DNA of 52,363 nt, from contig CAIWRU010000099.1 in the NCBI GenBank assembly GCA_903915155.1, positions 1 through 52,363 of the forward strand, written 5' to 3'. Source of the stretch: an uncultured Mucilaginibacter sp. GTDB taxonomy: Bacteria > Bacteroidota > Bacteroidia > Sphingobacteriales > Sphingobacteriaceae. The stretch's first letter is position 1. Every line of letters starts with the position of its first letter. The position numbers and the translations under genes are program-made. Under the pieces are notes generated by a model, which ran no database searches, was not told the origin of the DNA, and saw only the letters and a program-made list of their open reading frames with translations. Of the stretch, positions 1-52,363 are shown in pieces.

Positions 1-29
1 ACTTACGAAGTTTTCAAAACTTCGTAAGT
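1..29. repeat. Perfect palindrome, intergenic
   Basis: The first 29 bases form a perfect inverted repeat: a 14-base arm ACTTACGAAGTTTT, a single central C, and the reverse complement of the arm. It lies 35 bases past the stop codon of the S9 peptidase. It may act as a transcript end or be an interspersed repeat; a shorter relative with the same GAAGTTT/AAACTTC core is at 35272-35286. What lies to its left is outside the window. Confidence 0.7.
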
Positions 30-63
30 TTCTTTCCGCAATATTGCTTTTAACTAATCTCTA

Positions 64-2430
64 TCATTTTACTCGCAGCGTTCCTTCAAACAGCTTATAA
101 ATGCGCTTATACTCATCGGTCCAACTGCTGGGTTGTTCAAAGCCGTGGTCTTCAATCGGGTAAGGTGCCAGCCACCAGTTATCTTTATGCAACTCAATTA
201 AACGCTGGGTAAGCCGTACAATATCCTGGAAGTTTACATTCTGATCGATCATGCCATGCAGCATCAGTAAATTACCTTTCAATCCATCCGCAAAATATAT
301 AGGCGAGCTTAGGCGATAGGACTTTTCATCGTTATAAGGCTCGTTCAAAATATTGTCGGTATATCCATGGTTGTAGTGCGCCCAATCGGTAACCGAACGT
401 ATGGCAGCCCCCGATGTAAATACATCAGGTGCGGTAAACATGGCCATCAGCGTCATAAAACCACCGTATGAACCGCCGTAGATACCAACATGCTTAGGGT
501 TCACTCCGTAATTGTCAACGAGGAATTTAACCCCGTCAACCTGGTCGCTCAAATCCTTGCCCCCCATATGGCGATAGATGGCCGTGCGCCAGTCGCGTCC
601 GTAGCCCGCGCTGCCCGAATAATCAATATCCAAAACCGTATAGCCCTTATCGGCAAGCATATTATTAAACATGTATTCGTGCGAATAATAGCTCCATGAG
701 TAGGTTACATTTTGCAGGTAGCCTGCGCCATGCACAAACACAACGGCAGGCTTTGAAGGGTCGGGATTTTTCGGCACGTATAAACGCGCGTAGACATCGC
801 TGCCATAACGGTTTTTAAAGGTGACTATAGGCGCATCGCGCCACGGATAGGCGTTAAATTCGGCGGTTGTGCCGTGGGTTACCTGTATGGCTTTTGTACC
901 CGGCCTGTTCGGCTGTAAATACAATTCCCACGGTTTATTGGTGTATGAATAACGTATGGCCAGCCACTTTTCATCGGGCGAAAGGGATACTTCGTTCTGG
1001 CCTTTCATTGATGTTAGCTTTACCGGTTCGCCACCAGTTACCGGTAAACGGTAAAACTGGTAATCACCCGGATGTGCGATATTCGCGGTAAAATAAAAGG
1101 TCTTTTTATCATTCGATAACTGCAGGCCCTGCACTTCCCATTTACCGCTGGTAAGTTGTTTTTTGTCGCCAGTAGTTATATCGGTCACATAAATATGCGT
1201 ATAGCCACTTGCCTCGCTCTGGTAATAAAAATGGGTGTTGTCCAGCCAGCCGATGGTATTATCATCAATACCGGGTGCGCCGGTTACCCAAGCGTTATCA
1301 TGCTGGCGGTCGACGATGCTTAAACTACCTGTGGCGGCATCAAGTTTCATTATCCAGCGGTCTTTATTATCCAGTGCATCAACAATAGTTAAGGCATACC
1401 TGCTGTCTTCGCTCCAAAAAGGGCCGGAGATTGCTACCTCGCGATCAGCATTTAATTTGGTGCGTTCGGCTAATTCTTTTGGGTAATACTTTACATAATC
1501 GGGCAGGTCTTTTATGCCCGGGATATTTTGGGTGATGATCTTATAAACCGTGTCGCGCTGCGTATCATAAACAAACGATTCATAGGTTGCCTGCGGTCCG
1601 CCTACTTTTGATCGATTGGGGATATCTTCGGTATAGCCGCTGGCGGTTACATAATTAGGCACGATGCCTGCTTTATCACCATCCGCCTGTTTTATGAGTT
1701 GATAGGTGATGTAGCGGCCATCTGGACTAACCACTACGCTACCTACATCTTTACCACCCGTAACCAGTTCCTTTAATTTTTTTGGTGTGAGTGCTTTCCG
1801 CTCAGCGGCATCAAGCACTTTGTCTTTCTCTTTTACTTTAATAATATCAAATAATTCCAGTTGTTCGGCTTTCAGCCATTTGGCTTGTTGGTTATCGTCA
1901 TTATCCTCTTCTTCGCCTTTTTTCGATGCCGACTTTACAAAATTGGTAAGCTGATCCAGCCTTGTACTTCCTAAATCCAAAGCATAAAGGTTATCGCCTT
2001 TGGTAAAAAATATCTTGTCCTCACGGGTGCTGAAATAGGGGTCGCTTTTACGTTCAGTGGTATTGGTTAACTGCTGTATTTTGCCTGTTTTAACATTCTC
2101 CAGAAATATATCGCCGCTTTTTGCATATACTTTTAGGGTGTGTTTTTTATTCCAGGTACCATTGCCGGGCAGGCCGCGGCGTTCATCAACGGTCACTTTT
2201 TGCGGCGCGGTATTATTGGTTGTTATGCTGAAGTGTTCACCTCTTTCCTGGTGATCGGGGCTCAATTCAAAATATACTTTCTTGCTATCGTCGCTCCAGT
2301 TGATGTGCGATGGCATCACACCTATCCACTTGGTGTCGCTCATTATTTTTTCAACAGATAGGGTATCAGAGGTTTGGGCAAATGTATTGGCAGTGGCTGC
2401 CACCAGCAGTAGCGTAAGGATTTTTTTCAT
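64..2430 (-). CDS. Secreted S9-family prolyl oligopeptidase-like serine peptidase
   Basis: Exported serine peptidase of the DPP-IV/acylaminoacyl-peptidase group, probably trimming oligopeptides in the periplasm. The 788-residue protein opens with a signal peptide (MKKILTLLLVAATANTFAQ). A long beta-propeller part follows, with many short repeats ending in statements such as QLTN and KLTS, then an alpha/beta-hydrolase domain from about residue 540. The catalytic triad is visible: Ser654 in GGSYGGF, Asp729 in HGMIDQN, His762 in EDHGFEQP. The length fits the family. It is divergent from the GNAT gene, with 62 bases between the start codons. Substrate specificity cannot be read from the sequence. 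Confidence 0.93.
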   Translation of the reverse strand: MKKILTLLLVAATANTFAQTSDTLSVEKIMSDTKWIGVMPSHINWSDDSKKVYFELSPDHQERGEHFSITTNNTAPQKVTVDERRGLPGNGTWNKKHTLKVYAKSGDIFLENVKTGKIQQLTNTTERKSDPYFSTREDKIFFTKGDNLYALDLGSTRLDQLTNFVKSASKKGEEEDNDDNQQAKWLKAEQLELFDIIKVKEKDKVLDAAERKALTPKKLKELVTGGKDVGSVVVSPDGRYITYQLIKQADGDKAGIVPNYVTASGYTEDIPNRSKVGGPQATYESFVYDTQRDTVYKIITQNIPGIKDLPDYVKYYPKELAERTKLNADREVAISGPFWSEDSRYALTIVDALDNKDRWIMKLDAATGSLSIVDRQHDNAWVTGAPGIDDNTIGWLDNTHFYYQSEASGYTHIYVTDITTGDKKQLTSGKWEVQGLQLSNDKKTFYFTANIAHPGDYQFYRLPVTGGEPVKLTSMKGQNEVSLSPDEKWLAIRYSYTNKPWELYLQPNRPGTKAIQVTHGTTAEFNAYPWRDAPIVTFKNRYGSDVYARLYVPKNPDPSKPAVVFVHGAGYLQNVTYSWSYYSHEYMFNNMLADKGYTVLDIDYSGSAGYGRDWRTAIYRHMGGKDLSDQVDGVKFLVDNYGVNPKHVGIYGGSYGGFMTLMAMFTAPDVFTSGAAIRSVTDWAHYNHGYTDNILNEPYNDEKSYRLSSPIYFADGLKGNLLMLHGMIDQNVNFQDIVRLTQRLIELHKDNWWLAPYPIEDHGFEQPSSWTDEYKRIYKLFEGTLRVK

Positions 2431-2492
2431 TGAGGTTAGTTATGGTTGAACGGTGGATCAACTATTTCATCACAATAATAGTAAATTTAACT

Positions 2493-3014
2493 ATGGAATT
2501 AAAGGGCACAAATTTCTCGCTGCGCGAATGGCGGGCCGATGATGCGGAATTGCTGCAAAAACATGCCGATAACCCGAATGTGTACGCTTTCCTCATGGAC
2601 AGGTTCCCACACCCTTACACTATGGATGATGCGGTTAGCTGGGTAAACATTATGTTACGGCAAAAGCCCGTGGTTACGTTTGTTATTGCAGTTGAAGATA
2701 GACTGGCGGGTGTTATCGGCCTCGAACTGCGCGACGATATTTATAGCAAAGCACCTCTATTAGGCTATTGGCTGGGTGAGGAATTCTGGGGCAGGGGCAT
2801 TGCTACCGAAGCTGTAAAACTAATAACCAATTATGCTTTCTCAACATTAGACATTGCACGAATACAGGCAGGGGTATTAAGTAGGAACCCACGTTCCATG
2901 CGAGTGCTTGAGAAAGCTGGTTATACAAAGGAAGGTGTGTTGAAGGATAATATTTTTAAGGATGGGCTTGTTTTGGATGAGTGGGTATATGGGATGGTGA
3001 GAATAACTGTTTAA
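2493..3014 (+). CDS. GNAT family N-acetyltransferase (RimJ/RimL-like)
   Basis: Acetyl-CoA-dependent acetyltransferase of 173 residues, similar in layout to RimJ/RimL enzymes that acetylate protein N-termini or small amines. It starts MELKGTNFSLREWRADD. The acetyl-CoA loop is seen in GYWLGEEFWGRGIATEA, and the C-terminal NPRSMRVLEKAGYTKEG motif is typical of the subfamily. The reading frame extends upstream to 2430, but the extra 21 residues overlap the divergent peptidase start and do not look like the family, so the ATG at 2493 is preferred. The gene ends just before a two-way terminator. The substrate is unknown. Confidence 0.88.
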   Translation: MELKGTNFSLREWRADDAELLQKHADNPNVYAFLMDRFPHPYTMDDAVSWVNIMLRQKPVVTFVIAVEDRLAGVIGLELRDDIYSKAPLLGYWLGEEFWGRGIATEAVKLITNYAFSTLDIARIQAGVLSRNPRSMRVLEKAGYTKEGVLKDNIFKDGLVLDEWVYGMVRITV

Positions 3015-3020
3015 AATATA

Positions 3021-3060
3021 AAACCCCACCGCTTGTGTCATCATAAGCGATGGGGCTTAT
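3021..3060. terminator. Bidirectional intrinsic terminator
   Basis: An 11-base stem (CCCCACCGCTT at 3024-3034 with its near-complement at 3045-3055, one mismatch) has A-rich sequence on the left and T-rich on the right. It sits between two convergent genes and could end transcription from both. Confidence 0.7.
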
Positions 3061-3063
3061 TAA

Positions 3064-4953
3064 CTAATCCTTCTTCTTTACCAAATCCTTCAATAATATA
3101 TCTACTTCACGACCAATCGGTTTGCCATTGCGGTAGGTAATGGCTTTGATCTCGCCTGCTCCGATGGGTATGGCTACTGGCGTGCCGTTGTATTTTGGCG
3201 AGAACGCATCGGGGATGCTGGTATCAAAGGTGTAATAAATATCAAGGTTACCTACCTGGCTGTCGAGCCTTAATCGCGTGGCTACCGTGTCGCCCGGCAT
3301 TTTTACGCCCTCAACCAACGGGTCGTAAATACTTTTGGCATATTTAATGTTGGCCGCATCAAGGCGTTTAAAATGGGTTTCAACCTTCTTGATGAAGGTT
3401 CCCAAAGTACCCTTCTCCTTCGGAGACCAGAACACTTCTGATAACGCCATAGCACGGGGCCATGTCATGTATTGTACCTGCCGCTCGTCTGTCACCGATT
3501 CTGTCCACAAATTACCTTGGCCGCCTAATATCAGTTTGGCATCAACGCTATCGGGTACAGGTTCGTAATTATAACAATCGCGCAGCCATAACTGCCCGTA
3601 GGTATGCGGTTCCAAAAACGGCGAGCCCTGGTAAAGGTCGAGATAAGTGTTACCCCAGGGCGTCATTACCACCTGGTGCCCTTGCTTTGCTGCCGCTATG
3701 CCGCCTTCAATGCCGCGCCAGCTCATTACCGTAGCGCTCGGCGGTAGGCCGCCCTCAACTATCTCATCCCAACCGATCAGCTTTTTCCCTTTTGAGTTCA
3801 CGATCTGCTCCACCTTTTTTTCAAAATAACTTTGCAGCTCGGCGCTGGTTTTTAAGCCCTCGCGCTGCATCAGTGCCTGATCTTTAGGATCTTTCTCCCA
3901 AAATCCTTTGTAAGCCTCATCGCCGCCTACGTGGATGTAAGGGCATGGGAATAGTTGTGCTATTTCGGTAAATATTTTATCTAGTATCAGGTAGGTGGAA
4001 TCATTGGCGACGCATAGCACATTATCTTCTTTCATGTAAAATGGCGAACCGGGATTTACCGGGTATTGCAACTTGGTACACGACAAATTTGGGAACGCCG
4101 CTATGAGCGCCAAACTATGAGCAGGCACATCAATTTCTGGCATTATGGTAATGTACCTGTCGGCGGCATATTTTATCATCTCGCGCATATCATCCTGGGT
4201 ATAAAAACCGCCGTAGGTAGCAGACTCGCCGGGTTTTGGTGCAGGCTGCGGACCTAAGCCAAACGGACCAGTACGCATCACGCGCCACGCGCCTACTTTA
4301 GTAAGTTCAGGCAGACTTTTTATTTCTATACGCCAGCCCTCATCATCGGCCAGGTGCATGTGAAAGGTATTGAGCTTGTATTTGGCCATCTCGTCGATGT
4401 AGTTTTCAACTACTTGTTTCGGGAAGAAATGGCGGCTCACATCCAGCATCAGGCCGCGCCAGCCAAAGCGGGGATAATCGGTAATATCAACCGCAGGTAT
4501 GCCCCAGGTTACACCGGTTATTTTTTTGTGCGCCTCAATGTCGGGCGGTAATAACTGCATCAGGGTTTGTATGCCATAGAACAGGCCCTTACCATCGTTG
4601 GCGCTAATGACAATGCCTTTGGCTGATGATTTTAGTTGATAGCCTTCTTCGCCCAAAACCGTATCGCGCACCGCATTCAGCTTTAAACGTATAGCGCCGG
4701 TTTGTTTAGGGACAGTAGTTACCACGAACGTATGCCCAACAGGTGTAGCCAGCATCCCGGCTAACAAGTCGCCTAATTTTTTAGCTTCGGCATTACCCGC
4801 AGGTACTACAATGGTAGTTTGGCGACCAAGTACAAAATGCCCCGGTTTGGTTTTTAACGATACCGGCTGCGGGATAAGTTGCGGCGCTTGTTGCGCCATG
4901 CCTGCAAAAGCTATTGTAGCACTAAAAAAAGCGGTCAGAAAGCCTCTTTTCAT
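3064..4953 (-). CDS. Secreted beta-N-acetylhexosaminidase (GH20)
   Basis: Exo-hexosaminidase releasing terminal GlcNAc/GalNAc from chitin oligomers, glycans or cell-wall fragments. The 629-residue protein has a signal peptide (MKRGFLTAFFSATIAFAGMAQQ), an N-terminal alpha/beta GH20b-type domain (about 25-150), and the catalytic barrel. The HVGGDEA motif contains the Asp345-Glu346 pair that in GH20 positions the acetamido group and donates the proton. A C-terminal chitobiase-like sandwich (about 545-629) follows. The frame extends 12 codons upstream to 4989, but the signal peptide begins at the ATG at 4953. The gene is convergent with the GNAT gene and shares its terminator. Family assignment is firm; the natural substrate is not known. 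Confidence 0.95.
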   Translation of the reverse strand: MKRGFLTAFFSATIAFAGMAQQAPQLIPQPVSLKTKPGHFVLGRQTTIVVPAGNAEAKKLGDLLAGMLATPVGHTFVVTTVPKQTGAIRLKLNAVRDTVLGEEGYQLKSSAKGIVISANDGKGLFYGIQTLMQLLPPDIEAHKKITGVTWGIPAVDITDYPRFGWRGLMLDVSRHFFPKQVVENYIDEMAKYKLNTFHMHLADDEGWRIEIKSLPELTKVGAWRVMRTGPFGLGPQPAPKPGESATYGGFYTQDDMREMIKYAADRYITIMPEIDVPAHSLALIAAFPNLSCTKLQYPVNPGSPFYMKEDNVLCVANDSTYLILDKIFTEIAQLFPCPYIHVGGDEAYKGFWEKDPKDQALMQREGLKTSAELQSYFEKKVEQIVNSKGKKLIGWDEIVEGGLPPSATVMSWRGIEGGIAAAKQGHQVVMTPWGNTYLDLYQGSPFLEPHTYGQLWLRDCYNYEPVPDSVDAKLILGGQGNLWTESVTDERQVQYMTWPRAMALSEVFWSPKEKGTLGTFIKKVETHFKRLDAANIKYAKSIYDPLVEGVKMPGDTVATRLRLDSQVGNLDIYYTFDTSIPDAFSPKYNGTPVAIPIGAGEIKAITYRNGKPIGREVDILLKDLVKKKD

Positions 4954-5070
4954 ATAATTTATTTTTGGGTGAAGGGATATTATATGCAATTTAAGATTTT
5001 TATTTGACTATTGGAACGATGCGCATAAATATATGTACACGGAAATGTGCGCGAACGTTTGCGTAACGAA

Positions 5071-5160
5071 CGCGATGAAGAATCTTCTTCGATTAATAGG
5101 TTGACGGGCGATATGCATGGCGAAGAAGATTCTTCGCCGGCGCTCAGAATGACAAAGAGG
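5071..5160. repeat. Intergenic inverted repeat element
   Basis: GAAGAATCTTCTTCG at 5077-5091 is matched exactly by its reverse complement at 5121-5135, giving a 15-base stem. The right arm is followed by GGCGCTCAGAATGACAAAG, a tail that resembles another intergenic stretch here (TCGAAATGACA near 8733). It looks like a copy of an interspersed palindromic family rather than a gene-specific site. Confidence 0.65.
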
Positions 5161-5172
5161 TAATGGAGAATT

Positions 5173-5667
5173 TTATAACTCCTTGCGCATCACATAATCA
5201 TTCATAAAGTATGGGCCGATGGGGATGTCTTCTTCATAAATTACTGTAAAGCCCATTTTCTCATAAAAATTTTTGGCTTTGTTGTGGCGGTTAACATTAA
5301 GGTCGAGGGTGTGTTTACCAGCTTTGCGTACCTGGTCGGCCACTTCGTTTATCAATATCCTGCCATAGCCTTTGCCCTGGGTTTTGGGCAGGCAGTATAG
5401 TTTGTGCAGCTTGTAAATTTCGGCGTTTTCTTCCCGTGGCGAATAGGCCGCAAATGCTACCGGCTCATCGTCTTCAACCAATAATAAATAGGTTTGCGTG
5501 TTATTTTTTATTTGGGCCGATAGATTATCCAACGAATAAATTCCGGCGAGCATATAATCCAATTGTTCCCGGGCCAGTATGGCCGAATAGGCATCGCCCC
5601 ATGTTTCTATAGCCAGTTCGCGGATGGTTTCCGCATCGTTTATGGTTGCTTTTCGGATATGGTACAT
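5173..5667 (-). CDS. GNAT family N-acetyltransferase
   Basis: A 164-residue acetyltransferase. It begins MYHIRKATINDAETIRELAI, the usual first strand and helix of the fold. The acetyl-CoA motif is PKTQGKGYGRILINEVADQ and the C-terminal strand LDVNRHNKAKNFYEKMGF is also typical. There is no signal peptide, so the enzyme is cytoplasmic. It stands alone, bounded on both sides by interspersed repeats, and downstream of rarA on the same strand by about 95 bases. Substrate unknown. Confidence 0.9.
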   Translation of the reverse strand: MYHIRKATINDAETIRELAIETWGDAYSAILAREQLDYMLAGIYSLDNLSAQIKNNTQTYLLLVEDDEPVAFAAYSPREENAEIYKLHKLYCLPKTQGKGYGRILINEVADQVRKAGKHTLDLNVNRHNKAKNFYEKMGFTVIYEEDIPIGPYFMNDYVMRKEL

Positions 5668-5689
5668 GGTTCAAATATATCACACGAAA

Positions 5690-5755
5690 TGTAGAGACGC
5701 AATACTTTGCGTCTTTAACATTGCACAATGAGACGCGAAGTATCGCGTCTCTACA
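5690..5755. repeat. Long imperfect hairpin repeat
   Basis: GTAGAGACGCAATACTTTGC at 5691 is followed by its near-complement ending in CGCGTCTCTAC at 5754. The arms are about 24 bases with few mismatches and the loop is about 16 bases. It fills the gap between rarA and the GNAT gene. Its layout is that of a mobile palindromic intergenic repeat. Confidence 0.7.
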
Positions 5756-5761
5756 ATATAT

Positions 5762-7042
5762 TTAATACTTATACCTGTCGCCCCAAAGTTTTTTTAACTT
5801 CTCCTTAGTTTCTGCTTCACGGGCGTTGTTGCCGGGTTCGTATATTTTGGTGCCTTTTATGGCATCGGGCAGGAAGTCGAGATCGGCAAAATTACCCTCG
5901 AAACTGTGGGCATATTTGTAGCCTTTGCCGTAACCTATGTTTTTCATCAGTTTGGTTGGCGCGTTGCGCAGGTGTAGGGGAACGGGCAAATCGCCGGTTT
6001 CTTTTACCAGGGCTATGGCCGCGCCTATGGCCGTTGTTGCTGAATTACTTTTGGGTGATGTCGCCAAATAAATAACCGTTTGCGATAGGATAAGTTGAGA
6101 CTCGGGCATGCCGATTTTGTTTACGGATTCAAAACAAGCCTGCGCCAGCAACAGTGCGTTTGGATTGGCATTACCAATATCTTCCGATGCCAGTATCAGC
6201 ATACGACGGGCGATAAACAGCGGGTCCTCACCGCCGACTATCATCCGCGCCAGCCAGTACACCGCGCCGTTGGGATCGCTGCCGCGCATGGATTTTATGA
6301 AGGCCGAGATGATGTCATAATGTTGTTCGCCGGTTTTATCGTACAGCGCCATGTTTTGCTGCACGTGTTCAAGCACTACATCGTTGGTCAGTTCAATCTT
6401 TTTGCTTTTGAAGGCATTTACCAGCAGCTCGAAAATGTTTAGCAACTTGCGTGCGTCGCCGCCGGAGAGGCGCAACAGGGCCTCGTCTTCTTTTATAATG
6501 ATGTTCTTTTCGCGCAGCACCACATCTTCCTTCATGGCTTTGTTGAGCAGGCTGATTAGATCTTCTTCTTCTAATGGCTGCAAGATATAAACCTGGCATC
6601 GAGACAGCAAAGCCGAGATCACCTCGAAAGATGGATTTTCGGTAGTGGCACCGATGAGCGTTACCGTGCCTCGCTCCACAGCGCCCAATAATGAATCCTG
6701 CTGAGATTTGCTGAAGCGGTGTATCTCGTCAATAAATAATATGGGCAGCGCGTCGCCTTGTTCTTTTAACAGGGCGGCTTTCTCGATTACCTCGCGCACA
6801 TCCTTTACGCCTGAATTGATGGCGCTCAACGCAAAAAATGGCCTATACAAGGTTTGCGAAATGATATAAGCCAGTGTGGTTTTCCCCACGCCCGGCGGCC
6901 CCCATAATATCATAGACGGTATCACACCCGATTCAATGGCCTTGCGCAAAACCGCGCCCTTGCCCACAAGATGCTTTTGACCCACATAATCATCCAGGTT
7001 TTTGGGGCGCATACGCTCGGCTAATGGGGGCAGGTTATTCAT
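5762..7042 (-). CDS. rarA: Replication-associated recombination protein A (AAA+ ATPase)
   Basis: RarA/MgsA is a clamp-loader-like ATPase that acts at stalled replication forks. The protein has 426 residues. Walker A is GPPGVGKTT (48-56, Lys54) and Walker B is LFIDEIHRF (Asp104-Glu105). The arginine-finger sensor region is GATTENPSFEVISALLSRC, and a C-terminal tetramerisation part contains the conserved MRGSDPNGAVYWLARMI block. Length and order match the family throughout. It lies 64 bases from the divergent AlkA-like glycosylase, so two DNA-maintenance genes share one promoter region. Confidence 0.96.
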   Translation of the reverse strand: MNNLPPLAERMRPKNLDDYVGQKHLVGKGAVLRKAIESGVIPSMILWGPPGVGKTTLAYIISQTLYRPFFALSAINSGVKDVREVIEKAALLKEQGDALPILFIDEIHRFSKSQQDSLLGAVERGTVTLIGATTENPSFEVISALLSRCQVYILQPLEEEDLISLLNKAMKEDVVLREKNIIIKEDEALLRLSGGDARKLLNIFELLVNAFKSKKIELTNDVVLEHVQQNMALYDKTGEQHYDIISAFIKSMRGSDPNGAVYWLARMIVGGEDPLFIARRMLILASEDIGNANPNALLLAQACFESVNKIGMPESQLILSQTVIYLATSPKSNSATTAIGAAIALVKETGDLPVPLHLRNAPTKLMKNIGYGKGYKYAHSFEGNFADLDFLPDAIKGTKIYEPGNNAREAETKEKLKKLWGDRYKY

Positions 7043-7106
7043 TATGGTAAATGTCTGAAATTAAATATTAAATCCTAAAGAAATTAGTAATTTAGATAAC
7101 AATTTT

Positions 7107-7745
7107 ATGAGCAAACAGTTTAGCCAATCCAATTTCCACCAAATTTGCGACCAACTTGCGGCGAGGGATAGTGACCTTGCCGCCATCATCGATTCATACG
7201 GCTACCCGCCCATGTGGTCGCGGCCGAACAGCTTTGATACTTTGGTACATATTATTTTGGAGCAGCAGGTTTCGCTGGCATCGGCATTATCGGCACTGAA
7301 TAAATTGAAGGAAAGATTGCAGGAATTAACACCCGCCCGTGTGTTACTGCTAACCGAAGAAGAAATGCGCGCATGTTATGTGAGCAGGCAAAAATCAAGC
7401 TATATTAAGTTTTTGGCCGAGGCCTTATTAGGCGGGCATATTAAGTTGAAGGAGCTGGAGCATTTACCGAATGATGAAATACGCGACCAACTCATCACCC
7501 TTAAAGGCATAGGCCACTGGACGATAGATGTGTATTTAATGTTCGTGTTGCAACGGGCCGATATTTTCCCGGTTGGTGACCTGGCAGCGGTGAATGCTAT
7601 GAAGAAGGTAAAGGGATTGCCTGTAGCAACCACCCGCGAGGAATTGGTTTTGATGGCTGAACAATGGGCGCCTTATCGCACGGTGGCTACGATGTTATTG
7701 TGGCATTGGTATTTGTCGGAGATTGCGGGGAGGAGGAAGGGGTAA
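7107..7745 (+). CDS. DNA-3-methyladenine glycosylase, AlkA/HhH-GPD type
   Basis: Base-excision repair glycosylase removing alkylated bases. The 212-residue protein has the helix-hairpin-helix LKGIGHWT (132-139) followed by the Pro/Gly-rich turn and catalytic Asp158 in FPVGDLA. The N-terminal helix with LEQQVSLASA is typical of the alkylbase branch. There is no iron-sulphur cluster, as expected for AlkA-like enzymes and unlike the nth product further right. It lacks the N-terminal AlkA domain of E. coli and so belongs to the short single-domain group. Confidence 0.9.
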   Translation: MSKQFSQSNFHQICDQLAARDSDLAAIIDSYGYPPMWSRPNSFDTLVHIILEQQVSLASALSALNKLKERLQELTPARVLLLTEEEMRACYVSRQKSSYIKFLAEALLGGHIKLKELEHLPNDEIRDQLITLKGIGHWTIDVYLMFVLQRADIFPVGDLAAVNAMKKVKGLPVATTREELVLMAEQWAPYRTVATMLLWHWYLSEIAGRRKG

Positions 7746-7823
7746 ATTGTACAAATATTCTGTTTAAATACTTTGAATTTTAATATATAAAATCAGTAGA
7801 TTTATGTATCATTTCCCCCTTAC

Positions 7824-8690
7824 ATGTTATCCACAAAACGTATTATATTCCTGATGATAGTATCAGTTTTTTTTTGCTGTAAAAATGCAAATGCCCAGCT
7901 ATGGAGTTACATAGGCGATACGCCTGCCAAAGAAAAGGCATTTGACAAATATCTTAAAAAAGAAGCCTATAGAGTGATTACGCATCATACTTCAGATGAA
8001 TTCAAAGCTCCGTATGACGAAATGATCTATCGCTTACAATCATTAGATTCCGCCTTATACTACGTTCATATAATGCAGGTGCCATTTGCGACTAAAACCC
8101 TTACCATCACTACTTCAACCGACAGTTTAAAAATAGAAGATTGTATGGGCCCGGCGCGTCTTCATTTGTTAAGAAAAAACCTATTTGAAGTTGTTTACAG
8201 CCCAAGAGGTGGCTCTGATGACGGCTATGACAATATTCTGTTACTGGCAATAAGAAACGGTAAATTCATTATATCAATGGAAATAGAATCGATGCATGAT
8301 TATGATGGCCCTGGATTTTTTGGTTTGAATGAAACGCATTTATTCCTAACCGGCGAAATACCACAAAAATATCAGCTTACATTAAAAAATCATGATCTCC
8401 GTAGGTATGATAAAAAAGCAAAGAATTTTGACCATTATCATTCCTGTCAATTAAAATACGATTATAAACTCAATTTATTTTATACATCCTACGAAGCAAT
8501 AAATGGCTGGGTTTGGGACTACGATGATGATGACCATAAAACCCAAGTAAAAGGTACTTTCCCGGTAATCAAGTTTGGGGACATAGCGTATTGCTTCATT
8601 AATGATTGCTGGTATTCAGTAGGGAAGGATTATAAGAGCAACAAAACCATACTATACAATGATTGCCACAGACCTAACGCGAAAAACTGA
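7824..8690 (+). CDS. Exported protein of unknown function
   Basis: I do not recognise this 288-residue protein. It begins with an exported leader (MLSTKRIIFLMIVSVFFCCKNANAQ). The cleavage could be after NANAQ, or it could be a lipoprotein if one of the paired cysteines at about 18-19 is used, though no good lipobox is seen. The mature part is rich in Tyr, Asp and Lys and predicted to be mainly beta. It contains three cysteines near the C-terminus (CFINDCWYS and YNDCHRP). No repeats or catalytic motif stand out. It is monocistronic, followed by interspersed repeats and the convergent cphA gene. Confidence 0.75.
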   Translation: MLSTKRIIFLMIVSVFFCCKNANAQLWSYIGDTPAKEKAFDKYLKKEAYRVITHHTSDEFKAPYDEMIYRLQSLDSALYYVHIMQVPFATKTLTITTSTDSLKIEDCMGPARLHLLRKNLFEVVYSPRGGSDDGYDNILLLAIRNGKFIISMEIESMHDYDGPGFFGLNETHLFLTGEIPQKYQLTLKNHDLRRYDKKAKNFDHYHSCQLKYDYKLNLFYTSYEAINGWVWDYDDDDHKTQVKGTFPVIKFGDIAYCFINDCWYSVGKDYKSNKTILYNDCHRPNAKN

Positions 8691-8765
8691 TTTTTCCTCC
8701 TATCGCTCGTATAAGATTTCTCCTCGTACCTCGTTCGAAATGACAAAAACAGGTTCGAAAAAATC

Positions 8766-8803
8766 AAAAAGTCTCCCCTACCGGGGGAGATTTAGAGGGG
8801 GCT
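8766..8803. repeat. AGTCTCCCC...GAGGGGGCT repeat, single arm
   Basis: A copy of the window's main interspersed repeat: core GTCTCCCCTACCGGGGGAGA followed by TTTAGAGGGGGCT. It ends three bases before the stop codon of cphA. The preceding stretch, from about 8700, also looks repeat-derived. Confidence 0.8.
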
Positions 8804-8806
8804 GAT

Positions 8807-11434
8807 CTACGCATTAAACAACCCGTTCCTCTCCTGTTCCTGGTAGTTCTGCACGGTTTCAATGGCGTTATCCACCACATCGCTTAGTGCAACAATAAAC
8901 GTCCCCGGGCGGGCAAGGCTCATGGCGTGTTTAATGGCGTCGATCTCTTTTGATACTACTTCGAATTGTTTGTCGGGATCGACTGATAGTATCCCTTCCT
9001 GGAGCAGCGATAAAATATTCTCTTCAGTGCGACCGCGCAGGTGTTTTTCCTGCCGCAAAATGATATAATCAAACATCTCTGCCGATAGCTTGCCGATCTC
9101 GCGGATGTCTTCATCGCGCCTGTCGCCCGTACCGGCTATGATGCCAATTTTTAAGGGCGAATCAATATGCGTTAAAAACTCTTTTATGCCTTTAAACCCA
9201 TCCGGGTTGTGGGCAAAATCGATCATGAATTTAAAGTCTTTAAAATCAAAAATATTCATCCTGCCCGGCGTTTGCGCTGCTGATGGGATAAATGTTTCGA
9301 GCGAGGTTTTGATGTCTTCCGTCCTGAAGCCCCAGAGGTATGTGGCCAGGGTCGCGGCCAATACATTCTCTATCATAAAAGGCACAGTTCCACCAAACGT
9401 AAGTGGGATAAGGCCGATACGCTGTACGCGCAGTTTCCAGTCGCCTTTTATGATGGTGATGTAACCGTTCTCGGCCACGCAGGCTATGCCACCCTTGCGG
9501 CAATGACTCTTAATAACCGGGTTGTTTTCATCGCGACTAAAATAAGTCACATGACATTCAGCCTTTTTGCCTATGCGTACGCAATATTCATTGTCTGCAT
9601 TCAATACCGCCCAGCCACTCTTTTTAACCGAGTTAACAATAACACTCTTTACGCGGGCAAGGTCGTCCAAAGTGTGGATATCGGCAAGGCCCAAATGGTC
9701 TTCCTGAATATTGGTTATAACGCCAATATCGCAAAATCCAAACCCAAGGCCCGAGCGTAGGATGCCACCACGGGCAGTTTCCAGCACGGCAAATTCCACG
9801 GTAGGGTCTTTCAAAATAAACTCTGTGCTTACCGGGCCGGTGGTATCGCCTTTCAGCATCATGTTGTTTTGTACGTAAATGCCGTCGCTGGTGGTGAAGC
9901 CTACCCTGTAGCCATTATTTTTCACGATGTGGGCGATTAAGCGGGTGGTAGTGGTTTTGCCGTTAGTGCCCGTTACCGCGATAATAGGTATGCGCGATGA
10001 TTTGCCGTAAGGGTATAACATATCTATTACATTCCCGGCCACATTGCGCGCCAGGCCCTCGCTGGGGGCGATATGCATCCTGAAACCCGGTGCAGCGTTC
10101 ACTTCCAATACTACGCCGCCGGTTTCGGTTAAGGGTTCGCTTAGGTTTTCGGCCATAATATCAATACCGCATATATCCAGCCCTATTATCTTTGATATGC
10201 GTTCGCAAATAAAAATATTTTGCGGGTGCACATGATCTGTAACATCAATGGAAGTTCCGCCGGTGCTTAAATTGGCAGTTGATTTTACAAATACCTTTTC
10301 GCCTTTCGCGGGGATGGTTTCCAGCGTGTAGCCCTTCTTTTCCAACAGGTCGAGTGTGTCACGGTCTACATCTATTAAGGTCAGCACATTTTCGTGTCCA
10401 TAGCCACGACGAGGGTCGGCATTTTCAATATCTATCAATTGCTGAATGGTCGATTCACCATCGCCCTTCACATGCGCAGGGTCGCGCAAGGCGGCGGCTA
10501 CCATTTTGTTATCTATCACCAATACCCTGAAATCATACCCGGTTATAAAGCGCTCCACAATTACGCGGCGCGATATTCTTGCAGCGTGTTCGTAAGCCGC
10601 CACTGCATCTTCGCGGTTACGGATATTGATGGATATACCGCGGCCATGGTTGCCGTCCAGCGGTTTAAATACCAGTGGGAAACCCACTTCGCGTATGGCT
10701 TTGTCTACTTCATCGGTACTTGAAATGGTAATACCTTTGGCAACAGGGATGGCTTGTTCCTGTAGCAGGCGTTTGGTTTCGTCCTTATTACTGGCAATGT
10801 CGACAGCTATGCTGCTGGTTTTTTCGGTCATGGTGGCACGGAAGCGTACCTGGTTTTTACCGTAGCCCAGTTGCACCAGCGATTGTTTATTCAAGCGTAT
10901 CCATGGAATGTCGCGGGCAATGGCTTCTTCCACTATCGAGCCTGTGCTTGGGCCCAGGCGAGTGGCTTCGCGTATCTCGCGCATTTGTTGTATGTCGTGT
11001 TCAAGGTCGTAATCTTCGCCATTTATCAGCGCTTCGGCAATGCGTACCGACGCTTCGGCAGCATAAATGCCTACCTTTTCTTCAAGGTAAGTGAATACTA
11101 CATTATAAACACCTACTGCTTTTGTTTCGCGGGTGCGGCCGAAACCGGTATCCATGCCGGCAAGGGTTTGTATCTCCAGGGCGATATGCTCAATCACATG
11201 CCCCATCCAGGTGCCGGCTACCACACGCTGAAAAAAGCCCCCCGGCGTGCCAGGTGAACAGCGGTGCTCATGTAAACTGGGGAGCAGGGTTTTAAGGCGT
11301 TCATAAAAACCCTCAATTTTATTGGTGGGCTGATGCTCCAACTCTTGCAGGTTCAGCCGCATTTGAATTAATTTTTTGCGCTTTACGCTCCAGATGTTCG
11401 GTCCCCGAAGTACTTGTATATTTTCGATTTTCAT
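8807..11434 (-). CDS. cphA: Cyanophycin synthetase
   Basis: Makes cyanophycin, a poly-aspartate backbone with arginine on the side chains, using ATP for each bond. The 875-residue protein has the expected order: a CphA N-terminal domain starting MKIENIQVLRGPNIWS; an ATP-grasp domain (about 215-475) with KPLDGNHGRGISI and EVNAAPGFRMH; then a Mur-ligase-like domain with P-loop GTNGKTTT (489-496), and a C-terminal domain with DFAHNPDGF. The frame extends four codons upstream to a TTG at 11446, but the ATG at 11434 gives the usual family start. It is divergent from cphB across about 230 bases that contain a large hairpin. Both active sites look intact. Confidence 0.96.
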   Translation of the reverse strand: MKIENIQVLRGPNIWSVKRKKLIQMRLNLQELEHQPTNKIEGFYERLKTLLPSLHEHRCSPGTPGGFFQRVVAGTWMGHVIEHIALEIQTLAGMDTGFGRTRETKAVGVYNVVFTYLEEKVGIYAAEASVRIAEALINGEDYDLEHDIQQMREIREATRLGPSTGSIVEEAIARDIPWIRLNKQSLVQLGYGKNQVRFRATMTEKTSSIAVDIASNKDETKRLLQEQAIPVAKGITISSTDEVDKAIREVGFPLVFKPLDGNHGRGISINIRNREDAVAAYEHAARISRRVIVERFITGYDFRVLVIDNKMVAAALRDPAHVKGDGESTIQQLIDIENADPRRGYGHENVLTLIDVDRDTLDLLEKKGYTLETIPAKGEKVFVKSTANLSTGGTSIDVTDHVHPQNIFICERISKIIGLDICGIDIMAENLSEPLTETGGVVLEVNAAPGFRMHIAPSEGLARNVAGNVIDMLYPYGKSSRIPIIAVTGTNGKTTTTRLIAHIVKNNGYRVGFTTSDGIYVQNNMMLKGDTTGPVSTEFILKDPTVEFAVLETARGGILRSGLGFGFCDIGVITNIQEDHLGLADIHTLDDLARVKSVIVNSVKKSGWAVLNADNEYCVRIGKKAECHVTYFSRDENNPVIKSHCRKGGIACVAENGYITIIKGDWKLRVQRIGLIPLTFGGTVPFMIENVLAATLATYLWGFRTEDIKTSLETFIPSAAQTPGRMNIFDFKDFKFMIDFAHNPDGFKGIKEFLTHIDSPLKIGIIAGTGDRRDEDIREIGKLSAEMFDYIILRQEKHLRGRTEENILSLLQEGILSVDPDKQFEVVSKEIDAIKHAMSLARPGTFIVALSDVVDNAIETVQNYQEQERNGLFNA

Positions 11435-11581
11435 AGAATGGGTCAATTTAAAAGAGTTTAAATTTAAAAAAATCTAAACCTGTAACAAGCTATTTATTTT
11501 TTTGATGGAGAAAATTTAATATATATTTAATATGGGGGTGCCTTTATGCCACTTTTTCTTTTAATTTGTATAAAGAAGCAT

Positions 11582-11646
11582 TGAGTGAATTAGTGATTGA
11601 GCGAATTAGTGAGTTTTAATTATTCACTCAATCACTAATTCGCTCA
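11582..11646. repeat. Large hairpin between cphA and cphB
   Basis: GAATTAGTGATTGAG at 11587-11601 pairs perfectly with 11627-11641. After one T-G wobble the stem extends four more pairs outward, for about 20 pairs in all, around a 25-base loop that contains another partial copy of the GAATTAGTGA unit. It ends 21 bases before the cphB start codon. It could be an interspersed repeat or part of the cphB leader. Confidence 0.7.
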
Positions 11647-11667
11647 TTCAATCAATAAACAAATAAT

Positions 11668-12573
11668 ATGACCCCAAAAGGAAAACTGATCATAATTGGA
11701 GGCGCTGTAGATATGGGCAGCAACATAAGCGCCCAGGAAAATATTTTACAACCCAATTATATCAAGTTTTTTGAGCAGGGGATCTTAAAGCGCATCATTA
11801 CCGAATCGGCACATCATGAGGGTTCGAAGATCGAGGTTATTACAACGGCATCCCAAATACCGGAACTGGTAAGCAAGGAATACATCGCCGCTTTTAACCA
11901 CCTTAACGTTACCCATGTGAACATCCTCGACATTAGAAACCGCGAGGACACAGCTAATAAGGACTATTTAAAACGCATCCGCGAGGCCGACGTTGTAATG
12001 TTTAGCGGCGGCGATCAGCTGCGCCTGAGCGCAATTTTTGGCGGGACGGAGTTTTTGCAGATACTTAAACAACGCTATAAGAACGAAAATTTTGTTATCG
12101 CGGGCACATCGGCGGGCGCGGCAGCAGCATCGGCGCACATGATCTATCGTGGTTCAAGCAACGAAGCGCTGATAAAAGGCCATGTGCAGATAACCGCCGG
12201 TCTTGGCTTTATCGATTCCGTTTTTGTCGACACCCATTTTGTACAGCGTGGGCGCATTGGCAGGTTATTATATGCTGTGGCCAGTAACCCCGGTATTTTG
12301 GGCATAGGCTTAGGCGAGGATGCCGGGCTGCTGATAACCGAAGGCACCATGATGGAAGCCATTGGCTCGGGCCTTATTATTTTGGTTGATGGCCGCCATA
12401 TGGTAAGCACCAATATTTACGATGTAGAAATGGGCGCGCCGGTATCGATAGAAAATTTAAAGGTGCATGTGATGTCGATATTTGATAAATATGATCTTTC
12501 GCAACACAAATTGAATATTAAAAAGGTTGTAAAGATTGAGGATGGGGTATTTATAAAAGTTGGGGACAAATAA
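11668..12573 (+). CDS. cphB: Cyanophycinase (peptidase S51)
   Basis: Serine exopeptidase that cuts cyanophycin to beta-Asp-Arg dipeptides. It has 301 residues and starts MTPKGKLIIIGGAVDMG. The nucleophile is Ser148 in the elbow GTSAGA, and the companion motifs FSGGDQLRL and FVDTHFVQRGRIGRL are present as in CphB. No signal peptide is seen, so it acts on intracellular granules, unlike the exported CphE-type enzymes of cyanophycin scavengers. It is divergent from cphA and followed after 153 repeat-filled bases by the peptidase that would finish the breakdown. Confidence 0.95.
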   Translation: MTPKGKLIIIGGAVDMGSNISAQENILQPNYIKFFEQGILKRIITESAHHEGSKIEVITTASQIPELVSKEYIAAFNHLNVTHVNILDIRNREDTANKDYLKRIREADVVMFSGGDQLRLSAIFGGTEFLQILKQRYKNENFVIAGTSAGAAAASAHMIYRGSSNEALIKGHVQITAGLGFIDSVFVDTHFVQRGRIGRLLYAVASNPGILGIGLGEDAGLLITEGTMMEAIGSGLIILVDGRHMVSTNIYDVEMGAPVSIENLKVHVMSIFDKYDLSQHKLNIKKVVKIEDGVFIKVGDK

Positions 12574-12610
12574 GCCCCACCCAAACCCTCCCCGGTAGGG
12601 AGGGCTTTAA
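12573..12610. repeat. AGCCCC...GGGCTTT repeat, left arm
   Basis: Left-hand copy of the repeat family (AGCCCCACCCAAACCCTCCC onward). It starts inside the stop codon of cphB and is self-complementary at CCCTCCCCGGTAGGGAGGG, so it may serve as the cphB transcript end. Confidence 0.75.
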
Positions 12611-12637
12611 AAAACGTAGTTTTATATTGAGAAATTT

Positions 12638-12723
12638 TAAAAAGTCTCCCCTACCGGGAGAGATTATTCGCAGATTGTTAATTTAAAGGGAGCTCATGAG
12701 GGCTTCGCCATTTAGAGGGGGCT
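12638..12723. repeat. Right arm of repeat, split by a 46-base insertion
   Basis: AAAAGTCTCCCCTACCGGGA begins the right arm; its usual end TTTAGAGGGGGCT is displaced to 12711-12723 by about 46 extra bases (12665-12710). The final AGAGGGGG lies six bases before the ATG of the next gene and can serve as its Shine-Dalgarno sequence. Confidence 0.75.
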
Positions 12724-12726
12724 AAT

Positions 12727-13569
12727 ATGAAACTGATCATTCACGGCGGCTTTTTCAGCGAATCAAGCACCAATCACGAGGTTAAGATAGCCAAGCAAGA
12801 GGCATTGCAGGAAATAGTGGAGCTGGGTTACAAGTACCTCACACATCATACCGCGCTCGAAACGGTTGTGTATACCGTTTGCCTGTTGGAGAATTGCGAC
12901 CTGTTTAACGCAGGCACCGGTTCGCAGATACAAAGCGATGGCAAAATACGCATGAGCGCCTCGTTAATGGACGGCAAAACCCAGCGTTTCTCGGGCGTAA
13001 TAAATATTGAGGATGTGAAAAACCCTATCTGCATAGCCGAAAAATTACTGCACCTGGAAGATAAAGTACTTAGCGGAAAAGGCGCACTAACCTTTGCCCG
13101 TGAGAACGGATTTGCCTATTATAACCCCGAGATACCGCAGCGCCGTTGGGAGTATGAGAAAAGACTGAGTGATTCCATCCGTTTGGGTACGGTTGGCTGT
13201 GTGGCACTGGATCTGCATGGCGACCTGGCTGCTGCGACATCAACCGGCGGCAAGGGCTTTGAGATACCGGGGCGGGTAAGCGATTCGGCTACTGCCGCAG
13301 GGAATTATTGCAATGCCTTAGCCGGCGTATCATGCACCGGCGTGGGCGAGGATATTGTGAGCGGGGCCGTGGCCCCAAAGATCGTTACCCGCGTAACCGA
13401 CGGCATGTCGCTTTCGGCAGCTACCGAAAAAACATTGAACGAAATGAAACCCTACGACGGCTTTGCTGGTATAATAGGCATTTCCGCAAATGGCGATATA
13501 TACCATGCCGATACCCACCCCTACATGGTATGGGCGCTGCATGATAAACAAACCGAAGTTTTTGCGTGA
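12727..13569 (+). CDS. iaaA: Isoaspartyl peptidase / L-asparaginase (Ntn hydrolase, T2)
   Basis: Hydrolyses beta-aspartyl dipeptides; in this setting the likely substrate is beta-Asp-Arg from cyanophycinase, giving aspartate and arginine. The 280-residue precursor should cleave itself before Thr155 (RLGTVGCVALD), freeing that Thr as nucleophile. STGGKGFEIPGRVSDS and GNYCNALAGVSCTGVGED are family motifs that shape the active site. At 280 residues it is slightly shorter than E. coli IaaA. There is no signal peptide. It follows cphB on the same strand. The gene symbol is by analogy; asparagine hydrolysis is an alternative activity. Confidence 0.9.
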   Translation: MKLIIHGGFFSESSTNHEVKIAKQEALQEIVELGYKYLTHHTALETVVYTVCLLENCDLFNAGTGSQIQSDGKIRMSASLMDGKTQRFSGVINIEDVKNPICIAEKLLHLEDKVLSGKGALTFARENGFAYYNPEIPQRRWEYEKRLSDSIRLGTVGCVALDLHGDLAAATSTGGKGFEIPGRVSDSATAAGNYCNALAGVSCTGVGEDIVSGAVAPKIVTRVTDGMSLSAATEKTLNEMKPYDGFAGIIGISANGDIYHADTHPYMVWALHDKQTEVFA

Positions 13570-13603
13570 TAATATAATTTGTTTATATTGGTGGATTAAT
13601 TAG

Positions 13604-13611
13604 TATATTTG
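13604..13611 (+). promoter_or_regulatory. Possible -7 element (TATATTTG)
   Basis: TATATTTG matches the Bacteroidetes -7 consensus and lies about 40 bases before the next gene. A TTTG occurs at 13578-13581, giving a 22-base spacer, longer than the usual 19, so only the -7 part is convincing. Confidence 0.4.
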
Positions 13612-13652
13612 CGCCCTAATTAATTTAATTAAGCCCAAGGTAAAAAACTTTA

Positions 13653-14300
13653 ATGAAATTCACGCTGATTATTGTACTGTTAACTACGCTAAGCTTCTCG
13701 GCTTCGGCGCAATGGTATTATAGAATAGGGCTTAAAAAAGCTGTGCGCTACCCGGCAATAGTACAGGTTAAAAACAATTCAATTAAACGTTTACCTATCG
13801 CAAAGCTCCGCACGGTAAAAATTGCCAAATATCATATCCCCGACATAAGTGATTATGAACTTGATGCCGCCGAGGTGGCTATAATGAAAACGGCCCAACA
13901 TAATATGCGTTTCAGGATATATGATATTGCCAGCTATAATTTTAGCCAGCTTGCCGAATTATTCATGAAGCAGAACCGCTTTTCTGAAGCCAAGTGGTAC
14001 TTGCTGCAAAGCAACAAAATATCGCGCGAGCAAAATGATGATAAACATACCATAGCAAATTTAATGGACCTGGCTATGGTCAAAGCCAATTTAGGCGACT
14101 TACAACAATCGCAACAAGATCTTGACGAAGCACGCCAGATAGCTACCACAAGGGGCTGGACGTCAGATGTCGCCGATATCGAAAAGGAAAATATCTACAT
14201 AAAAATAAATAAAAGCGCTTCATCGCCCAAAATGGAGCTAAAGTATGCATCTGACGCTATGGTAACCGATAAAAAGGCCACTGATAAGAAAACCGATTAA
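13653..14300 (+). CDS. Exported protein with TPR-like helices, unknown function
   Basis: A 215-residue protein that I cannot name. It has a signal peptide (MKFTLIIVLLTTLSFSASAQ). A middle segment (about 85-185) of paired helices reads as two or three tetratricopeptide-like units, for example FSQLAELFMKQNRFSEAKWY and LMDLAMVKANLGDLQQSQQD. A polar Lys/Asp-rich tail ends TDKKATDKKTD. TPR units suggest protein binding in the periplasm. It has its own terminator and possibly its own promoter, so it is a single-gene unit. Confidence 0.75.
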   Translation: MKFTLIIVLLTTLSFSASAQWYYRIGLKKAVRYPAIVQVKNNSIKRLPIAKLRTVKIAKYHIPDISDYELDAAEVAIMKTAQHNMRFRIYDIASYNFSQLAELFMKQNRFSEAKWYLLQSNKISREQNDDKHTIANLMDLAMVKANLGDLQQSQQDLDEARQIATTRGWTSDVADIEKENIYIKINKSASSPKMELKYASDAMVTDKKATDKKTD

Positions 14301-14388
14301 TTTGCGTTTGATTGTAACATAACGGTAAAATGCCCGTCTATACTATTAGAAAATTCAAACATATATTGTAATATTGTTATTTCTAAAT

Positions 14389-14419
14389 AAGAGACAGCTT
14401 TCCAACTGTCTCTTTTTAT
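14389..14419 (+). terminator. Intrinsic terminator
   Basis: Stem AGAGACAG (14390-14397) and CTGTCTCT (14406-14413), eight pairs, followed by TTTTATTT. It ends the TPR-like gene. Confidence 0.8.
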
Positions 14420-14493
14420 TTACATTAGCAAACACATAACAGGCACAAGTATTGATGTTGTATAAAAACCCGGATTTAAAGACAGTAAAGGAT

Positions 14494-16632
14494 ATGTTTA
14501 AGAAAGTATATTTAGTTTTAGTGCTTGGTGCTGCCCTGGCCTGCCACGCCGCACCTTCGAAACCCATAAAAGTTGACGGCTCAAATGATCTGCAGCCTGA
14601 TACACGCCAGAATATTGCCTGTAAGGAAGTTGCAGAACTGATATCGAAATATAATTACAAGAAGGTTGATTTGAATGACTCATTATCGGCGATCATTTAT
14701 AAACGTTATCTTAAAAAGATAGACGAGAACCATAATTACCTCCTGGCATCGGACGTTGCAGACTTTGATAAGTACAAAACTGTACTGGATGATGACCTGA
14801 AGAGTGGAAACCTGAACGATGCATTCTACATTTTTAATGTTTTCCAGAAAAGATATTTAGATCGTATTAAATTTTCCATTGCGCATGTTGATGATAATTT
14901 TGATTTTACTAAAAACGAGACTTTCATTTACGACCGCGAAGACCTGCCATGGGTTGCCACACAGGCCGATATGGACAGCCTTTGGATAAAGCGTGTGAAA
15001 TATGACCTGCTTAACCTAAAGGTAGCTAATGCGGACATGACCAAAAATAAGGCTACGCTTAAAAAACGTTACCAGGACCTGCTTTCGCAATCGAATAAAA
15101 TATCGAACCAGGAAGTTTTCCAAACTTTTATGGATTCGTTTACCGAAGCTGTTGACCCGCATACCAATTATTTTAACCCTTTTAACGCGGCACAGTTCAA
15201 TATGGAAATGTCGCGCTCACTGGAAGGTATCGGCGCTACGCTGGCTACCGAAAACGATTATGTTACAATTAAAACCATAGTACCCGGCGGCCCGGCTGAT
15301 AAGAGCCACCAGCTAAGCCCTGACGACCGTATTGTAGGCGTTGCACAAGGCAAAGAAGGGGAGTTTCAGAACGTAGTAGGCTGGAGGATAGATAACGCCA
15401 TAGCCCTTATACGCGGTTCAAAAGGTACTGTGGTGAAATTAGAGATATTGCCCGGCGGCGCAGCTGCAGGCAGCAAGTTAAAGGTGGTTGAAATGGTGCG
15501 CGAAAAGATCGTGCTTAAAGATGAGCTGGCTAAAAAAGAAATACGCACTTACAACAGTAATGGCAAAGTGGTGAAAATAGGCGTAATTGATATACCGGCG
15601 TTTTATGTAGACAATGCCCTGCAGCCAAGCGACCCTAACTACCACAGTACCACCCATGATGTGAAACTGATACTCGATAGCCTGAAAAATGAGCATGTTG
15701 ATGGCATTGTGCTTGACCTGCGCGAAGATGGCGGCGGTTCATTATCCGAAGCTATATCATTAACCGGCTTATTCATAAAACAAGGACCGGCAGTGCAGGT
15801 AAAAGGTACCCGCGGCCAGGTTGAGGTTGATGCAGATGAAGACCCTTCCATTTCATACGGCGGGCCGTTAGCCGTTTTGGTTGACCGCTTTAGCGCTTCG
15901 GCTTCTGAGATATTCTCGGGTGCTTTACAGGATTATGGTCGCGCTGTAGTATTAGGTTCACAAACCTATGGCAAAGGCTCGGTGCAAACGGAAATTGAGT
16001 TGGACAAGGTAATAAGCCCTACTTTGGCTGACATGGTTGCCAAAGTAACCGGCAAAGGCACTAAAGTTGCCGGTAACCAAAGCACATTTGGCCAGCTTAA
16101 CTTAACCATAGCCAAATTCTACCGTATTACCGGTAATTCAACACAGCGCCATGGTGTTACACCTGATATTACCTTCCCATCAGTTATTCCGTTGGATAAA
16201 TATGGAGAAGACACTGAGCCATCGGCTATGCCGTTTGATGTGATAGCAAAAAGCGACTACACCAAATTCAGCGACCTGAGCATGGTGATACCACAGCTTA
16301 AAAAACTGCACGACCAGCGCATGGCTACAAGCAAAAGCTACCAGTATTTGTTACAGGATGTTGCCGATTTTAAACAGCATGATGGAGAACGGACGATAAC
16401 GCTTAATGAAGCGCAGCTTAAAAAACAGCGTGATGCGGATGAGCAAAAGTCATTCGACCGCGAGAATTTGCGCCGTGTAGCCTTAGGTTTACAGCCACTT
16501 AAAAAAGGGCAAACAAAACCTAAAAACGAAGACCTTGACTTTTTGAAAATAGAAGCCGGACAGATAATGACCGACTATATAAACTTGAACAGTAAAATGA
16601 CAAGGGTTGCTACACCGCAGGAATTGAAATAA
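14494..16632 (+). CDS. prc: Carboxy-terminal processing (tail-specific) protease, Prc type
   Basis: Periplasmic serine protease that degrades or trims proteins from their C-terminus. The 712-residue protein has an exported N-terminus (MFKKVYLVLVLGAALACHAA; the Cys is not in an ideal lipobox). The Prc N-terminal domain follows, then a PDZ domain (about 240-320) and the S41 catalytic domain. The nucleophile is Ser469 in SASASEIF and the general base is Lys494 in YGKGSVQ. Their 25-residue spacing is the same as in E. coli Prc. A C-terminal helical extension is present. The frame could start at TTG 14452, but the signal peptide begins at 14494. Confidence 0.94.
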   Translation: MFKKVYLVLVLGAALACHAAPSKPIKVDGSNDLQPDTRQNIACKEVAELISKYNYKKVDLNDSLSAIIYKRYLKKIDENHNYLLASDVADFDKYKTVLDDDLKSGNLNDAFYIFNVFQKRYLDRIKFSIAHVDDNFDFTKNETFIYDREDLPWVATQADMDSLWIKRVKYDLLNLKVANADMTKNKATLKKRYQDLLSQSNKISNQEVFQTFMDSFTEAVDPHTNYFNPFNAAQFNMEMSRSLEGIGATLATENDYVTIKTIVPGGPADKSHQLSPDDRIVGVAQGKEGEFQNVVGWRIDNAIALIRGSKGTVVKLEILPGGAAAGSKLKVVEMVREKIVLKDELAKKEIRTYNSNGKVVKIGVIDIPAFYVDNALQPSDPNYHSTTHDVKLILDSLKNEHVDGIVLDLREDGGGSLSEAISLTGLFIKQGPAVQVKGTRGQVEVDADEDPSISYGGPLAVLVDRFSASASEIFSGALQDYGRAVVLGSQTYGKGSVQTEIELDKVISPTLADMVAKVTGKGTKVAGNQSTFGQLNLTIAKFYRITGNSTQRHGVTPDITFPSVIPLDKYGEDTEPSAMPFDVIAKSDYTKFSDLSMVIPQLKKLHDQRMATSKSYQYLLQDVADFKQHDGERTITLNEAQLKKQRDADEQKSFDRENLRRVALGLQPLKKGQTKPKNEDLDFLKIEAGQIMTDYINLNSKMTRVATPQELK

Positions 16633-16653
16633 GGTTTTTGTAGGATATTATGG

Positions 16654-16684
16654 AAATCCCGGCTTATGGCCGGGATTTTTTGTT
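16654..16684 (+). terminator. Intrinsic terminator
   Basis: Ten-base stem AAATCCCGGC (16654-16663) with GCCGGGATTT (16669-16678), then a T-run. It ends prc and lies just before the convergent beta-barrel gene. Confidence 0.88.
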
Positions 16685-16696
16685 TTTAATAGGATA

Positions 16697-17248
16697 TTAT
16701 AGTCCAAAGCCATAGGCAATACGCAATCCTAAAACGCCGTAGTTATTACTTTGGCCTATAAAATCTTCATAGCGAATACTTACGTCCCATCTTTTAGAAG
16801 CGTAGCCAACACTTGGCGAAGCGATCAGTTTAGTGGGGCCGCCGCCATCTTCAACTTCGAACCCAGCACCTACTTCCGCGCCTAAATAAATACTTGGCGA
16901 CACGAAGGCCTTGATACCGACTTTTACCGGAACAATGTCCAGGTGATTTTCGATCCTTTCACCCGCACCTAAAAAACCGGCGGGAATATAAAGGGGCTTA
17001 GTAAAGAAGTGATAAAACCCCGATGTGAAGGTGAGCCCTACATTATTCGCGATGCCATATTGCAGCCTTGGGGTAATGCCTAAACCAAAATTCACAGCGT
17101 TATGAAAATTGCCGACAGGCAAAAGCCCGTCAACCCCTATGCCGAACCGGAATTTACCTTCGGCAATAGACTGTGCCTTAGCATTGCTGCAAATAAATAA
17201 AGCGAATAAAATAAAGCTGACGGTAAACAATTTTGTGTTTGTTTTCAT
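16697..17248 (-). CDS. Small outer-membrane beta-barrel protein
   Basis: A 183-residue exported protein: signal peptide MKTNTKLFTVSFILFALFIC...NAKAQ, then alternating hydrophobic and polar stretches that read as about eight membrane strands (FRFGIGVDGLLPVG, LGITPRLQYGIANNVGLTF, VGIKAFVSPSIYLGAEVGAG). It ends VLGLRIAYGFGL, with an aromatic/hydrophobic end as in barrel proteins. It resembles small OmpW/OmpX-like porin-family proteins. The longer frame to 17311 adds 21 non-signal residues, so 17248 is used. No partner gene is evident. Confidence 0.8.
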   Translation of the reverse strand: MKTNTKLFTVSFILFALFICSNAKAQSIAEGKFRFGIGVDGLLPVGNFHNAVNFGLGITPRLQYGIANNVGLTFTSGFYHFFTKPLYIPAGFLGAGERIENHLDIVPVKVGIKAFVSPSIYLGAEVGAGFEVEDGGGPTKLIASPSVGYASKRWDVSIRYEDFIGQSNNYGVLGLRIAYGFGL

Positions 17249-17409
17249 TTGTTTAGTTTGGTGAAGTGTTAACTGAATAACGCTAAAGCAGGGGGAGAAG
17301 CGTATTAACACACCAAATATTGGATATTCTTCTGAAATTTACATGAAAAAGCAACTCTTTTAGGGGGCGGAGGGGGCAAACTAATTCCCTTTTTCCCCGT
17401 TTATCAATC

Positions 17410-18513
17410 ATGGCTAAAAAACCGCTGCTTGAATTTACTGACCGGGGCATTTACTGCGCGCAGGGTAAATTTTATATCGACCCATGGAAACCGGTTGATG
17501 ATGCGGTGATCACCCATGCCCATGCCGACCATGCTTATTGGGGGCACAAACATTATTTGGCCCACAAGCTATCGCGCGAAGTTCTACTATACCGTTTGGG
17601 CGAGATACAATTGCAAACCGTTGAGTATGGCGAAAAAGTGATGAAGAACGGCGTACAAATTTCACTGTTCCCCGCAGGACATGTTATTGGTTCGGCGCAA
17701 ATACGGGTGGAATACCAGGGTGAGGTTTGGGTGGTATCGGGCGATTATAAAACGGAGGATGATGGTATCTCAACCCCATTCGAGCCGGTGCGTTGCCATC
17801 ATTTTATATTTGAATGTACTTTTGGGATGCCCGTGTACCAGTGGAAACCGCAGGTACAGATATTTGAGGACGTGAACAACTGGTGGCGCAGCAATTTGCA
17901 TAATGGGCAAGCTACCGTTATTGTGGGTTATTCACTGGGCAAGGCGCAACGCATTTTGCAAAACCTCGATCTGTCTATCGGTAAAGTATATACGCATGGA
18001 GTGATTGAAAACACCAACGAAGCGTTGCGGCGCAATGGCGTATTGCTAAATCCCACTGAAAGGATAACCCCCGAAAGTAATAAGGAAGAAGTAAGCAAAG
18101 GAATTATCCTGGCACCGCCGTCATCGGTAGGTACGCCGTGGATGCGGAAGTTCGGGCCGTATAGTTTTGGTTATTGTTCGGGCTGGATGGCGCTGCGCGG
18201 GGCCAAGCGCAGGCGCGCTGCTGACAGGGGGTTTGTGCTGTCCGACCATGCTGACTGGGACGGCCTTATCAGCGCTATTGACGCCACGGGTTGTGAATGT
18301 GTTTATTTAACGCATGGTTATACCGCTACTTTTACACGCTATTTGAACGAGATAGGGTTTAATGCCAAAGAGGTGCATACGTTGTATGGTGGGGAGGAAG
18401 AAGAAACAGCCCCCACCCAGCCTCCCCCGGGAGGGGAGGAGTTTGAAGACCCGTATGCAAATAAAAAAGTCTCCCCTACCGGGGGAGATTTAGAGGGGGC
18501 TGGTATATCATGA
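17410..18513 (+). CDS. Ligase-associated DNA exonuclease (metallo-beta-lactamase fold)
   Basis: Nuclease of the MBL/beta-CASP type encoded with ATP-dependent DNA ligases in a bacterial DNA-repair module. The 367-residue protein carries the metal-binding motif THAHADHAYW (His36, His38, Asp40, His41) and later metal ligands in FPAGHVIGSAQ, SGDYKTEDDG and LSDHADW. The conserved part ends around residue 332. Residues 333-367, starting APTQPPPGGEE, are encoded by two inverted copies of an intergenic repeat and are probably not functional. The stop codon overlaps the ligase start (ATGA), implying translational coupling. Confidence 0.92.
   Translation: MAKKPLLEFTDRGIYCAQGKFYIDPWKPVDDAVITHAHADHAYWGHKHYLAHKLSREVLLYRLGEIQLQTVEYGEKVMKNGVQISLFPAGHVIGSAQIRVEYQGEVWVVSGDYKTEDDGISTPFEPVRCHHFIFECTFGMPVYQWKPQVQIFEDVNNWWRSNLHNGQATVIVGYSLGKAQRILQNLDLSIGKVYTHGVIENTNEALRRNGVLLNPTERITPESNKEEVSKGIILAPPSSVGTPWMRKFGPYSFGYCSGWMALRGAKRRRAADRGFVLSDHADWDGLISAIDATGCECVYLTHGYTATFTRYLNEIGFNAKEVHTLYGGEEEETAPTQPPPGGEEFEDPYANKKVSPTGGDLEGAGIS
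18408..18501. repeat. Inverted pair of interspersed repeats inside a coding end
   Basis: The left arm (18408-18443, AGCCCCCACCCAGCCTCCCC onward) and the right arm (18463-18501, GTCTCCCCTACCGGGGGAGA core) are roughly reverse complements. They lie within the 3' end of the exonuclease frame and end eight bases before the ligase ATG. Confidence 0.85.
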
Positions 18514-20126
18514 AAGCATTTGCCCAACTTTTCCTCTCGCTTGATGAAACCAACAAAACCAATGAAAAGGTTAAGGTTTTGAAGGATTATTTTACCAGCG
18601 TACCCGATACGGATAAAATGCACATGCTGGCGCTGTTTACCGGGCGCAAGCCGAAACGATACATTAACTCCACCCAAATACGTACCTGGGCCATTGAGGC
18701 TTCGAATATACCGCCGTGGTTGTTTGGCGAGAGCTACCAGGTGGTTGGCGATTTGGCTGAAACCATGGCCTTACTGATGCCGCAGACGGAAAGCACCAAC
18801 GAGAAGAACCTAACCCAATGGGTTGCCGAACTGAATGGTCTTGGCAATAAAACCGAAGAAGAACGCAAGCTATGGCTCATGGATTCGTGGGCGACGCTGG
18901 ATAGCCAGGAGCGGTTTGTATTTAATAAGCTGCTTACAGGCAGTTTTAGGGTTGGTGTGTCGCAGAATTTGGTGATAAAGGCGTTGGCTGATATTACCAA
19001 GCTCGATGCCGCCACCTTAACCCACCGCATTATGGGTAACTGGATGCCGGAAACTTATACTTATGATCAACTGGTGCAGGAGAGCGGGGCATCGGATGAT
19101 ATATCGCGGCCTTACCCTTTCTTTTTGGCATACCCTGTACAGGAAACATCCGACAAAAATAAATCTGCTGATGAAATGCAGGGCCTATTGGGCGATGCAG
19201 ACCAATGGCAGGCCGAATGGAAATGGGACGGCATACGCGCACAAATGATAAAGCGCGACGGTAAAATATTTATCTGGAGCCGAGGCGAAGACCTGGCAAC
19301 CGAGAAATTTCCCGAACTGCACCCATTTTTAAATGCTTTGCCTGACGGTACAGTGATAGATGGTGAGATATTGAGTTTTCAAAATGGTTTGCCTATGCCT
19401 TTTAATGTGCTGCAAACACGTATAGGCCGGAAAAATCTCAGCAAAAAGATACTGGAAGAAAGCCCGGTTGCCGTGATCGCTTATGATTGCCTGGAATTTA
19501 AGGGCGGGGATATCCGCAGTAAAACACAAACAGAACGGCGGGAGATATTGGAAGGGTTGCAGGCGGCGACTGATTACCCTGAAATATTTCGCCTATCGGC
19601 ATTGATAAATTTTAGTAGTTGGGATGAATTAGCCAGGATACGCGAACAATCGCGTGCCATGGTAGCCGAAGGTGTTATGCTGAAGCGCAAAAGTGCCGCT
19701 TACCAAGTTGGCCGTAAGCGTGGAGACTGGTGGAAATGGAAAATAGACCCGTTATCGGTTGACGCGGTGATGATCTACGCGCAAAAGGGTCATGGTCGCC
19801 GGGCGGATCTGTACACCGATTATACCTTCGCGGTTTGGGATGGCGATAAACTGGTACCGTTTGCTAAAGCCTATTCGGGGCTTACAGATGCCGAAATAAA
19901 TAAGGTGGACTACTTTATTAAACGCAATACGCTCGAAAAATTTGGTCCTGTGCGTACCGTAAAGCCCGAATTGGTCTTTGAGATAGGGTTTGAAGGGATA
20001 AATAAATCTACAAGGCATAAATCGGGTATCGCGCTGCGTTTCCCGAGGATATTGCGGTGGCGGCATGATAAACCTAAAGAGGAAGCGGATACATTGGATA
20101 GTTTGCGGGCGTTGTTGGGTGAATAG
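18510..20126 (+). CDS. ATP-dependent DNA ligase
   Basis: Seals DNA nicks using ATP; the replicative NAD-dependent ligase would be a separate gene. The 538-residue protein has an N-terminal helical DNA-binding domain (1-205). The nucleotidyltransferase domain contains the adenylated Lys238 in EWKWDGIRAQ, with IDGEILSF, VAEGVMLKRKSAAYQ and DWWKWK motifs. The C-terminal OB domain contains FEIGFEGINKSTRHKSGIALR and RILRWRHDK. It matches the ligases paired with the MBL exonuclease. The helicase and phosphoesterase genes often found with the pair do not follow; the next gene is a DUF1835 protein. Confidence 0.95.
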   Translation: MKAFAQLFLSLDETNKTNEKVKVLKDYFTSVPDTDKMHMLALFTGRKPKRYINSTQIRTWAIEASNIPPWLFGESYQVVGDLAETMALLMPQTESTNEKNLTQWVAELNGLGNKTEEERKLWLMDSWATLDSQERFVFNKLLTGSFRVGVSQNLVIKALADITKLDAATLTHRIMGNWMPETYTYDQLVQESGASDDISRPYPFFLAYPVQETSDKNKSADEMQGLLGDADQWQAEWKWDGIRAQMIKRDGKIFIWSRGEDLATEKFPELHPFLNALPDGTVIDGEILSFQNGLPMPFNVLQTRIGRKNLSKKILEESPVAVIAYDCLEFKGGDIRSKTQTERREILEGLQAATDYPEIFRLSALINFSSWDELARIREQSRAMVAEGVMLKRKSAAYQVGRKRGDWWKWKIDPLSVDAVMIYAQKGHGRRADLYTDYTFAVWDGDKLVPFAKAYSGLTDAEINKVDYFIKRNTLEKFGPVRTVKPELVFEIGFEGINKSTRHKSGIALRFPRILRWRHDKPKEEADTLDSLRALLGE

Positions 20127-20249
20127 ATGATACTTAATTCCGCAGTCACTCTGCTGGAGCCGAGCGAATGCGGATATGGATGAAAGTAATATTCCCGCTA
20201 CACCAAATCAAAAATATACGTTACTTCGTTGTAAGATAAACCCATCAGC

Positions 20250-21035
20250 ATGGAAAACATACTTCACATTCTCAACGGCGATTCAACTCTTCAGGGCTTT
20301 GAGCAAACCGGGCTTGAAGGTGATATAATGGTTTGGCGCGAAGTATTATCTGAAGGGCCGGTAGAAGAAAATATCGCTTCGGGCAGTTTTTGGAAAAAGC
20401 GTTCGGAATGGATAAGTAAAGGAGCTAATGAAACACCCGAGGGGTACGATGAAAAAGTTATACAGGAACTAAGCAAATTAAGCGACCCATACCAGGAATT
20501 TAACCTGTGGTTCGAGTTCGACCTGCATTGCCAAATAAATATGCTGGGTGTTATTATGATGCTGAGTAAACGGACTAATTTATCCACGCCGTCTATTTAT
20601 TTAATATGCCCGGACAGTTTTCCAGGCATAGATGACTTCAGGGGTATGGGCGAACTTAACGAAGAACAACTGGAATACCTGTACGATAATGTACGTGTAC
20701 AACTGGGCGAGCCTGATTTTTTTGTGGCTGCTGAAGTATGGAAAATATATACCGGTAAAAATGTAAACGAGCTGAAAAAATATCTTGCAGAAAATACTTA
20801 TTGGGGCAATTTACATTGCCTTAAAAATGCCTTGCAGGCACACGTTAAAAGGCTGGAAACAAACGCCAACGGCTTAAACTACATCGAACAAAAACTGCTG
20901 GATATTTATAATAGCGGCGCTAAAACCAAGCCGGCTATCTATCAGGCCTTTTGGCAAACCGAGCAAATTTATGGCATGGGTGATATGGAGATAGCTATTT
21001 ATTTAGATAAGGTGGTGCCAGGGTTGAAATGCTGA
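20250..21035 (+). CDS. DUF1835 domain-containing protein
   Basis: A 261-residue cytoplasmic protein starting MENILHILNGDSTLQGFEQT, the characteristic DUF1835 opening. The segment DIMVWREVLSEGPV follows, and a C-terminal helical part with a Trp- and Tyr-rich segment (KPAIYQAFWQTEQIYGMGD) is probably the usual DUF3658-like partner domain. The biochemical function of the family is not established. It follows the ligase on the same strand after 123 bases with repeat-like sequence, so co-transcription is possible but not shown. It converges on a small gene across a hairpin. Confidence 0.85.
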   Translation: MENILHILNGDSTLQGFEQTGLEGDIMVWREVLSEGPVEENIASGSFWKKRSEWISKGANETPEGYDEKVIQELSKLSDPYQEFNLWFEFDLHCQINMLGVIMMLSKRTNLSTPSIYLICPDSFPGIDDFRGMGELNEEQLEYLYDNVRVQLGEPDFFVAAEVWKIYTGKNVNELKKYLAENTYWGNLHCLKNALQAHVKRLETNANGLNYIEQKLLDIYNSGAKTKPAIYQAFWQTEQIYGMGDMEIAIYLDKVVPGLKC

Positions 21036-21054
21036 AATTCCCCTTATGAAATGG

Positions 21055-21097
21055 CTGCAGGGGCGTGTCTTTTCTATTCATTTACACACCCCTGCAG
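21055..21097. repeat. Hairpin between convergent genes
   Basis: CTGCAGGGGCGTGT (21055-21068) pairs with ACACACCCCTGCAG (21084-21097), 13 of 14 positions. There is no T-run after it. The right arm plus the following CGCGCCCCCTCTC resembles, in reverse, the stretch at 33403-33442, so this is part of an interspersed family that may have been co-opted as a transcript boundary. Confidence 0.65.
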
Positions 21098-21124
21098 ACG
21101 CACCTTCTTGCGCGCCCCCTCTCA

Positions 21125-21418
21125 TCAGTCCATTTCCTCCAGGTTTTTTAAGCGGAAGATCTCGCGGGCAATCAGCTTACTGTTGCAGCCTAGTTCATCC
21201 AGTGTACAGCAAATCGTTTTGATCTTCACGGGCAAATCGGCAACCGTCTCCATCAGGTCGATATGCAATAGACAGGTGTCTCTTATGTATTCCTGTCCCT
21301 TCAATTGGCTGAACAGGCGATAAGCCGCTCCACGGTCATTGCCAAAGAAATATTGCCCGTAATCCACGAACCCCTGGGTTGTTTTCAGGCTCAATAAGAT
21401 ATAAAACTGTGTTTCCAT
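21125..21418 (-). CDS. Small conserved-looking cytoplasmic protein, unknown function
   Basis: A 97-residue protein, METQFYILLSLKTTQGFVDY at its start, with helices and strands, four cysteines (including the pair in IKTICCTLDEL) and an acidic end. I do not recognise the family. Codon use matches its neighbours and it lies 62 bases downstream of hsp20 on the same strand, separated by a terminator-like hairpin. It may be transcribed by read-through from hsp20 or on its own. It is convergent with the DUF1835 gene. Confidence 0.7.
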   Translation of the reverse strand: METQFYILLSLKTTQGFVDYGQYFFGNDRGAAYRLFSQLKGQEYIRDTCLLHIDLMETVADLPVKIKTICCTLDELGCNSKLIAREIFRLKNLEEMD

Positions 21419-21431
21419 AGCATCTAAAATT

Positions 21432-21460
21432 CAAAAAGCCCCTGCAAGCAGGAGCCTTTT
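21432..21460 (-). terminator. Terminator-like hairpin after hsp20
   Basis: On the minus strand GGCTCCTG-CTTG-CAGGGGCT is followed by TTTTTG. It lies between hsp20 and the small downstream gene, ending 14 bases before the latter's start codon, so it may attenuate rather than fully separate them. Confidence 0.7.
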
Positions 21461-21480
21461 GGTTCAAAACGATAAAGCAC

Positions 21481-21918
21481 TTATTTAATCTCGATCTGAC
21501 GGCGCACCATTTTGGCTTCTTCGCGTTTGGCGATATCGATGCGGAGGATACCATCTGTATAGGAAGCATCAATCTGGCTGTCGTCAGCGCTTTCGGGCAG
21601 GGTAAAGGAACGCACAAAAGAGCTGTAGCTGTATTCGCGCTTACTGTAGTTTTTGTGGTTGCCCTGGTGATCGGATGATTGCTCCACTGAAATGGTCAGC
21701 TGGTTGCGTTCAAGGTTCAGTTTAAAATCTTCTTTTTTCAGACCGGGCGCAGCGAGTTCCACATGGTAGCTATTTTCGCTTTCGCTGATGTTGACGGCGG
21801 GTACGCGGGTCACCAAGCGGTCGTTGAAAAAAGTGTCGTTGAAGATGGATTCGAAAACATCATTAAAGCCTGGCAATAATGCGTTGTTGCTGTTTGGATT
21901 AAATTTAACTAAGGTCAT
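21481..21918 (-). CDS. Small heat-shock protein, Hsp20/alpha-crystallin family
   Basis: ATP-independent holdase chaperone of 145 residues. It begins MTLVKFNPNSNNALLPGFND. The alpha-crystallin domain spans about 38-138, with VPAVNISESENSYHVELAAPGL, the conserved ALPES-like stretch FTLPESADDSQIDASYTDGIL, and the C-terminal strand. The I-x-I-type tail is reduced to RRQIEIK, where IEI can fill the role. A good ribosome-binding site AAAGGAG lies about seven bases before the ATG. Upstream are overlapping palindromes (22013-22040) and a long phased array, which may be part of its control. Confidence 0.94.
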   Translation of the reverse strand: MTLVKFNPNSNNALLPGFNDVFESIFNDTFFNDRLVTRVPAVNISESENSYHVELAAPGLKKEDFKLNLERNQLTISVEQSSDHQGNHKNYSKREYSYSSFVRSFTLPESADDSQIDASYTDGILRIDIAKREEAKMVRRQIEIK

Positions 21919-22012
21919 GGCCTTTTCTCCTTTAAATAAATTAAAAAATAAACGAACAATAATTAATTAAACTATCGAATGGCAATACAAGTGGTATGCC
22001 AATGCACTCGCG

Positions 22013-22040
22013 CTGAAAAATTTTCAGTTTTAAGCTGAAA
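22013..22040. promoter_or_regulatory. Overlapping palindromes upstream of hsp20
   Basis: CTGAAAAATTTTCAG (22013-22027) is a perfect 7+1+7 palindrome. It overlaps a second inverted repeat, TTTCAG...CTGAAA (22022-22040). They lie about 95-120 bases upstream of the hsp20 start codon. They do not match the CIRCE element. An operator role is an inference. Confidence 0.45.
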
Positions 22041-22264
22041 AAATTTCAAAGAGAGGTGTCATTTTTTCAGTTCTCGAAAAAGAAATAAAGCGGAGGGGAT
22101 TCTTCCGCGCGCTCCGTAGGAGTCCTTCGGACAGGCCAGGCTCGCGGCTCGCCCCCTCTTTCGGATGTGCCTTTGCGCGCTTATGAGATAAAGGTGTTGT
22201 TCATTTTTGTTCAATTCGCGTGAACACTACAAAATATTAACCAGTTGAAGAATAGCGACTTAAC

Positions 22265-22393
22265 TGTTTAGGGGTGTTTGGGTCTGTTCAGTTTTGTTTC
22301 GGTTTGTTTGGGTGCGTTTGGGTTCTGTTTATGGGGTGTTTAGGTGCTGTTTAGGTACCGTTCAGGTGTGTTTAGGTTCTGTTTGGGTTGTTA
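22265..22393. repeat. Helically phased GTT(T)nGGT array
   Basis: A degenerate tandem array, unit about GTTTnGGTnCT. GTT occurs at 22266, 22276, 22286, 22296, 22306, 22316, 22327, 22338, 22349, 22360, 22370, 22381 and 22390: thirteen times with spacings of 10 or 11 (last 9). The plus strand is almost free of A and C in this stretch. It contains several GGG tracts. Confidence 0.85.
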
Positions 22394-22454
22394 CAAAAAC
22401 CTGACACACAGTAAAATATGAACATTGAAAATCCTGCAAAAAAGGCACTAATTA

Positions 22455-24050
22455 TTACTGTACTTTAACCGCTATCGTGGGCGAGCGGTCGCTTTCATTT
22501 TTAAGTCTGTCGAGGGCAGTTATTACATACAGATAAGTTTTGCCTCTTTGTACCGTGTTATCCTGGTAGGTTGTGGCATTATTGTAAATAATATGCAATA
22601 TGTTTTGCGGGTTAGTAAGGTCTATCTTATCAGTATCGCCAAAACGATAGATAACATATCCGTAAGCAGGTTCATTGTCTGACGCAGGCAAAGGTGTTTG
22701 CCAGTTTAGCGTTACACCTTGCCCCGTTGGCTTTGCTACCAGGTGCTGCGGTACATTTGGCGGGACAGAATCGAGCCATAGCATAGGCGGTGGCAACGCT
22801 GAGTACTTATAAAAGTTGGTATGCAATGAATCGGCGATGCCTAAAAAATTATTGGTAAGTGAATTCGAGCTAAAAAATACACTGCCTTCAATACGCGGGT
22901 TGTTGCGTAGGTGGCGTATTTCGTTGGGTATTTCGTTGGGTATTTTATATGCGGCCGATGCCTTGGAATGCTCATGTGCACGATACGGGGCCTGCCCTAT
23001 GTATAAATGCCGGTTAAAGGTATTGTTGCTCCACCAGTTTATCAAAGTATCAAAGTTTGCTAAACGGCTGTTAAGTGCCCAGTATAGTTGCGGCACTACA
23101 TAATCCACCCATCCTTCTTTCATCCATTTGCGGGCATCGGCATAGTTTTCATAATAAGATGAGCCGCCATGGGTATCGGAACCATCAGGATTTTGATGTT
23201 TATTGGCCCAGATACCAAAAGGGCTTACACCAAATTTAACGCGGGGCTTATGTGCGTGTATGCTATCGCCCAGGGCCTGTATCAGCGTATCAACATTGTG
23301 GCGACGCCATTCTTTTATATCGCTAAAATTAGCGCCGTATAACCGGAAGGCGGCGGTATCATTTATTTTTTGGCCATCGATTAAGTATGGGTAAAAGTAA
23401 TCATCCATGTGTATGCCGTCTACATCGTAATTATCCAATACATTTAAAATAACGTGGATAATGTATTCGCGCACCTCGGGCAAACCGGGGTTGAATAGCT
23501 TTTGTCCGCCATAAATAAAAAACCATTCGGGCCTTAAATTGGTGATATGGTTTGGGCTTAGCGCGTAATATTTATTGTCGTTAGTAGCGCGGTAAGGGTT
23601 GAACCAGGCATGCAGTTCGATACCGCGTTTATGCGCTTCAGTTATAGCAAACTGTAGTGGGTCGTACATAGGAGTTGGCGCTGCACCTTGTTGGCCGTTA
23701 AGCCATTTTGACCATGGCTCGGTGCCTTTGGCGTAAAAGGCATCGGCGGCGGGCCTAACCTGGAAAAAAACTGCGTTTATACCTGTGCGCTGATGTGCAT
23801 CCAATATATCAACAAGCTGTTGTTGCTGTTCAAAGGCTGTTTGGCCTTTTGCGGGCCAGTCGATATTCTCTACCGTCGCTATCCAAACACCGCGGAACTC
23901 GCGCTTAGGAGAGATTCTATATCTTAATAAGGTATCCTTAATTAACTGCGTGCTATCGGTATGTTTAATTAGCGTATCCTTTTGGGCTACTGCTTTTTGA
24001 ACAACCAATAATATAAGGGTAAACAGTATAATAATTTTGTATAAACGCAT
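22455..24050 (-). CDS. Secreted GH10-like (GHL10/DUF187) glycoside hydrolase
   Basis: Exported carbohydrate-active protein of 531 residues. The signal peptide is MRLYKIIILFTLILLVVQKA...AQ. The catalytic barrel (about 45-400) has FRGVWIATVENIDWP, INAVFFQVRPAADAFY, ELHAWFNPYR, DGIHMDDYFYPY and KFGVSPFGIW motifs, as in the YngK/DigH group, which is linked to glycan and denuded-peptidoglycan cleavage in other bacteria. A fibronectin-III-like C-terminal domain (about 440-531) follows. The start at 24050 is chosen because the signal peptide begins there; the frame runs to 24095. The actual substrate is not known. Confidence 0.88.
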   Translation of the reverse strand: MRLYKIIILFTLILLVVQKAVAQKDTLIKHTDSTQLIKDTLLRYRISPKREFRGVWIATVENIDWPAKGQTAFEQQQQLVDILDAHQRTGINAVFFQVRPAADAFYAKGTEPWSKWLNGQQGAAPTPMYDPLQFAITEAHKRGIELHAWFNPYRATNDNKYYALSPNHITNLRPEWFFIYGGQKLFNPGLPEVREYIIHVILNVLDNYDVDGIHMDDYFYPYLIDGQKINDTAAFRLYGANFSDIKEWRRHNVDTLIQALGDSIHAHKPRVKFGVSPFGIWANKHQNPDGSDTHGGSSYYENYADARKWMKEGWVDYVVPQLYWALNSRLANFDTLINWWSNNTFNRHLYIGQAPYRAHEHSKASAAYKIPNEIPNEIRHLRNNPRIEGSVFFSSNSLTNNFLGIADSLHTNFYKYSALPPPMLWLDSVPPNVPQHLVAKPTGQGVTLNWQTPLPASDNEPAYGYVIYRFGDTDKIDLTNPQNILHIIYNNATTYQDNTVQRGKTYLYVITALDRLKNESDRSPTIAVKVQ

Positions 24051-24393
24051 TAACGCAGGTGTTATTAAAGCCGCAAAGATATAAAACTCTGCCAACTGCT
24101 ATTTTATTATGCGGTATAATAAATGCGGTATTTTTGTGTTTTTATCATATTGTAATTACTTTAGGAACTATTACCTAAAGAAATTTAACCTATGCGAAAT
24201 ATTATTGTTTCATTTTTGGTTCTTCTACCCGTATTTAAATAATTATCACAAGTGTTAATATATGCTTGCGCATTTCAAATACCGGGGCGTACAACAAAAC
24301 AAAATTTGGGTTTACTTGCTTATTGAAATATAAATAATTAAAAAACAATCAATTCCATATCAGGAAACATAAACAAAACTAAAAACAATTACC
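24051..24393. other. Non-coding gap with possible leader-peptide remnant
   Basis: A 343-base AT-rich gap between divergent genes. It contains a direct repeat ATGCGGTAT (near 24110 and 24124) and a 16-codon frame at 24192-24242 that reads like a signal-peptide start (MRNIIVSFLVLLPVFK) and then stops. No convincing promoter match was found. Confidence 0.5.
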
Positions 24394-25305
24394 ATGGAAA
24401 ATCAATCGGGACAGACACCTAAAAAAAATTCAAATGTAATTTACTTCCTTATCGTTGTGGTGGTGGCCTTGCTGGGAACTGATGTATACCTGTATTTGCA
24501 GAAGAATAAATCAGACGTAATAATTGTAAGTCAGAGTGATGAAAAATCGAGATTAACCACTGAATTGGATAGCCTTGAGGCGCAAGTTGAACAGGTTAAC
24601 TCAAGCAAAACTAAAATGACCACGGCCATGCAAGCCAAAAACGACTCATTGCAATCAATGATACATGTTTTACGTACCAAGCTAGCCAAAGGCACGCTAA
24701 CCAAACAGGAATTAGCAACAGCACAGGAAAACGTAAAACAACTGCGTTACTTTGTAGCTAAATACACTTCTTCGATTGATTCATTGCAAAAAGTAAATGC
24801 TTCATTAACTACCGAACGTGATACTTTAAAAACCAACCTTGCAACAGTAAAAACCAAAGCAGATACGCTAACCAAACAAAATCAGGACCTGAGTAACAAG
24901 GTACAGATCGCATCGGCGCTCAAAGTGGCACAGGTAGGGGTAGCAGCGTATAAAATTAAAGGCAGCGGTAAAGAGGTTGAAGTTAGCAGATCATCACCTG
25001 CCAAAAAATTGAAGGTAAGCTTTACCGTGGCAGCTAATGCCGTGGCACAAAAGGGCATGCACGATATTTATTTGCGTGTGCTTGACCCAACCGGAAACCT
25101 TATAACTGGTGGCGATGCAGGTACATTTACTGCTGATGCACAATCACTACAATACACCTATAAAACATCAATCGATTTTAAGGATGACGGCAGCGCTTAT
25201 GTTGTTGACTGGATGAACCCTTCAGCATTCACAAAAGGTACTTATACCGTTATGCTTTATGCTGATGGCTATACTATGGGCAAAACAAGCGTTACGCTGA
25301 AATAG
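24394..25305 (+). CDS. Membrane-anchored coiled-coil protein, unknown function
   Basis: A 303-residue protein of single-pass type: short cytoplasmic N-terminus, one transmembrane segment (about 14-35, VIYFLIVVVVALLGTDVYLYL), then a long coiled coil (about 45-180) with LTTELDSLEAQVEQVNSSKT and DSLQKVNASLTTERDTLK heptads. A C-terminal beta domain (about 190-303) contains KLKVSFTVAANAVAQKGMHD and DIYLRVLDPTGNLI. The C-terminal part probably lies in the periplasm. I do not recognise a named family. It has its own strong terminator. An envelope-spanning structural or sensing role is a guess. Confidence 0.75.
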   Translation: MENQSGQTPKKNSNVIYFLIVVVVALLGTDVYLYLQKNKSDVIIVSQSDEKSRLTTELDSLEAQVEQVNSSKTKMTTAMQAKNDSLQSMIHVLRTKLAKGTLTKQELATAQENVKQLRYFVAKYTSSIDSLQKVNASLTTERDTLKTNLATVKTKADTLTKQNQDLSNKVQIASALKVAQVGVAAYKIKGSGKEVEVSRSSPAKKLKVSFTVAANAVAQKGMHDIYLRVLDPTGNLITGGDAGTFTADAQSLQYTYKTSIDFKDDGSAYVVDWMNPSAFTKGTYTVMLYADGYTMGKTSVTLK

Positions 25306-25338
25306 AGATTAGTTAATTAGAGACTAGAGATTAGTCGG
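25304..25338. repeat. GAGATTAG direct-repeat element
   Basis: Two copies of TAGAGATTAG-like sequence with TTAATTAGAGACTAGAG between them, placed directly after the preceding stop codon. It looks like a short interspersed repeat. Confidence 0.5.
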
Positions 25339-25344
25339 AAAAGA

Positions 25345-25379
25345 AAGAGCAACTGTTTAATAGCAGTTGCTCTTTTTGT
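25345..25379 (+). terminator. Intrinsic terminator
   Basis: Eleven-base perfect stem AAGAGCAACTG (25345-25355) and CAGTTGCTCTT (25364-25374), followed by TTTTG. It ends the coiled-coil gene and lies before the convergent uvrA. Confidence 0.9.
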
Positions 25380-25402
25380 TTTATTTTAAAGGATGCCACT
25401 AT

Positions 25403-28276
25403 TTAAGAATTAAATCTCGCCTTCAGGAATTTACCTGTATAGGAATCCTTAGCTTTTATCAGATCTTCGGGCAAGCCTTCAAAAACTACCTGTCCGCCTT
25501 TGTCGCCGCCTTCGGGGCCGATGTCGATCACCCAGTCAGCGCATTTAATTACATCCATGTTATGCTCAATAACAATAATGGTGTTGCCATGATCCAGCAG
25601 CGCGTCGAATGATTTCAGCAGCTTTTTAATATCATCAAAATGCAGGCCGGTTGTAGGCTCATCAAATATGAAAAGGGTTTTACTGGTGTTGTTCCCTTTC
25701 TCCAGGAATGATGCCAACTTAATACGCTGTGCCTCGCCGCCCGACAAGGTGTTTGACGATTGCCCTAAATGCACATAGCCCAGCCCAACATCAACCAAAG
25801 GCTTTATTTTGGCGATGATCTTGGGTTCTTTCCTGAAGAATTCAAGGGCTTCGTCGATGGTCATGTCGAGCACATCGGCTACGTTTTTTTCCTGGTAGGT
25901 AACATCCAGTATATGCTGTTTAAAGCGCTTTCCGCCGCAGGTTTCGCACGTGAGGAAAATATCGGCCATAAACTGCATTTCAATCTTCACTTCGCCTTCG
26001 CCCTGGCAAACATCGCAGCGGCCACCCTCCACGTTAAATGAAAACGCCGATGGCTTTAACCCGGCTGCTTTCGAGCGCGGTTGTGCTGCGTACAGGTTAC
26101 GTATCTCGTCCCAGGCCTTAACATAAGTAACCGGGTTTGAGCGCGACGAACGGCCTATGGGGTTTTGATCCACCATTTCAACCTGTTCAATCTTTTGATA
26201 ATCGCCTTCAATGGCATCATACGAGCCTGTTTGTTCGCCTGTATAATTACCCAGCGTTTTTTGCAACGCGGGCGCCAGTATGCGTTTAACCAAACTTGTT
26301 TTGCCCGAACCTGATACCCCCGTAACCACGGTAAGCACTCCCAACGGGAATTTGGCATTTACATGCTTCAGGTTATTCTCGCGGCCGCCTTTTATCTCAA
26401 TATAATCGTTCCATTTGCGGCGCTGGGCGGGGATGGCTATTTCTTCCTTGCCGCTTAAATAACGGCCGGTAAGGCTGTTATCATCCTTTATAATTTCATC
26501 ATAGGTGCCCGAGAATATCAGTTCGCCCCCGTGGGTACCAGCTGCAGGGCCAATATCGATGATATGATCAGCGGCTTTCATTATTTCTTCTTCGTGCTCA
26601 ACCACCAAAACGGTGTTGCCCACATCGCGCAGGGATTTTAATACGTGTATCAACCGTTGTGTATCGCGCGGGTGCAGGCCAATGCTGGGTTCATCTAATA
26701 CATAAATTGAACCCACTAAACTGCTACCCAACGAGGTGGCCAGGTTAATACGCTGCGATTCACCGCCTGATAATGTGTTTGATAAACGGTTAAGTGTTAA
26801 ATAGCTTAAGCCTACATCATTCAAAAAGCTCAGGCGGTTGGTTATTTCCATCAGCAGGCGCTTGCCTACTTTGGCATCCGTTTCGTTCAGTTCCAGGTTT
26901 TGGAAAAAGTCGAGGGCCTTGTCCAAAGCCATCAAAACTACATCGGTTATGGATTTTCCGTCGATCTTCACATAGGAAGCATCCTGCCTTAACCGACTGC
27001 CCTTACATTCGGGGCAGGTGGTTTTGCCACGGTATCGCGAGAGCAAAACACGGTATTGTATTTTATAGGTTTGTTCTTCCAGTTCCTTGAAAAATGCATC
27101 CAGTCCGCGGAAAAATTTATTGCCTGTCCACAATAATTGCTGTTGTTTTTCGGTAAGCTGGTTGTATTGGCGATGAATAGGGAAATCAAACTTCAAAGCA
27201 TGCTGAATAAGTTGATCGTTCCATTCGCGCATCTTCTCGCCGCGCCAGGGTGCTATAGCGCCCTCGTATATGCTTTTGCTTTTATCGGGGATAACCAGGT
27301 CCTCATCAATGCCGATCACTTTGCCATAGCCTTCACAGCGCTTACAAGCGCCGTAGGGATTATTAAAGCTGAAGAAATTGGCTGTTGGCTCTTCGAATTT
27401 TATGCCGTCCAGTTCAAACCTGTCGCAAAAGAAACGTTCGCATTCTTTTTCTGCATCAGGTTCCTGGTAACGCACATAACAATCGCCCTTGCCTTCAAAA
27501 AATGCGGTTTGGATACTATCGCCTAAACGACTGAAAGTTTCATCTTCTTCGTTTTTGGTGATACGATCTATAACTATCCTTACAGCCTGTTGGGTTGATG
27601 TTTCTCCTTCATTTTTTGCCTTCTCTCCCTTCACCTCTTCAACCAGCCAAGCGCCGTCGTCAACAATGCTCATATCCTCTAATAAGGATTCGATGCGTGA
27701 TAGCTTTTGCTGATATTCAACCCTTACAAAACCCTTTTGCATTAATACAGCCAGTTCCTCTTTTAAACTGCGGTTGTTGTGCGGGTAAAGGGGGCAAAGG
27801 ATGGTAACCTGCGTGTCGTTCGGCAGCGACATCACAAAATTCACCACATCGGTAACCGAATCTTTTTTTACTATTTCGCCTGATACGGGAGAGATGGTTT
27901 TGCCAATACGCGAGAACAGTAACTTCAGGTAATCGTATATCTCGGTAGATGTGCCCACGGTTGAACGTGGGTTCGAGGTAATTACTTTTTGCTCGATGGC
28001 GATGGCGGGAGCTATACCTTTTATATAGTCTACATCGGGTTTGTTCATACGCCCCAAAAACTGGCGCGCGTAGGATGAAAGGCTTTCTACATAACGGCGC
28101 TGGCCCTCGGCATAAAGCGTATCAAACGCCAGCGACGATTTGCCCGAGCCCGACATACCAGTTATTACCACCAGTTTGTTTTTAGGTATGGCTACATCAA
28201 TGTTTTTAAGATTGTGTACCCGGCTGCCCTTTATAATAATATGCTTTTGCGGATCTTTTTCTGCTTCTTTGATCAT
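25403..28276 (-). CDS. uvrA: Excinuclease ABC subunit A (UvrA)
   Basis: Damage-recognition ATPase of nucleotide excision repair, working with UvrB as a dimer. The 957-residue protein has two ABC ATPase halves. The first P-loop is GMSGSGKSS (40-48) with signature [15 protein letters not shown]; the second is GVSGSGKTS with [15 protein letters not shown]. Zinc-binding cysteine pairs are seen at [27 protein letters not shown] and CETCGGKRF. The UvrB-binding region holds [20 protein letters not shown]. All expected elements are intact and the length is normal. It is divergent from the sigma-factor gene across about 500 non-coding bases. Confidence 0.97.
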
Positions 28277-28778
28277 TCAAATTCCCATTCGTAGGTAATG
28301 GTTGAAAATTCGATGCAAAATGTGTTCCGACATTGAACTTTCTTCCAAAATGCAAAAATCCTAAAATTATTAGCCGTTTCCAAATGTGTACAACTAATAA
28401 ATTGTAATATGATTTTGGGTTGATGATTGTTACACAATTGGTTGAGTGATGCTGCTGTAATAGCGTGCGATTGGTCGTGCTGCGCTTGTCGAAGCATACG
28501 GGCAAAGGCCTGCGCTTGTCCTTCGACAGGTTCAGGATGCCCCCGATTTTTGCTGCACTAAAGGGCAATATTTAGCTAACCAATTAAACCTAAACGGCTT
28601 AAAACAGTCAAATGTTAAATAATGTTAAAACGTGTATTTTAGAGATTAATTTGTTTTTTTGACGAATTTTTGTTTAATTTGATGTAACAAATCCATAACA
28701 ACGAAGGAGAAACGCTATAGATTAAACTCTACTTTTAATAATTTATTACACTTAATTAGTTTAAAGTAACAGTTTTCT
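28277..28778. other. Non-coding gap between uvrA and sigma factor, with repeat
   Basis: No supported gene in 502 bases. It holds an interspersed inverted repeat at 28476-28540 and an AT-rich leader before the sigma gene with an AAGGAGAAA stretch near 28703. A 74-codon minus-strand frame (28273-28497) ends in an ATGA overlap with uvrA but starts inside the repeat, so it is not called. Confidence 0.6.
28476..28540. repeat. Interspersed TGCGCTTGTC...TTCGACAGG repeat
   Basis: TGCGCTTGTCGAAGCAT is followed by a second TGCGCTTGTC and then CTTCGACAGGTTCAGGATG, giving both a direct repeat and an inverted GTCGAAG/CTTCGAC pair. The form is that of a bacterial intergenic palindromic repeat. Confidence 0.7.
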
Positions 28779-29363
28779 ATGGATTTTCAATTGAAGAGTG
28801 ACCAGGATCTAATCCATCAATACATCACGGGCGACGAGGCAGGACTGGTGGAATTAATACGCCGCTATCAATCCAAAATTTACACTTCCATTTATTTATT
28901 GGTTAAAGATGAATACCTGGCCGAGGATATTTTCCAGGATACGTTTATAAAAGTTATTAATACTTTAAAAGCCGGGAAATATAACGAAGAAGGTAAGTTT
29001 TTACCATGGGTAACCCGCATAGCACATAATTTGGTGATAGACCATTTCCGCCGCGAAAAACGCGCGCCGATGGTAAGCAACGGTGATGATTTTGATATTT
29101 TTGAAGTATTAGGCAATTATGATGAAAGCACCGAAGACCGCATGGTTCGCGAGCAAACCCATAAAGACCTTAAAGCACTGATACAGCTTTTGCCATCGGA
29201 GCAAAAAGAGGTGCTGATCATGCGCCATTTTGGTGATCTGAGCTTTAAAGAGATAGCCGATATTACCGATGTAAGCATAAATACGGCACTTGGCCGCATG
29301 CGCTACGCGCTGAATAACCTGCGTAAAATGATGCAAAGTAAGGAGCTTAGCCTGAAAAATTGA
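28779..29363 (+). CDS. RNA polymerase sigma factor, ECF (sigma-70 family)
   Basis: Alternative sigma factor of 194 residues. Region 2 (about 10-95) includes YLAEDIFQDTFIKVI and the -10-recognition stretch WVTRIAHNLVIDHFRREKRA. Region 4 (about 130-185) includes LPSEQKEVLIMRHFGDLSFK and a helix-turn-helix EIADITDVSINTALGRMRYA. No anti-sigma factor of FecR or zinc type follows; the only downstream gene on this strand is a 65-residue protein. That absence suggests constitutive action or an unusual partner. The long AT-rich leader points to control in the upstream region. Target genes are unknown. Confidence 0.93.
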   Translation: MDFQLKSDQDLIHQYITGDEAGLVELIRRYQSKIYTSIYLLVKDEYLAEDIFQDTFIKVINTLKAGKYNEEGKFLPWVTRIAHNLVIDHFRREKRAPMVSNGDDFDIFEVLGNYDESTEDRMVREQTHKDLKALIQLLPSEQKEVLIMRHFGDLSFKEIADITDVSINTALGRMRYALNNLRKMMQSKELSLKN

Positions 29364-29457
29364 ATTATGAAATTTTAATGAAATTTTTTTTGTAGTCCCA
29401 TAAAATATTATAAGGGAGCTTGCGTTTATGTCTTATATTTAAACACTAAACAAGCTT

Positions 29458-29655
29458 ATGGGAGAAACCTTTACAAAACAATCAACTACGGTCATTAACC
29501 ACACGCAGATGAAAGAGGCAGAAGTGCATGATAATCTGGATGCGGACGAATTGATCTTTTATCATTCTATCCGTGCTGAATTGGATCTTTTAAAGAAAGA
29601 ACCAAAATTGCAGACGATCCATCATATATTGGATCATTCAAAAAGCCTGCGATAA
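29458..29655 (+). CDS. Small acidic protein downstream of the sigma factor
   Basis: A 65-residue protein with no signal peptide, mostly charged helix: MKEAEVHDNLDADELIFYHS in the middle and LLKKEPKLQTIHHILDHSKS at the end. It is not a family I can name. It follows the ECF sigma gene by 94 bases on the same strand and precedes a strong terminator, so the two probably share a transcript. A sigma-modulating role is possible but is inferred only from position. Confidence 0.65.
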   Translation: MGETFTKQSTTVINHTQMKEAEVHDNLDADELIFYHSIRAELDLLKKEPKLQTIHHILDHSKSLR

Positions 29656-29686
29656 TTCAAAACTCATAAACACGGAAAAGACTTAC

Positions 29687-29720
29687 GCCCGACGAATTAT
29701 TTTCGCCGGGCTTTTTTTTT
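29687..29720 (+). terminator. Intrinsic terminator
   Basis: Stem GCCCGACG with CGCCGGGC (one mismatch) followed by nine T. It ends the sigma-factor transcription unit. Confidence 0.88.
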
Positions 29721-29814
29721 ATTTGTTTTCGACGGAAGACCAATCCCCATGCTAAAAAAGAAAGCTACCAGCCGATGTTCGAGGCTTGCGACTACTTCGT
29801 TCACACATAGCCGG

Positions 29815-32202
29815 TTATTCCGTTTTCAAACTTTTTATCGGGTTAGCGATCGCGGCTTTTATAGCCTGGAAACTTATGGTTAACAATGTGATGAGCATAG
29901 CGCCAATAGCTGTAACAACAAATATCCACCATGCGACATCGGTGTGAAACTGATAATTATGCAGCCAGTTTTGCATAAGGTAATAAGCCACAGGCGAGGC
30001 TATTATTATAGACAAAGACACTAGTATGGCGAAATCCTTTGATAACAATTGCCACAGGGCGAATACCGAAGCGCCAAGCACCTTGCGTATACCTATTTCT
30101 TTAACGCGCTGTTCGGCCATAAATGATGCCATGCCAAACAGGCCGAGACAGCTGATAAATATAGCCAGCCCGGCGAAGACAGTAGCCAGCTTGCCCAGTC
30201 GTTCTTCATTATCGAATTCTTTAGCATATTCCTGGTCAACGAAGTGGTATTCAAACGGCTGTTGCGGATTCTCGGTTTTGAACACCGAAGCGATGTTGCT
30301 AATAGCTTTACCGGCACTCATTTTCGGGCTGATCTTTAGCAGTAAACAGCCTCCCGGCCATTTCGCTAAAAAATAAACTATAGGTTGCACCTGTTCATAA
30401 GGCGAACGGTTAATGATGTCGTTAGTTACGCCTATGATCCTAAATTTTTCCCCATAAAAGGTTATGTAGTTTTCTGTCGGTTTTTTCATGGTCATAAAAT
30501 CAGCTGCTGCCTGGTTGATGATCACCGCTGCTGAATCGGAGAGGAACGACCGTGAGAAATCACGGCCTGCGCTAAATTCCCAACCAATGGTTTTGCCATA
30601 ATCGTATGAAATATCCTCCTGGCCGAAACCGGCGTCCAGGTTAGGGTCTTGTCCGGGCCATCCGACGCCGCTGGTAGTGCCGGCAACTGTGTTAGGCGGA
30701 GCATCTGCTTCGGCCATTTCAGTTATCGTGCCGTTACTTTCAAGGGCCTGTTTTATCGCATCAAAATGTTGATGTATTTCCAAGGTTAGTATGGGTATGG
30801 TAAGTAATCCATCCTGGCTGTAGCCTACGGGGCGGTCTTTGGCAAAAAGTATCTGCCGGATAACTACAATGGTGCCGATGATCAGCACAATAGAAACCGT
30901 AAACTGAAGTACCACCAGTACTTTACGCGGGGCCGAAGCCAGCCGCCCGACCCGGAACGCCCCTTTCAATACTTTCACAGGTTTAAATGACGACAGGTAG
31001 AGTGCCGGATAACTACCGGTGATAATAGCGGTGATGAAACTTAGGCCAATTATGGCGAGCCAAAACGCAGGGCTGTTCCACGGAATAACTATATGTTTAC
31101 CGGCGAGCTGATTAAAAGCCGAAAGACTTAATTCTACCAACAGTAATGAGGCCAAAAATGCCAGCAATACACAAAGTAGCGATTCACCGTAAAACTGGTA
31201 TATCAATTGGCTGCGGGATGAACCAATTGCCTTGCGAATACCTACTTCGCGCGCGCGTTTCTCTGACCTGGCTGTACTTAAATTCATAAAGTTAATACAG
31301 GCCAGCAGCAGTACAAACACACCTACAATACCAAAAAGCCACACATATTGTATTTTGCCGCCGATATTTTTTCCGTTCTTAAAGTCGCTGTACAAATGCC
31401 ATTTACTCATTGGCTGCAGGAACAGCGCCGGCTTCGCTTTGGCTGAAACCGGTTTTAAATGCCTGAGCATTTCGTCCCTGATCTTTAAAGAAACTTGGTC
31501 AAGGTCGGCATTATCGGCCAATTGAACATACAAGTTAACAATTCCTGGCCCCCACGGCTCTCTCATTCCGCTCAAGCCTGCCTCATAGTGGCCCCATGAA
31601 CCAATAAAAGCCATGCCGGCAAGCGTGGTATTTTCGGGCAGATCTGCATAAACGCCTGCTACTTTCAGGTTATCTAAACCGTTCCACGTCAATTTTAACT
31701 TTACTACTTTTCCCATCGGGTCCTCATTGCCGAAAAATGCCTTAGCTGTGGACGCGGATATTAATATAGCTGATGGATCTTTTATAGCATCTCCCCTGCC
31801 CTCAAGCATATTTAATGTAAACAGGTCCGGTCCGCCGGCTTCCATAAAGGAGCCTTGCTCATTCAGTTTTTTGTCACCCCAAGTCAGTATATAATCTCTC
31901 GGGAGTGTCGACATCGCCACAGACTTAAAATCGCTGCCATAGTTTTTGCGCAGCTCGGCTGCCAAAGGGTACGGTTCATGGAATGAGGTTTTCACTTCGC
32001 CATTATTGGTCACATTTTGCATTACCTGGGCTATATGGTGATAATTGCTGTGATACTTATCAAATGATACTTCATCCAAAACCCACAAACTGATTAGCAT
32101 TACCACGGCCATACCCACTGCAAGGCCACCTATATTAATAAGCGACAATACCTTATTCTTAATAAGGTTGCGCCACGCAATCGTTAAATAATTCCTGAGC
32201 AT
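29815..32202 (-). CDS. ABC transporter permease, MacB/FtsX family
   Basis: Inner-membrane protein of 795 residues built as two MacB-periplasmic plus FtsX units. The first transmembrane helix (about 20-43) follows MLRNYLTIAWRNLIKNKVLS. A periplasmic domain comes next, then three helices from about 285 with FLLLACINF-like hydrophobic cores and the coupling segment EKRAREVGIRKAIGSSRSQL. A second copy of the layout ends with EQRVKEIGIRKVLGASVFAL and the last helices. The double unit is the common Bacteroidetes form. These permeases act in lipoprotein or peptide export or in envelope stress. No ATPase or membrane-fusion gene is adjacent, so this may be an orphan permease. Confidence 0.9.
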   Translation of the reverse strand: MLRNYLTIAWRNLIKNKVLSLINIGGLAVGMAVVMLISLWVLDEVSFDKYHSNYHHIAQVMQNVTNNGEVKTSFHEPYPLAAELRKNYGSDFKSVAMSTLPRDYILTWGDKKLNEQGSFMEAGGPDLFTLNMLEGRGDAIKDPSAILISASTAKAFFGNEDPMGKVVKLKLTWNGLDNLKVAGVYADLPENTTLAGMAFIGSWGHYEAGLSGMREPWGPGIVNLYVQLADNADLDQVSLKIRDEMLRHLKPVSAKAKPALFLQPMSKWHLYSDFKNGKNIGGKIQYVWLFGIVGVFVLLLACINFMNLSTARSEKRAREVGIRKAIGSSRSQLIYQFYGESLLCVLLAFLASLLLVELSLSAFNQLAGKHIVIPWNSPAFWLAIIGLSFITAIITGSYPALYLSSFKPVKVLKGAFRVGRLASAPRKVLVVLQFTVSIVLIIGTIVVIRQILFAKDRPVGYSQDGLLTIPILTLEIHQHFDAIKQALESNGTITEMAEADAPPNTVAGTTSGVGWPGQDPNLDAGFGQEDISYDYGKTIGWEFSAGRDFSRSFLSDSAAVIINQAAADFMTMKKPTENYITFYGEKFRIIGVTNDIINRSPYEQVQPIVYFLAKWPGGCLLLKISPKMSAGKAISNIASVFKTENPQQPFEYHFVDQEYAKEFDNEERLGKLATVFAGLAIFISCLGLFGMASFMAEQRVKEIGIRKVLGASVFALWQLLSKDFAILVSLSIIIASPVAYYLMQNWLHNYQFHTDVAWWIFVVTAIGAMLITLLTISFQAIKAAIANPIKSLKTE

Positions 32203-32355
32203 GTGATCTTGATTAATATAATAATTTGTTAAACGACCCTCTGCAAACTTTCCTGAAGGAAATATAGAGATATAAATTTACGGTTAATAAAAAGCCGCGC
32301 AATTTTTTAGTTTTACATCGGTTGATATTTTGAACCATCAACCATGAAAAAATAA

Positions 32356-33105
32356 ATGCTAAAGCAAGAACGCTACCGCCATTTTGTAGACTATTTTTCA
32401 AAGAACCAGCCCGATGCGGTTACCGAACTGCATTACGGCAGCCCGTTCCAGTTGTTGATAGCGGTAATACTATCGGCACAATGTACCGATAAACGCATAA
32501 ATCAGGTTACGCCTGCCCTTTTTGAACGTTTCCCTACGCCGGAATCATTAGCGGCAGCTACGTCGGATGAGGTTTTTACTTATATACGCAGTGTTAGTTA
32601 CCCCAACAATAAAGCCAAGCACCTGGTAGGTATGGCTAAAATACTGGTGGATGTTTTTAAGGGAGAGGTACCATCGGACATTGACCAGCTACAGAAAATG
32701 CCGGGTGTGGGTCGTAAAACGGCGAACGTGATCGCCTCGGTGGTTTATGATGCCCCTGCTATTGCTGTTGATACGCATGTTTTCCGTGTGGCTAACCGCA
32801 TTGGCCTTACCACCAACGCCCGCACGCCGCTTGCGGTTGAAAAGCAGCTGGTGGAATATTTGCCTAAAGAAACGCTGGCCATTGCCCACCACTGGCTTAT
32901 ATTGCATGGCCGCTATATCTGCGTGGCGCGTAGCCCTAAATGCGAGATTTGTCCGCTGACATGGTTTTGTAAATACTATGCACGTACGCATACTGAAACT
33001 TACCTGTTAAAGGCCGAAGCCGCGAAGGAGAAGAAAGCCAAAGAAGGGAAAAAGAAAAAGGCGCTGGATAAGATTAGTAAGGAGTTGAAGAAAAGGAGTA
33101 AATAA
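32356..33105 (+). CDS. nth: Endonuclease III
   Basis: Base-excision repair glycosylase/AP lyase for oxidised pyrimidines. It has 249 residues. The helix-hairpin-helix is MPGVGRKTANV with catalytic Lys121, the catalytic Asp139 is in AVDTHVFRVANR, and the iron-sulphur cluster ligands are Cys189, Cys196, Cys199 and Cys205 (C-X6-C-X2-C-X5-C). A C-terminal extension of about 40 residues, very rich in lysine, is longer than in E. coli Nth and may aid DNA binding. The ATG is directly preceded by a three-codon frame ATG-AAA-AAA-TAA at 32344-32355. Confidence 0.96.
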   Translation: MLKQERYRHFVDYFSKNQPDAVTELHYGSPFQLLIAVILSAQCTDKRINQVTPALFERFPTPESLAAATSDEVFTYIRSVSYPNNKAKHLVGMAKILVDVFKGEVPSDIDQLQKMPGVGRKTANVIASVVYDAPAIAVDTHVFRVANRIGLTTNARTPLAVEKQLVEYLPKETLAIAHHWLILHGRYICVARSPKCEICPLTWFCKYYARTHTETYLLKAEAAKEKKAKEGKKKKALDKISKELKKRSK

Positions 33106-33697
33106 TAAGCACAGCCAAAAATCCCCCTCTTGACAGAGGAATAGTACATAAAAAGACATTTATGGTGCATTACTTAAATTTTAGGGTTAACATAACTTAA
33201 CACAATTTCAAACTATTTTTTTATTAATATATTGATTGTCAGTTGTTTAAAAAAACAAACGAGCTAAATTGTGTAAACCATGTAATTACGCCCATTTTGG
33301 TTTGTCTCCAACAAATTTTTTTTGATTCCTTACGGTCCGAAGGACTCCTATGGAGGGAAGTTGGTCAACACTTCAATATGTCATATGATGGGCTATTACT
33401 TTTAAGAGGGTGCGCGAAAGACAGTGCAGCTGCAGGGGTGTGTTATGCGATGTTCATTAAAACCATTTTAATCAACTGATTATCAGCTACTGACAAAACA
33501 GTGTCACCACTTTCACCATTCAGCCTTCGTAACTTGCATTATTCCCGGGCACGTTCCGCGATGGATGCAGGTCGGGTAGTTATTTGACATATTATTTAAA
33601 AAATTAGTGCTTCCAAATCATTTATAGCGCAAGTCTTGTAGAGTGGAATTAGCGGGGTTGACTTGTGATTATTAAAGCGATATTTATATCTTTATAC
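33106..33697. other. Non-coding accessory gap built largely of repeat remnants
   Basis: No gene is supported in 592 bases. Contents include a TGTCTCCAACAAA half-hairpin (near 33303), a copy of the GTCCGAAGGACTCCTATGGA repeat (33335-33354, reverse of 22113-22132 with one mismatch), and a segment 33403-33442 resembling the reverse of 21084-21124. The stretch 33480-33600 I cannot identify. Confidence 0.6.
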
Positions 33698-33925
33698 ATG
33701 GGCACAATAACATTCAAAATTCCCGATAGCCTGGCTGAAAACCAAAGTGACCTTGTTCGTTTTGTTGCTTCAAAGCTATACGAAGCCGGAAAATTATCAT
33801 TGGGCGAGGCCGCAGATATGGTTGGATTACCGAAACGAACTTTTGCTGAATTGCTTGGCAATTATGGGGTATCGCTTACGAATTATCCTGCATCTGAGAT
33901 GTTGGATGATGCAGACAGAATATAA
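33698..33925 (+). CDS. UPF0175-family small protein (antitoxin-like)
   Basis: A 75-residue protein starting MGTITFKIPDSLAENQSDLV, with a helix-turn-helix-like centre (LSLGEAADMVGLPKRTFAEL) and a short tail. UPF0175 members usually accompany a PIN-domain or similar toxin gene; none follows here, because the next gene is convergent. The frame could begin upstream at 33665, but the ATG at 33698 gives the family start. Composition is more AT-rich than the core genes. As it stands it is an orphan antitoxin candidate or a lone DNA-binding protein. Confidence 0.75.
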   Translation: MGTITFKIPDSLAENQSDLVRFVASKLYEAGKLSLGEAADMVGLPKRTFAELLGNYGVSLTNYPASEMLDDADRI

Positions 33926-33926
33926 A

Positions 33927-35033
33927 CTAATCGATATATCCTTTCTTTCTTAGTTCTTCGTAATTTTCTTTAAGATTTTTGTTGTGCTGATGTATTGGCT
34001 TTTGAATTAACTCTTTGATTTTATTCAAAGTAATTTCATGCGTTATTCCATATTGATCGATCTTTTCTCCCAAATCTTTTAGATCTTTGGTCATTTCTTC
34101 AAATACAGACATCATCTTTAAATTATCAGGCGTTTCCGAAAAATATTTTTTTTGATCTTTAACATGAGCGCCAATGCTTCCGGGTTTTCCTAATATCCAA
34201 TCTTCTGAATTTTTTTCTGAATTATAATTTGACGTTAATACGAAGTAAGAATCTCTTTCACTACGGAAAATGTATTCCTTTATGATTTCCTCTGTATTAG
34301 GGTAGATAATTAAATAATGTCGGCTATCTAATGGCAATCGAATAATATTAGTTGGGTCAAATGGATGAAATCTGTTCTTAGTAGTACTATGCATTTCAAC
34401 CGGATTATCCGAGGTAATTAGGTCGATTTCACCAACTACTTTCATCACGCTAATGCCAGCATTCATTTTAAATTCAACAAAATCATGTAGGTCGCCAATA
34501 TGTTTATTTAAAAAATGAACTTTGTTCACTACATGGAAATCATTTTTAACTTCTTCTAGTAGGTCGATATGAAATTCCAATTGATACGTTTTTGTTCGAA
34601 CTTTTACTATCCCATCTATGCTAATATTTTCTTTCGAGGCGTCATCTAATATCTTATCAATCCTAGCTTCGTTTAACTTAAGAAATTTGGGTGTTCTGAA
34701 AAATAAACTCATTGTGGTTAAAATAATCTTGCGTCTTTGATCTTCCGTTATATTTTCAACCTTTTCATCAATGAGTAATTTATAAATTTCCGGGTACACG
34801 CAATCTATTTCATTAGCATAATATTTTTCTATGGCATACTTATCTTTAATGTCATTAATTGGTATTGTATAAATATTTTTATCTACACATATATCTCTTA
34901 TACTTATCAATTTTGATTTCGGTTCCAAGTCATTTTTTAATTTTGCTTCGACAAAAAATTTATTATTTTCAGATAAGGCGAAATTTTTAAGGTAGGATTT
35001 TGGTATAAAATGTTGATGACGTGGATTACTCAT
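33927..35033 (-). CDS. DUF4238 domain-containing protein
   Basis: A 368-residue protein of unknown function. The opening MSNPRHQHFIPKSYLKNFAL carries the H-x-H-x-x-P-x-x-Y-L-x-x-F signature of DUF4238. A central block with SDNPVEMHSTTKNRFHPFDP and LPLDSRHYLIIYP is also typical. The rest is helical and lysine-rich, without signal peptide or transmembrane segment. The gene is markedly AT-rich with many AAA/ATT codons, unlike its neighbours, suggesting transfer. Its stop codon is one base from that of the convergent UPF0175 gene. Members of this family are scattered in accessory DNA; the activity is not established. Confidence 0.85.
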   Translation of the reverse strand: MSNPRHQHFIPKSYLKNFALSENNKFFVEAKLKNDLEPKSKLISIRDICVDKNIYTIPINDIKDKYAIEKYYANEIDCVYPEIYKLLIDEKVENITEDQRRKIILTTMSLFFRTPKFLKLNEARIDKILDDASKENISIDGIVKVRTKTYQLEFHIDLLEEVKNDFHVVNKVHFLNKHIGDLHDFVEFKMNAGISVMKVVGEIDLITSDNPVEMHSTTKNRFHPFDPTNIIRLPLDSRHYLIIYPNTEEIIKEYIFRSERDSYFVLTSNYNSEKNSEDWILGKPGSIGAHVKDQKKYFSETPDNLKMMSVFEEMTKDLKDLGEKIDQYGITHEITLNKIKELIQKPIHQHNKNLKENYEELRKKGYID

Positions 35034-35108
35034 ATATCAATATACACTTTAATTATTATGTGGCAAATATCATTTCAGCTTATGGTAGTTGTTTTCAGCG
35101 CACTAATA

Positions 35109-35226
35109 TCAAGCCATCTCCGTTTCCTCATCTAACTCCCTCATAAACTTCTTCCTGTAATTCAGCGGGCTCAGGTGCATTTTGGTTTTGAAGGTTTTGT
35201 AAAAATGCGATACATCGCCAAAGCTG
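35109..35226. pseudogene. Decaying copy of the araC 3' end
   Basis: This 118-base segment repeats 35301-35418 at an offset of exactly 192 bases. In the same minus-strand frame it still encodes FGDVSHFYKTFKTKM... through MRELDEETEMA and a stop. Four differences are seen, all G:C in the intact gene and A:T here: three silent, one Gly to Ser at the far edge. No helix-turn-helix or start remains, so it is a fragment. Confidence 0.85.
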
Positions 35227-35234
35227 CTTCTGCC

Positions 35235-35258
35235 CTTGTTGGAGTTGTCTCCAACAAG
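35235..35258. repeat. Perfect 10-base-stem hairpin
   Basis: CTTGTTGGAG-TTGT-CTCCAACAAG. It lies between the araC tail copy and the intact araC end. A partial relative occurs near 33303. A further small palindrome GAAGTTTAAAACTTC is at 35272-35286. Confidence 0.75.
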
Positions 35259-35300
35259 TACACCCTACGCCGAAGTTTAAAACTTCATTATTCGATATTA

Positions 35301-36188
35301 TCAGGCCATCTCCGTCTCCTCATCCAACTCCCTCATAAACTTCTTCCTGTAATTCAGCGGGCTCAGGTGCATTTTGGTTTTGAAGGTTTTGTAAAAATGC
35401 GATACATCGCCAAAGCCGCTGTCGAACGAGATCTCGGATATGGGTTTATCGGTTTGTACCAATTGCTGGGTGGCGTAGTTGAGGCGATATTCGATGATGG
35501 TTTCCATAAAGGTTTTGCGGGTTATTTTTTTGAAATATTTGCAAAACGCGTTTGGGGTCATATTGGCAATGCCGGCTGCTGTATCCAATGATACCTGCTG
35601 GCGGAAATTATCAACCAGGTAAGCATACACCGGGTTAATTCGCTCCTGCTCCGCTACGGTGCGTTCGGCAATACTTTGGTTCTGATCGAGTAAAGTGTAT
35701 TCGTTTGAGACTGCGAGGCGCTGCAGTATATCCAGCAAACCTAACATCATGTTAAAATTGCTTCCTTCATTTATCAGCGCCGATAACTTTTTGTTTACCT
35801 GTGCCTGCGTATTGCCCACAAAACTGATTCCGCTAACCGCTTTTTTGAACATTTTTTTTATATCCTGCAGCTCGGGTTTATCAAAAAAGTCATCACCCAA
35901 AAAATTAGCGGTAAATTGTATCACTATGGCACCCGCATCGCACTGTTCGCCGGGGGCATCCAGTTTCCAGCAATGGGGCAGGTTTGGGCCAAGCAGCACC
36001 AGGTCGCCAGTCGAAAAATCGTCCATATTGCTGCCCACATAACGCTTGCCGGTGCCTTTTGTAATAAAAGTGAGTTCATATTCCGGGTGAAAATGATAGG
36101 GGCCGTCGAACGCCCATTTATCAAATTTACGGGCAACGAACGACTGTCGGTTACCCGGTTGCACTATCTCATACGAGGCTTTTATCAT
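35301..36188 (-). CDS. AraC-family transcriptional regulator with cupin sensor
   Basis: A 295-residue regulator. The N-terminal cupin-like domain (about 15-100) has WAFDGPYHFHPEYELTFITK and GDLVLLGPNLPHCW, the usual ligand-binding fold. The C-terminal double helix-turn-helix (about 190-285) has DTAAGIANMTPNAFCKYFKK and ISEISFDSGFGDVSHFYKTF. It is divergent from the phytanoyl-CoA dioxygenase-like gene across about 130 bases and is the natural candidate to control it. The effector is probably a sugar or related small molecule but is not known. The last 39 codons are duplicated downstream. Confidence 0.93.
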   Translation of the reverse strand: MIKASYEIVQPGNRQSFVARKFDKWAFDGPYHFHPEYELTFITKGTGKRYVGSNMDDFSTGDLVLLGPNLPHCWKLDAPGEQCDAGAIVIQFTANFLGDDFFDKPELQDIKKMFKKAVSGISFVGNTQAQVNKKLSALINEGSNFNMMLGLLDILQRLAVSNEYTLLDQNQSIAERTVAEQERINPVYAYLVDNFRQQVSLDTAAGIANMTPNAFCKYFKKITRKTFMETIIEYRLNYATQQLVQTDKPISEISFDSGFGDVSHFYKTFKTKMHLSPLNYRKKFMRELDEETEMA

Positions 36189-36315
36189 TGGTTTATTTTA
36201 TTACGAAATACTAAGTTATAAAATGTACCGGATAAAATAAACCATAATTATTCCATTTTCAACATTTTTTTTGTTTTGGCGTTTCGGTTACTTTGATCAT
36301 ACCAATTTTTTAAAA

Positions 36316-37137
36316 ATGAATAATACTCTTGAGCAATTGCCTTCGCTGGATGATGTTAAGCAATTACCCGCTGAAAATATAGCTGAGTTCCGGGAATTGG
36401 GGCATACGCTGGTTAGAGATGTTTTGTCGCCCGAAGAGATGGCGGCTTACCGCCCGGCAATAGTTGGCGCCGCGGAAAGATACAATACCGAGAAACGCAA
36501 ATTACAGGACCGGGATACTTACGGCAAAGCTTTTTTGCAGATAATGAACTTATGGCAGGTAGATGCCGAGGCCCGAAAATTTGTACTGGCTAAACGCCTG
36601 GCTAAAATAGCCGCCGACCTTATGGGCGTTGAAAATGTACGACTATACCACGACCAGGCGCTGTTTAAAGAAGCCGGTGGCGGACCAACGCCATGGCACC
36701 AGGACCAATATTACTGGCCCATTGATACCCATAACACCATAACCATGTGGATGCCGTTGGTTGATATTGATGTGGACATGGGTATGCTGACTTTTGCATC
36801 TGGGTCATATACTAACGGGGCGATATTCGATCATGAAATTTCGGATGAATCGGAAAGCGCGTTTGATGATTATGTGAAGGATAAAAAGTTCCCGATAAGC
36901 CGCGCCCAAACCATGAAGGCCGGTGATGCTACCTGGCACCGCGGTTTTACTATACACAATGCACCGGGAAACAACTCGAACAAAATGCGCGAGGTTATGA
37001 CCATTATTTATATGGCCGACGGCGCCCGCGTTACCCCTTATGCCAACAACTGGCAAAAAAGCGACCACCACAAATGGCTGATGGATAAACCCATCGGCGA
37101 GTTGATAGACTCGGAATTGAACCCGCGATTACTTTAA
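36316..37137 (+). CDS. Phytanoyl-CoA dioxygenase (PhyH) family oxygenase
   Basis: Fe(II)/2-oxoglutarate oxygenase of 273 residues. The iron site is readable: WHQDQYYWP gives His128 and Asp130, and the second histidine is His214 in FTIHNAPGN. The 2-oxoglutarate-binding arginine should be the Arg soon after (KMREVMTIIY). No signal peptide, so cytoplasmic. The start at 36316 is preferred over 36271 because the upstream 15 residues overlap the promoter region. Members hydroxylate diverse small molecules; paired with an AraC regulator this could be a catabolic or tailoring step. The substrate is not known. Confidence 0.9.
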   Translation: MNNTLEQLPSLDDVKQLPAENIAEFRELGHTLVRDVLSPEEMAAYRPAIVGAAERYNTEKRKLQDRDTYGKAFLQIMNLWQVDAEARKFVLAKRLAKIAADLMGVENVRLYHDQALFKEAGGGPTPWHQDQYYWPIDTHNTITMWMPLVDIDVDMGMLTFASGSYTNGAIFDHEISDESESAFDDYVKDKKFPISRAQTMKAGDATWHRGFTIHNAPGNNSNKMREVMTIIYMADGARVTPYANNWQKSDHHKWLMDKPIGELIDSELNPRLL

Positions 37138-37154
37138 TTGATTGAATATAGATG

Positions 37155-37183
37155 AAGGGGAGGTGTAATGCCTTCCCTTTTTT
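37155..37183 (+). terminator. Intrinsic terminator
   Basis: Stem AAGGGGAGG with CCTTCCCTT (one mismatch), loop about seven bases, then a run of T. It ends the PhyH-like gene. Confidence 0.7.
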
Positions 37184-37223
37184 GTTGATTGTGGGGGCAC
37201 AAACAACGGGGTTGAGAATAAAC

Positions 37224-38207
37224 CTACTTACCCTTTACGGTTTTATCAACAGCGTTTAGTAACGACATTTCGCCATCGGCATCTTCCATCAGTTCCCATA
37301 TCATTACGCCGCCCGCATTTTGCATGGCATAGGCCGTTTTCTTTTTTATGGTGGGGATGCCGTTGTAATAAAGCACGTTGCCTGGTGTTACAGTTACAGA
37401 ATCCGTTTGTTCTGCGCCAGGGTATTGTTTGATAACTTGAGCATAATGAAACTCTGAAACTGCGGCTGTGGTAAATCCATAGCCATAAAATGGCAGCCCA
37501 AGGTTTAGCCGGTCTTTAGCTATATGTCGTTTGTTGGTCCAAAAATCAAGGTCAGATATGGCCATGCTGTAAGGCGAATGCGGCCCCGGCTCTTTTACGT
37601 TCCATGGCCCGGTGGCATCGTAGGTCATTATGTTCAAAAAATCAAAATAACTCAAAGCTTTATCGCTAAGCGTCGCGCTTTCCCAGGTGGCGATGGCGGC
37701 GGTCATGAGTTTACCTTTGGCTTTCAGGGCGGCGGAAAGATCACCCACAAAACCTTCATAATCCTTATTAATATGGTCGCCTTCCAGGTCAACATCAATA
37801 CCATCCAATTGTAGGTCAACTACCGAACTCACCAGGCTATCGATAAAATTAGTACGGCTGGTATCGGTTAACAGCGAAAGCTTAACACCATTGCCAATTG
37901 TGGCCATAACTTTTACATTGTTTTTATGCGCTGCCGCGATAGTGGAATCAAGGTGGGGTATATCTTTAAATTTACCATTAGCGCCGGGGCCGTTAAAAAA
38001 CACATTAAGATAAGTGAGTTTGGTTACATCAAAATTACTGATATTCCCCTTGGCTATATCTCCACCCAGCATATAGCCAACTACCCTAAAGTTTGCAGGG
38101 GCCGTGAGCATTGTTGTGTTATTAGACTGTGCCAGCCTGCGGGTTTTGCAGCCGATGATGGCTAAAGGCAGTAAAAGTGCAAGGGATAACTTATATAAGT
38201 GTTTCAT
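37224..38207 (-). CDS. GH18-family lipoprotein (chitinase/endo-N-acetylglucosaminidase-like)
   Basis: Surface or periplasmic lipoprotein of 327 residues. The lipobox is AIIGC with Cys20. The GH18 barrel shows FRVVGYMLGGD, LTYLNVFFN and the catalytic DGIDVDLE (Asp135, Asp138, Asp140, Glu142), followed by LNIMTYDATGPW and NLGLPFYGYGF. The active site appears complete. It probably hydrolyses chitin-type or N-glycan GlcNAc-beta-1,4-GlcNAc links, which would complement the GH20 enzyme far to the left. It is divergent from a small lipoprotein gene with only about 30 bases between start codons. Confidence 0.93.
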   Translation of the reverse strand: MKHLYKLSLALLLPLAIIGCKTRRLAQSNNTTMLTAPANFRVVGYMLGGDIAKGNISNFDVTKLTYLNVFFNGPGANGKFKDIPHLDSTIAAAHKNNVKVMATIGNGVKLSLLTDTSRTNFIDSLVSSVVDLQLDGIDVDLEGDHINKDYEGFVGDLSAALKAKGKLMTAAIATWESATLSDKALSYFDFLNIMTYDATGPWNVKEPGPHSPYSMAISDLDFWTNKRHIAKDRLNLGLPFYGYGFTTAAVSEFHYAQVIKQYPGAEQTDSVTVTPGNVLYYNGIPTIKKKTAYAMQNAGGVMIWELMEDADGEMSLLNAVDKTVKGK

Positions 38208-38240
38208 ATATAATTGTTAATATTGATAGCACATAAAAAT

Positions 38241-38660
38241 ATGAAAAAATCCGTACTCATATTCGTAATAATGTTGTTAGGATGCGGTTCAAAACATCAT
38301 AACAACGTAATTAAAATAAGTTTGGCCGATAGCGGCCGGAGCCTGGAAGTAACCGGCATTGCGGAAGATATATTGCAGGAAATAAACCGGGATACGGTAG
38401 CTACGGTGTGGCAAACGTTAATACCAGTTTACCGCATGCCTGCCGATACCGATACGAAGGATTTTCAACGCCCGCAACCTGGTAAATATATAGTGACCGG
38501 GAGCACGGTTCTATTTAAGCCCGACACGCCTTTTGCAAAGCAGACGGTATATTTTGTCCGCTATTACCAATACGGCGAAGGCAATACGGAATGGGATTTT
38601 ATAAAACAGCAGAAAAGACTGGGTAAAACACCCTACATTGATTTGATTTTTAAGCGATAA
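38241..38660 (+). CDS. Small putative lipoprotein, unknown function
   Basis: A 139-residue protein with signal MKKSVLIFVIMLLGCGSK and lipobox LLGC (Cys15). The mature part, about 125 residues, reads as a compact beta domain with KISLADSGRSLEVTGIAEDI and KYIVTGSTVLFKPDTPF. I cannot name a family. The start at 38241 is chosen because it opens the signal peptide; the frame runs to 38214. It precedes the rimP promoter by a few bases and is otherwise unlinked. Divergent transcription with the GH18 gene suggests possible shared control. Confidence 0.75.
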   Translation: MKKSVLIFVIMLLGCGSKHHNNVIKISLADSGRSLEVTGIAEDILQEINRDTVATVWQTLIPVYRMPADTDTKDFQRPQPGKYIVTGSTVLFKPDTPFAKQTVYFVRYYQYGEGNTEWDFIKQQKRLGKTPYIDLIFKR

Positions 38661-38664
38661 TAGC

Positions 38665-38695
38665 TTTGCAACTACAAAAAAATGTAGTATATTTG
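38665..38695 (+). promoter_or_regulatory. Promoter of rimP-nusA-infB
   Basis: TTTG at 38665-38668, a spacer of exactly 19 bases, and TATATTTG at 38688-38695. This matches the Bacteroidetes housekeeping consensus TTTG-N19-TAnnTTTG without a mismatch. Transcription should start a few bases after 38700. Confidence 0.88.
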
Positions 38696-38709
38696 CATAA
38701 AATTAAATG

Positions 38710-38734
38710 GAGGGGGCGATTTGCCCCCTCTTTT
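38710..38734 (+). terminator. Leader hairpin with T-run (possible attenuator)
   Basis: Perfect eight-base stem GAGGGGGC-GATTT-GCCCCCTC followed by TTTT. It lies just after the predicted transcription start and about 60 bases before the rimP start codon, where a terminator would block the whole operon. Confidence 0.6.
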
Positions 38735-38792
38735 AGTTTACCAATCTTATTGCGGTGGTCCCAATAGCTGCCGCGAAGGACAATACAGATTT

Positions 38793-39263
38793 ATGAATAT
38801 TGAAAAGAGAGTAGCGGAACTGGTTGAGGAAAAGATAGCGGAAATTGCGCGTCCTGATCTGTTTTTAGTTGATGTGAAAATGCACGCCAACGGAAAGCTG
38901 ATCATACTGCTTGATGGTGATAAAGGGATAGGGATAAGTGATTGTGCGGCCATAAGCAGGTACGTGGGTTTTAAGCTTGAAGAAGAAAATACGATAGATA
39001 CGCCATATAATTTGGAGGTTTCATCGCCCGGGGTGGATATGCCGCTTACGCAAATAAGGCAGTACACCAAAAACATAGGCCGCGAATTGGCAATAAAGCT
39101 TGCCGACGGTAGTAAAAAAGAAGGCAGGCTAACCGCGCTTGCAGAAGACGCGGTAATAATTGAAGAAAAAGTAAAAGAAAAAGGGAAAAAGGCTTCAACA
39201 ATTGAAACCGTGATCCCGATTAAGCAAATAACAGAAACAAAAGTTTTAATATCATTCAAGTAG
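38793..39263 (+). CDS. rimP: Ribosome maturation factor RimP
   Basis: Needed for maturation of the 30S subunit. The 156-residue protein starts MNIEKRVAELVEEKIAEIAR and contains LFLVDVKMHANGKLIILLDG and YNLEVSSPGVDMPLTQIRQY, the two-domain RimP layout, with an SH3-like C-terminal part. The frame extends to 38721 but that start lies inside the leader hairpin, so the ATG at 38793 is used. nusA follows after eight bases, the standard rimP-nusA-infB order. Confidence 0.94.
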   Translation: MNIEKRVAELVEEKIAEIARPDLFLVDVKMHANGKLIILLDGDKGIGISDCAAISRYVGFKLEEENTIDTPYNLEVSSPGVDMPLTQIRQYTKNIGRELAIKLADGSKKEGRLTALAEDAVIIEEKVKEKGKKASTIETVIPIKQITETKVLISFK

Positions 39264-39271
39264 GAAAGAAA

Positions 39272-40507
39272 ATGAGCAATATTAATTTAATTGATTCTTT
39301 TCAGGAATTTAAAGATTTCAAGAACATAGACCGCCCAACCATGATGAGCGTTCTTGAGGACGTTTTCAGGAGCATGATCCGTAAAAAATACGGTAATGAC
39401 GAAAACTGTGACGTAATTGTTAATACCGACAATGGTGACCTTGAAATATGGCGCACGCGTATAGTGATGGAAGATGGTTTTAGTGAGGATGATGACCTGG
39501 AAATAGAATTAGCCGAAGCAAAAACATTGGACCCTGACCTGGAAGTAGGCGATGAGTACATTGAGCAGATAACACTGGAAAGCTTTGGTCGCCGTGCTAT
39601 ACTGGCAGCCCGTCAAACCCTGGTTTCGAAAATTTTGGAACTGGAGAAAGACGAGATATTTAAAAAATATAAAGACCGAGTAGGTGAAATAGTAACCGGC
39701 GAGGTTTACCAGGTTTGGAAAAAAGAAACTTTGGTATTGGACGATGAAGGTAACGAATTGTTGCTGCCAAAATCAGAACAAATACCGGCTGATTACTTTA
39801 AAAAAGGCGATAGCGTAAAAGCGGTAGTGAGCAAGGTGGATATGCTGAACAGCAACCCTAAGATCATCATCTCGCGTACAGCGCCTGAATTTTTACAGCG
39901 TTTGTTTGAGCAGGAAGTGCCCGAAATTTTTGATGGTTTGATCACCATTAAGAAAATTGTACGCGAACCAGGCGAACGTGCTAAAGTAGCGGTTGAATCA
40001 TATGACGACCGTATTGACCCGGTTGGTGCATGCGTTGGTATGAAGGGTTCGCGCATACATGGTATCGTTCGCGAGTTAAAAAATGAGAATATCGACGTAA
40101 TAAATTATACAAATAATTTACAGTTATACATTCAGCGTGCATTGTCGCCGGCTAAGATTACTTCTATTAAATTAGATGATGAAAAGAAAACTGCGGCGGT
40201 GTATTTAAAACCCGACCAGGTATCGTTAGCAATTGGTCGTGGCGGGCATAACATTAAGCTGGCAGGTAAGTTAACCGGCTATGAGATAGATGTTTACCGT
40301 GAGGCAGATGAGCAGGATGAGGATGTGGATATTGAAGAATTCTCAGACGAAATTGAAAGCTGGATATTGGATGAATTTAAACGTATAGGTTTAGATACAG
40401 CTAAATCAGTACTTGCATTAACAGTTGGCGAATTGGTGAAACGCACCGATCTGGAAGAAGAAACTGTTAAAGAAGTGTTATCAATATTGCAGGCTGAGTT
40501 TGAATAA
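39272..40507 (+). CDS. nusA: Transcription termination/antitermination factor NusA
   Basis: Binds RNA polymerase and affects pausing, termination and antitermination. The 411-residue protein has the N-terminal polymerase-binding domain (1-130), an S1 domain (about 135-205, with GEIVTGEVYQVWKKETLVLD), and two KH domains. KH motifs include DPVGACVGMKGSRIHGIVRE and LAIGRGGHNIKLAGKLTG. A C-terminal helical region with ELVKRTDLEEETVKEVLSIL follows. It lacks the long acidic repeats of E. coli NusA, as is usual outside Proteobacteria. The middle gene of the operon; a target for autoregulation through the leader hairpin is possible. Confidence 0.96.
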   Translation: MSNINLIDSFQEFKDFKNIDRPTMMSVLEDVFRSMIRKKYGNDENCDVIVNTDNGDLEIWRTRIVMEDGFSEDDDLEIELAEAKTLDPDLEVGDEYIEQITLESFGRRAILAARQTLVSKILELEKDEIFKKYKDRVGEIVTGEVYQVWKKETLVLDDEGNELLLPKSEQIPADYFKKGDSVKAVVSKVDMLNSNPKIIISRTAPEFLQRLFEQEVPEIFDGLITIKKIVREPGERAKVAVESYDDRIDPVGACVGMKGSRIHGIVRELKNENIDVINYTNNLQLYIQRALSPAKITSIKLDDEKKTAAVYLKPDQVSLAIGRGGHNIKLAGKLTGYEIDVYREADEQDEDVDIEEFSDEIESWILDEFKRIGLDTAKSVLALTVGELVKRTDLEEETVKEVLSILQAEFE

Positions 40508-40574
40508 GCACAATAAGCAAAATTAAAATAGTAATTTTGCAGAAAAATAAAGCAGAAGAAAGAAAATCTATTAA

Positions 40575-43517
40575 ATGTCAGAAGACAAAAGCATAAATTT
40601 AATTAAAGCAGCAAAAGAGCTTAACATTGGTACCGGTACTATTGTTGACTTTTTAGCAACCAAGGGCTATAAGATCGAAAAATCGCCCATGGCCAAGCTA
40701 AACGGCGACATGTACGGTGCTTTGTTGAAGGAATTTGCTTTTGACAAAAGTATCAAAGAGGAAGCCAAACAAATTAACATTGGCAAAATAAGAAAGGATG
40801 AGCCCGGACAAGCTGAGAAGCCTGCTGAGTTCCGCCGTTCACGTGATTTTGAGAACGAAGAGATACTGATCAAAAATGCGGGCAATTATGCCCACCAGCC
40901 GGCAGTTGAAAAGCCAAAACCTGAGCCCGAAGTTAAAAAGGCAGAGGAAACAGCGCAGCCAACTTTGCCGGGCGTAAAGGTTGTGGGTAATATCGACCTG
41001 AACAATCTCAATGCAAGGCCACAGGTTGCTGAGAAAAAACCGGAACCTGAGGTTCAAAAGGAGGTGGCTCCTGAGCCAAAACCAGAGCCTAAACCGGAAC
41101 CGGTTAAAGCAGTTGAACCTGTTGCAGAAGTTAAAAAGGAAGTAGCCCCTGAAGTTACTGAAGCACCTAAAGTAGAGCCTCCTGTTGCCATACAACCGGT
41201 AGTTGAAGAAACTGCTGCTGTAGATGAGCCACAGGATGATGAGGTAATACGTGCTAAAGCCGAACGTTTAACCGGCCCGAACATTATTGGTAAAATACAA
41301 CTACCTAACGCGCAGAAACGCAACCCTATAGCATCATCAAGCAATAGTGCTGCCGACCATAAGCGGAAACGTAAGCGTAAAGAAGGCGGCGGTAATAATA
41401 ACCAGCAGCAGCAAGGTGGCGGACAAAATCCGCAGGCTGGCGGGCAAGCGCCAACGGGTACTGTGAACCCTAACCGTCCTGATTTCAGGAACAGGCCGAA
41501 TAACCCGCAGGGTGGAGGAGGCCAGGGTGGTGGTGGTAACCGTCCGGACTTTAGAAATAACAGGAATAGTACCCCGCATAGTTCAACCCCTAAGGAAGAA
41601 CCATCGGAAAAAGATATACAGGACCAGATAAAGGCAACCTTAGCCCGTTTAAGCGGCGCAGGTAAGTCGGGCAAGTTTGCACAACGTGCAAAATTCCGCC
41701 GCCAAAAACGTGATGATGTAGCCGCTACTGCCGAGGAATTGGCAATGGAAGAAGAACTGCAGTCGAAAATATTGAAAGTTACCGAGTTTGTTACGGCAAA
41801 TGAGTTGGCTTCGATGATGGACGTGCCGGTAACGCAGATCATATCAACCTGTATGAGTTTGGGTATGTTCGTATCCATTAACCAAAGGCTTGATGCCGAA
41901 ACACTGGCTATTGTGGCCGATGAGTTTGGCTACCAGGTTGAGTTTGTTAAACCACAGGACGAAGAAGCTAACCTTGACCAGCCTGATGATCCGGCAGATT
42001 TGGTACCGCGCGCACCAATTGTGACCATTATGGGCCACGTTGACCACGGTAAAACATCATTACTGGATTTTGTACGCAAAACCAACGTAATAGGCGGCGA
42101 AGCAGGGGGTATAACCCAGCACATAGGCGCTTACGAGGTAACTTTACCTGATGATAAAGGCAAAATAACATTCCTGGATACACCGGGCCACGAGGCGTTT
42201 ACCGCCATGCGTGCAAGGGGTGCACAGGTTACAGATATTGTAATTATAGTAATAGCTGCCGATGACAGCGTGATGCCGCAAACCCGCGAGGCCATAAACC
42301 ACGCGCAGGCTGCAGGTGCGCCTATCATCTTCGCGTTTAATAAAATTGATAAACCAGGCGCTAACGCCGATAAGGTGCGCGAACAATTATCGGCCATGAA
42401 TATTTTGGTTGAAGAATGGGGCGGTAAATATCAGTCGCAGGAGATATCAGCCAAAACCGGCTTAGGCGTCGACCTATTATTGGAAAAAGTATTGCTTGAA
42501 GCAGAATTGCTTGAATTGAAAGCTAACCCTAATAAACGTGCCGTTGGTACTGTTATCGAGGCTGCTTTGGATAAAGGCCGTGGTATTGTTACGACTATAT
42601 TAGTACAGGCAGGCCGCTTAAAAGTAGGCGACCCGATACTGGCCGGCTGTTACAGCGGTCGTGTGAAAGCCTTAACCAACGAACGCGGACAACGGGTTGA
42701 ATTCGCAGGCCCGTCTACACCGGTACAGGTGTTGGGTATGCAGGGCGCACCAACCGCGGGCGATAAATTTAACGTGCTGGAGACTGAGGTTGAAGCCCGT
42801 GAAATTGCCAACAAACGGCTGCAATTGCAACGCGAGCAAGGTTTACGTACACAGAAACACATCACCCTTGATGAAATTGGCCGCCGTTTGGCAGTTGGTA
42901 ACTTTAAGGAACTTAACATTATTGTTAAGGGCGACGTGGATGGTTCGATCGAAGCGTTATCCGATTCGTTACTGAAACTTTCTACCGAACAGATACAGGT
43001 GAATATTATATCGAAAGCTGTTGGGCAAATATCCGAATCGGATGTATTGCTGGCTTCGGCATCTGACGCTATCATTATCGGTTTCCAGGTTAGGCCATCA
43101 GGCAGCGCCCGTAAACTGGCTGAGGCTGAACAGATAGACATCAGGCTTTATTCAATTATTTATGACGCCATAAATGAGATAAAAGCCGCGATGGAAGGTA
43201 TGCTTGCTCCAACCTTTGAAGAGAAGATTGTTGCTAACGTGGAGATACGCGAAACATTCAAGATAAGCAAAGTAGGTACCATTGCAGGTTGTATGGTGCT
43301 TGATGGTAAAATAACCCGTAACAGCAAAATACGTATCATTCGCGAAGGCGTGGTAATATACACCGGCGAGCTGGCTTCATTGAAACGCTTTAAAGATGAT
43401 GTGAAGGAAGTAACCGCGAACTACGAGTGCGGTTTGAACATCCAGAACTTTAACAACATTGAAGTAGGCGACATAGTTGAGGCGTACGAAAACGTGGAAG
43501 TGAAAAGGAAACTTTAG
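40575..43517 (+). CDS. infB: Translation initiation factor IF-2
   Basis: GTPase that places initiator tRNA on the ribosome. The 980-residue protein has an N-terminal IF2-N motif ([20 protein letters not shown]). A long disordered region (about 95-375) contains Pro/Glu/Lys repeats ([16 protein letters not shown]) and a Gly/Gln/Asn-rich part. A second IF2-N domain and the G domain follow, with G1 GHVDHGKT (487-494), then DTPGHEAF and NKIDKPGA. The C-terminal domains II-IV complete it. The stop codon TAG overlaps the first bases of an interspersed repeat. Sixty-seven bases separate it from nusA. Confidence 0.97.
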
Positions 43518-43545
43518 CCCCCCCAACCCCCTAAAGGGGGAGTAT
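43516..43545. repeat. AGCCCCCCC...GGGGGAG repeat, left arm
   Basis: AGCCCCCCCAACCCCCTAAA then GGGGGAGTAT, a left-arm copy of the family seen at 12573 and 18408. It begins within the infB stop codon. Confidence 0.75.
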
Positions 43546-43551
43546 AAAAAC

Positions 43552-43586
43552 AAAAAAGTCTTATTCATTTGAATAAGCCTTTTTTG
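43552..43586. terminator. Bidirectional terminator after infB
   Basis: AAGTCTTATTCA pairs with TGAATAAGCCTT (one mismatch) around a short loop, with A-runs on the left and T-runs on the right. It can end infB and, on the other strand, the small histidine-rich gene whose stop codon lies at its edge. Confidence 0.85.
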
Positions 43587-43739
43587 TTATCGGTGATGAA
43601 CCGGTTGGTGAACCACTACAGGGTGATGGTGATGCCTGTGATGTTTTTTGTGATGCTTGCGGTGTCTCACTTGTGCATTTGCTGCTGTGAACCCAAATGT
43701 GGCCAGCAACACGATAGCTAATACTTTCAGAGTTTTCAT
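43587..43739 (-). CDS. Small secreted histidine-rich protein
   Basis: A 50-residue frame. The first 23 residues are a clear signal peptide (MKTLKVLAIVLLATFGFTAA then NAQ). The mature 27 residues start VRHRKHHKKHHRHHHHPVVV and end VHHR, with 13 histidines and no acidic residue. Such a peptide could bind Zn, Ni, Cu or haem in the periplasm, or simply be highly basic. I do not recognise a family. It has a shared terminator and an AT-rich leader with ATATTATAATTTAAATT before the ATG. It is convergent with infB and downstream of the PEP mutase-like gene on the same strand by 95 bases. Confidence 0.75.
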   Translation of the reverse strand: MKTLKVLAIVLLATFGFTAANAQVRHRKHHKKHHRHHHHPVVVHQPVHHR

Positions 43740-43834
43740 AATTTAAATTATAATATGTTTTTTACTGGAACGGTACAGATGTGCCATTGTTACCGGTAAA
43801 CAAAATTGTTACAATATGCGCCAGGCGGCGGCTT

Positions 43835-44674
43835 TTATGAATTAAACAGCTTGTTGATATCAGCATATGGCTTAGCCTCATTAGCGAAAGTAAACTTTCC
43901 CTGGTGGCGTATCTCTTCTGCGGCTCTAAAGAAAGCCCCGTAAGCTGCCCGTATAAGCGATGAGCCCAGGCTTACGCGCTTAACGCCTATTTCAGCAAGC
44001 ATATCGAGCGAAAAATCACCTCCCGAAAGTCCCATTACCACATTTACAGGTCGGGGCGCCACGGCTTTTACAACTGCCTCTATTTCTTCGAGGGTTTTCA
44101 AGCCGGGGGCAAACAACACATCCGCGCCTGCATCAGCAAAAGCCTCCAGGCGGCGTATGGTGTCGTTCAAATCCGGGCGACCATGTATCAGGTTTTCTGC
44201 ACGGGCTGTAAGCGTAAAGGCATAAGGTAAACTGCGTGCTGCGGCTACTGCGGCCTTTACACGTTCAATTGCATGATCGAATGAATAGATAGGATCATTA
44301 GGGTTTCCCGTGGCATCTTCAATTGATCCACCCGCAAGGCCAGCTTTTGCCGCAAGCAAGATGGTTTCGGCACAGGTTTCGGGGCTGTCGCCAAAACCAT
44401 TCTCCAGGTCGGCCGATACCGGAAGGTTGGTGGCAGTTATAATATCTTTTACGTTTTGCAAAGTTTCTTCGCGGGTTATTGACGCAAACCCGTCGGGCTT
44501 ACCGAGGGAAAAAGCCAGGCCCGCACTGGTGGTTGCCAATGCCTCGAAGCCCAGGCTTTCCAACACTTTAGCTGAACCGGCATCCCATGGGTTAGGAACG
44601 ACGAAAATGCCGCCACGCTGGTGAAGGTTTTTGAAAATTTCGGCCTTGTTCTGCAATGAATTGTTTGGCGACAT
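43835..44674 (-). CDS. Isocitrate lyase / PEP mutase family enzyme
   Basis: A 279-residue TIM-barrel enzyme of the carbon-carbon or carbon-phosphorus lyase superfamily. It starts with FVVPNPWDAGSAKVLESLGF and has the substrate-site stretch ATTSAGLAFSLGKPDG. The metal-binding acidic stretch is SADLENGFGDSPETCAETI, and the later motif GADVLFAPGLKTLEEI is usual for the oxaloacetate-decarboxylase-like and PEP-mutase-like branch. The KKCGH motif of true isocitrate lyases is absent. Probably cytoplasmic. The reaction cannot be fixed from sequence: 2-methylisocitrate lyase, phosphonate or oxaloacetate chemistry are all possible. Confidence 0.85.
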   Translation of the reverse strand: MSPNNSLQNKAEIFKNLHQRGGIFVVPNPWDAGSAKVLESLGFEALATTSAGLAFSLGKPDGFASITREETLQNVKDIITATNLPVSADLENGFGDSPETCAETILLAAKAGLAGGSIEDATGNPNDPIYSFDHAIERVKAAVAAARSLPYAFTLTARAENLIHGRPDLNDTIRRLEAFADAGADVLFAPGLKTLEEIEAVVKAVAPRPVNVVMGLSGGDFSLDMLAEIGVKRVSLGSSLIRAAYGAFFRAAEEIRHQGKFTFANEAKPYADINKLFNS

Positions 44675-44754
44675 ACTGTTTGTTATTTATTTAAAGCTAT
44701 AATTCTTATCTGATTTAAGGTCGATAAAAAAATAACTATTGCCGGCCTGTGATG

Positions 44755-45957
44755 CTACCTGTTAAATTCAAAAAGTTTGGCATTATTATTTTTCTTGCCA
44801 CTGATCATATCCCGCAATATCTCAGCTGCAATAACGCTGAAGGTAATGCCGTTACCGCCAAATCCTAATGCAAAGTAAGTGTTCGGCCGTTCAGGTATCG
44901 AACCAATATAAGGTAGTCCATCTTTTGTGGTTGCAAATGCACCCGCCCAGCTAAAATCGGCTTTTAGAGGAATATCGGGTAATTTCTTTAGGAAAGCATT
45001 GCAAAGCTGCGTTGTTTTTTTGACGATGACCGATGGCTTCATGTGTGGATGATGATAAGGGTCGTCGCGCCCGCCTATCAGGATGCGGTTTTCGCTTACC
45101 ACTCTGAAATACATATAGGGCGTTGCCGTTTCCCAGATCAGGCTGTTACGGTGCCAAAAGTATTTATCATGCAAAGGCTCGGACACCAAGGCATAAGTTG
45201 AATGGATATCGGCAATTTTTTTCGGCACATACTGCAGGCTTTCGTATCCGCTGGCAATAACCAGTTTACGGGCTTTCACCCGTAAGTCATTTGTCATGTG
45301 CAGCGTAACGCCTTTATTGGTATGCTCTAAATGTTTAACAGGCGAATTATTATAAACCTGGTGGCCTTCCTTACAAAAATCGGCGAATAAAGCATGCGTT
45401 AGCAAATACGCATCCACCTCACCGCCATCTTCACTAAACACAGCTGCGGGCGCTTCAAATCCAAAAGTCTTTTTAATATCGGCTTTATCCAGCCAATTTA
45501 TTTTAAAACCATATTTTTTTCGTAGTTCAAACTCCTGTTTTAGTTTAGCGGTATGGGTATTGAAACTGGCATATTGCAAGCTGGGCACTAAATGAAAATC
45601 AAAGGCGGGTTTTAATGTTTTGCAAAGGTGTTCAATATCATAAATAGCCTTGCGACATAATTCATAACTTTTTACCGCATTTGTTTCCCCAACATAATCG
45701 CGTAACTCGGTTAACGGCGTATCTATTTCATATTGCAAGAATGCTGTGCTTGCCGCCGTGCTACCCATCGCCACATGCCGCCTGTCGAACACCGCAATAT
45801 TAAGGCCCGCGTTGCGTAGGTACCATGCCGTTAGCGCTGCACTGATGCCTGCTCCCATGATAGCCACATCAACCGATAAATTTTTGTCAAGTGAAGGGTA
45901 TTGGGCCACAATGCCGTTCTTCATTAACCAGTAAGGTTGTTGTTCGTAAAGGTTCAT
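44755..45957 (-). CDS. FAD-dependent oxidoreductase (DAO family)
   Basis: A 400-residue flavoprotein of the D-amino-acid-oxidase/glycine-oxidase-like group. The dinucleotide-binding motif is VAIMGAGISAALTAWYLRNA with the ribose-binding acidic residue after IAVFDRR. The flavin contact stretch is GSTAASTAFLQYEID, and the C-terminal FAD motif is YFALGFGGNGITFSVIAAEI. There is no Rieske domain at the end, unlike the longer DAO-Rieske fusions. No signal peptide or twin-arginine leader is seen. It lies about 80 bases upstream of the PEP mutase-like gene on the same strand. The substrate, an amine or amino acid, is not known. Confidence 0.88.
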   Translation of the reverse strand: MNLYEQQPYWLMKNGIVAQYPSLDKNLSVDVAIMGAGISAALTAWYLRNAGLNIAVFDRRHVAMGSTAASTAFLQYEIDTPLTELRDYVGETNAVKSYELCRKAIYDIEHLCKTLKPAFDFHLVPSLQYASFNTHTAKLKQEFELRKKYGFKINWLDKADIKKTFGFEAPAAVFSEDGGEVDAYLLTHALFADFCKEGHQVYNNSPVKHLEHTNKGVTLHMTNDLRVKARKLVIASGYESLQYVPKKIADIHSTYALVSEPLHDKYFWHRNSLIWETATPYMYFRVVSENRILIGGRDDPYHHPHMKPSVIVKKTTQLCNAFLKKLPDIPLKADFSWAGAFATTKDGLPYIGSIPERPNTYFALGFGGNGITFSVIAAEILRDMISGKKNNNAKLFEFNR

Positions 45958-46009
45958 TTATTGGATTAACGGTTATGCCTTATTAATACCTGTAATAGTA
46001 TGGTTTGTT

Positions 46010-46618
46010 TTAACTCAATAGCCCCTTAACCAACGCTTTCCATTGCGGGCCAGATATGCCCGCTCGCGAAGTTAAAGCTATGATAGTATTGCGTATGGTA
46101 TCATATATCCCTGTATTTTTGGTATTTGTAGTTTCATTGCGCCCGTGCGTGGCGGCACTTACGTGGTTTAGGTAGCGTTCGACAATAAATGTGTTAGTTG
46201 AACCGTGACCGAAAAAGTGGGCTGTCTCCTTATCGGGGTGACGGGGATTCGCTACCGGCCTTACTGTTATTGCTATGTACTCCGCTTCGGCGTTGGCATT
46301 TTCCACATCATCAATATTTACTATTTGCACCCAATCCAAACCATCGCCTGCTATTGTTCCGGGTGCCGGCAGGTCGATATAAAAATGGTCTTCTTTTTCC
46401 GCCATCCGGTATAAGGGATTGCCTTTTGCATCGGTGAGCGTAAATTTTGATGAACCCGGACCACTGAATGTGTGCCAGTTTGATACATCCTTCAGCCTGC
46501 TTTTAGCCAGCAGGAACAATTCATGTGCTTTTTGCCTGGTCTCGCAGTCGACAAATTCAATCACATCGGTTTGGTTGCCTTCGCGTTGTTTAGGGATATT
46601 GGCTGATGAATCAATCAT
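46010..46618 (-). CDS. Conserved-looking protein of unknown function
   Basis: A 202-residue protein without signal peptide. It has DVIEFVDCETRQKAHELFLL and YRMAEKEDHFYIDLPAPGTI, the loop HFFGHGSTNTFIVERYLNHV, and a C-terminal helix ending SGPQWKALVKGLLS. It reads as a cytoplasmic or secreted-without-leader alpha/beta protein. I cannot name the family. Composition matches the neighbours. Same strand as the FAD oxidoreductase, 52 bases upstream of it, so the two could be co-transcribed. Divergent from the blaI gene. Confidence 0.7.
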   Translation of the reverse strand: MIDSSANIPKQREGNQTDVIEFVDCETRQKAHELFLLAKSRLKDVSNWHTFSGPGSSKFTLTDAKGNPLYRMAEKEDHFYIDLPAPGTIAGDGLDWVQIVNIDDVENANAEAEYIAITVRPVANPRHPDKETAHFFGHGSTNTFIVERYLNHVSAATHGRNETTNTKNTGIYDTIRNTIIALTSRAGISGPQWKALVKGLLS

Positions 46619-46751
46619 GGTAATAGATTTTATTAGCTAACACCTGAGGATGATAAGAGTTTTTTTATTTGAGTTGGAAGTGTTGCCTGTGGCGCGCACA
46701 GCAAGGGGCAATAGCCCGAATTTAGTTTGATGTTAAAAAGTGTTAAATAAA

Positions 46752-46785
46752 TTTGTTTTCTACGAAACTTTCGTAGATTTACGAA
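46752..46785 (+). promoter_or_regulatory. blaI promoter with overlapping repressor palindromes
   Basis: TTTG at 46752-46755, spacer of 18, and TAGATTTA at 46774-46781 form a Bacteroidetes-type promoter. Between them CTACGAAACTTTCGTAG (46760-46776) is a perfect 8+1+8 palindrome. A second, TTCGTAGATTTACGAA (46770-46785), a 6-base inverted repeat around GATT, overlaps the -7 box. Bound repressor would block polymerase. Confidence 0.75.
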
Positions 46786-46801
46786 TAATTAGTAAATTGA
46801 T

Positions 46802-47167
46802 ATGGAAAAACTATCGCAACAGGAAGAAGAAGTAATGCAAGTGGTGTGGAAAGCAGGCCGTGGATTCATAAAGGATTTTTTAGACGAACTGGCCGAACCG
46901 CGGCCGCCATACACCACCCTTGCCTCGACCGTAAAGAATTTGGAGAAGAAGGGTTTTTTGAAAAGTGAAAAGCTGGCCAACTCGTACCGGTATTCGCCGC
47001 TTATTAAGGCCGAAGATTACAAGCGGAAATTTATGAAGGGCTTTGTGAGCGATTATTTCGAAAACTCATACAAAGAACTGGTAGAGTTTTTTGCTAAAGA
47101 AGAAAAGATAAGCGCCGATGACCTGAAGGACATCATAAACCTGATAGAGAATCAAAATAAAAAATAA
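46802..47167 (+). CDS. BlaI/MecI/CopY-family transcriptional repressor
   Basis: A 121-residue winged-helix repressor, MEKLSQQEEEVMQVVWKAGR at its start. The recognition part is PPYTTLASTVKNLEKKGFLK, the wing is LANSYRYSPLIKAEDYKRKF, and a C-terminal dimerisation helix follows. In BlaI-type systems the partner M56 protease cleaves the repressor when a signal is sensed. The next gene, 17 bases on, is such a protease, and palindromes sit in the gene's own promoter, so autoregulation is very likely. The signal need not be a beta-lactam, since no beta-lactamase gene is nearby. Confidence 0.94.
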   Translation: MEKLSQQEEEVMQVVWKAGRGFIKDFLDELAEPRPPYTTLASTVKNLEKKGFLKSEKLANSYRYSPLIKAEDYKRKFMKGFVSDYFENSYKELVEFFAKEEKISADDLKDIINLIENQNKK

Positions 47168-47184
47168 ACCTTAAACTGTATTTT

Positions 47185-49143
47185 ATGCCTGCCATCATCC
47201 AATACCTTTTAAAATTATCAGTAAGCGCCGCTGTGATATATGCGTTTTACTACCTGGTGTTACGCCGTTTAACATTTTACAACCTTAACAGGTGGTACTT
47301 GGTGGGTTATACCTTGTTATGCTTTATTATACCGTTCATCAATATAACGCAGATAGCAAGCAAGGCCGATGAAAAAATGCCGGCCTTGAATTATATCCCA
47401 GCTGTACAAAACATAAAATACTTTATGCCGTCGGCGCTGAATGAAACGGAACACCATAGTTATAACATTTGGGATGCGATGCTAGTCCTGCTGGCTATCG
47501 GCTCGGTTATATTGCTGGTGAAACTGGCGGTACAAATGATCTCGTTTATGCGCATGAAGCGGCAGGCTAAACTGATAAGCGATAAAGACAGCGCCATTTA
47601 CCATGTAGATGAAGAGATAATGCCGTTCTCGTTCGGCAAATCCATCTACCTGAATAAAAATATGCATAGCGACAAGGAGCTGGGTGAAATTATAATGCAC
47701 GAATATGTGCATGTAAAGCAATTGCATTCGGCCGATATTTTAATTGCCGAGTTGTTTTGCGTGGTTAACTGGTTTAACCCTTTCGCGTGGTTTATACGCC
47801 ACAGCATACGGCAGAACCTGGAGTTTATTGCCGATGATAACGTAGTTCGCTCGGGTATAAATAAAAAGGACTATCAATATCATTTATTAAAAGTGGTGGG
47901 CATACCGCAATACCGCATTGCCAATCAATTCAATTTTTCATCCCTAAAAAAACGTATCATCATGATGAATCGCGCAAAATCGGCAAAAATACATTTGCTA
48001 AAATTTATGTTCATACTGCCCTTGCTGGCAGTTACCCTTATGGCTTTCAGAAGTGAAATAGTAAATACCGTAAACAAAATTACAACGAGGCCAATGGCTG
48101 TTAAGGCGGTAACCTTTCCGTCGCAGGCCGTTATGATACCGCAAAGCGAAGCTTTTAAAAAGATGGCAATTGTGCCTGTTAAAAATAAAGACCTAGCAAT
48201 AGCAGATACATCGGTAAAAGAAAGCGTGGAGCTAAACGCTTATTTTAAAGGTGAGGTATTAAGAACGCAAGAAATTGACGGCACCTATCTTATTATTATA
48301 AGGGATGGCAACAGGTTCGATTCTTATTCAAATCTTACGTCGGTAAAAGTGAAAAAAGGCGATAAAGTAAAGAAAGGGCAGCCTATAGGTACTGCAGATG
48401 TTGACCTTGCTACCGGCCTCCCCAAGGTGAAATTTAGTTTATATGATGGGACCGCAATGGTTTATGAAGCAGATGGGAGTGATACTGCAAAAAGAGGTTA
48501 CACCAGCATATCGGGTAATGGCTCAACATCAAGCAACAACGCTTACGTGGCTGTTTCAACTCAGAAACCCAGCAGTTGGAGCACTGGATCATCCGGCAGT
48601 GGACAGGTATACACCATTTCCCCCGCCTCAAGTCATATTGTATCGGGAACTGTTATATACGACAGTACCACTTATGTCACTTCCCCTGCTCCGTACACTA
48701 CAGCGGCATATAGTACAGCAGTTCCGTCTACTATATCTGCAGCAGCGCCCAGCGTAGAGGTTACTTACCAGGCAAGAACAAAGGCCGACCCGGTAAGAAT
48801 AAGTTCGGGCAGAACGTATTTAACGGGGAATGTAGCCTATGTGATGGCTGGGAATGATGCTGATGAGCTGACTTTTACTATCGATCCAAAGCATGTAGAA
48901 GAATCGCAATTTGCGCGGATGGAAAAGAAATTTGCCGATAATGGCTTCAAACTAAAGATAAAAGGCGACCTGAAAAACAATAGTGATAGTAAGCTGAGGA
49001 TCGAAATATCGGGCTCAAAAGATAACAGCACATCATCGGCCACAGCAACTTTTAGTTCTGACGACCTGCATAATAGTAACAGCTTTATTAAAATAACAGG
49101 AGATAAGAAAACCGGCCTGGTTTCAATAGTATCTTACCGATAG
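47185..49143 (+). CDS. M56 family (BlaR1-like) sensor protease with LytM-like domain
   Basis: Membrane zinc protease of 652 residues. Transmembrane segments lie at about 6-26, 36-57, 98-118 and 273-292. The zinc motif HEYVH (His172-Glu173...His176) is in the cytoplasmic M56 domain. After the last helix comes a periplasmic part. Residues about 350-425 resemble an M23/LytM domain (YLIIIRDGNRFDSYSNL, VKVKKGDKVKKGQPIGTADV), but the metal histidines are absent: the YAHL position reads YSNL (Asn383) and PHLHFE reads PKVKFS (413-418). A Ser/Thr/Ala-rich linker and a C-terminal beta domain follow. No penicillin-binding domain is present. Confidence 0.9.
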   Translation: MPAIIQYLLKLSVSAAVIYAFYYLVLRRLTFYNLNRWYLVGYTLLCFIIPFINITQIASKADEKMPALNYIPAVQNIKYFMPSALNETEHHSYNIWDAMLVLLAIGSVILLVKLAVQMISFMRMKRQAKLISDKDSAIYHVDEEIMPFSFGKSIYLNKNMHSDKELGEIIMHEYVHVKQLHSADILIAELFCVVNWFNPFAWFIRHSIRQNLEFIADDNVVRSGINKKDYQYHLLKVVGIPQYRIANQFNFSSLKKRIIMMNRAKSAKIHLLKFMFILPLLAVTLMAFRSEIVNTVNKITTRPMAVKAVTFPSQAVMIPQSEAFKKMAIVPVKNKDLAIADTSVKESVELNAYFKGEVLRTQEIDGTYLIIIRDGNRFDSYSNLTSVKVKKGDKVKKGQPIGTADVDLATGLPKVKFSLYDGTAMVYEADGSDTAKRGYTSISGNGSTSSNNAYVAVSTQKPSSWSTGSSGSGQVYTISPASSHIVSGTVIYDSTTYVTSPAPYTTAAYSTAVPSTISAAAPSVEVTYQARTKADPVRISSGRTYLTGNVAYVMAGNDADELTFTIDPKHVEESQFARMEKKFADNGFKLKIKGDLKNNSDSKLRIEISGSKDNSTSSATATFSSDDLHNSNSFIKITGDKKTGLVSIVSYR

Positions 49144-49171
49144 GCAAGTAATAGTTAGTAGTTAATTATAT

Positions 49172-49209
49172 TTCGCAGGGCATGCTAAGGCGGCCCTGCG
49201 ATTTTTTTT
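49172..49209 (+). terminator. Intrinsic terminator
   Basis: Nine-base stem TCGCAGGGC (49173-49181) and GCCCTGCGA (49193-49201) followed by eight T. It ends the blaI-M56 unit, just before the convergent eda gene. Confidence 0.9.
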
Positions 49210-49218
49210 AAGGTAGGC

Positions 49219-49878
49219 TTAACGTACGTTTTTAATGGTTTCAAGCACTCGTACGGTGTCGTTGTATAACTGATCGTATAGGCGGCATTCGAGTATGGTT
49301 TTGCTGATGAGCTTGCCGCCCATGCCAACTGCCGCTACGCCTGCGTTGAACCACTCGGAAAGATTGCCGCGGGTTTGGTCGACCCCGCCAGTAGGTAAGA
49401 ATAGCTGGCCGCGGAACAGCTCCCTGATTGACGATACAAAAGCAGCCCCTAAAATATTTGCCGGGAATATTTTAATTAATAAAGCGCCGTTTTGCTGCGC
49501 GGTGAATATTTCAGTAGGTGTCATACAGCCGGGGATCCACAGCATATCATGGCGGGCGGTAATTTTTGCTACATCTATGTTGATGATGGGCGCTACGATA
49601 AAATCAGCGCCGGCGGCTATGAACGCTTCGGCTTCTTCGGCTGATTTAATGGTGCCTACGCCAAAGTGCAGGTCGGGCATTTCCTGTAGCTGCGCTTTTT
49701 TTAATTCAACAAAATTATCGAAAGATTCGGCGCTGCGGTTGGTGTATTCCATTGCCCGTATGCCCGCTCTATACAACGTACGGATAATTTGCAGGCTGAC
49801 CTCCACATCTTTATAGGAGAACAAAGGCATTATCCCTTGGGCGACTATAGTATCCAATACTTGTTGTTTTTTGCTCAT
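49219..49878 (-). CDS. eda: KDPG aldolase (2-dehydro-3-deoxy-phosphogluconate aldolase)
   Basis: Splits 2-keto-3-deoxy-6-phosphogluconate to pyruvate and glyceraldehyde-3-phosphate. The 219-residue TIM barrel has Glu44 in RAMEYTNRSA and the Schiff-base Lys136 in LLIKIFPANILG, at the expected spacing; GVGTIKSAEEAEAFIAAGAD is also typical. It overlaps the end of the kinase gene by four bases (ATGA), so the two are translationally coupled. Last step of the uxuA-kdgK-eda pathway. The bifunctional 4-hydroxy-2-oxoglutarate aldolase activity is common in this family. Confidence 0.94.
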   Translation of the reverse strand: MSKKQQVLDTIVAQGIMPLFSYKDVEVSLQIIRTLYRAGIRAMEYTNRSAESFDNFVELKKAQLQEMPDLHFGVGTIKSAEEAEAFIAAGADFIVAPIINIDVAKITARHDMLWIPGCMTPTEIFTAQQNGALLIKIFPANILGAAFVSSIRELFRGQLFLPTGGVDQTRGNLSEWFNAGVAAVGMGGKLISKTILECRLYDQLYNDTVRVLETIKNVR

Positions 49879-50903
49879 AACTTTATCGCTTTAGTAATTT
49901 CTTCAACACTTTTATTGGTGATATCGCCCTTAATAAATAATTTTTTGAAAGCGGCTGCTGTGGCAAACTCCAATGTTTGCTGTGCGCCGATTTGGTTATA
50001 AAAGCCATATATCAACCCTGCCATAAAACAATCGCCGCTGCCCACTTTGTCGATAATGGTTTCGCTTTGGTATTCGGCTGATGCGTAAAATTCATCTTTA
50101 GTTGATAACGTGCCGTAATAGTGAATATCACCGGCATCAAACCTGAAGGTATTGGCTACAGCGTTACAAGCCGGGTATTGTTCCATTATTTGTGCCGATG
50201 TTTTTTTCGCGGCGTTTAAATAGGTTGTTTTATTGGTCGTTTCGGCGACACCTGTGGGGATGCCCAGCAATGTTTCGGCGGCCCATATATTGCCCATTAC
50301 CAGGTTGCAGTATTTTACCAGCCCGGGCATTATTTGCTGCGGTGATTTGCCGTATTGCCATAATTTTAAACGATAATTCAGGTCGATAGAGATAGTGATG
50401 CCTTTTTTGGATGCGGCTTGCAGCACTTCGCTGCAAACATCGACAGCATTTTGACTAAGCGCCGGGCAGATAGCACTGAAATGGAACCAGCTGATGCCCT
50501 CAAGCACCGTGTCCCAATTAACTGTGGCAGGTTTTAGTTCGGCAAAGGATGAATAAGCGCGATCATAAATAAGGGCGTTGTGTTTCATATCCTTACCAGG
50601 GGTGAGGTAATACACGCCAATGCGATTGCCGCCGTACGAAATGCGGCTGGTATCGATATTCTTTTTCTGTATATAACCAATAATTTGCGCCGACACGTGG
50701 TTATCGGGCACTACGGTAAAATATTTGGCGGGTACGCCCCAAAGCGCAAGCGCGGTAGCCGCATTTAATTCGGCACCTGCAATATAGAAGGGCAGATTAT
50801 TTTCATCGAGCCATTTTCCGCCCGCGTCCGGGCATATCCTTAGCAATAGCTCGCCAAAGCATAATACAGCGCCGGGTTTGGTATTTGCAAAAGGGTTACT
50901 CAT
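49875..50903 (-). CDS. kdgK: 2-keto-3-deoxygluconate kinase (PfkB family)
   Basis: Phosphorylates 2-keto-3-deoxygluconate with ATP. The 342-residue PfkB-type sugar kinase begins with the strand AVLCFGELLLRICPDAGGKW. It has the sugar-binding AGAELNAATALALWGVPAKY and the C-terminal PfkB signature DKVGSGDCFMAGLIYGF, with the catalytic Asp in GSGD. The specificity is taken from its place between mannonate dehydratase and KDPG aldolase and from the long N-terminal form; another ketose or deoxyketonate is possible. Operon position second. Confidence 0.9.
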   Translation of the reverse strand: MSNPFANTKPGAVLCFGELLLRICPDAGGKWLDENNLPFYIAGAELNAATALALWGVPAKYFTVVPDNHVSAQIIGYIQKKNIDTSRISYGGNRIGVYYLTPGKDMKHNALIYDRAYSSFAELKPATVNWDTVLEGISWFHFSAICPALSQNAVDVCSEVLQAASKKGITISIDLNYRLKLWQYGKSPQQIMPGLVKYCNLVMGNIWAAETLLGIPTGVAETTNKTTYLNAAKKTSAQIMEQYPACNAVANTFRFDAGDIHYYGTLSTKDEFYASAEYQSETIIDKVGSGDCFMAGLIYGFYNQIGAQQTLEFATAAAFKKLFIKGDITNKSVEEITKAIKL

Positions 50904-50955
50904 GAAAGATATTTATGCAGGCTGAAAGCTGTTTAAAGCTAAAAAAATAAAATTA

Positions 50956-52158
50956 TTAACTATCGAACAAGCTTCTTTTAACGCCCATTTCAAGGCCGCG
51001 TAATTCGGCCAAGCCTTTTAGTCGGCCGATTGCCGAATAGCCATGATAGGTATTATGATTAAAATCATCCAGTAGTTTATGGCCGTGATCGGGGCGCATG
51101 GGTATAGCTATATCCGTACGACCGGCATCTACACGTTTTTTCTGCTCAAGGATCACATTTTTCATTACCGCGTACATATCGGTACTGCCGCCCAGGTGTT
51201 CGTCCTCATAAAAGCTGCCATCTGCCTCGCGCCTTACATTGCGCAGGTGCAGGAAATGGAAGTGCTGCCCTAGCCGTTCTACTATTCCGGGTAGGTCATT
51301 ATCGGCGCGGGCGCCTAATGAGCCCGAGCAAAAGGTTAAGCCGTTGCTGGGAGATGGCGCGTAGTTAACAATATCGGTTAGGTCTTTTTCGGTAGATACT
51401 ACCCTTGGTAGGCCAAATATCGGGAACGGTGGATCATCGGGGTGGATACACATTTTTACACCCGCTTCTTCGGCTGAGGGGATGACGGCACGCAGGAAAT
51501 AAGCAAGGTTTTCCTTTAGCGCCGCAGCATCAACATCAGCATATTTTTGCAAGTGGGTTTTAAATTCAGGAATGCTCAGGGTTTTATTGGTGCCCGGCAG
51601 GCCAGCCATTAAATTGTTAATGAGTTGTTGTTTTTCATCTGCACTTAATCCATCCAAAAAAGCCTTTGCTTTTTGCTGCTGGTCGGCAGTGAAGGATGTA
51701 AAAGCTGCTTCGCGTTCAAGTATATACAAGTCAAACGCCGCTATGGCCCGCACATCGCAACGCAATGCCGAAGCATTGTTGGGCAAGCGATAATCAAGAT
51801 CGGTGCGTGTCCAATCCAACACAGGCATGAAATTGTAGCACACGGTTTTTATGCCGGCTTTAGCCAGGTTTTGAAGTGTTTTTATATAAAGTTCGATGTA
51901 TTTATCGCGTTCTCTGCCGGCGGTTTTAATGCTTTCATGCACATTAACGCTCTCTACCACATCCCAATTGAGGCCGCCACCGATAATAAGTTGTTTGTAT
52001 TTATTTATTTCGTCGGTGGTCCATTCCTCGCCGACAGCGATATGCGACAGGTGGGTAACTATACCGGTAGCACCGGTTTGCCTTATACGCTGCAGCGTAA
52101 CTGCATCATTTGGGCCAAACCAGCGGAAAGTTTGTGTTAAATTGCTTAGCATAGTCAA
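50956..52158 (-). CDS. uxuA: Mannonate dehydratase
   Basis: Dehydrates D-mannonate to 2-keto-3-deoxygluconate in glucuronate breakdown. The 400-residue protein begins LTQTFRWFGPNDAVTLQRIRQTGATGIVTHL. It has the metal-site stretch GVKMCIHPDDPPFPIFGLPR and NGLTFCSGSLGAR, and HFLHLRNVRREADGSFYEDE and MRPDHGHKLLDDF, all UxuA motifs. First gene of the three-gene unit. The isomerase UxaC, reductase UxuB and a hexuronate transporter are not in the window; the region upstream on this strand carries tRNA-Asp on the other strand. Confidence 0.95.
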   Translation of the reverse strand: MTMLSNLTQTFRWFGPNDAVTLQRIRQTGATGIVTHLSHIAVGEEWTTDEINKYKQLIIGGGLNWDVVESVNVHESIKTAGRERDKYIELYIKTLQNLAKAGIKTVCYNFMPVLDWTRTDLDYRLPNNASALRCDVRAIAAFDLYILEREAAFTSFTADQQQKAKAFLDGLSADEKQQLINNLMAGLPGTNKTLSIPEFKTHLQKYADVDAAALKENLAYFLRAVIPSAEEAGVKMCIHPDDPPFPIFGLPRVVSTEKDLTDIVNYAPSPSNGLTFCSGSLGARADNDLPGIVERLGQHFHFLHLRNVRREADGSFYEDEHLGGSTDMYAVMKNVILEQKKRVDAGRTDIAIPMRPDHGHKLLDDFNHNTYHGYSAIGRLKGLAELRGLEMGVKRSLFDS

Positions 52159-52248
52159 GATTTATAGCTTGCTAAATTAAAATCTATTTAGATAAAAACC
52201 TGTGTTTTACAGCAATAAATAATAAAAGGAACTTTTTTGAAATTAACA

Positions 52249-52279
52249 TTTGCGTAAACATAAAATCTGACTATATTTG
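52249..52279 (+). promoter_or_regulatory. Promoter of tRNA-Asp
   Basis: TTTG at 52249-52252, a 19-base spacer and TATATTTG at 52272-52279, an exact match to the Bacteroidetes consensus, 11 bases before the tRNA. Such a short gap fits a stable-RNA start site. Confidence 0.9.
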
Positions 52280-52290
52280 CCAACCCAAAC

Positions 52291-52363
52291 GGAGTGGTAG
52301 TTCAGCTGGTTAGAATACATGCCTGTCACGCATGGGGTCGCGGGTTCGAGTCCCGTCCATTCC
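52291..52363 (+). tRNA. tRNA-Asp (anticodon GTC), cut at window end
   Basis: The acceptor arm GGAGTGG pairs with CCATTCC at the end (one G-U). The anticodon stem CATGC/GCATG encloses CTGTCAC with anticodon GTC. The T-arm GCGGGTTCGAGTCCCGT is standard. The sequence closely matches the bacterial tRNA-Asp consensus. The window ends at the last acceptor-stem base, so the discriminator base and any CCA are not visible. Confidence 0.96.

Follow-up and report, generated by a model that had tools for sequence, protein, structure and literature searches.

A phased GTT array within a 52,363-nucleotide contig of an uncultured Mucilaginibacter sp. (CAIWRU010000099.1, positions 1-52,363; hereafter, the window) is no isolated stretch of low complexity but the core of a repeat interspersed between genes. 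The genome holding the window (G000; other genomes likewise carry G-numbers, and extracted loci L-numbers) contains 24 near-complete copies of this repeat and two fragments. Its dispersal, its phasing, the constraint on the cores of its units and the arrays of similar design in some relatives were directly observed, and on this basis we propose that the dispersed half-site array would serve as a platform on which a protein assembles, keeping to one face of the DNA, a reading to which we assign a probability of about 0.5.

In the window, GTT recurs 13 times at steps of 10, 10, 10, 10, 10, 11, 11, 11, 11, 10, 11 and 9 bases, exactly the 10- and 11-base recurrence with a last step of 9 that the initial annotation had reported. 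The array proper comprises the first twelve GTT-led units (22266-22387, forward strand), as delimited by their spacings, by unit-by-unit conservation and by a chance test. These units run in one direction throughout and follow the consensus GTTTRGG plus a linker of 3-4 bases; the thirteenth GTT (22390) was counted as chance since most other copies have TTATG there. GTT chains with steps of 10 or 11 had at most 12 members on the plus strand and 2 on the minus strand, while dinucleotide-preserving shuffles of the window (n = 60) gave chains of 2 or 3 only; a chain of 12 at these steps is far beyond chance. The 122 bases of 22266-22387 include 58 T, 46 G, 10 C and 8 A; the initial annotation had described the plus strand as nearly free of A and C. 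Tandem Repeats Finder reported a weak array, with 69% matches at period 10 and 67% at period 11, together with a period of 32 that covers part of the array with 79% matches.

The array as first described is real, yet its extent had been drawn too small, as conserved modules flank it on both sides. A blastn search of G000 with window positions 22200-22460 (matches kept at E 10 or better) returned 35 matches, of which 24 were strong (E 1e-18 or better, with the window copy among them), two were partial and nine were weak (E 0.2 or worse); the weak matches were taken for chance. From this search and the alignment of the 24 copies, the whole element spans about 231 bases (22196-22426, forward strand); it measures 220-241 bases among the aligned copies, and outside it likeness is lost and the flanks are unrelated. 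The left module (22196-22265, forward strand) carries GTTCA at 22199 and 22209, 10 bases apart, followed by an inverted TGAAC (22221-22225) and then AT-rich sequence, and the right module (22388-22426, forward strand) ends in an inverted TGAAC (22419-22423). The GTTC of the left end is present in 18 of the 24 copies, the TGAAC within the left module in 20 and that of the right module in all 24. Pairwise identity among the copies averages 74% (range 65-90%), which marks them as old relative to each other. No copy overlaps an open reading frame (ORF) of at least 100 amino acids by more than 60 bases, whereas just 11.6% of placements drawn at random on these loci came out clear by the same criterion; lowering the ORF limit brought a few small overlaps. 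A short dispersed repeat around CGAAATTCGAAAT (L059, 2249-2293; positions 950-993 of the query) lies close to some element copies and matched tens of places across the eight relatives searched.

The window copy lies between two genes on the reverse strand, given here as context only and called by greedy ORF picking and not by annotation: an hsp20 gene (21481-21918; Pfam HSP20, E 2.3e-23) and a GHL10 gene (22455-24095; Pfam GHL10, E 2.5e-74). The array starts 348 bases from the hsp20 start codon and ends 68 bases from the GHL10 stop, in agreement with its earlier placement about 350 bases upstream of hsp20 and after the stop of a GH10-like gene. At the hsp20 loci compared in relatives (n = 29), none of the significant matches extended past window position 22070. 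Because these loci match only up to that point and the other copies lie elsewhere, the association with hsp20 looks incidental. Upstream of hsp20, beside its conserved leader, an AT-rich inverted repeat (22010-22048) gave matches of 14-39 bases, in both orientations, at the hsp20 loci of several relatives and is possibly a regulatory palindrome. As to whether copies keep to one gene side or fall at random, they sit in other places with no consistent promoter position: flanking-gene pairs, small overlapping ORFs included, were (+,-) in 7 copies, (-,-) in 10, (+,+) in 4 and (-,+) in 3. In 17 of the 24 copies the right-end gene is oriented toward the element, a bias too weak to build on.

The phasing is a property of the family and not of the window copy alone. 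Unit spacing averages 10.4-10.6 bases in each of the 22 copies (of 24) in which it was measured, L049 and L053 being the two that could not be chained. These 22 copies share the pattern 10, (10 or 11), 10, 10, 10, 11, 11, 11, 11, 10, 11, the exceptions being L041, which ends in 11, 10, and the length variants; in three copies the last steps are 9 or 12 and run into the right module. Exactly 11 bases of the array are missing in three copies and 10 are extra in one, and its other indels are confined to two single-base columns, as against seven indel columns in the shorter left module. Column information across the array showed a spectral peak near 10.75 bases that none of 10,000 column shuffles matched in strength, the observed power having been maximised over more periods than the shuffles. 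By unit offset, the G-T-T-T and G-G positions are 92-100% conserved, and the fifth base and the linkers 72-85%. Since the core is the more conserved among T columns (97% vs 80% elsewhere in the array) and G columns (95% vs 81%) alike, this is not a base effect. The spacing, the length changes (mostly by whole units) and the periodic conservation seen over the 24 copies support the original suggestion that the helical phasing is meaningful and that one face of the DNA might be read.

The constraint also persists on terminal branches. On a FastTree phylogeny, the 72 core columns averaged 0.58 terminal-branch changes each, as against 2.59 for the 39 linker columns, 3.43 for the 70 columns of the left module and 2.74 for the 39 of the right module, a 4.5-fold reduction at the GTTT.GG positions relative to the linkers. 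Because the core is constrained on terminal branches, and these make up most of the tree (4.08 of a total of 4.89), the copies seem to have come under selection individually, once they had been dispersed.

The sequence itself was found in G000 alone, in searches where the limited number of candidates scored per genome means that weak copies could be missed: no full match came from blastn against 40 relatives (at most 18 candidates scored in each, E 1e-5), a sequence-only covariance model run on 149 genomes of the genus including G000 (14 candidates scored in each, E 0.001) gave full matches in G000 only, and so did blastn with another copy against 201 genomes of the family including G000 (three candidates scored in each, E 0.001). 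The plasmids and phages searched gave no full match either. Apart from these, the covariance search returned two weak matches, in G010 (L073) and G023 (L074), and the latter was judged by eye to be chance. A pattern of three GTTYRGG units at steps of 10 or 11 was positive in 6 of the 149 genus genomes (70 matches in G000, 26 in G010 and one each in G014, G129, G132 and G140), whereas its backward control matched nowhere except twice in G010. Two such units matched in 118 of the 149 genomes, mostly at control level, with a clear excess over control in G000 (120/2), G077 (57/0), G010 (59/17), G014 (16/2) and G129 (13/3); in G058 four identical matches stood against one control match. In a family sample of 399 genomes the three-unit pattern gave seven positives, spread over 4 of the 25 genera. 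Its 8 matches in 4 genomes outside the genus were fewer than those of its backward control (55 in 18 genomes), so the GTTYRGG pattern, which is blind to units such as the GTTCCGG of G019, gives no evidence for arrays there. The backward control GGRYTTG at 10 or 11 bases matched 12, 6 and 11 times in G224, G241 and G412, all of other genera, and these genomes may hold one-turn arrays of another unit. A single 11-base tandem array of GTTYGGGAAGC was seen in a further genus of the family (L283, G306:C4:251476-251548), and a scan of genome contigs returned 48 stretches from many phyla.

Arrays of similar layout and other letters were nevertheless observed in some relatives. The G010 match (L073) is a phased array of the unit GTTCGGGC[TA]T, and as a blastn query inside G010 it returned 36 matches (E 1 or better). 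Examination of 43 G010 loci yielded 30 distinct arrays of 2-7 units, the rest repeating the same arrays and three showing no array by regular expression. Within 110 bases behind the array, GAAC is present in 24 of the 30 (11 times as GCGAACGCGAACA) and absent in six, and the flanking-gene pairs of the 30 were (++) 9, (--) 8, (+-) 8 and (-+) 5. G014, G129 and G132 each have one three-unit array adjoining a GTTCG/CGAAC inversion; the three-unit array of G140 has no such inversion in view. A shorter core, GTTCGGGCTTGTTCGGGCTGTTCGCG..CGAACGCGAACAAG, is found repeatedly in G077 and G058; some of its G077 occurrences lie within an element that looks mobile, and at one G077 locus (L164 from about 2505, G077:C12:35504-35980) seven such cores stand in a row as a tandem array, mostly 67 bases apart.

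G019, the closest relative by hsp20 (92% identity), was scanned de novo over 800 kb. Two long arrays of GTTCCGGRGT/GTTCCGCTNY were the only chains of at least seven identical 3-mers at steps of 10 or 11, and none of this length occurred at control steps of 8/9, 13/14 or 7/8. Both end in an inverted GGAACACC or GGAACGCC, and they resemble recent expansions by 10, 20 or 30 bases. Only such long chains are informative, since chains of at least five (9 at 10/11) were about as common at control steps (4 at 8/9, 7 at 13/14, 14 at 7/8 and 5 at 11/12). A G019 palindrome, GTTCC..GGAACAC, was set aside: its five matches at three places compare with two in G013 stretches, one in G000 stretches and two for the reversed control in G019. 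Chains of at least six in G011 and G013 (400 kb from each genome) included no GTT-led array; steps of 10/11 gave 0 and 1, the single chain being a T-run, and control steps 0-3. In 388 kb of G000 outside the copies there was no chain of at least six at 10/11, and there were nine at 7/8. Degenerate repeats with a 7-8-base step (e.g. TTCAATATTCGACATTCAGTATTCAG) recur in G000, at L341 (13550-13595) and in other stretches. Steps in the G010 and G019 arrays are 10 with an occasional 9 and average below 10 in the three arrays measured, so an exact 10.5-base register is not general. Phased GTT arrays thus recur in the genus with different letters, though not in every species or stretch sampled. Compared by layout and not as homologues, the arrays of different species appear to share a GTT-led half-site that is directly repeated roughly every turn and in most cases followed by an inverted half-site. 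Such an arrangement would be expected of a protein that occupies one face and assembles cooperatively.

One alternative is a chance GT-rich tract of low complexity. The GT-rich composition would fit it, as would the finding that relatives lack the G000 sequence at the E limits used, an outcome that the initial annotation had named as pointing to such a tract. It is refuted by the 24 in-register copies, the shuffles stop at chains of three, and some relatives have phased arrays built from different sequence; we regard its probability as negligible.

A more serious alternative, which we hold to be possible though distinctly short of probable, is a non-autonomous mobile element like a miniature inverted-repeat transposable element (MITE) that carries a minisatellite, the period being an accident of its founding unit and the conservation reflecting nothing but the needs of a transposase. 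The many dispersed non-coding, intergenic copies (24 and two fragments) with short, imperfect inverted ends of about 5-7 bases (left GTTC in 18 of 24, right TGAAC in 24 of 24) would suit it, as would the element around the related G077 core, in which three copies with both ends recognised, among the 23 places shown, have, as we read them, flanking direct repeats of 8-11 bases. The expansion-like G019 arrays and the BrickBuilt element of Porphyromonas gingivalis, described as a MITE with a 23-base tandem repeat (PMC4596501, main text), point the same way. However, none of the 24 G000 copies scored 8 or more for a target-site duplication (own flanks mean 4.6, crossed flanks 4.9), although target duplications of old copies may since have been lost. 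A search for empty sites at two loci found no clean one in relatives, where the flanking genes lie further apart or were not both found together. The persistence of core constraint on terminal branches weighs against this alternative, as a dead mobile element would not show such copy-by-copy selection, and so does the fact that different units stay close to one turn in several species. A link to RAYT transposases was rejected, as none of 20 Y1_Tnp loci in seven genomes had two phased GTTYRGG units or CGAACGCGAAC. Many of these Y1 (RAYT-like) transposase genes (L170-L189) are, by eye, edged by short palindromes of their own, some in tandem arrays.

Curvature from phased T-tracts had also been suggested. 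The G000 family is predicted to bend by a mean of 111 degrees, against 42 in shuffles, with an end-to-end ratio of 0.755 against 0.927; the window copy alone is predicted to bend by 88 degrees, and 3% of its own 200 shuffles were as curved. For the G010 and G019 arrays, 49%, 18% and 7% of shuffles were at least as curved. The suggestion thus holds as a prediction for the G000 family and not for the relatives, whose arrays are not clearly curved, so that curvature is at most an aid and probably not a shared property of the arrays. This bears on a further explanation, a wrapping site at which DNA gyrase or a histone-like protein senses phased bendability and not the letters, as in BIME-2 and strong gyrase sites. 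The predicted bend would fit, and the Escherichia coli gyrase motif is described as spanning about 130 bases, with arms of 10.75-base GC periodicity, gyrase cleaving intergenic BIME-2 (PMC6379681, in the parts cited). Yet the constraint here is letter-specific, on GTTT and GG, and G010 arrays, besides not being clearly curved, go down to two units (by regular expression), all of which makes this explanation rather unlikely. A role in RNA, raised on account of the G-tracts, is unlikely too. No compensatory change was found among 23 predicted pairs on the plus strand, no pair was predicted on the minus strand, no REP-type palindrome with a conserved hairpin was found, and Rfam gave no match above the gathering score within 900 bases; its sole match, which lies outside the element, scored 17.5 bits (cut-off 86; E 2.7).

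In the one-face assembly that we propose, the working part would be the row of twelve direct 7-base half-sites (GTTTRGG), each roughly a helical turn from the next, and inverted half-sites (GAAC) lie close to the element ends. A candidate DNA-binding protein would recognise the half-site and bind at every turn on the same face, assembling side by side into a filament or a wrap of about 125 bases, and the T-tracts of the G000 version might add intrinsic bending that eases assembly. A precedent is PhoP, which binds 7-base repeats with 4-base spacers cooperatively and in tandem (PMC4832192, in the parts cited). The strict 4-base spacer of PhoP counts against a close parallel; the mixture of 3- and 4-base spacers with a mean near that of B-DNA suggests that overall register would matter more than a fixed protein-protein step. 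Of the purposes considered, namely organising the chromosome, setting a topological or transcriptional boundary between genes and controlling a mobile element, we lean to a chromosome-structuring site. Several observations tell against the proposal: the protein is itself only inferred, spacing means fall below 10 in G019 and G010, six of the 30 G010 arrays lack GAAC within 110 bases and G140 has none in sight, no GTT-led array occurs in the 400 kb each of G011 and G013, G019 chains of at least five are as common at control steps, and outside the genus the backward control beats the three-unit pattern (55/18 vs 8/4).

The same layout could instead represent a regulatory or decoy array, made of sites for a response regulator of the OmpR/PhoB type that a mobile carrier has spread. 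Direct 7-base repeats with 3-4-base spacers agree with it, and PhoP is reported to bind more tightly to three and four repeats than to two (PMC4832192, in the parts cited). We nonetheless consider it very unlikely, in that the spacing is not fixed, 10 and 11 being mixed in every chained copy, the copies have no consistent promoter position (flanking pairs +- 7, -- 10, ++ 4 and -+ 3), and twelve sites far exceed the known cases found.

With considerable reservation, the one-face assembly could be extended to a new kind of chromosomal site, in which intergenic platforms serve a fast co-evolving protein that polymerises over some twelve turns in a centromere-like or nucleoid-organising role. Letters that differ by species (GTTTRGG, GTTCGGG, GTTCCGG), with near one-turn spacing and the inverted end site persisting, would be expected of such a centromere-like or nucleoid-organising system in this bacterial group. 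Interspersed bacterial repeats are often dismissed as debris. Here, the paralogues amount to natural mutagenesis: across the 24 diverged copies, the positions left unchanged come round about once per helical turn, and such periodic sparing would make the face being read visible from sequence alone. Should a protein be found, the assembly would be long and cooperative, and a single genome would already supply 24 sites on which to test it, with comparable sets in some relatives.

Among known systems, the ParMRC centromere parC consists of direct repeats near 11 bases that are cooperatively bound by a small protein; it is a plasmid locus beside its own par genes, whereas the G000 element has 24 chromosomal copies. 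PhoP-type OmpR/PhoB sites share the 7-base direct repeats about one turn apart and head-to-tail cooperative binding, but have, in the parts cited, a strict 4-base spacer and few repeats at promoters (PMC4832192), in contrast to the 3-4-base spacers, twelve units and dispersal seen here. BIME-2 and strong gyrase sites are likewise intergenic and dispersed, with a function at the DNA level and phasing near 10.75 bases over about 130 bases; BIMEs are, as there described, palindromic REPs, and the G000 element is built of directional half-sites with fixed letters (PMC6379681, PMC12393610). The nearest described design that we found is BrickBuilt of P. gingivalis, a bacterial MITE holding tandem repeats, which also belongs to the Bacteroidota, is intergenic (19 copies, 24 here) and has a leader, tandem repeats and a tail, with small inverted ends and a variable repeat number (PMC4596501). 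Its unit is 23 bases long and repeated 1 to 22.8 times, and its main text mentions no helical phasing, the words 'helical' and 'bend' occurring 0 times there (PMC4596501), whereas the G000 element has units of 10-11 bases with constrained cores in nearly fixed number. In the open-licence literature searched, no dispersed family whose arrays are constrained at one-turn intervals was seen to be described, in itself a weak statement, and there is a fair chance that the element, though of a known repeat kind, is new in function.
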